This document shows, piece by piece, positions 1 to 23,887 of a DNA stretch of 23,887 nt. The stretch is from Flavobacterium psychrophilum (GTDB lineage: Bacteria > Bacteroidota > Bacteroidia > Flavobacteriales > Flavobacteriaceae). The translations under genes were made by a program, and so were the position numbers. The DNA is taken from assembly GCA_945866505.1 (NCBI GenBank), contig CAMBHH010000028.1:1-23887 (forward strand), in the 5' to 3' direction. Each line of letters starts with the position of its first letter. The stretch's first letter is position 1. A model generated the notes under the pieces. It was not told the origin of the DNA and did not search any database. It saw only the letters and a program-made list of their open reading frames with translations.

Positions 1-433
1 ATTCTGCAATTTCCCGCTCGTCATCATTCAATATAAATGTATTCAACTGATTGATTAAATCCTGATGAAAACTAATTGGGGCGACCAATGGCGACTCACG
101 TTCCTCATCGTCGTCGCTATAATTATTGGCTTGAGTTTTATAATCTGGGGTCTCGTCGCTGCTTAAATATTCATCAATGTTGATGTCGCTGATGTCTTCG
201 GTTTCGTTATCATCATAATCGTCAAATTCGTCGTTCATATCATCATTGTCGAATTCGTCTTTATCGTAAATTTCTTCCTCATCGCTTCCTGTTTCCAATG
301 CCGGATTCTCATTCATTTCTTCCATCAAACGCTGTTCGAATGCTTGCGTTGGCAATTGAATTAACTTCATCAACTGGATTTGTTGAGGAGATAATTTCTG
401 GGAAAGCTTAAGATTTAGAAATTGTTTTAACAT
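1..433 (-). CDS. rpoN: RNA polymerase sigma-54 factor, N-terminal part (cut by window edge)
   Basis: This encodes the alternative sigma factor that directs core RNA polymerase to -24/-12 promoters and needs an AAA+ activator. Only the first 144 codons lie in the window; the gene continues beyond base 1. The ATG is at 431-433. The translated start, MLKQFLNLKLSQKLSPQQIQ, followed by LMKLIQLPTQAFEQRL and ENPALE, is the glutamine- and leucine-rich region I typical of RpoN. A long run rich in Asp and Glu follows (about residues 50-105), matching the acidic region II. The start of the core-binding region is then visible. It lies downstream of asnS on the same strand, and the two are separated by the GxxExxY repeat element. 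Recognition is by motif and is confident; the DNA-binding RpoN box is outside the window. Confidence 0.93.
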   Translation of the reverse strand, partial: MLKQFLNLKLSQKLSPQQIQLMKLIQLPTQAFEQRLMEEMNENPALETGSDEEEIYDKDEFDNDDMNDEFDDYDDNETEDISDINIDEYLSSDETPDYKTQANNYSDDDEERESPLVAPISFHQDLINQLNTFILNDDEREIAE

Positions 434-452
434 AATAAGGCGCTAATTTGTT

Positions 453-480
453 TTTGCCACGAAGGCACTAAGACACAAAG
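453..480 (+). repeat. GCCACGAAGGC-type repeat, outer left copy
   Basis: The sequence TTTTGCCACGAAGGCACTAA continues into GACACAAAG. It lies just upstream of the rpoN start codon and is the inverted partner of the copy at 1181-1210. A degenerate shorter forward copy follows at 523-546. Confidence 0.7.
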
Positions 481-594
481 TTTTTTTGTTTTGTAAGTCG
501 CTAATTTTTTTAGTCAATAATTTTTTGCCACTAAGGCGCAAAGTTTTATTTATTTTTTTATAAAATTGAATTTTTAAGTTTTTAATAATTGACC

Positions 595-621
595 CTCGTG
601 GCTTAGTACCTTTGTGGCAAA
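595..621 (-). repeat. GCCACAAAGG-type repeat abutting the 3' end of the GxxExxY gene
   Basis: Read on the minus strand this copy begins TTTTGCCACAAAGGTACTAA. It lies only about 8 bases past the stop codon of the GxxExxY gene. A forward copy lies at the other end of that gene (1020-1042), so the gene is tightly bracketed. Confidence 0.65.
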
Positions 622-628
622 AGCAATT

Positions 629-1015
629 TTATATTGTATTTATGAATCTCTTTATTCCATTTTTTATTAATGGGACATTAAAATTAATTAAAAAACCCAA
701 TTGATTTTCAGTTAATTTTAATTGACTAATAATTTGTGCTTGCCAGACAGGGTTTACAATTTCAACTGCTTTTACCTCTACAATCACTGTATGTTCAACT
801 ATTAAATCGAGTCTTAATTTTTCTTTAAGTGTTACTCCATCATATATAATTGGCACATCAATTTGACTTTGAACATTTAATCCTGCCTTGCTTATTTCAT
901 AAGCTAAACAAACTTCATAGACTCTTTCCAATAAACCAGGTCCAAGATTCTTATGAACCTTAAAAGCAGAATTTACAATTATTTTAGCTATTTCTTCAGT
1001 TCTCTCGTCTATCAT
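629..1015 (-). CDS. GxxExxY family protein (PD-(D/E)XK nuclease-like)
   Basis: This is a 128-residue protein of the GxxExxY family, which belongs to the PD-(D/E)XK nuclease-like superfamily and has no settled function. The namesake motif is G27-L-L-E30-R-V-Y33. The nuclease-like core is visible as D70 followed by E80-V-K82 (RLDLIVEH then VIVEVK). The length is about that of the complete family, so the gene looks intact. I chose the ATG at 1013-1015, which gives the usual MIDERTEEIAK start; an upstream in-frame TTG would begin translation inside the flanking repeat and is less likely. The gene sits alone between asnS and rpoN, bracketed by repeats. It may be expressed by read-through from asnS. 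Activity is unproven. Confidence 0.85.
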   Translation of the reverse strand: MIDERTEEIAKIIVNSAFKVHKNLGPGLLERVYEVCLAYEISKAGLNVQSQIDVPIIYDGVTLKEKLRLDLIVEHTVIVEVKAVEIVNPVWQAQIISQLKLTENQLGFLINFNVPLIKNGIKRFINTI

Positions 1016-1019
1016 TTTT

Positions 1020-1048
1020 TCTTGCCACAAAGGCGCTAAGTCAGAGAG
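1020..1048 (+). repeat. GCCACAAAGGCGCTAAG-type repeat abutting the GxxExxY start
   Basis: The core CTTGCCACAAAGGCGCTAAG starts at 1021, immediately upstream (on the minus strand) of the GxxExxY start codon at 1015. It therefore supplies that gene's leader sequence. Confidence 0.65.
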
Positions 1049-1180
1049 GTTAGTCTATTTTTAATTATTTTTTAGCGCCAATTAATTGATATTAAATTCT
1101 AATTATTTACTGTTGTTTTATTTTAAAATGAAAATCATTTATTCAATACAGTTTATAGTTTTATTTCTATAACTAAAAAA

Positions 1181-1210
1181 AACTTTGCGCCTTAGTGTCT
1201 TCGTGGCAAA
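1181..1210 (-). repeat. GCCACGAAGAC-type repeat, outer right copy
   Basis: On the minus strand it reads TTTGCCACGAAGACACTAAG and then GCGCAAAG. It is the inverted counterpart of the copy at 453-480 and ends about 11 bases from the asnS stop codon. Confidence 0.7.
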
Positions 1211-1221
1211 TCCCCCGTGTC

Positions 1222-2655
1222 TTAGAAGTCTGCATTCATCGGCGTTCTCGGAAAAGGAATTACGTCACGAATGTTGGTCATTCCGGTTACGAAAAGAACC
1301 AATCTTTCAAATCCTAGCCCAAAGCCAGAGTGAACCGCACTTCCGAATTTACGTGTATCCAAATACCACCATAATTCTTCTTCGTCGATTCCCAAGGCTT
1401 TCATTTTTTCGACCAAAACATCAAATCGTTCCTCTCTTTGTGAACCGCCCACGATTTCTCCGATGCCTGGAAAAAGGATGTCCATTGCACGAACTGTTTT
1501 TTCGTCTTCGTTCAAACGCATATAAAATGCTTTGATATTCGCTGGATAATCAAACAAAATTACTGGCGATTTAAAATGTTTTTCAACCAAATAACGCTCG
1601 TGTTCCGACTGTAAATCAGCGCCCCATTCGTTGATGATGTATTGAAATTTTTTCTTTTTGTTTGGTGTACAATCTCTCAAAATGTCAATAGCTTCCGTGT
1701 AAGAAACCCGTTTGAAATTGTTTTCCAAAACAAAGTTTAGTTTCTCCAATAACGTCATTTCGCTTCTTTCAGCTTGTGGTTTTGATTTTTCTTCTTCCAA
1801 CAAACGACCTTCAAGGAATTTCAAATCATCGCCACATTTATCCAGCGCATATTTGATTACATATTGAATAAAATCTTCGGCCAAATCCATATTATCGTTC
1901 AAATCATTGAAAGCCACTTCTGGTTCAATCATCCAAAACTCAGCCAAATGGCGAGAAGTGTTGGAATTTTCAGCTCTGAAAGTGGGTCCAAAAGTATAAA
2001 TCTGACCCAAAGCCATCGCAAAAGTTTCGCCTTCTAATTGTCCAGAAACCGTTAAGTTGGTATGTTTTCCGAAGAAATCTTTTTTATAATCAATGTTGCC
2101 TTCTTCATTTTTCGGCAAATTATCTAGTGGCAAGGAAGTCACCTGAAACATTTCGCCAGCACCTTCGGCATCTGCTCCAGTGATAATTGGCGTATTGACA
2201 TACACAAAACCTTTCTGTTGAAAATAGCTATGAACAGCAAATGACAGAACCGAACGAATTCGCATAATTGCTCCAAAAGCATTGGTACGAACTCTTAAAT
2301 GGGCATTTTCGCGCAGGAATTCCAAGGAATGTTTTTTGGGTTGCATCGGGAATTTCTCAGCATCCGAGTCGCCAAGAATTTCTAATGTTGTAACTTGAAT
2401 TTCATATTTTTGACCCGCTCCTTTGCTTTCTACCAAATCTCCCGTAACCGAAATAGCCGCTCCAGTAGTAATTCTTTTTAAGGTTTCTTCGGGTGTATTT
2501 TCAAAATCGACCACGCATTGTATGTTATTGATGGTCGAGCCGTCGTTCAGCGCAATAAATTGATTGTTTCTAAAAGTTCTTACCCAACCTTTTGCATTTA
2601 TTGCAATAAGTGTCGTGGAGCTGTTTAGTAAGTCTTTAACTCTAGTGTGTTTCAT
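1222..2655 (-). CDS. asnS: Asparagine--tRNA ligase
   Basis: This cytosolic class IIb synthetase charges tRNA(Asn) with asparagine using ATP. The product has 477 residues, a usual length. The N-terminal part (about residues 20-110) is an OB-fold anticodon-binding domain ([16 protein letters not shown]). The catalytic core follows, with class II motif 2 in [20 protein letters not shown] and motif 3 in [15 protein letters not shown]. The C-terminus, [16 protein letters not shown], is the characteristic AsnRS ending. The ATG at 2653-2655 gives [10 protein letters not shown]. The gene runs towards rpoN; the interval between them is occupied by a repeat-bounded GxxExxY element starting about 11 bases after the stop codon. 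Identification is confident. Confidence 0.97.
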
Positions 2656-2716
2656 TTTCGAATTGGGATTTTCAAATTTAGGATTTAGGATTTCAAAATA
2701 AATCTAAATCGAATTA

Positions 2717-2724
2717 CAAATATA
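2717..2724 (-). promoter_or_regulatory. Bacteroidota -7 box for asnS
   Basis: The minus strand reads TATATTTG, an exact match to the TAnnTTTG -7 consensus of Bacteroidota promoters, about 60 bases before the asnS ATG. I see no clear TTTG at the -33 position, so the call is tentative. Confidence 0.4.
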
Positions 2725-2880
2725 ATTGATTTGTTTGGAAAAGTCGTTGTGTGAAATGACCTATTCGGGAATTAAATAACTCCGAATTTTTTAGTTCAAA
2801 GACTGATTGTGTACTTTTTCCACGCACCAAAATAATCCAAATGCTATTTTTCCTAGGCGAATTTATAGCTAAAATGATAA

Positions 2881-2924
2881 AAAAAGCACCCAAAAACTAT
2901 AAAGTTAGATTTTGGGTACTTTTT
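2881..2924 (-). terminator. Terminator hairpin downstream of the MMPL transporter
   Basis: A 15-base arm (2881-2895, AAAAAGCACCCAAAA) pairs with 2910-2924 (TTTTGGGTACTTTTT) with a single mismatch and a 14-base loop. On the minus strand the stem ends in a run of T, as expected for an intrinsic terminator of the leftward transporter gene. Confidence 0.65.
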
Positions 2925-2951
2925 ATAAGATACAATTCTGAAACTATTTGG

Positions 2952-2984
2952 AAATTTGACAACTTTTTTAAAGTTGTCAAATTT
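2952..2984. repeat. Perfect inverted repeat (AAATTTGACAACTT)
   Basis: Arms 2952-2965 and 2971-2984 are perfectly complementary around a 5-base loop, 30 bases beyond the transporter stop codon. It has no U-tract of its own on the minus strand, so it may be a 3' stabilising hairpin placed ahead of the true terminator at 2881-2924. Confidence 0.55.
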
Positions 2985-3014
2985 ATCTGATTCGCAAAAA
3001 AATCCTAGAACAAT

Positions 3015-5429
3015 TTACCCTTTCTTCAAAGCATCAATTTCTTCGTCTGTTGGTTCGATGATGTCAATTTTGGGTTCGATGAATTCCTGCTCGTTGGCCA
3101 ATGTTTTGTTCAATGTTAAAACTAAAGCTGGAAGTAACATTAAATTGGACAACATTCCGAATAATAAAGTCAAGGAAATCAGTCCGCCAAGAGCGATGGT
3201 GCCTCCAAAACTGGACAGCATAAAAACTGAAAATCCAAAGAATAATACTATAGAAGTATAAAACATACTAAGTCCAGCATCAGCGAATGTGGCATAAACA
3301 GATTTGCGAATTTTCCAGTTGTTTTTCTTTAATTCCTCTCGATATTGCGCTAGGAAACGGACGGTATCATCGACCGAAAGTCCAAATGCGATTCCGAAAA
3401 CCAATATAGTTGAAGGTTTCAATGGAATGTTAAAAAAGCCCATAATTCCTGCGGTTAGCAGCAAAGGTAGTAGATTTGGGATGATGGAAACCAAAATCAT
3501 TTTGAACGATCGGAACATAAATCCAATTAAAAGTGCGGTCAAGAAAAAAGCGAAAATCAAAGACGAAAGTAAGTTATTCAATAAGTAACCTGTTCCCTTT
3601 TGGAAAACCAATGCTTTTCCGGTAATAGTCACATTATATTGATTTTTTGGAAAAATTTTATCGGCTTCTTTTCGAATTTCGGCCTCAATTCTAGGGATGG
3701 CATCACCGTTTTCGTCACGCATAAAAGTGGTAATTCGAGCAAACTGTCCTGTCGAATCCACATAACTTTTCATCAGATTTTCTTTCGAGTTTTTAGTTGC
3801 ATTTTTGGCATACGACAAAATAAACGATTGCTCTTGCGAAGTCGGTAATTCGTAATAATCGGTATTTCCGTTATAATAGGCTTGTTTAGAATATTTGACT
3901 AAATTGACAATCGAAATTGGTTTTGATAATTCTGGAATTTCGTCAATAGCTTGTTCCAATTCGTCCATTCGCTTGAGTGTTGACAGTTTCATTACACCTT
4001 TTTTGCGTTTAGTGTCAATCATAATTTCAAGAGGCATTATACCATCAAATTCTTTTTCGAAGAAGATAATGTCTTTGAAAAAGGCTTCCTTTTTTGGCAT
4101 ATCTTCAATGATACTTCCCGAAATTCGCATCTTATAAATTCCAATAATGCTAATTACTAAAAGAGAAACAGCAACTACGTATATCGAAAAGCGGTTGTAT
4201 TTGACATTTCGTAAAATCCAATCCATAAAAGATTTTACATAACCTCGGTCTAAATGCTCGATGTGGCGGTCTTTTGGAGCGGGAATGTAACTGTGAAAAA
4301 TTGGAATTACAATGATACAAAGAAAGAACAATGCCATAATGTTGATGGAAGTGACTAAACCAAATTCTAAAAGTAATTCATTGTTTGAGGCCACGAATGT
4401 AGCAAAACCAATGGCGGTAGTCAAATTGGTCATAAGAGTGGCCATTCCTACTTTTGTCGTAACGCGTTGCAGAGCCTTAACTTTGTTTCGGTGAACTTTG
4501 TATTCCTGATGGTATTTGTTGGTCAGGAAAATGCAATTGGGAATCCCGATGACAATAATCAAAGAAGGAACCAAGGCAGTTAAAACAGTAATTTCATAAT
4601 TCAACAATCCCAAGAACCCAAAAGACCACATCACGCCAATGATCACAATAATTATCGAAATTAAAGTGGCTCTAAAACTTCTAAAAAAGAAAAAGAATAG
4701 TAAGGAAGTCACCAGTAATGATGCCCCAATAAAAATGCTGATTTCACCAATAATCGTTTGAGCATTGAGCGTTCGGATGTAAGGCATGCCTGAAACACGA
4801 AGGTCAATTTTGGTTTCTTCTTCAAATGCTTGTATTGCTGGAACTAATTTTTTTAGGATAAAATCTTTTCGGGCTGGAGTGTTTACAATTTTCTTATCTA
4901 AATAAACCGCAGAACGAATGGTTCCTGATTTTTTGTTAAAAAGTAAACCTTCGTAAAAAGGCAAATCATTGAAAAGTTCCTTTTTTATATTCTCAAGATA
5001 AACATGGTCTGAGGTTTTATCTTGATTGACAAAAGGAACCAATTCGAATTTTTCGAGTGCTTCGTTTTTTTGTAGTTTTTTTAAATCGTTTATTGAAATT
5101 ACTAAATCAACGGCTTTGTCTTCTTTCAGACTATTCATTAATTTAGTCCAGGCTTTAAAAGCTTTTGGGGTGAAAAAGGTCGTGTCTTTGACTCCAATAA
5201 CGACTAAGTTTCCTTCTTCGCCAAATTGGTGCAAAAAAGCATTGTACTCAATGTTAACGATGTTGTCGTCGGGTAGCATGTTGGCTTCCGTTTGGGTAAA
5301 ATGGATGTTTTTCCATTGCAATGCCAATAAAACGGTTATCGCTACAATAATCGACAACATCAAAATTCTATTTCTAAGGACGACGCGGGCAATTAATTCC
5401 CAAAATCCTAAACTAAACCACTTGATCAT
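3015..5429 (-). CDS. RND/MMPL-family transporter
   Basis: This is an inner-membrane protein of 804 residues from the RND superfamily, MMPL branch, with a predicted role in proton-driven export of hydrophobic or lipid-like molecules. The substrate cannot be read from the sequence. The layout is the duplicated RND one: TM1 at about residues 20-40 (NRILMLSIIVAITVLLAL), a first periplasmic domain to about 215, and a five-helix bundle at about 220-375 that includes PSLIIVIGIPNCIFLTNKYH. TM7 lies near 415-435. A second periplasmic domain is followed by a C-terminal helix bundle with GIAFGLSVDDTVRFLAQYRE, whose acidic pair is typical of the proton-relay helix. The ATG at 5427-5429 gives MIKWFSLGFWELIA. 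It is transcribed towards asnS, with hairpins after its stop codon. Confidence 0.9.
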   Translation of the reverse strand: MIKWFSLGFWELIARVVLRNRILMLSIIVAITVLLALQWKNIHFTQTEANMLPDDNIVNIEYNAFLHQFGEEGNLVVIGVKDTTFFTPKAFKAWTKLMNSLKEDKAVDLVISINDLKKLQKNEALEKFELVPFVNQDKTSDHVYLENIKKELFNDLPFYEGLLFNKKSGTIRSAVYLDKKIVNTPARKDFILKKLVPAIQAFEEETKIDLRVSGMPYIRTLNAQTIIGEISIFIGASLLVTSLLFFFFFRSFRATLISIIIVIIGVMWSFGFLGLLNYEITVLTALVPSLIIVIGIPNCIFLTNKYHQEYKVHRNKVKALQRVTTKVGMATLMTNLTTAIGFATFVASNNELLLEFGLVTSINIMALFFLCIIVIPIFHSYIPAPKDRHIEHLDRGYVKSFMDWILRNVKYNRFSIYVVAVSLLVISIIGIYKMRISGSIIEDMPKKEAFFKDIIFFEKEFDGIMPLEIMIDTKRKKGVMKLSTLKRMDELEQAIDEIPELSKPISIVNLVKYSKQAYYNGNTDYYELPTSQEQSFILSYAKNATKNSKENLMKSYVDSTGQFARITTFMRDENGDAIPRIEAEIRKEADKIFPKNQYNVTITGKALVFQKGTGYLLNNLLSSLIFAFFLTALLIGFMFRSFKMILVSIIPNLLPLLLTAGIMGFFNIPLKPSTILVFGIAFGLSVDDTVRFLAQYREELKKNNWKIRKSVYATFADAGLSMFYTSIVLFFGFSVFMLSSFGGTIALGGLISLTLLFGMLSNLMLLPALVLTLNKTLANEQEFIEPKIDIIEPTDEEIDALKKG

Positions 5430-5448
5430 TCTTTAGATTTAAACTCGG

Positions 5449-5456
5449 CAAAGGTA
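5449..5456 (-). promoter_or_regulatory. Candidate -7 box for the MMPL transporter
   Basis: The minus strand reads TACCTTTG, an exact TAnnTTTG match, 20 bases before the transporter ATG. This is a typical spacing for a short leader. The -33 element is not evident. Confidence 0.4.
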
Positions 5457-5564
5457 GGTAATCAGTGCATTATAATATTAGTTTTAAAGGAACCTTTTTG
5501 TTAATTTAAGTGTTAATTTTTTATTTTTATTTTACAATAAAATAAATGTATGAGATGTAATTTA

Positions 5565-5572
5565 TATATTTG
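5565..5572 (+). promoter_or_regulatory. Candidate -7 box for the antiporter
   Basis: TATATTTG matches TAnnTTTG and lies 41 bases before the antiporter ATG, in the 184-base divergent gap. No -33 TTTG is obvious at the expected distance. Confidence 0.35.
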
Positions 5573-5613
5573 GATTTCTCATCTTTGTTTGAATTTTATT
5601 GACGCCGTAACTT

Positions 5614-7884
5614 ATGAAAAAGTACAAAAACACCATATTTTATTTAGTAATTACAGGAGGTTTTACGGCTTTGATTTATTGGATATTATCGCTGGGAAAA
5701 GGCTTAGAAGTTCATAAAAAAACCTTGTTTCCATTAGTAGAAAATGGGCATTGGAATGATTTTATTGATTCGATGTCGCTTAATCTGCATCACCCTTTAG
5801 CCATACTTTTGGCGCAAATTATCACCATAATAGTAGTCGCTCGATTTTTTGGCTGGGTTTTTAGAAAAATTGGGCAACCATCGGTAATTGGAGAGATAAT
5901 TGCAGGAATAGTTCTTGGACCCTCTTTACTAGGCTTGTATTTTCCAGAATTTTCTTTGACTTTATTTCCAGTTGCGTCTTTAGGGAATTTGCAGTTTTTA
6001 AGTCAAATTGGGCTTATTCTTTTTATGTATGTAATTGGTATGGAACTCGATTTGAAAGTGCTGCAAAACAGAGCCAAAGATGCCGTTGTGATCAGTCACG
6101 CAAGTATTATATTCCCTTTTGCTTTAGGAATCGGTTTGGCTTATTTTGTTTATTTTAAATTTGCTCCAGAAGGCGTAGCTTTTTTGCCCTTTGCTCTTTT
6201 TATGGGAATTGCGATGAGCATCACCGCTTTTCCTGTTTTGGCAAGAATTGTGCAAGAAAGAGGTATTCATAAAACCAAATTGGGAGCGATAGTAATTACC
6301 TGTGCTGCTGCCGATGATATTACGGCTTGGTGCCTTCTTGCCGCAGTAATCGCAATTGTAAAAGCGGGGACTTTCGTGAGTTCTTTATACATTATAGGTA
6401 TGGCAATTGTTTATGTCCTTGCGATGCTTTTTGTCGTAAAGCCATTTTTGAAGAAAATTGGGGAATTGTACGCAACCAAAGATAGTTTGAACAAACCTGT
6501 GGTCGCCATTTTCTTTTTAATATTAATCATCTCCTCTTACACAACCGAAATTATTGGAATTCACGCTCTTTTTGGTGCTTTTATGACAGGGGTAATTATG
6601 CCTGACATCACTAAATTTAGAAATCTTTTTATAGAAAAAGTCGAAGATGTTTCGGTGATATTATTGCTCCCTTTGTTTTTTGTCTTTACAGGGTTGCGAA
6701 CACAAATAGGATTGTTGAACGATCCTTATCTTTGGAAAGTGACCGGATTTATAATACTAGTTGCTGTTGTAGGCAAGTTTTTTGGAAGTGCTTTAGCCGC
6801 AAAATTTGTGGGTCAAAGCTGGCGTGATAGCTTCACTATTGGTGCTTTGATGAACACAAGAGGCTTGATGGAATTGATAGTTTTGAATATTGGTTTAGAC
6901 TTAAAAGTGCTTACTCCTGAGGTGTTTACCATGATGGTTATTATGGCTTTAGTCACAACCTTTATGACGGGTCCAACGTTGAATATTATAAATTATATTT
7001 TTAAGACTAACGATGAGAATGTCTTAGAGGAAGTTTTTAATGGGGAAAAGTATAAAATTTTGCTTTCATTTGGAAATAACGAAAAAGGAAAGTCGCTTTT
7101 GAGACTCGCCAATAGTTTGGTAAAAAAGAAGAAAGACAAATCAACAGTTACAGCCATGCATCTTACATTGAGCGATGAAGTGCATGCATACAATTTAGAA
7201 CAGTATGAAAAAGACAAATTTTTGCCATTAATTGTCGAATCCAAAATATTGAATCAAGAAATTACAACTTTGTTTAAAGCTACAGTTGATATCGAATCTA
7301 ATATTGCTGAGGTTGCTAATAATGGGGAGTATGACTTGCTTTTGATTGGTCTTGGGAAATCTATTTTTGAAGGTTCATTACTTGGAAAAGTGTTGGGATT
7401 TACCACAAGAATTATTAATCCCGACCGTTTGATAGATAAATTCACTGGAAAAGAAGGCTTGTTTGAAAATTCTCCTTTTGATGAAAGAACAAGGCAAATT
7501 ATTGCGAAAACTAAAACTCCGTTGGGAGTTTTGATTGACAAAGATTTGAATCAAGTTAATCAAGTTATTATTCCGATTTTTAGTTCAGAAGACACCTTTT
7601 TATTAGATTATGCTCAGAAATTGATTTACAACAATGAGTCCCAAATCATCATTTTAGATGTAAATGAAAGCATAAACACTAATTTTGTTCTCAAAAGTGC
7701 ATTAGATTCTTTGCAACAAACCTATCCCGAAAACGTCACTTTCATAAACAACAAAATCATTAAAAAAGATCTTTTAGCAAAATTAGATTTAATGATTATA
7801 AGTGTCGAAAGCTGGAAAGTGCTTTTGGATAAATACAGTATTTGGCTAAGGAGAGTTCCTTCGGTGCTGATATTAAAACAGTAA
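5614..7884 (+). CDS. CPA2-family cation:proton antiporter with C-terminal cytosolic domain
   Basis: This is a membrane antiporter of 756 residues, of the monovalent cation/proton (CPA2, KefB/NapA-like) type, expected to exchange Na+ or K+ for H+. An N-terminal helix (about residues 8-26) precedes the transporter domain (about 60-470). That domain carries GQPSVIGEIIAGIVLGPSLL, FMYVIGMELDL and the key tandem aspartates D234-D235 in AAADDITAW. Helix 10-12 sequences such as MNTRGLMELIVLNIGLDL are also present. Residues about 480-756 form a soluble part with alpha/beta strands resembling two universal-stress-protein-like units; no clear TrkA-N dinucleotide motif is seen. The ATG at 5614 gives the Lys-rich start expected before the first helix. 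It is monocistronic, divergent from the MMPL gene, and ends at a strong terminator. Confidence 0.9.
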   Translation: MKKYKNTIFYLVITGGFTALIYWILSLGKGLEVHKKTLFPLVENGHWNDFIDSMSLNLHHPLAILLAQIITIIVVARFFGWVFRKIGQPSVIGEIIAGIVLGPSLLGLYFPEFSLTLFPVASLGNLQFLSQIGLILFMYVIGMELDLKVLQNRAKDAVVISHASIIFPFALGIGLAYFVYFKFAPEGVAFLPFALFMGIAMSITAFPVLARIVQERGIHKTKLGAIVITCAAADDITAWCLLAAVIAIVKAGTFVSSLYIIGMAIVYVLAMLFVVKPFLKKIGELYATKDSLNKPVVAIFFLILIISSYTTEIIGIHALFGAFMTGVIMPDITKFRNLFIEKVEDVSVILLLPLFFVFTGLRTQIGLLNDPYLWKVTGFIILVAVVGKFFGSALAAKFVGQSWRDSFTIGALMNTRGLMELIVLNIGLDLKVLTPEVFTMMVIMALVTTFMTGPTLNIINYIFKTNDENVLEEVFNGEKYKILLSFGNNEKGKSLLRLANSLVKKKKDKSTVTAMHLTLSDEVHAYNLEQYEKDKFLPLIVESKILNQEITTLFKATVDIESNIAEVANNGEYDLLLIGLGKSIFEGSLLGKVLGFTTRIINPDRLIDKFTGKEGLFENSPFDERTRQIIAKTKTPLGVLIDKDLNQVNQVIIPIFSSEDTFLLDYAQKLIYNNESQIIILDVNESINTNFVLKSALDSLQQTYPENVTFINNKIIKKDLLAKLDLMIISVESWKVLLDKYSIWLRRVPSVLILKQ

Positions 7885-7923
7885 GCCATAAAAAAACCGC
7901 TAACATAGCGGTTTTTTTATGGC
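7885..7923. terminator. Bidirectional intrinsic terminator between the antiporter and frr
   Basis: A perfect 17-base inverted repeat (GCCATAAAAAAACCGCT at 7885-7901, complement at 7907-7923) encloses the 5-base loop AACAT. A-runs and T-runs on both sides of the CCGCT stem let it act on both strands. It starts immediately after the antiporter stop codon and 14 bases from the frr stop codon. Confidence 0.9.
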
Positions 7924-7936
7924 TTTTTTAGAGAAA

Positions 7937-8500
7937 TTACACTTTCATAATTTCGGCTTCTTTATGAACAAGATGCTCGTCAATTTTTTTGATAAAATTA
8001 TTGGTCAAGATTTGAACTTCTTCCTCGGCACTTTTGCAAATGTCTTCTGAGGTTCCTTCTTTTTCTAGTTTTTTTATCTCGGTATTGGCCTCTTTACGGG
8101 CATTTCTAATTCCAATTTTTGCATCTTCGGCTTCTGACTTTGCCTGTTTTGCCAAATCGCGTCTTCTATCTTCTGTCAAAGGAGGAACGCTGATGATGAT
8201 AACATCTCCATTATTCATCGGATTGAAACCAAGATTGGCAATCATAATTGCTTTTTCAATAGTATGAAGCATGTTTTTTTCAAAAGGTTGCAATGTGATG
8301 GTTCTGGCATCGGGAACGCTAATCTTCGACACTTGCGAAAGCGGTGTTGCAGATCCATAATAATCAACAAAAACACTTCCAAGCATAGCTGGAGAAGCTT
8401 TTCCTGCACGGATATTTAAGAATGATTTTTCTAAATGTGCAATAGAACCCGCCATAGATTCTTGGGTGCTATCTAAAATAAATTCAATTTCTTCAGTCAT
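7937..8500 (-). CDS. frr: Ribosome recycling factor
   Basis: Ribosome recycling factor splits the post-termination ribosome together with EF-G, freeing subunits and mRNA. The 187-residue product is close to the usual 185. It shows the family signatures LNIRAGKASPAMLG (about residues 28-42), VPDARTITLQPFEK (about 83-96) and PPLTEDRRRDLAKQAK (about 126-141). The helical tail KIDEHLVHKEAEIMKV fits the three-helix bundle of domain I. The ATG at 8498-8500 gives MTEEIEFILDS. It lies 71 bases downstream of pyrH on the same strand, the classical pyrH-frr order. A hairpin sits in the gap. Confidence 0.97.
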   Translation of the reverse strand: MTEEIEFILDSTQESMAGSIAHLEKSFLNIRAGKASPAMLGSVFVDYYGSATPLSQVSKISVPDARTITLQPFEKNMLHTIEKAIMIANLGFNPMNNGDVIIISVPPLTEDRRRDLAKQAKSEAEDAKIGIRNARKEANTEIKKLEKEGTSEDICKSAEEEVQILTNNFIKKIDEHLVHKEAEIMKV

Positions 8501-8510
8501 AACTTTGTTG

Positions 8511-8563
8511 TTTTTGGTTTGTGATTTTTGGTTTGTAGTTAACTAAAAACCACAAACCAAAAA
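8511..8563. repeat. Inverted repeat (TTTTTGGTTTGTGATTTTT) between pyrH and frr
   Basis: The 19-base arms 8511-8529 and 8545-8563 are complementary with one mismatch around a 15-base loop. The left side contains a second partial unit of the same word (TTTTTGGTTTGTAG, from 8525). It fills almost the whole pyrH-frr gap. It could be a dispersed repeat, or a hairpin tuning expression of frr relative to pyrH; it lacks GC-rich terminator character. Confidence 0.6.
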
Positions 8564-8571
8564 CTATAAAC

Positions 8572-9279
8572 TTATATATTTACTTCAGTTCCTACGTTTT
8601 CTCCTTCACAAATTTTCAATAAATTACCATTTTTATTCATATCAAAAATCACAATAGGAAGTTTGTTTTCTTGGCTCAAAGTAAAGGCAGTTGTGTCCAT
8701 AACATTTAGTCCTTTTTTTAATACATCGTCAAAAGAGATATAGTTGAATTTTGTTGCTGTAGCATCTTTTTCAGGATCGGCGGTATAAACACCATCTACG
8801 CGAGTTCCTTTAAGAATTACATCAGCGTTAATTTCAACGCCACGCAAAACGGCGGCAGTATCAGTCGTAAAGTATGGATTTCCTGTACCAGCACCAAAAA
8901 TTACGATTCTTCCTTTTTCAAGATGACGATCGGCTCTTCTTTTAATATAAGGTTCAGCAATAGATTCCATTTTTAGCGCAGTCTGCAAACGAGTTTTCAT
9001 TCCCTTGTCTTCAAGAGCTCCTTGAAGAGCCATTCCATTAATTACAGTGGCTAGCATTCCCATATAATCGCCTTGAACGCGATCCATACCATTGCTAGCT
9101 CCGGCAACACCTCTAAAAATATTTCCTCCTCCTATTACGATGGCAATCTCAATACCTTTTTCATGAACTTTTTTAATTTCGTCAGCATATTCAGCTAATC
9201 TTACAGGATCAATTCCATATTGTCTTTCGCCCATTAACGCTTCGCCACTTAATTTTAGAAGAATTCTTTTATATTTCAT
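8572..9279 (-). CDS. pyrH: UMP kinase
   Basis: The enzyme phosphorylates UMP to UDP with ATP in pyrimidine nucleotide synthesis and is a cytosolic hexamer of the amino-acid-kinase fold. The product is 235 residues, the normal size. It begins [17 protein letters not shown], with the phosphate-binding lysine and glycine motif. It continues with [11 protein letters not shown] (about residues 48-58), [15 protein letters not shown] (the UMP-site segment) and [15 protein letters not shown]. The ATG at 9277-9279 is clear. It is upstream of frr on the same strand, with an own promoter box at 9348-9355. Confidence 0.97.
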
Positions 9280-9347
9280 TTTGTTTATTATTTAAAATTT
9301 GGTTAGTTGCTTTTGCAAGCTTCAGTCATTTTTCGATTTGTGTTATG

Positions 9348-9355
9348 CAAATATA
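9348..9355 (-). promoter_or_regulatory. Candidate promoter for pyrH-frr
   Basis: The minus strand reads TATATTTG, an exact -7 box, about 70 bases before the pyrH ATG. A TTTC at 9374-9377 (minus strand) lies 18 bases further upstream and could be a one-off -33 element. Confidence 0.45.
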
Positions 9356-9406
9356 GTCATATTCTGTTTTTTTGAAATACAGTTTTTTAAAAAATTATGC
9401 TCGATT

Positions 9407-10099
9407 TTAAACAATTGAATCCTCAAATAAAGTTACGTCTATAGCATCATTTACAGTATAATCTCCAATTCTTGTTCTTTTAAGTTCAATTAGATGCGAA
9501 CCAGAATTCATAGCTTTGCCAAAATCATAAGCTAAGGAGCGGATGTAAGTTCCTTTGCTGCATACTACTCTGAAGTCAATTTCAGGAAGCGCAATTCTGG
9601 TGATTTCAAATTCATGAATGGTCGTTTTGCGGCTTTCAATTTCGATATATTCTCCAACACGAGCATGCTCATAAAGACGGATTCCGTCTTTTTTTATAGC
9701 CGAAAAAACAGGTGGTTTTTGGTCTATTTCTCCCAAAAATTGTCGCACAGTTTCTTGAATTAAAGATTCGTCAATATGCGAAATATCGAAAGTGTGGTCT
9801 ATTTCAGTTTCTAAATCGTACGATGGTGTAGTGGCTCCAATGTAAAAAGTTCCTGTGTATTCTTTGGCCTGTCCTTGAAGTTGCGAAATTCTTTTGGTGA
9901 ATTTTCCGGTGCAAACGAGTAATAAGCCACTAGCTAAGGGGTCTAAAGTTCCAGCATGACCAATTTTAAATTTTTTTGGAAGTCCAACTTTGTTGATTAG
10001 GGCATATTTCATTTTATTGACGGCCTGAAACGAAGTCCAATGCAATGGTTTATCAATCAAGATGATTTGTCCGTTAAGATAATCGTCGGCGGTTTTCAA
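9407..10099 (-). CDS. truB: tRNA pseudouridine(55) synthase
   Basis: TruB converts U55 in the T-loop of tRNAs to pseudouridine. The 230-residue product carries the catalytic motif GHAGTLDPLASGLLLV with nucleophile D53. The KPLHWTSFQAVNKMK segment (about residues 17-31) and the RxxxSLAYDFG-like segment YIRSLAYDFGKAMNSG (about 185-200) are also typical. It is shorter than E. coli TruB and lacks a distinct C-terminal PUA domain, as in many Bacteroidota. The ATG at 10097-10099 starts 6 bases after the uppP stop codon, so the two genes are surely co-transcribed. Confidence 0.96.
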   Translation of the reverse strand: MKTADDYLNGQIILIDKPLHWTSFQAVNKMKYALINKVGLPKKFKIGHAGTLDPLASGLLLVCTGKFTKRISQLQGQAKEYTGTFYIGATTPSYDLETEIDHTFDISHIDESLIQETVRQFLGEIDQKPPVFSAIKKDGIRLYEHARVGEYIEIESRKTTIHEFEITRIALPEIDFRVVCSKGTYIRSLAYDFGKAMNSGSHLIELKRTRIGDYTVNDAIDVTLFEDSIV

Positions 10100-10105
10100 G
10101 TCGAT

Positions 10106-10930
10106 TTATTTTATGTATGAAAAGTAAATCAACAAGAAGGTGCCCATAATAATTCGGTACCAACCCCAGGGTTTGAAACCAAATTTATTAATGATTCCAA
10201 TGAAAAATTTGATAGCTAAAACAGCAACAATAAAAGCAATTACATTGCCTATCAAAAACATCATTATGTTATCGTTTGATTTTAAAATCAGTTCATACCC
10301 TTTCATTTGCGAAGTTTCATACGTTTTCAAAAACACCGAATAACAAGTCACCGCTAGCATCGTTGGAACTGCCAGAAAAAACGAAAATTCAGCAGCTGTA
10401 TTGCGTGATAATCCTTGTTGCATACCTCCAATGATGGAAGCTGCAGAACGACTTGTCCCAGGCATCATTGCCAAACATTGCCAAAAACCAATGACAACAG
10501 CTTTTTTTATAGTAATGTCTTCTTCATTTACAATTGTAGTTTTGTCCTTGAAATATTGGTCAACAAAAAGTAAAACCACACCTCCAACAATCAACACAAC
10601 AGCAATTGGAATTGGGTCACCCAAAATTGCTTCAATTTTATCATCAAATAATTTTCCTAAAATCAAAGCTGGGATTACAGCAAATGCCAATTTCGTGTAA
10701 AAATTCATTCCGATTTTTAGAGTTGGAAAAGCCAAGAATTTTTTCCAATACAAAGCCACAACTGCTAAAATAGCACCAAATTGAATTGAAACTTGAAAAA
10801 GTTTTACAAAATCATCTTCTTGAATTCCAAAATAGGAACTTGTAAAAATCATATGTGCTGTGGAAGAAATAGGAAGATATTCTGTTAATCCTTCGACAAT
10901 AGCAATTATAATAGCTTGGAGTGTATTCAT
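10106..10930 (-). CDS. uppP: Undecaprenyl-diphosphate phosphatase
   Basis: This integral membrane enzyme (BacA/UppP) removes a phosphate from undecaprenyl diphosphate, recycling the lipid carrier for peptidoglycan and other surface glycans. The product has 274 residues and about eight hydrophobic segments. The catalytic elements are present: EGLTEYLPISSTAH (residues 13-26, with E13, E17 and H26) and the phosphate-binding PGTSRSAAS (about 158-166). The ATG at 10928-10930 gives MNTLQAIIIA. truB follows after 6 bases; the DUF3098 gene lies 103 bases upstream on the same strand, with repeat-like sequence in between. Confidence 0.96.
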   Translation of the reverse strand: MNTLQAIIIAIVEGLTEYLPISSTAHMIFTSSYFGIQEDDFVKLFQVSIQFGAILAVVALYWKKFLAFPTLKIGMNFYTKLAFAVIPALILGKLFDDKIEAILGDPIPIAVVLIVGGVVLLFVDQYFKDKTTIVNEEDITIKKAVVIGFWQCLAMMPGTSRSAASIIGGMQQGLSRNTAAEFSFFLAVPTMLAVTCYSVFLKTYETSQMKGYELILKSNDNIMMFLIGNVIAFIVAVLAIKFFIGIINKFGFKPWGWYRIIMGTFLLIYFSYIK

Positions 10931-10942
10931 TTTAAATTGTAG

Positions 10943-11040
10943 ATTTGCTTCGCCAGTTCGCTGACGCTTGGGTTAGATTGCAGATTTTAGTTTTCTGTTT
11001 ATTTCAAATGGATTACGAAAAACCGAATACTGTTTACTGT
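10943..11040. repeat. Repeat-like sequence between uppP and the DUF3098 gene
   Basis: The gap contains CTTCGCCAGTTCGCTGACGC, GC-rich against its surroundings and partly self-complementary, flanked by near-identical TTAGATTGCAGATTTTAG words. An ATACTGTTTACTG unit then runs into the DUF3098 stop codon. These resemble short dispersed repeats, but only single copies are visible here. Confidence 0.3.
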
Positions 11041-11300
11041 TTTTTTGGATTTTTAAGAATACCATAAATTGTGATTCCAAAACCAATCAAAACAGTGGTT
11101 GGAGCCAAACGGATTCTTCTAAAGCTGAAAACTTCTTCGCTAAAAACATTTGGATCATCACTTCCTCCTCCAGACATTAAGATAAAGCCAAGTGTAATTA
11201 CTGCAATACCAATAAGTAGGATTTTATAATTTATTTTTTCAAAAAGAAATTCGTGTACATCTTCTTGTTTTTGGTCTAATTCTTGTTTTTGTTTTTTCAT
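11034..11300 (-). CDS. DUF3098 family small membrane protein
   Basis: This is a Bacteroidota-specific small inner-membrane protein of unknown function, 88 residues from the ATG at 11298-11300. It has two hydrophobic segments: ILLIGIAVITLGFILMSGGG (about residues 26-45), then a loop with SDDPNVFSEEVFSFRRIRLA, then TTVLIGFGITIYGIL near the end. The GGGSDDPNVF and FRRIRLAP stretches are family hallmarks. It lies between ftsX and uppP on the same strand, an arrangement I recognise from flavobacteria, hinting at an envelope or division-related role. An earlier ATG at 11316-11318 would add MPRNDK, but those codons come from a dispersed repeat, so I reject it. Confidence 0.85.
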   Translation of the reverse strand: MKKQKQELDQKQEDVHEFLFEKINYKILLIGIAVITLGFILMSGGGSDDPNVFSEEVFSFRRIRLAPTTVLIGFGITIYGILKNPKKQ

Positions 11301-11303
11301 TTT

Positions 11304-11330
11304 GTCGTTGCGAGGCACGAAACAATCTCA
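11304..11330. repeat. GTCGTTGCGAGGCACGAA dispersed repeat unit
   Basis: GTCGTTGCGAGGCACGAAAC followed by AATCTC is one arm of a short repeat (GTCATTGCGAGG.ACGAAGCAATC) that I know as common in many Bacteroidota and other genomes. Only one arm is present here, between ftsX and the DUF3098 gene. It contributes a spurious upstream ATG to the latter. Confidence 0.55.
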
Positions 11331-11344
11331 CCCGCATATTTAAA

Positions 11345-12220
11345 TTAATATAAATCGTCGGTTCTTAAATTCAAAAATCGTTGTGTGGCAAAATAAGTGC
11401 TTAACCAAGTAATCAAAACACCCATACCAAATACTAACAGTAACACAAGGGCAACGAGTAATTGGTCGTCTAGAATTCCTAAATCTGGGAAATTGGTTTG
11501 AAGGTAAATTAACACTCCAATTAGTGCTATAATCGCTAAACCAGCGCCAATCATTCCTAATTTGATACTTCGCATTACAAATGGCTTTCTAATGAATGCC
11601 TTTGTTGCACCCACCATTTGCATTGTTTTAATAATAAATCGATGAGAATGTATCGACAAACGTAAGGAACTATTTATCAGTAAAACAGCGATAATGGTCA
11701 AGAATCCGCTTATAATTAAAATCCACATACTTACTTTTTGGATGTTGTCATTGACTAAATTCACCAACTGTTTGTCATATACAATATCAGAAACCATATC
11801 ATTTTTGTTCAATTGCCTTTCAATTTTTGTAATACTATCTTTTTCTACATAATCCGCTTTCAGATTGATATCATACGAATTTTGCAATGGATTTGTGCCT
11901 AGAAAAGTCATAAAATCCTCGCCAATAATGTCGGTATGTTGCTTTGCGGCAGCTTCTTTGGAGACATAAACAAAAGATTTAGTGAATTTTGCGGTTTTTA
12001 AATCTCTTCCAAAAGCCTTTAAAATACTATCATTAGCATCGTTCTTGAAAAATACGGTCATAGCAATTTTTTCCCTGAAATTGTCTGCTAACTTATGAGA
12101 ATTTATAATAAAAAAGCCCAGTATTCCTAAGAGGAATAATACCAAGAATACACTCAAAACTACTGAAAAATAAGAAGAAAGTAACCTGCGTTTTTGAAAT
12201 TTATCAAATGAAGAAGCCAT
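11345..12220 (-). CDS. ftsX: Cell division protein FtsX (ABC transporter permease)
   Basis: FtsX is the permease-like half of FtsEX, which couples ATP hydrolysis in the cytosol to activation of peptidoglycan hydrolases during division. The 291-residue product has TM1 at about residues 18-39 (FSVVLSVFLVLFLLGILGFF). An extracytoplasmic domain spans about 50-165. Three C-terminal TMs follow at about 170-190, 220-242 and 250-275, the expected FtsX topology. The KTMQMVGATKAFIRKPF segment before TM3 matches the FtsX/MacB coupling region. The ATG at 12218-12220 gives MASSFDKFQKRRL. It appears to head a leftward operon with DUF3098, uppP and truB. ftsE is not in the window. Confidence 0.94.
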   Translation of the reverse strand: MASSFDKFQKRRLLSSYFSVVLSVFLVLFLLGILGFFIINSHKLADNFREKIAMTVFFKNDANDSILKAFGRDLKTAKFTKSFVYVSKEAAAKQHTDIIGEDFMTFLGTNPLQNSYDINLKADYVEKDSITKIERQLNKNDMVSDIVYDKQLVNLVNDNIQKVSMWILIISGFLTIIAVLLINSSLRLSIHSHRFIIKTMQMVGATKAFIRKPFVMRSIKLGMIGAGLAIIALIGVLIYLQTNFPDLGILDDQLLVALVLLLVFGMGVLITWLSTYFATQRFLNLRTDDLY

Positions 12221-12310
12221 AGTTTATTGGAATTATGGGGTAAAAATAACAAACAATTTCTTTATTTAAAGTTAATAACGCTCAAACTTTTAACTTTCGT
12301 GCAATAAATG

Positions 12311-12318
12311 TAAATTTG
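12311..12318 (+). promoter_or_regulatory. Candidate -7 box for leuS
   Basis: TAAATTTG matches TAnnTTTG exactly, 100 bases before the leuS ATG in the divergent ftsX-leuS gap. The -33 region has no clean TTTG. The resulting leader would contain the AACTTCT tandem repeat. Confidence 0.4.
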
Positions 12319-12380
12319 CGCAAAAAATTAGTTATTTGACAGTTTTTTTGGTAGATGTTTACTTTAAAGATATCTTCAAA

Positions 12381-12413
12381 AACTTCTAACTTCTAACTTC
12401 TAACTTCTAACTT
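12381..12413 (+). repeat. AACTTCT tandem repeat just before leuS
   Basis: Four perfect 7-base AACTTCT units (12381-12408) are followed by a partial AACTT, ending 5 bases before the leuS ATG. The array occupies the ribosome-binding region of the leader. Short tandem arrays of this kind can vary in copy number by slippage. Confidence 0.85.
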
Positions 12414-12417
12414 AGAA

Positions 12418-15400
12418 ATGAAATACAATCCGAACGAAATCGAAGCCAAATGGCAAAACTATTGGGCCGAAAATCAAACTTTTGCAGCCGAAAACAACTC
12501 CAAAAAGCCAAAATATTATGTTTTGGATATGTTTCCTTATCCCTCTGGAGCAGGTTTGCACGTTGGGCATCCGCTGGGTTACATTGCTTCGGATGTGTAT
12601 TCAAGATACAAAAGACATCGTGGTTTCAATGTTTTGCATCCAATGGGTTACGACAGTTTTGGATTACCAGCCGAGCAATATGCCATTCAAACTGGTCAGC
12701 GTCCTGAAGACACAACTTCGGTAAATATTGACGGTGGTGTTGACAAAGAAGGAAATAAAATTGCCGGTTATCGTAAACAATTGGATAAAATTGGATTTTC
12801 ATTCGATTGGAGTCGTGAAGTACGTACTTCAAATCCTGATTATTACAAACACACGCAGTGGATTTTCATTCAATTATTCAACTCTTGGTACAATAAAAAT
12901 ACCGACAAAGCCGAGGATATTTCGACTATGGTTTCCATTTTTGAAACAGATGGTAATGCTAATGTCAATGCAGTTTGCGACGATAATATTGAAGCTTTTT
13001 CGTCCAGCGAATGGAACGCATTTTCGTCAGAAGACCAACAAAAAATACTATTGCAATACCGTTTAACCTATTTGGCCGAAACCGAAGTAAACTGGTGTCC
13101 CGGATTGGGAACTGTTTTGGCGAATGACGAAATCGTCAATGGCGTTTCAGAACGTGGTGGTTTTCCGGTTATTCGCAAGAAAATGACCCAATGGAGTATG
13201 CGAATTTCGGCTTATGCAGAACGTTTGTTGCAAGGTTTGGATACTATTGATTGGAGCGAAAGCATCAAGGAAAGTCAGAGAAACTGGATTGGAAAGAGTG
13301 TTGGTGCGATGATTTCATTTGCAGTAAAACCTCACCCCCAGCCCCTCTCCAGCGGAGAGGGGAGCCAAGCTGTTGAGAAGGGATATATGACAGCTAATGC
13401 TGCTATTGCTACACAATTGGTTGGTAATGCTCGGGAAAATCGCAAGAATCCAACTGAAGCCGAAGATGCACTTTGGCAAGAAGTTAGAAATTCGAATCTA
13501 GGATATAAAATAAGAAGACAACATTATATTGGAAATTTTATTGTTGATTTTGTTTCTCTCGAGAAGAAGTTAGTTATCGAAATTGATGGAGGATATCACG
13601 AAACAAAAGAACAAATTGAATTAGATGAACAGCGAACTTTAGAATTAGAACAAAAACATCTTTTTAAAGTGATTCGATTTACTAACGAAGAAGTTTTAAG
13701 CAATATTAAGTCAGTTTTATCTAAAATAGAAGAAGAATTAAGTTTACGAAATTCTTACAAAACAAACGATGAGCTCGCTCCCCTCTCCTTTGGAGAGGGG
13801 TTGGGGGTGAGGTTCATAGATGTTTTCACCACTCGTCCCGACACCATCTTCGGAGTTACCTTTATGACACTCGCTCCAGAACACGAATTGGTGGCACAAA
13901 TCACAACTCCAGAACAAAAAGCAGCAGTTGAGGCTTATGTCGAAAAAACCGCAAAACGTTCCGAAAGAGAGCGTATGGCCGATGTAAAAACCATTTCGGG
14001 AGTTTTCACGGGAGCGTATGCCGAGCATCCGTTTACCAAAGAGCCGATTCCAGTTTGGATTGGCGATTATGTTCTGGCGGGTTACGGAACTGGTGCTGTT
14101 ATGGCGGTTCCTTGCGGCGACGAAAGAGATTATGCTTTCGCGAATTTCTTCAAAGGACAAAATGGAATGCAAGAAATCAAGAATATTTTTGACAATGTCG
14201 ATATTTCTAAAGAAGCTTATGGTTCTAAAGACAATGTCGTTATTGCCAATTCTGATTTCTTGAATGGATTAGGATACAAAGAAGGAACCAAAAAAGTAAT
14301 TGCTGCATTAGAAGAAATTGGGCAAGGAAAAGGGAAAATCAATTACCGTTTGCGTGATGCGGTTTTCTCTCGTCAAAGATATTGGGGTGAACCCTTTCCG
14401 GTATATTATGTGAATGGCTTACCGCAAATGATTGATGCAAAATATTTGCCAATCGTATTGCCAGAAGTGGAGAAATACTTGCCAACCGAAGACGGATTGC
14501 CGCCTTTAGGAAATGCTTTGGTTTGGGCTTGGGATAGTGTTCAGTGTTCAGTTGTTAGTACGCAGTTGATTGACAATATAACAATATTTCCTCTTGAATT
14601 GAACACAATGCCAGGTTGGGCAGGGAGTTCTTGGTATTGGATGCGCTATATGGATGCAAACAACGACGGAGAATTTGCAAGCAAAGAGGCTTTGAAATAT
14701 TGGGAAAGCGTGGATTTATACATTGGCGGCAGCGAACACGCAACAGGTCATTTATTGTATTCCCGTTTTTGGAACAAGTTCCTAAAAGACAAAGGTTTTG
14801 CACCTACCGAAGAACCTTTCAAAAAACTGATTAATCAGGGAATGATTTTGGGAATGAGTGCGTTTGCGTATAAGATAAATACAAGTCGCTTAGAAGTTAT
14901 TGGCAGCGATAGTTTTGAAAATAAAAATTTATTTATATCAAAAAGTGAATTTCAAATATTTAATAAAATTTGTTCATTAAGCGGTATTCGTCAAATTGAA
15001 TTTGATTATGATAGTGAATCTGAAATAGCTAAAGTTGTTTTTATTGATGATAACTTGAAAGTAATAATTAATGATGATGTTGATAAAGAATATTTGGATT
15101 TTGTAAATCTTTTGGGTTGGAAGTTGATATCTATATATGGTATAAATGTATCCTCAATAAAAATTGATTTAGAATTTCTATTGATGCCTATTCACGTTGA
15201 TGTTTCAATGGTTAATTCTTCAGATGAATTAGATACAGAAAAATTCAAAGCTTGGAGAGAAGATTATGCGGATGCTATTTTTATTACCGAAGAAAACGGA
15301 AAATATATCGTTGGTCGCGAAATCGAAAAAATGTCCAAATCGAAATACAATGTAGTTACTCCAGATGATATTTGCAATGAATACGGCGCTGATACTTTGC

Positions 15401-16008
15401 GTTTATATGAAATGTTCTTAGGACCATTGGAACAAGCCAAACCATGGAACACCGCAGGAATTTCTGGAGTTTTTGGTTTTCTTAAAAAATTATGGCGTTT
15501 GTATTTTGACGAAAATGGTTTAATTGTAAATAACGAGACGCCAACGAAAGACAACTTAAAATCATTACATAAAACCATCAAAAAAGTAGCAGAAGATATT
15601 GAAGGGTTCTCTTTCAACACTTCAGTGTCACAGTTTATGATTTGCGTGAATGAATTGTCAACCCAAAATTGTCATTCTCGTGCAATTTTAGAACCATTGA
15701 CAGTCTTGATTTCGTCTTATGCACCGCATATTGCTGAGGAATTGTGGAGTCAATTAGGAAATGCAGGCTCGATTTCGACCGTTGCTTTTCCAATATTGGA
15801 CGAAAAACATTTGGTGGAAAGCAGCAAGGAATATCCGGTTTCTTTCAATGGGAAAATGCGTTTTACTATAGAATTGCCTTTGGATTTATCGGTTCCTGAA
15901 ATTCAGGAAATCATAATGAAAGACGAAAGAACTTTGAAACAATTGGACGGAAAAACGCCAAATAAAATAATCATTGTTCCTGGAAAAGTGATTAATTTGG
16001 TGGGATAA
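12418..16008 (+). CDS. leuS: Leucine--tRNA ligase with in-frame DUF559 nuclease insertion
   Basis: This class I synthetase charges tRNA(Leu) and edits misacylated tRNA. It has 1196 residues, against roughly 900-950 usual for the phylum. Catalytic motifs are intact: HVGH (residues 48-51) and KMSKS (971-975). The CP1 editing domain keeps FTTRPDTIFG (470-479) and GTGAVMAVP followed by D568 and D571. Two inserts explain the length. Residues 305-465 are a repeat-bounded DUF559 nuclease cassette in the loop between SFAVK and FIDVFTTRP. Residues about 820-922 are an AT-rich segment of unknown origin. Both keep frame, and the C-terminal anticodon-binding and tail region runs to a normal end. No other LeuRS gene is visible, so the protein is probably functional, unless the insert is removed at RNA or protein level, for which I see no signal. 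Confidence 0.95.
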   Translation: MKYNPNEIEAKWQNYWAENQTFAAENNSKKPKYYVLDMFPYPSGAGLHVGHPLGYIASDVYSRYKRHRGFNVLHPMGYDSFGLPAEQYAIQTGQRPEDTTSVNIDGGVDKEGNKIAGYRKQLDKIGFSFDWSREVRTSNPDYYKHTQWIFIQLFNSWYNKNTDKAEDISTMVSIFETDGNANVNAVCDDNIEAFSSSEWNAFSSEDQQKILLQYRLTYLAETEVNWCPGLGTVLANDEIVNGVSERGGFPVIRKKMTQWSMRISAYAERLLQGLDTIDWSESIKESQRNWIGKSVGAMISFAVKPHPQPLSSGEGSQAVEKGYMTANAAIATQLVGNARENRKNPTEAEDALWQEVRNSNLGYKIRRQHYIGNFIVDFVSLEKKLVIEIDGGYHETKEQIELDEQRTLELEQKHLFKVIRFTNEEVLSNIKSVLSKIEEELSLRNSYKTNDELAPLSFGEGLGVRFIDVFTTRPDTIFGVTFMTLAPEHELVAQITTPEQKAAVEAYVEKTAKRSERERMADVKTISGVFTGAYAEHPFTKEPIPVWIGDYVLAGYGTGAVMAVPCGDERDYAFANFFKGQNGMQEIKNIFDNVDISKEAYGSKDNVVIANSDFLNGLGYKEGTKKVIAALEEIGQGKGKINYRLRDAVFSRQRYWGEPFPVYYVNGLPQMIDAKYLPIVLPEVEKYLPTEDGLPPLGNALVWAWDSVQCSVVSTQLIDNITIFPLELNTMPGWAGSSWYWMRYMDANNDGEFASKEALKYWESVDLYIGGSEHATGHLLYSRFWNKFLKDKGFAPTEEPFKKLINQGMILGMSAFAYKINTSRLEVIGSDSFENKNLFISKSEFQIFNKICSLSGIRQIEFDYDSESEIAKVVFIDDNLKVIINDDVDKEYLDFVNLLGWKLISIYGINVSSIKIDLEFLLMPIHVDVSMVNSSDELDTEKFKAWREDYADAIFITEENGKYIVGREIEKMSKSKYNVVTPDDICNEYGADTLRLYEMFLGPLEQAKPWNTAGISGVFGFLKKLWRLYFDENGLIVNNETPTKDNLKSLHKTIKKVAEDIEGFSFNTSVSQFMICVNELSTQNCHSRAILEPLTVLISSYAPHIAEELWSQLGNAGSISTVAFPILDEKHLVESSKEYPVSFNGKMRFTIELPLDLSVPEIQEIIMKDERTLKQLDGKTPNKIIIVPGKVINLVG
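13330..13365 (+). repeat. Left palindromic terminal repeat of the leuS element
   Basis: It begins CCTCACCCCCAGCCCCTCTC and holds an internal palindrome CCCCTCTCC-agc-GGAGAGGGG (about 13342-13362). In the leuS frame it reads PHPQPLSSGEGS. It matches the reverse complement of 13777-13812 at all but about three positions. Confidence 0.92.
13387..13776 (+). other. DUF559 / Vsr-like endonuclease domain within LeuRS
   Basis: LeuRS residues 324-453 form a domain that I recognise as DUF559, a PD-(D/E)XK fold related to very-short-patch-repair endonucleases. It shows NARENRKNPTEAEDALW (helix with E347 and E349), YKIRRQHYIGNFIVDF with D377, then LVIEIDGGYHE with E388 and D390. KVIRFTNEEVLSN (C-terminal strand and helix) follows. 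All expected acidic catalytic positions are present, so decay is not evident. The stretch begins at an internal ATG (13387) with a purine-rich GAGAAGGGA just upstream, so separate initiation is conceivable. It has no stop codon of its own. Confidence 0.85.
13777..13812 (-). repeat. Right palindromic terminal repeat of the leuS element
   Basis: It runs GCTCCCCTCTCCTTTGGAGA then GGGGTTGGGGGTGAGG. The internal palindrome is CCCCTCTCC-ttt-GGAGAGGGG. In the leuS frame it gives APLSFGEGLGVR, a peptide string I recognise from many Bacteroidota reading frames that run through this repeat family. Confidence 0.92.
14536..14559 (+). repeat. CAGTGTT micro-tandem within leuS
   Basis: Two adjacent GTTCAGT units (AGTGTTCAGTGTTCAGTTGT) encode the SVQCSVVST stretch of LeuRS, in a loop that is variable between species. 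A related ATACTGTTTACTG string occurs at 11028-11040. It may be a fragment of a dispersed repeat or chance. Confidence 0.3.
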
Positions 16009-16035
16009 AAGGCAAAATTCTAACTTTGAAAATTC

Positions 16036-16077
16036 CAAATTCCAAAAAAAGTAGTTAATTGGAGTTTGCGTTTTTTT
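16036..16077 (+). terminator. Intrinsic terminator of leuS
   Basis: CAAATTCCAA (16036-16045) pairs with TTGGAGTTTG (16059-16068), with one G-U pair, and is followed by seven T at 16071-16077. It lies 28 bases after the leuS stop codon. Confidence 0.65.
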
Positions 16078-16085
16078 GCTCATAA

Positions 16086-16148
16086 TTTGTCATTCCGTAG
16101 GAATCTGTTTTTACAGTAAATAGAAATAGATTCCTACGGAATGACAAA
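16086..16148. repeat. 63-bp perfect inverted repeat (GTCATTCCGTAGGAATC)
   Basis: Perfect 21-base arms TTTGTCATTCCGTAGGAATC-T (16086-16106) and their complement (16128-16148) flank a 21-base centre. The arm word is a short dispersed palindromic element that I know from flavobacterial genomes. It sits downstream of the leuS terminator and has no U-tract, so it is more likely a small non-autonomous mobile element than a terminator. Confidence 0.75.
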
Positions 16149-16243
16149 ATGGTCTGTTATTTTTTGGTTGAGCTTTTTTCTTGCCATTGAAATTGCACTT
16201 GCTATTTTAAAGATTTTTTAACGAATGTCAAATTGACATTTTC

Positions 16244-16251
16244 TAAATTTG
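16244..16251 (+). promoter_or_regulatory. Candidate -7 box for the zinc peptidase
   Basis: TAAATTTG matches TAnnTTTG, 47 bases before the chosen ATG. A second, imperfect box (TAAAATTTG, 16255-16263) has a TTG 19 bases upstream (16233-16235). Which of the two is used cannot be decided. Confidence 0.35.
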
Positions 16252-16298
16252 GTTTAAAATTTGATGTTCTAGTTTCAAACACATTAAAAAACAAAATT

Positions 16299-16985
16299 AT
16301 GGGAATGGGATATATGCTTTTAGCAGGTTTAATTATGCTGGCCAGCTGGTTAGTGAGTTCAAGATTGAAGAGTAAATTTGAAGAATACTCCAAACTGCAT
16401 TTGCAAAACGGAATGTCAGGAAAAGAAATCGCCGAGAAAATGCTTGCCGATCACGGAATTCGGGATGTAAAAGTGATTTCGGTTGAAGGACAATTGACTG
16501 ATCATTACAATCCTGCCGATAAAACAGTGAATTTAAGCGAAGCGGTTTATAATCAAAGAAATGCCGCTGCGGCTGCGGTAGCGGCTCACGAATGTGGTCA
16601 CGCCGTGCAACACGCTACAGCTTATAGTTGGTTGACATTACGTTCTCAATTAGTTCCAGTAGTCAATGTGGCTTCGTCTTATATGCAATGGATTTTGTTG
16701 GCTGGAATTTTGATGATTAAAACGTTTCCATCGCTTTTGTTAATAGGAATCGTGATTTTTGCCGCCACAACTTTATTTTCGATTGTAACTTTGCCAGTAG
16801 AATACGATGCAAGTAATCGTGCATTGGCCTGGTTAGAAAACAAAAGAATGTTGTCGCAACAGGAACAAGCTGGCGCAAAAGACGCCTTGAAATGGGCTGC
16901 CAGAACTTATGTTGTTGCCGCTTTGGGGTCGATAGCAACCTTGTTGTATTATGTTTCCATTTATATGGGGGGAAGAAGGGAATAG
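16299..16985 (+). CDS. Membrane zinc metallopeptidase (YugP-like, Zn_peptidase_2)
   Basis: This 228-residue predicted membrane-bound neutral zinc metallopeptidase belongs to the YugP/DUF2268-like Zn_peptidase_2 family; its natural substrate is unknown. The N-terminal helix (about residues 4-20, LLAGLIMLASWLVSS) anchors it. GQLTDHYNPADKTVNLSE precedes the zinc motif H97-E98-x-x-H101 in AAHECGHAVQHA. Two further hydrophobic segments lie at about 135-175, and a last one near the C-terminus. The downstream VEYDASNRALAWL, with its Glu, supplies the likely third zinc ligand. I prefer the ATG at 16299 (MGMGYMLL) because it matches the family start; an upstream TTG would add 22 residues. It converges on hemD across a shared terminator. 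Confidence 0.9.
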   Translation: MGMGYMLLAGLIMLASWLVSSRLKSKFEEYSKLHLQNGMSGKEIAEKMLADHGIRDVKVISVEGQLTDHYNPADKTVNLSEAVYNQRNAAAAAVAAHECGHAVQHATAYSWLTLRSQLVPVVNVASSYMQWILLAGILMIKTFPSLLLIGIVIFAATTLFSIVTLPVEYDASNRALAWLENKRMLSQQEQAGAKDALKWAARTYVVAALGSIATLLYYVSIYMGGRRE

Positions 16986-17000
16986 AAAGAACTTCCAAAT

Positions 17001-17046
17001 AAAAAAATTCCAAATTCCAATTGTTTATGGAGTTTGGAATTTTTTT
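17001..17046. terminator. Bidirectional terminator between the zinc peptidase and hemD
   Basis: AAAAAAATTCCAAA (17001-17014) pairs perfectly with 17033-17046. A further TTCCA/TGGAG inner stem includes one wobble pair, leaving a short loop. A-runs and T-runs on the outer sides suit both converging genes. Confidence 0.8.
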
Positions 17047-17062
17047 TATGTTTTGGTGAGTT

Positions 17063-17821
17063 TTATTTTCCCTTATTCGCTTCTGAAATATATTTTTCTA
17101 AAGCCATTGTCATCGAAGGAGTTTCTGGAGTTGGAGCAAGAATGTCAATTCTTAATCCTTTTTCTAAAGCCGCCTTTTGAGTTGTGCTTCCGAAAACCGC
17201 AATTCTAGTATTGTTTTGTTCAAAATCAGGAAAATTGCAAAATAATGACTTAATTCCCGACGGACTAAAGAAGGCAAGTACGTCATAGTAAACATCGGCT
17301 AAATCAGATAAATCGCTAACTACTGTTTTGTAAAAAACGGCCTGAGTCCAATCGACTTTAAGATTGTTTAATGTTATTGGAGCATCAGCATTAAGTTGGT
17401 CTGAAGCTGGCAATAAGAATTTTTCATCTTTGTACTTTTTAATCAAAGGTGATAAATCTGCAAAATCTTTTGGGCCAACATAGATTTTACGTTTACGATA
17501 CACCACATATTTTTGCAAATAAAATGCGATTGCTTCGGATTGACAAAAATATTTTAATCCTTCGGGAACTTTATAACGCATTTCATCAGCAACTCTAAAA
17601 AAGTGATCTACAGCGTTTTTGCTAGTCAAAATGATAGCTGTAAAATGATTTAGATCGATTTTTTGAATTCTAATATCTTTAGCGTTAACTCCTTCAACAT
17701 GTATAAAAGGTCTAAAGTCAACTTTTACTTTATGCTTATTTTGAATTTCAAAGTAAGGGGAATTTTCCACTTTAGGCTCGGGCTGTGACACCAAAATTGT
17801 TTTTACTTTCATATTTGACAT
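17063..17821 (-). CDS. hemD: Uroporphyrinogen-III synthase
   Basis: HemD closes hydroxymethylbilane to uroporphyrinogen III, the branch precursor of haem and other tetrapyrroles. The 252-residue product has the two-domain alpha/beta pattern of the family. KVKTILVSQPEP is the first strand, and AIILTSKNAVDHFF (about residues 63-76) is the signature of domain 1. YYDVLAFFSPSGIKSLF (about 178-194) is the equivalent motif near the C-terminal half, followed by IAVFGSTTQKAA and APTPETPSMTMALEKY. The family is divergent, so motifs are few, but this pattern is distinctive. The start is M1 (17819-17821) or M4 (17810-17812), the latter more like relatives. It follows the DUF4271 gene with a 3-base gap. 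Confidence 0.88.
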   Translation of the reverse strand: MSNMKVKTILVSQPEPKVENSPYFEIQNKHKVKVDFRPFIHVEGVNAKDIRIQKIDLNHFTAIILTSKNAVDHFFRVADEMRYKVPEGLKYFCQSEAIAFYLQKYVVYRKRKIYVGPKDFADLSPLIKKYKDEKFLLPASDQLNADAPITLNNLKVDWTQAVFYKTVVSDLSDLADVYYDVLAFFSPSGIKSLFCNFPDFEQNNTRIAVFGSTTQKAALEKGLRIDILAPTPETPSMTMALEKYISEANKGK

Positions 17822-17824
17822 TTT

Positions 17825-18496
17825 CTAAGCAATACCTTTTGTGAACCAAAAATACATAAAATAATAAGGTCCTATTTCGAGAGCGCAAAGATATAAAATA
17901 AAATAAAACAACTTACTAAATATTACATTTTGATGTTTTTTTATTGATACTAAATAAGTTAATACACAAGAAGCCAATACAATAAGGATGAGTAATATCA
18001 TAAAATTGTTTGAAACACCATCACTATAGAACAAAACAATGTTAATCGGCAATAAGAATATACCTATGTAAGTTCTGAAAATAACTTTCTGAAGGTTGAA
18101 TTGTTCAATAATCTCTTCAATATCGAAAGCATTGGCGATAATTTTTTCAACCAAAAATTTTGATAAAACGAAGTAAATAACGAATGTAATTATTTGAATG
18201 AACAAAATCCAATCGGTTTTTGAACCGTAGCCAAAGTGAGAAAGTGAAATCTGAATAAAGAAGGCAAATGAAATAATTTGGACCACAAATAGCACCAAGG
18301 TAAAACTACTATTAAGGTGACTTCCGTCTTTATAAATAGAAGTGTATTTATCGGAATAAATTAATTTAGCAAAATCGGCAAATCGATTTTCAAAAGCTGA
18401 TTTTGTTATTGCAATGGTAGCAAAAGACATGACAAACAAGACTGTAGCCCAATCTTTATTGTCGATTATCCTCAAATGAAGTAAATTATCAATCAT
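17825..18496 (-). CDS. DUF4271 membrane protein
   Basis: This is an integral membrane protein of 223 residues with about six hydrophobic segments, of the Bacteroidota-specific DUF4271 family; its function is unknown. Visible features are DWATVLFVMSFATIAITKSA (first TM, about residues 14-33) and the conserved cytosolic patch FENRFADFAKLIYSDKY. TMs follow near 67-85, 94-112, 140-158 and 165-187, and the C-terminal segment is FYFILYLCALEIGPYYFMYF. It is directly upstream of hemD with a 3-base gap, so the pair is one transcript. The linkage is one I recognise from flavobacteria and suggests an envelope role coupled to haem synthesis only by position. Confidence 0.85.
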   Translation of the reverse strand: MIDNLLHLRIIDNKDWATVLFVMSFATIAITKSAFENRFADFAKLIYSDKYTSIYKDGSHLNSSFTLVLFVVQIISFAFFIQISLSHFGYGSKTDWILFIQIITFVIYFVLSKFLVEKIIANAFDIEEIIEQFNLQKVIFRTYIGIFLLPINIVLFYSDGVSNNFMILLILIVLASCVLTYLVSIKKHQNVIFSKLFYFILYLCALEIGPYYFMYFWFTKGIA

Positions 18497-18503
18497 ATTG
18501 GTG

Positions 18504-18511
18504 CAAAATTA
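18504..18511 (-). promoter_or_regulatory. Candidate -7 box for the DUF4271-hemD operon
   Basis: The minus strand reads TAATTTTG, an exact TAnnTTTG match, only about 8 bases before the DUF4271 ATG. This would leave almost no leader. No -33 TTTG is clear. Confidence 0.3.
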
Positions 18512-18635
18512 CTAATTTTTTATTTCATTATTTTTATTATAAAGTAAATATGAAATTGATGTGAAGCACAAATTTAAATTCAGAGTGTGAATGGTGTCAT
18601 AGTATTGCTACAAATTAACAAATAGTAGTAGCACA

Positions 18636-18668
18636 TTGGAATGAAATCGTATAAAAAGTTTACTTTTG
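18636..18668 (+). promoter_or_regulatory. Promoter for the glycosyltransferase-dihydroorotase operon
   Basis: TTG at 18636-18638 is followed after 22 bases by TACTTTTG (18661-18668), an exact TAnnTTTG -7 box. The box ends 19 bases before the glycosyltransferase ATG. Confidence 0.5.
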
Positions 18669-18687
18669 CGCTGAAATTAATCGAGAT

Positions 18688-19413
18688 ATGAATGATTGTA
18701 TTGTTATAATTCCTACCTATAACGAAATTGAGAATATCGAAAGCATCATTAGAGCAGTGCTTTCTCAGCATAAACCATTTCATGTCCTTGTTATTGATGA
18801 CAATTCGCCGGACCATACTGCTGAAAAAGTAAGTTTGCTGCAATCTGAATTTGAGGGAAGATTGTTTTTAGAAAAAAGAATTGGAAAATTAGGGTTAGGA
18901 ACAGCTTATGTGCACGGTTTTCGTTGGGCTTTGGAGCATAAATACAATTATGTTTTCGAAATGGACGCCGATTTTTCGCACAATCCAAATGACTTAGAAA
19001 AATTATATGATGCGTGCCATTTTGGAGGAGCAGATTTGGCTATTGGTTCCCGCTATGTGACTGGTGTAAATGTAGTAAACTGGCCTTTGAGTCGAGTTTT
19101 AATGTCTTATTTTGCATCAGTTTATGTTCGGTTTATAACTGGAATGCAAATTCACGATGCCACAGCAGGATTCATTTGCTATAAAAGTGAGGTTTTAGTT
19201 GGGATCAATTTAGATAAAATAAAATTTGTGGGATATGCGTTCCAAATTGAAATGAAATACAGAACTTTTTGCAAAAAATTTGAAATTGTAGAAGTTCCCA
19301 TTATTTTTACTGACCGAACAAAGGGACAATCCAAGATGAGTAGCGCTATTTTTAAGGAAGCTGTTTTAGGAGTTATAGCTCTTCGCTTAAAAAGATTATT
19401 TAATACCTTATAA
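18688..19413 (+). CDS. Polyprenol monophosphomannose synthase-like glycosyltransferase (GT2)
   Basis: This 241-residue family 2 glycosyltransferase is of the dolichol-phosphate mannose synthase type, transferring a sugar from a nucleotide donor (GDP-mannose in characterised relatives) to polyprenyl phosphate. The motif series is complete: IIPTYNEIENI (about residues 7-17), VLVIDDNSPDHTAEKV (about 33-48), GLGTAYVHGFRWA, the metal-binding EMDADFSHNP (DxD, about 91-100), GSRYVTG, and DRTKGQSKMS near the C-terminus. It has no C-terminal TM domain, so it should be cytosolic or membrane-peripheral. Only 12 bases separate it from dihydroorotase, so they share a transcript. Confidence 0.92.
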   Translation: MNDCIVIIPTYNEIENIESIIRAVLSQHKPFHVLVIDDNSPDHTAEKVSLLQSEFEGRLFLEKRIGKLGLGTAYVHGFRWALEHKYNYVFEMDADFSHNPNDLEKLYDACHFGGADLAIGSRYVTGVNVVNWPLSRVLMSYFASVYVRFITGMQIHDATAGFICYKSEVLVGINLDKIKFVGYAFQIEMKYRTFCKKFEIVEVPIIFTDRTKGQSKMSSAIFKEAVLGVIALRLKRLFNTL

Positions 19414-19425
19414 AGCACGCTTAAT

Positions 19426-20766
19426 ATGAATAAGATTTTAATCAAAAATGCTAAAATAGTAAACGAGGGAACTATTTTTGAAGGTGATGTTTTAATTGAA
19501 AATGACTTAATTGTTGAAATTGCGGAAAGCATCAGCGCAAAATCGTCTGAATGTAAGATTATTGATGCCGAAGGAAATTATTTGATTCCAGGAGCTATTG
19601 ACGATCAGGTACATTTTAGAGAACCAGGATTGACCCACAAAGGCGATATAGAATCGGAGTCGAAAGCTGCTGTTGCGGGAGGAATTACTTCGTTTATCGA
19701 GCAACCCAATACGGTTCCAAATGCGGTTACTCAAGAACTTTTAGAAGAAAAATATCAAATTGCTGCACAAAACTCTTATGCGAATTATTCGTTTATGATG
19801 GGTGCAACCAATGACAATCTGGATGAGGTTCTAAAGACAAATCCGAAGAATGTTGCAGGAATAAAAATATTTTTGGGTTCGTCAACGGGCAATATGTTGG
19901 TGGATAATGAAGCGGTTTTAGAAAAGATATTTTCGAGTACACCACTGTTGATTGCGGTGCATTGTGAGGACGAAACTACCATAAAAAATAATGTAGAAAA
20001 ATTTGAAGCTGAGTTTGGCGAAAACATTCCAGTAACGGCTCATCATCTCATTCGAAGCGAGGAAGCTTGTTATATTTCGTCTTCCAAAGCGATTGCTTTA
20101 GCCAAAAAAACGGGAGCAAGATTGCATGTTTTTCATCTTTCGACAGCGAAAGAAATGACTTTATTTACCAATAAAATTCCATTGGAAGACAAGAAAATTA
20201 CTGCCGAAGTTTGCATTCATCATTTATGGTTTACCAATGAAGATTATGCAACCAAAGGTAATTTTATCAAATGGAACCCAGCAGTAAAAACTGAAAATGA
20301 CCGAAAAGTGCTTTGGGAAGCCTTGAATGACGGTAGAATTGATGTGATTGCAACGGATCATGCACCTCATACTTTGGAAGAAAAAAAACAACCTTATTTG
20401 AAAGCACCTTCTGGCGGACCGCTAGTGCAACACGCTGTTGTGGCAATGTTTGAAGCGTTTCATCAAGGTAAAATAAGTATTGAAATAATTGTGGAAAAAA
20501 TGTGCCACAATCCCGCTAAGATTTTCAAAATTGAAAAGCGTGGATTTATTAAAGAAGGCTATTATGCTGATTTGGTCATCGTAAATTCAGGTTTGCCTTG
20601 GAGTGTAAAAAAAGAAAATATTTTAGCAAAATGCGGATGGTCACCTTTTGAAGGTTTTACTTTCAAATCCCGAATTACGCATACTTTTGTAAACGGACAA
20701 TTAGTTTATGCTGCTTTTAAAGTGAAAGACATTAGAGCTGGAAAACGATTATTGTTTGATAGATAA
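19426..20766 (+). CDS. pyrC: Dihydroorotase
   Basis: The enzyme cyclises carbamoyl-aspartate to dihydroorotate in pyrimidine synthesis. The 446-residue amidohydrolase matches class I, multifunctional-complex-type dihydroorotases of Bacteroidota. The first metal motif reads DDQVHFREPG (residues 59-68), so the usual HxH is Q61-V-H63. I recall this from related sequences, but it is a departure from the canonical form. Other marks are AVAGGITSFIEQPNT, GIKIFLGSSTGNM, AVHCEDE, HVFHLSTAKE, ATDHAPHTLEEK (catalytic Asp) and SGGPLVQHAV. The ATG at 19426 gives MNKILIKNAK. It sits second in the operon, with the DUF4296 gene 8 bases downstream. pyrH is also in the window but unlinked. An allantoinase or hydantoinase is less likely given these motifs. 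Confidence 0.9.
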   Translation: MNKILIKNAKIVNEGTIFEGDVLIENDLIVEIAESISAKSSECKIIDAEGNYLIPGAIDDQVHFREPGLTHKGDIESESKAAVAGGITSFIEQPNTVPNAVTQELLEEKYQIAAQNSYANYSFMMGATNDNLDEVLKTNPKNVAGIKIFLGSSTGNMLVDNEAVLEKIFSSTPLLIAVHCEDETTIKNNVEKFEAEFGENIPVTAHHLIRSEEACYISSSKAIALAKKTGARLHVFHLSTAKEMTLFTNKIPLEDKKITAEVCIHHLWFTNEDYATKGNFIKWNPAVKTENDRKVLWEALNDGRIDVIATDHAPHTLEEKKQPYLKAPSGGPLVQHAVVAMFEAFHQGKISIEIIVEKMCHNPAKIFKIEKRGFIKEGYYADLVIVNSGLPWSVKKENILAKCGWSPFEGFTFKSRITHTFVNGQLVYAAFKVKDIRAGKRLLFDR

Positions 20767-20774
20767 TTTGCATT

Positions 20775-21302
20775 ATGAAAAAAATATTTCTGGTTTTTAT
20801 TGTTTTCATTTTTGGTATAAGCTGTAATAAAGAGTTGGTTAAGGAGCCAAAAAGCTTAATCGAAAAAGAAAAAATGGTCAATATTATGTATGATTTGGCG
20901 CTTTTGGAAGCCATGAAAGTGGAAAATCCTGCTTTGATGGATTCGATGAAATTCACATCGAACCAATACATTTATAAAAAACATAAAATTGATAGCGTTC
21001 AATTTGCACAAAGCAATATTTATTATGCAGCTGACTACGAGGAATATGAAAAAATGTACAATCAGATTAAAGCTCGATTGGATAACGAAAAAACTCAGGT
21101 TAATGTATTGATTAAAGCCGAAGCAAAGCAAGAAATGTTGAAGGCAAAGACCAAGAAAAAACTAGAAGAAAAGAAAGTTGCGGATTCTATAAAAAAAGCA
21201 AAGCACAATCTGATTTTAAAAAAGCAAACCGATTCTGTTAAAAAGGCAAACCAACTCAAAACTTCAAAATCATCAGATTTATTGCAGAAAGAAAAAAAAT
21301 AA
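20775..21302 (+). CDS. DUF4296 lipoprotein
   Basis: This 175-residue predicted lipoprotein contains the Bacteroidota-restricted DUF4296 domain, of unknown function. The signal peptide is MKKIFLVFIVFIFGISC, with the lipobox cysteine at residue 17. The domain spans about 25-115, with KMVNIMYDLALLEAMK and QYIYKKHKIDSVQFAQSNIY as hallmarks. The C-terminal third is a highly charged Lys/Glu coiled-coil tail rich in KKA and DSVKKA. It is third in the operon after dihydroorotase (8-base gap). It converges on the epimerase with only 4 bases between stop codons and no hairpin between them. Confidence 0.9.
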   Translation: MKKIFLVFIVFIFGISCNKELVKEPKSLIEKEKMVNIMYDLALLEAMKVENPALMDSMKFTSNQYIYKKHKIDSVQFAQSNIYYAADYEEYEKMYNQIKARLDNEKTQVNVLIKAEAKQEMLKAKTKKKLEEKKVADSIKKAKHNLILKKQTDSVKKANQLKTSKSSDLLQKEKK

Positions 21303-21306
21303 GAAT

Positions 21307-22296
21307 TTATAAACTTGAATTTTCTTTTATATATTGATGGATGTCTAAAAAATCTAGTTGTAATGCATTTTTAATTTTTTCGTTTGAATAAAAATTTTTT
21401 GAATAAGAGGCAATTGCAGTTTCTTTATCTAGCATTCTTTTTGTTCGAAAAAAAGTGGAGAAAAACCAATCTATTCTCCACAAAATCCCAGTTACAAAGG
21501 GAGAAATATAAACGGAAGTCCTTTTGACTTTTATGGCATCGGCCATTGAATTAAACAATTCTTGAAAGTTGATAGTATTGGCCACTAGAGCAAATCGGTC
21601 ATTTTTTATCTCGCTTTTCATCAGTTGCACCATAATCTTTACAACATCGGTCACGGCGACAAATCCGGTAGTTCCTTTGGTATAAAAGGGAAATCCGTTT
21701 TCTATTTTTTTAAAAAGAATTCCGCTTCCATGCTCCCAAATTCTGGGTCCAAGTATTACTCCAGGATTTACAATTACACTATTTAAACCCTCTTGTTGCC
21801 CACGCCAGATTTCCATTTCGGCACCAAATTTAGAAATGGCATAATCACTATGCGATTTTTCAGGATTCCATTCAGTTTCTTCCGTGATAATTTTTTCATT
21901 TTCCTTTAAATCACCAAGAGCAGCGATAGAACTTATAAAACAAAGTTTTTTTACGTTTTTAGCAAGGCAAAAATTGACCACATTTGCCGTTCCTTCAATA
22001 TTGGTTTTCCGAATTACATCTTCATCTTTTGGGTCGAATGAAATAAAAGCAGCACAGTGGTAAACGTAATCCACTTTTTCGAAAGCGATTTCTAAAGACG
22101 GAACATCGAGAATATCTGCTTGTAACCAATTTACTTTTTCGAATAAATTTTCTTTTTTGTAATAAGAAAAGAGGTTTTTGGCTTTTTGGATAGTTTCCAA
22201 ATTTCGATAGATGGCACGAACGCTTTCTCCATTTTCAATTAAATGAAGTAGTAAATGCGAACCTACTAAGCCTGTTCCTCCCGTTACTAAAACCAT
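21307..22296 (-). CDS. NAD-dependent epimerase/dehydratase (extended SDR)
   Basis: This 329-residue extended short-chain dehydrogenase/reductase is a cytosolic NAD(P)-dependent oxidoreductase or sugar-nucleotide epimerase-like enzyme; its substrate is not deducible. The nucleotide-binding motif GGTGLVG (residues 6-12) follows the first strand MVLVT. LQADILD (about 58-64) and YHCAAF (about 79-84) are the usual cofactor contacts. The catalytic set is SS (about 122-123) with Y152 and K156 in DYAISKFGAE. GVILGPRIWEHGSG then leads to the C-terminal substrate domain. The ATG at 22294-22296 is clear. It is divergent from tyrS across 253 bases. Confidence 0.9.
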   Translation of the reverse strand: MVLVTGGTGLVGSHLLLHLIENGESVRAIYRNLETIQKAKNLFSYYKKENLFEKVNWLQADILDVPSLEIAFEKVDYVYHCAAFISFDPKDEDVIRKTNIEGTANVVNFCLAKNVKKLCFISSIAALGDLKENEKIITEETEWNPEKSHSDYAISKFGAEMEIWRGQQEGLNSVIVNPGVILGPRIWEHGSGILFKKIENGFPFYTKGTTGFVAVTDVVKIMVQLMKSEIKNDRFALVANTINFQELFNSMADAIKVKRTSVYISPFVTGILWRIDWFFSTFFRTKRMLDKETAIASYSKNFYSNEKIKNALQLDFLDIHQYIKENSSL

Positions 22297-22311
22297 TTTG
22301 TAAATGTAATA

Positions 22312-22525
22312 AAATCAATGGCAATATAAATAGCAAAATCAATATCAATAGCAATGACAATTGCATTTACCTCGGCGATGCTAACGCAATGCAATATGAA
22401 TCGCTATAAATTGCTTGGCAAACACTATTAATTTTGCATCAAACTCGATTTTTGAAGCGAGTGTTTTAATTGAAATTGAAATTGCCATTGTAATTTTGAA
22501 ATTGCCATTGCCATTGAAATTCATA
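22312..22525. repeat. CAATGGCAAT / ATTGCCATTG repeat cluster upstream of tyrS
   Basis: The left block (22312-22364) contains CAATGGCAAT, CAATATCAATAGCAATG and ACAATTGC. The right block (22469-22520) contains TGAAATTGAAATTGCCATTG, then AAATTGCCATTGCCATTGAA. The two blocks are roughly reverse complements of each other in word content, giving an imperfect inverted arrangement around about 100 bases. The right block merges into the tyrS promoter. Confidence 0.6.
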
Positions 22526-22531
22526 TCTTTG
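22502..22531 (+). promoter_or_regulatory. tyrS promoter
   Basis: TTG at 22502-22504, a 19-base spacer and TATCTTTG at 22524-22531 fit the Bacteroidota TTTG-N19-TAnnTTTG promoter. The -7 box ends 18 bases before the tyrS ATG. The -33 side lies within ATTGCCATTG repeat units. A second exact box (TAATTTTG, 22429-22436) further upstream has poorer -33 spacing. Confidence 0.55.
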
Positions 22532-22549
22532 CCGAAATTGATTTTTAAG

Positions 22550-23842
22550 ATGAAGAATTTTATTGAAGAAGTGACTTGGAGAGGAATGCTCCACGATGTT
22601 ATGCCAGGCACTGAAGAACATTTGATGGAACAAATGCGTGTGGCTTATGTGGGAATTGACCCCACTGCCGATTCGTTGCACATTGGACATTTAGTCGGTG
22701 TAATGTTGTTGAAACATTTTCAATTATCCGGACACAAACCATTGGCTTTAGTAGGTGGTGCAACAGGAATGATTGGTGATCCATCTGGAAAATCGAATGA
22801 AAGGAACTTATTAGACGAAGCCACTTTACGTCACAATCAGGAAGCGATTAAAGCACAGTTGTCCCGTTTTTTGGATTTTACTTCAGCTGCTCCTAACGCT
22901 GCGGAGTTGGTTAATAATTACGATTGGATGAAGAATTTTTCTTTTCTGGATTTCATTCGTGACGTTGGAAAACATATTACTGTAAATTATATGATGGCAA
23001 AGGATTCTGTGAAGAAACGTTTGTCGTCTGAAGCTGCCGAAGGAATGTCGTTCACGGAATTTACGTATCAATTGGTTCAAGGATATGACTTTTTACATTT
23101 GTATAGCGATAAAAGCTGTACACTTCAAATGGGAGGAAGCGACCAATGGGGAAATATCACAACTGGAACCGAGTTAGTGCGAAGAATTGCAAGCGGAAAA
23201 GCCTATGCTTTGACTTGTCCTTTAATTACAAAAGCTGACGGAACCAAGTTTGGAAAATCCGAAGGAGGAAATATTTGGTTGGATTCTGCTAGAACGTCAC
23301 CTTATAAATTTTATCAATATTGGTTGAATACTTCTGATATTGATGCCGAAAAATACATCAAAATTTTTACGTTTTTATCGAAAGAAGAAATTGAGGATTT
23401 AACGGTACAACATCGAGAAGCACCACATTTGCGTTTGTTGCAAAAACGATTAGCCGAAGAAATTACTATTATGGTACATTCTAAGGAAGATTTAGAAAAT
23501 GCTATTAAAGCATCTGCAATTCTTTTTGGAAATGCCACCGCGGATGATTTGAAACAATTGGACGAAGCGACTTTTTTGGAAGTTTTTGACGGAGTTCCAC
23601 AAGCCGAAATCGCTATGAATGAAATTGAAACCGGAATAAACATTGTTGACGTTTTAAACGAAAAAACAGGATTTCTAAAATCGAATGGTGAAGCCAGACG
23701 TGCCTTGACTGCCAATTCTATTTCGGTTAACAGAGAAAAAGTTACTGAAGAATTCGTGCTATCGACCAAAGATTTAATCAACAATCAATTTGTATTGTTG
23801 CAAAGCGGAAAGAAAAATTATTTTGTGATTAGAGTTAAATAA
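22550..23842 (+). CDS. tyrS: Tyrosine--tRNA ligase
   Basis: This cytosolic class Ic synthetase charges tRNA(Tyr) with tyrosine. From the ATG at 22550 it is 430 residues, the normal size. The HIGH motif is in [12 protein letters not shown] (about residues 39-50). [12 protein letters not shown] and [14 protein letters not shown] are the tyrosine and ATP pocket segments. KMSKS takes the form KFGKS in [12 protein letters not shown]. The C-terminal 70 residues ([20 protein letters not shown] onward) form an S4-like RNA-binding domain. An in-frame ATG at 22415 would add 45 residues translated from repeat and promoter sequence and is rejected. The promoter directly upstream supports the shorter start. 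Confidence 0.97.
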
Positions 23843-23887
23843 ACATCAAATTACAACGAATTTCACTAATAACAAAACGTCCCAATA

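What the first reader, a model, noticed from the sequence alone, without database searches (positions are those of the whole stretch)
13330..13812. A DUF559 nuclease cassette bounded by palindromic inverted repeats is inserted in frame inside leuS
Seen: 483 bp (161 codons) with 36-bp inverted ends, each internally palindromic, sits inside the LeuRS reading frame with no stop codon or frameshift. The enclosed domain keeps the DUF559/Vsr-like acidic residues (E347, E349, D377, E388, D390). Known: Vsr and DUF559 proteins share a PD-(D/E)XK nuclease fold, and short palindromic elements can insert in frame into bacterial genes (for example Rickettsia palindromic elements). Inference: this is a selfish nuclease element that survives in an essential gene by being translated through, like an intein or homing element but without splicing. 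No intein motifs or intron core are visible.
Basis: partly seen in the sequence, partly recalled or inferred. Interest (0 to 1): 0.93.

Follow-up and report, generated by a model that had tools for sequence, protein, structure and literature searches.

The report
Homing-type nuclease hitchhiking inside essential enzymes
A palindrome-ended stretch of DNA coding for a predicted homing-type nuclease domain sits in frame inside this bacterium's essential leucine-tRNA enzyme gene; the same kind of stretch recurs at a few fixed spots in core genes of many Bacteroidota and is missing from close relatives, so it is likely a selfish mobile element that would spread by cutting DNA and would survive by being read through as part of its host protein.

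Summary
In detail: 161 codons with 38-nt inverted ends (92% complementary, each holding a perfect 9-bp hairpin) lie in frame in leuS and encode an intact DUF559 domain. It is not a one-off. In 199 Flavobacterium genomes, 67 of 125 strong DUF559 matches lie inside long open frames, in five host genes and seven sites (leuS, metH, recB-like, recG, a restriction gene). Close relatives have empty sites, including an 87-89% identical LeuRS. Presence is patchy (16 changes on the LeuRS tree). Insert trees sort by host site and reject host groupings. In one metH pair the insert is 98% identical while the host gene's synonymous divergence is 1.4. The domain is under purifying selection, and its sequence and fold relatives include homing endonuclease I-Bth0305I. 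In two genomes the exact palindrome occurs only at the two element ends. One recG carries a small in-frame scar. Best reading: a non-splicing, protein-embedded, site-specific mobile nuclease element. Cutting, mobility and the fused protein are untested. No co-conversion of flanks was found, which counts against classical recombination-driven homing.

The parts
12418..16008 (+). leuS host gene, one open frame of 1196 aa (leucine--tRNA ligase)
   Evidence: TIGR00396 863.1 bits
13330..13812 (+). the element: 161 in-frame codons, residues 305-465; the relative P0241 has about five other residues here
13328..13365 (+). left inverted end (38 nt) with inner hairpin 13342-13362
13777..13814 (+). right inverted end (38 nt) with inner hairpin 13780-13800
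13423..13740 (+). DUF559 domain (residues 336-441), predicted Vsr/EDxHD-type nuclease fold
13462..13464 (+). predicted active-site residue E349 (A1 position 45)
13546..13548 (+). predicted active-site residue D377 (A1 position 73)
13579..13599 (+). predicted active-site stretch E388-x-D390...H394 (A1 positions 84, 86, 90)
13816..14310 (+). LeuRS editing domain (PF13603) resuming right after the element

Best explanation
The 483-bp insert in leuS is one copy of a Bacteroidota-wide family of palindrome-ended cassettes for a predicted DUF559 nuclease that are likely selfish mobile elements, predicted to enter one particular coding site with help of their nuclease and to survive there because the ribosome would read straight through them. 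Shown by sequence: in-frame placement; paired palindromic ends in most copies; empty sites in close relatives; patchy presence; insert lineages that follow the host site and conflict with the host gene's tree; purifying selection on the domain; four copies without a full set of active-site residues that also lack detectable ends; one in-frame scar. Inferred: the EDxHD/Vsr-type nuclease cuts or nicks the empty allele, the palindromic ends mark the unit that is copied in, the fused LeuRS is made and works because the site is a length-variable loop of the editing domain, and after fixation the element decays in frame or is deleted.
Against: No co-conversion of host flanks: in the 45 pairs with the largest excess of insert similarity the first 150 nt of host are about as alike (0.37) as distant host (0.34-0.36), unlike classical homing by recombination. 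No target-site duplication seen; about 2-10 host codons are replaced at the junctions. 38 of 117 copies show no end repeat above shuffles, RecG 0 of 9; 34 of these 38 still have all five active-site residues. 58 of 125 matches are in frames of 355 aa or less (two of them metH copies with a frame break or at a contig end), and phylum-wide only 16 of 102 are in frames of 839 aa or more, so many members do not live in proteins. The close pairs were hand-picked; over all pairs the insert is not generally more alike than the host: 140 of 500 at +0.1 or more, 45 at +0.2, 18 at -0.2 or less; 57 of 321 above +0.15 and 28 below -0.15. No phage-borne copy. The full LeuRS model was too poor to use.
Confidence: 0.72

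Rival explanations
1. A site-specific transposon: the DUF559 protein acts on the hairpin ends, which bound the moving unit, and no homologous repair of the target is involved.
Against: No transposase or recombinase encoded; insert lineages stick to one gene site rather than roam; no target duplication seen.
Confidence: 0.3
2. An old LeuRS domain with a host function (for example tRNA or DNA cleavage under stress), inherited vertically and lost often.
For: Purifying selection; same site across families.
Against: The same kind of cassette sits in unrelated enzymes; insert and host trees conflict; sister species carry different insert lineages at one site; end repeats still pair.
Confidence: 0.06
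3. Tolerance only: the element inserts anywhere and only a few permissive surface loops let a carrier live, so the fixed sites reflect survival, not targeting.
For: Other in-frame repeats also sit in the same LeuRS loop of relatives without the nuclease.
Against: Random insertion should leave intergenic copies of the leuS lineage; in its 17-row clade only 1 is standalone, and the 67 in-frame Flavobacterium copies occupy only 7 sites.
Confidence: 0.2
4. A spliced intervening sequence (intein, intron or ribosome bypass), removed before LeuRS works.
For: Long inverted ends could bring the junctions together.
Against: The frame is kept and stop-free through the copies, which splicing would not need; no Rfam match; no intein domain.
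Confidence: 0.04

Closest known systems
EDxHD homing endonuclease I-Bth0305I (PDB 3r3p)
   Different: I-Bth0305I is described as a phage-derived multi-domain enzyme with a target of nearly 60 bp (PMC3943268, passages) and its PDB name is 'mobile intron protein'; here no intron is found and the nuclease is a domain inside the host enzyme
Inteins and intron-borne homing genes (recalled)
   Same: Conserved coding sites in essential genes, empty/filled dimorphism, site-bound lineages
   Different: No splicing element; the insert would stay in the protein; palindromic ends; no co-conversion seen
Rickettsia palindromic elements (recalled; only search listings seen)
   Same: Palindromic sequences inserted in frame in many genes
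   Different: Carry no nuclease gene (recalled); here copies are few and tied to fixed sites
Vsr mismatch endonuclease
   Different: A free repair enzyme; a Caulobacter DUF559 protein is proposed to be such an enzyme (PMC12907096, passages)

Membership tests
EDxHD / Vsr-type homing endonuclease | catalytic fold and E, D, ExD, H residues | tested here: met
   (fold predicted)
EDxHD / Vsr-type homing endonuclease | empty and filled sites with lineages tied to the site | tested here: met
EDxHD / Vsr-type homing endonuclease | co-conversion of flanking host sequence | tested here: not met
   no tract at 150-nt resolution; old transfers could hide one
EDxHD / Vsr-type homing endonuclease | cleaves the cognate empty allele | not testable with these tools
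   needs an enzyme assay
Intein | Hint splicing domain | tested here: not met
   no such Pfam match in the 1196-aa protein
Group I/II intron | catalytic RNA core | tested here: not met
   no Rfam match up to E 0.1 over 12001-16100
Insertion sequence / transposon | terminal inverted repeats | tested here: met
   window; 79 of 117 copies
Insertion sequence / transposon | transposase | tested here: not met
   only DUF559 is matched within the element
Insertion sequence / transposon | target-site duplication | tested here: inconclusive
   junctions read by eye, none seen
REP / MITE-type palindromic repeat | many scattered copies of the palindrome per genome | tested here: not met
   2 to 8 exact sites per genome in 6 genomes

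The most novel reading that the evidence does not exclude
A new class of mobile element: splice-free, protein-embedded homing nucleases. They invade one codon-level site of essential enzymes, carry palindromic ends that are open in the host's reading frame, replace each other at the same site in sister species, and make the cell's own LeuRS, MetH, RecG or RecB-like protein the carrier of the selfish nuclease.
Probability: 0.55. Interest if true: 0.95.

Novelty: new variant of a known kind. Interest (0 to 1): 0.9.

Why it matters
Selfish nucleases are thought to need an intron or intein to enter essential genes without harm. This family suggests a third way: end sequences and a fold that the host protein simply tolerates. 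It makes testable how domains enter old enzymes, since insertion, exchange, decay and scar stages can be read in living species, and it points to compact nucleases with apparently fixed natural targets.

Tried and rejected
Literature: ten searches of the open PMC set listed no description of in-frame DUF559 elements; 14 papers name DUF559, of which I saw passages of two. Most subscription papers and preprints were not searchable; Taylor 2011 (I-Bth0305I) and the paper sought by DOI were not held.

Co-conversion tracts: looked for three times, none found; one search was inconclusive because its first bin holds the element ends. Full-length LeuRS model: pLDDT 52, discarded. Viral contigs: none of 16 candidate stretches encodes a relative. 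Joining the flanks of 17 standalone copies gave three long joined frames, L033, L039 and L125, which on reading look like neighbouring genes, not split ones (gene names by eye). LeuRS tree: I fetched 40 leuS without the insert out of the larger number, and those with it that one search showed, so the share filled in the tree is not a census. Duplicate loci and the partial loci L011, L018, L072 were dropped; L107 lacked the anchor. Trees of the short domain are weakly resolved and carry long-branch warnings. Two of the four groups tested (L073/L081/L001/L004 and L002/L003/L059/L062) were supported in the tree, with further rows, but not as such in the smaller host tree.

Full report
Observation. 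The window encodes a 1196-aa LeuRS in one frame. At 13330-13812, 161 codons with 38-nt inverted ends interrupt the protein just ahead of the editing-domain motif FTTRPDT. Each end holds a perfect 9-bp hairpin that has no other match in the window. The interior is a DUF559 domain. The LeuRS P0241 lacks it, shares a private second insertion with the window (76% identity there) and 89% and 87% identity in the two flanks, and reads VTFNVQNHEASIDVFTTRPDT where the window reads ISFAVK-[161 codons]-FIDVFTTRPDT. So the insert stands in place of about five loop residues.

A family. A protein search with the insert region matched 1929 proteins; the 120 listed are mostly LeuRS, some with two copies, plus IleRS-like and MetH-like proteins with two or three. 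A genome scan gave 28 loci, 27 in frames of 464 aa or more, from Flavobacterium to Bacteroidales, Cyclobacteriaceae, Chitinophagaceae and Hymenobacter. Host genes by profile: LeuRS, ValRS, MetH, a RecB-like helicase, RecG, a PD-(D/E)XK_1 protein (which I label AddB-like), tryptophan dioxygenase, GH31, a DNA methylase and a type ISP restriction protein. In 199 Flavobacterium genomes, 105 with any match, 125 matches at E up to 1.3e-21 were listed, 67 of them in frames of 465 aa or more (recounted). After fetching these fall into seven sites: LeuRS 303 and 435, MetH 396 and 820, RecB 718, RecG 412, ISP about 1030. By handle, 21 of the 199 genomes have it in leuS. Phylum-wide, 49 of 118 genomes have 102 matches at E up to 1e-15, 16 in frames of 839 aa or more. 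The others are mostly short standalone frames; the three that I read closely lie between genes.

Ends. Inverted ends exceed all of 100 shuffles in 79 of 117 copies: MetH 24 of 27, LeuRS-303 26 of 35, RecB 5 of 10, RecG 0 of 9, standalone 17 of 27, seven other groups 7 of 9 in all (copies near contig ends and short domains were left out). RecG copies show shorter, gapped ends by eye. End sequence differs by lineage but stays palindromic in many. In six genomes the exact leuS-type palindrome has 2 to 8 sites; in G003 and G004 its only two sites are the ends of the leuS element. It is thus an element end, not a dispersed repeat.

Empty sites, scars, decay. Forty leuS without the domain have 20-37 residues between two anchors; 33 with it have 133-260. 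RecG reads KLWKKNDIPPHV when empty and KLWKK-[element]-PPHV when filled (small variations). One of 30 RecG without the domain, L216, holds a remnant of the end of about 11 codons in frame. Four copies lack one or more of five active-site residues (L109, L110, L111, L112) and all four also lack detectable ends, as expected of decay; two of them are sisters, and 34 other copies lack ends but keep the residues, so this is suggestive only. One MetH copy, L115, has a frame break in an end repeat; intact copies of the same site exist.

History. On a tree of 72 LeuRS hosts (32 filled) presence needs 16 changes, 13 forced by well-supported branches; for MetH 10 and 9, 49 rows, 17 filled. Insert domains sort by gene and site (31 changes against 108.5 shuffled, 157 rows), though LeuRS-303 itself needs 7 and so has several lineages. 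Within leuS the insert tree contradicts the host tree: L010, L094 and L099 are sisters as hosts, yet the insert of L010 joins L008/L011 and those of L094/L099 join L081/L091. The window's host neighbour L110 has a different insert lineage, and L173, in the same supported group of three, has none. AU tests reject four host groupings for the insert (p 1.3e-41 to 2.7e-56; groups chosen after seeing the trees, two of them not supported in the smaller host tree). Synonymous divergence is lower in the insert than in the host in 17 of 21 hand-picked close pairs with both values, up to 18-fold. Over 500 pairs the insert's excess is 0.1 or more in 140 and 0.2 or more in 45, against 18 at -0.2 or less.

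Selection and fold. Insert dN/dS is 0.03-0.14 in 22 of 24 pairs with a value, the others 0.24 and 0.32. The domain model (pLDDT 82) matches DUF559 protein 3hrl, the catalytic domain of homing endonuclease I-Bth0305I, and Vsr. A review describes EDxHD enzymes as homing endonucleases with long targets (PMC3943268, passages), and one genome paper assigns a DUF559 gene to that family (PMC9403480, passage).

Mechanism. Shown: in-frame, site-bound, exchanged between hosts, under selection, palindrome-ended, deletable. Inferred: the nuclease cuts the empty site and thereby drives its own copying. Against the textbook form of homing, host flanks show no co-conversion: the insert of L084/L097 is about 98% identical, while the right flank is at 0.73-0.90 from the second 48-nt window on, with one later window at 1.00 (the left flank is off the contig). 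Either tracts are very short, or the hairpin ends define a unit that is inserted on its own. Both versions are nuclease-driven, site-specific mobility without splicing. The LeuRS loop is itself permissive: relatives without the nuclease carry other in-frame repeats there, which explains survival but not the site-bound lineages.

Novelty. The parts are known kinds (homing-type nuclease, palindromic ends, in-frame insertion); the combination, a non-splicing nuclease element resident in essential enzymes at fixed sites over a phylum, was not found in ten searches of open papers (listed under Tried and rejected).

Noticed in passing
window 14860-15222: A second private insertion of about 120 residues in this LeuRS, without Pfam match; among 117 candidates only one other protein (P0241) matches it.
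   Followed up: partly
L153, L160, L171, L155, L161, L156, L159, L173, L144 (leuS loop): LeuRS without the nuclease carry other in-frame repeats in the same loop (ACAACC-type, AAAGTC-type, IASEAKQS, PSAVEG): a landing pad.
   Followed up: partly
L216: RecG with an in-frame remnant of the element end, without nuclease.
   Followed up: yes
L091; P0053, P0059, P0066 and other LeuRS: LeuRS with two DUF559 inserts at different sites.
   Followed up: partly
L050, L053: Hymenobacter copies in short frames with 55-65-nt inverted ends whose hairpin and GGGGTGG tract are in the reverse order.
   Followed up: no
window 12381-12415: AACTTCT tandem repeat just upstream of leuS, resembling in-frame repeats in relatives' leuS loops.
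   Followed up: no
L115: A metH copy with a frame break in an element end; in other genomes the same site is intact.
   Followed up: no
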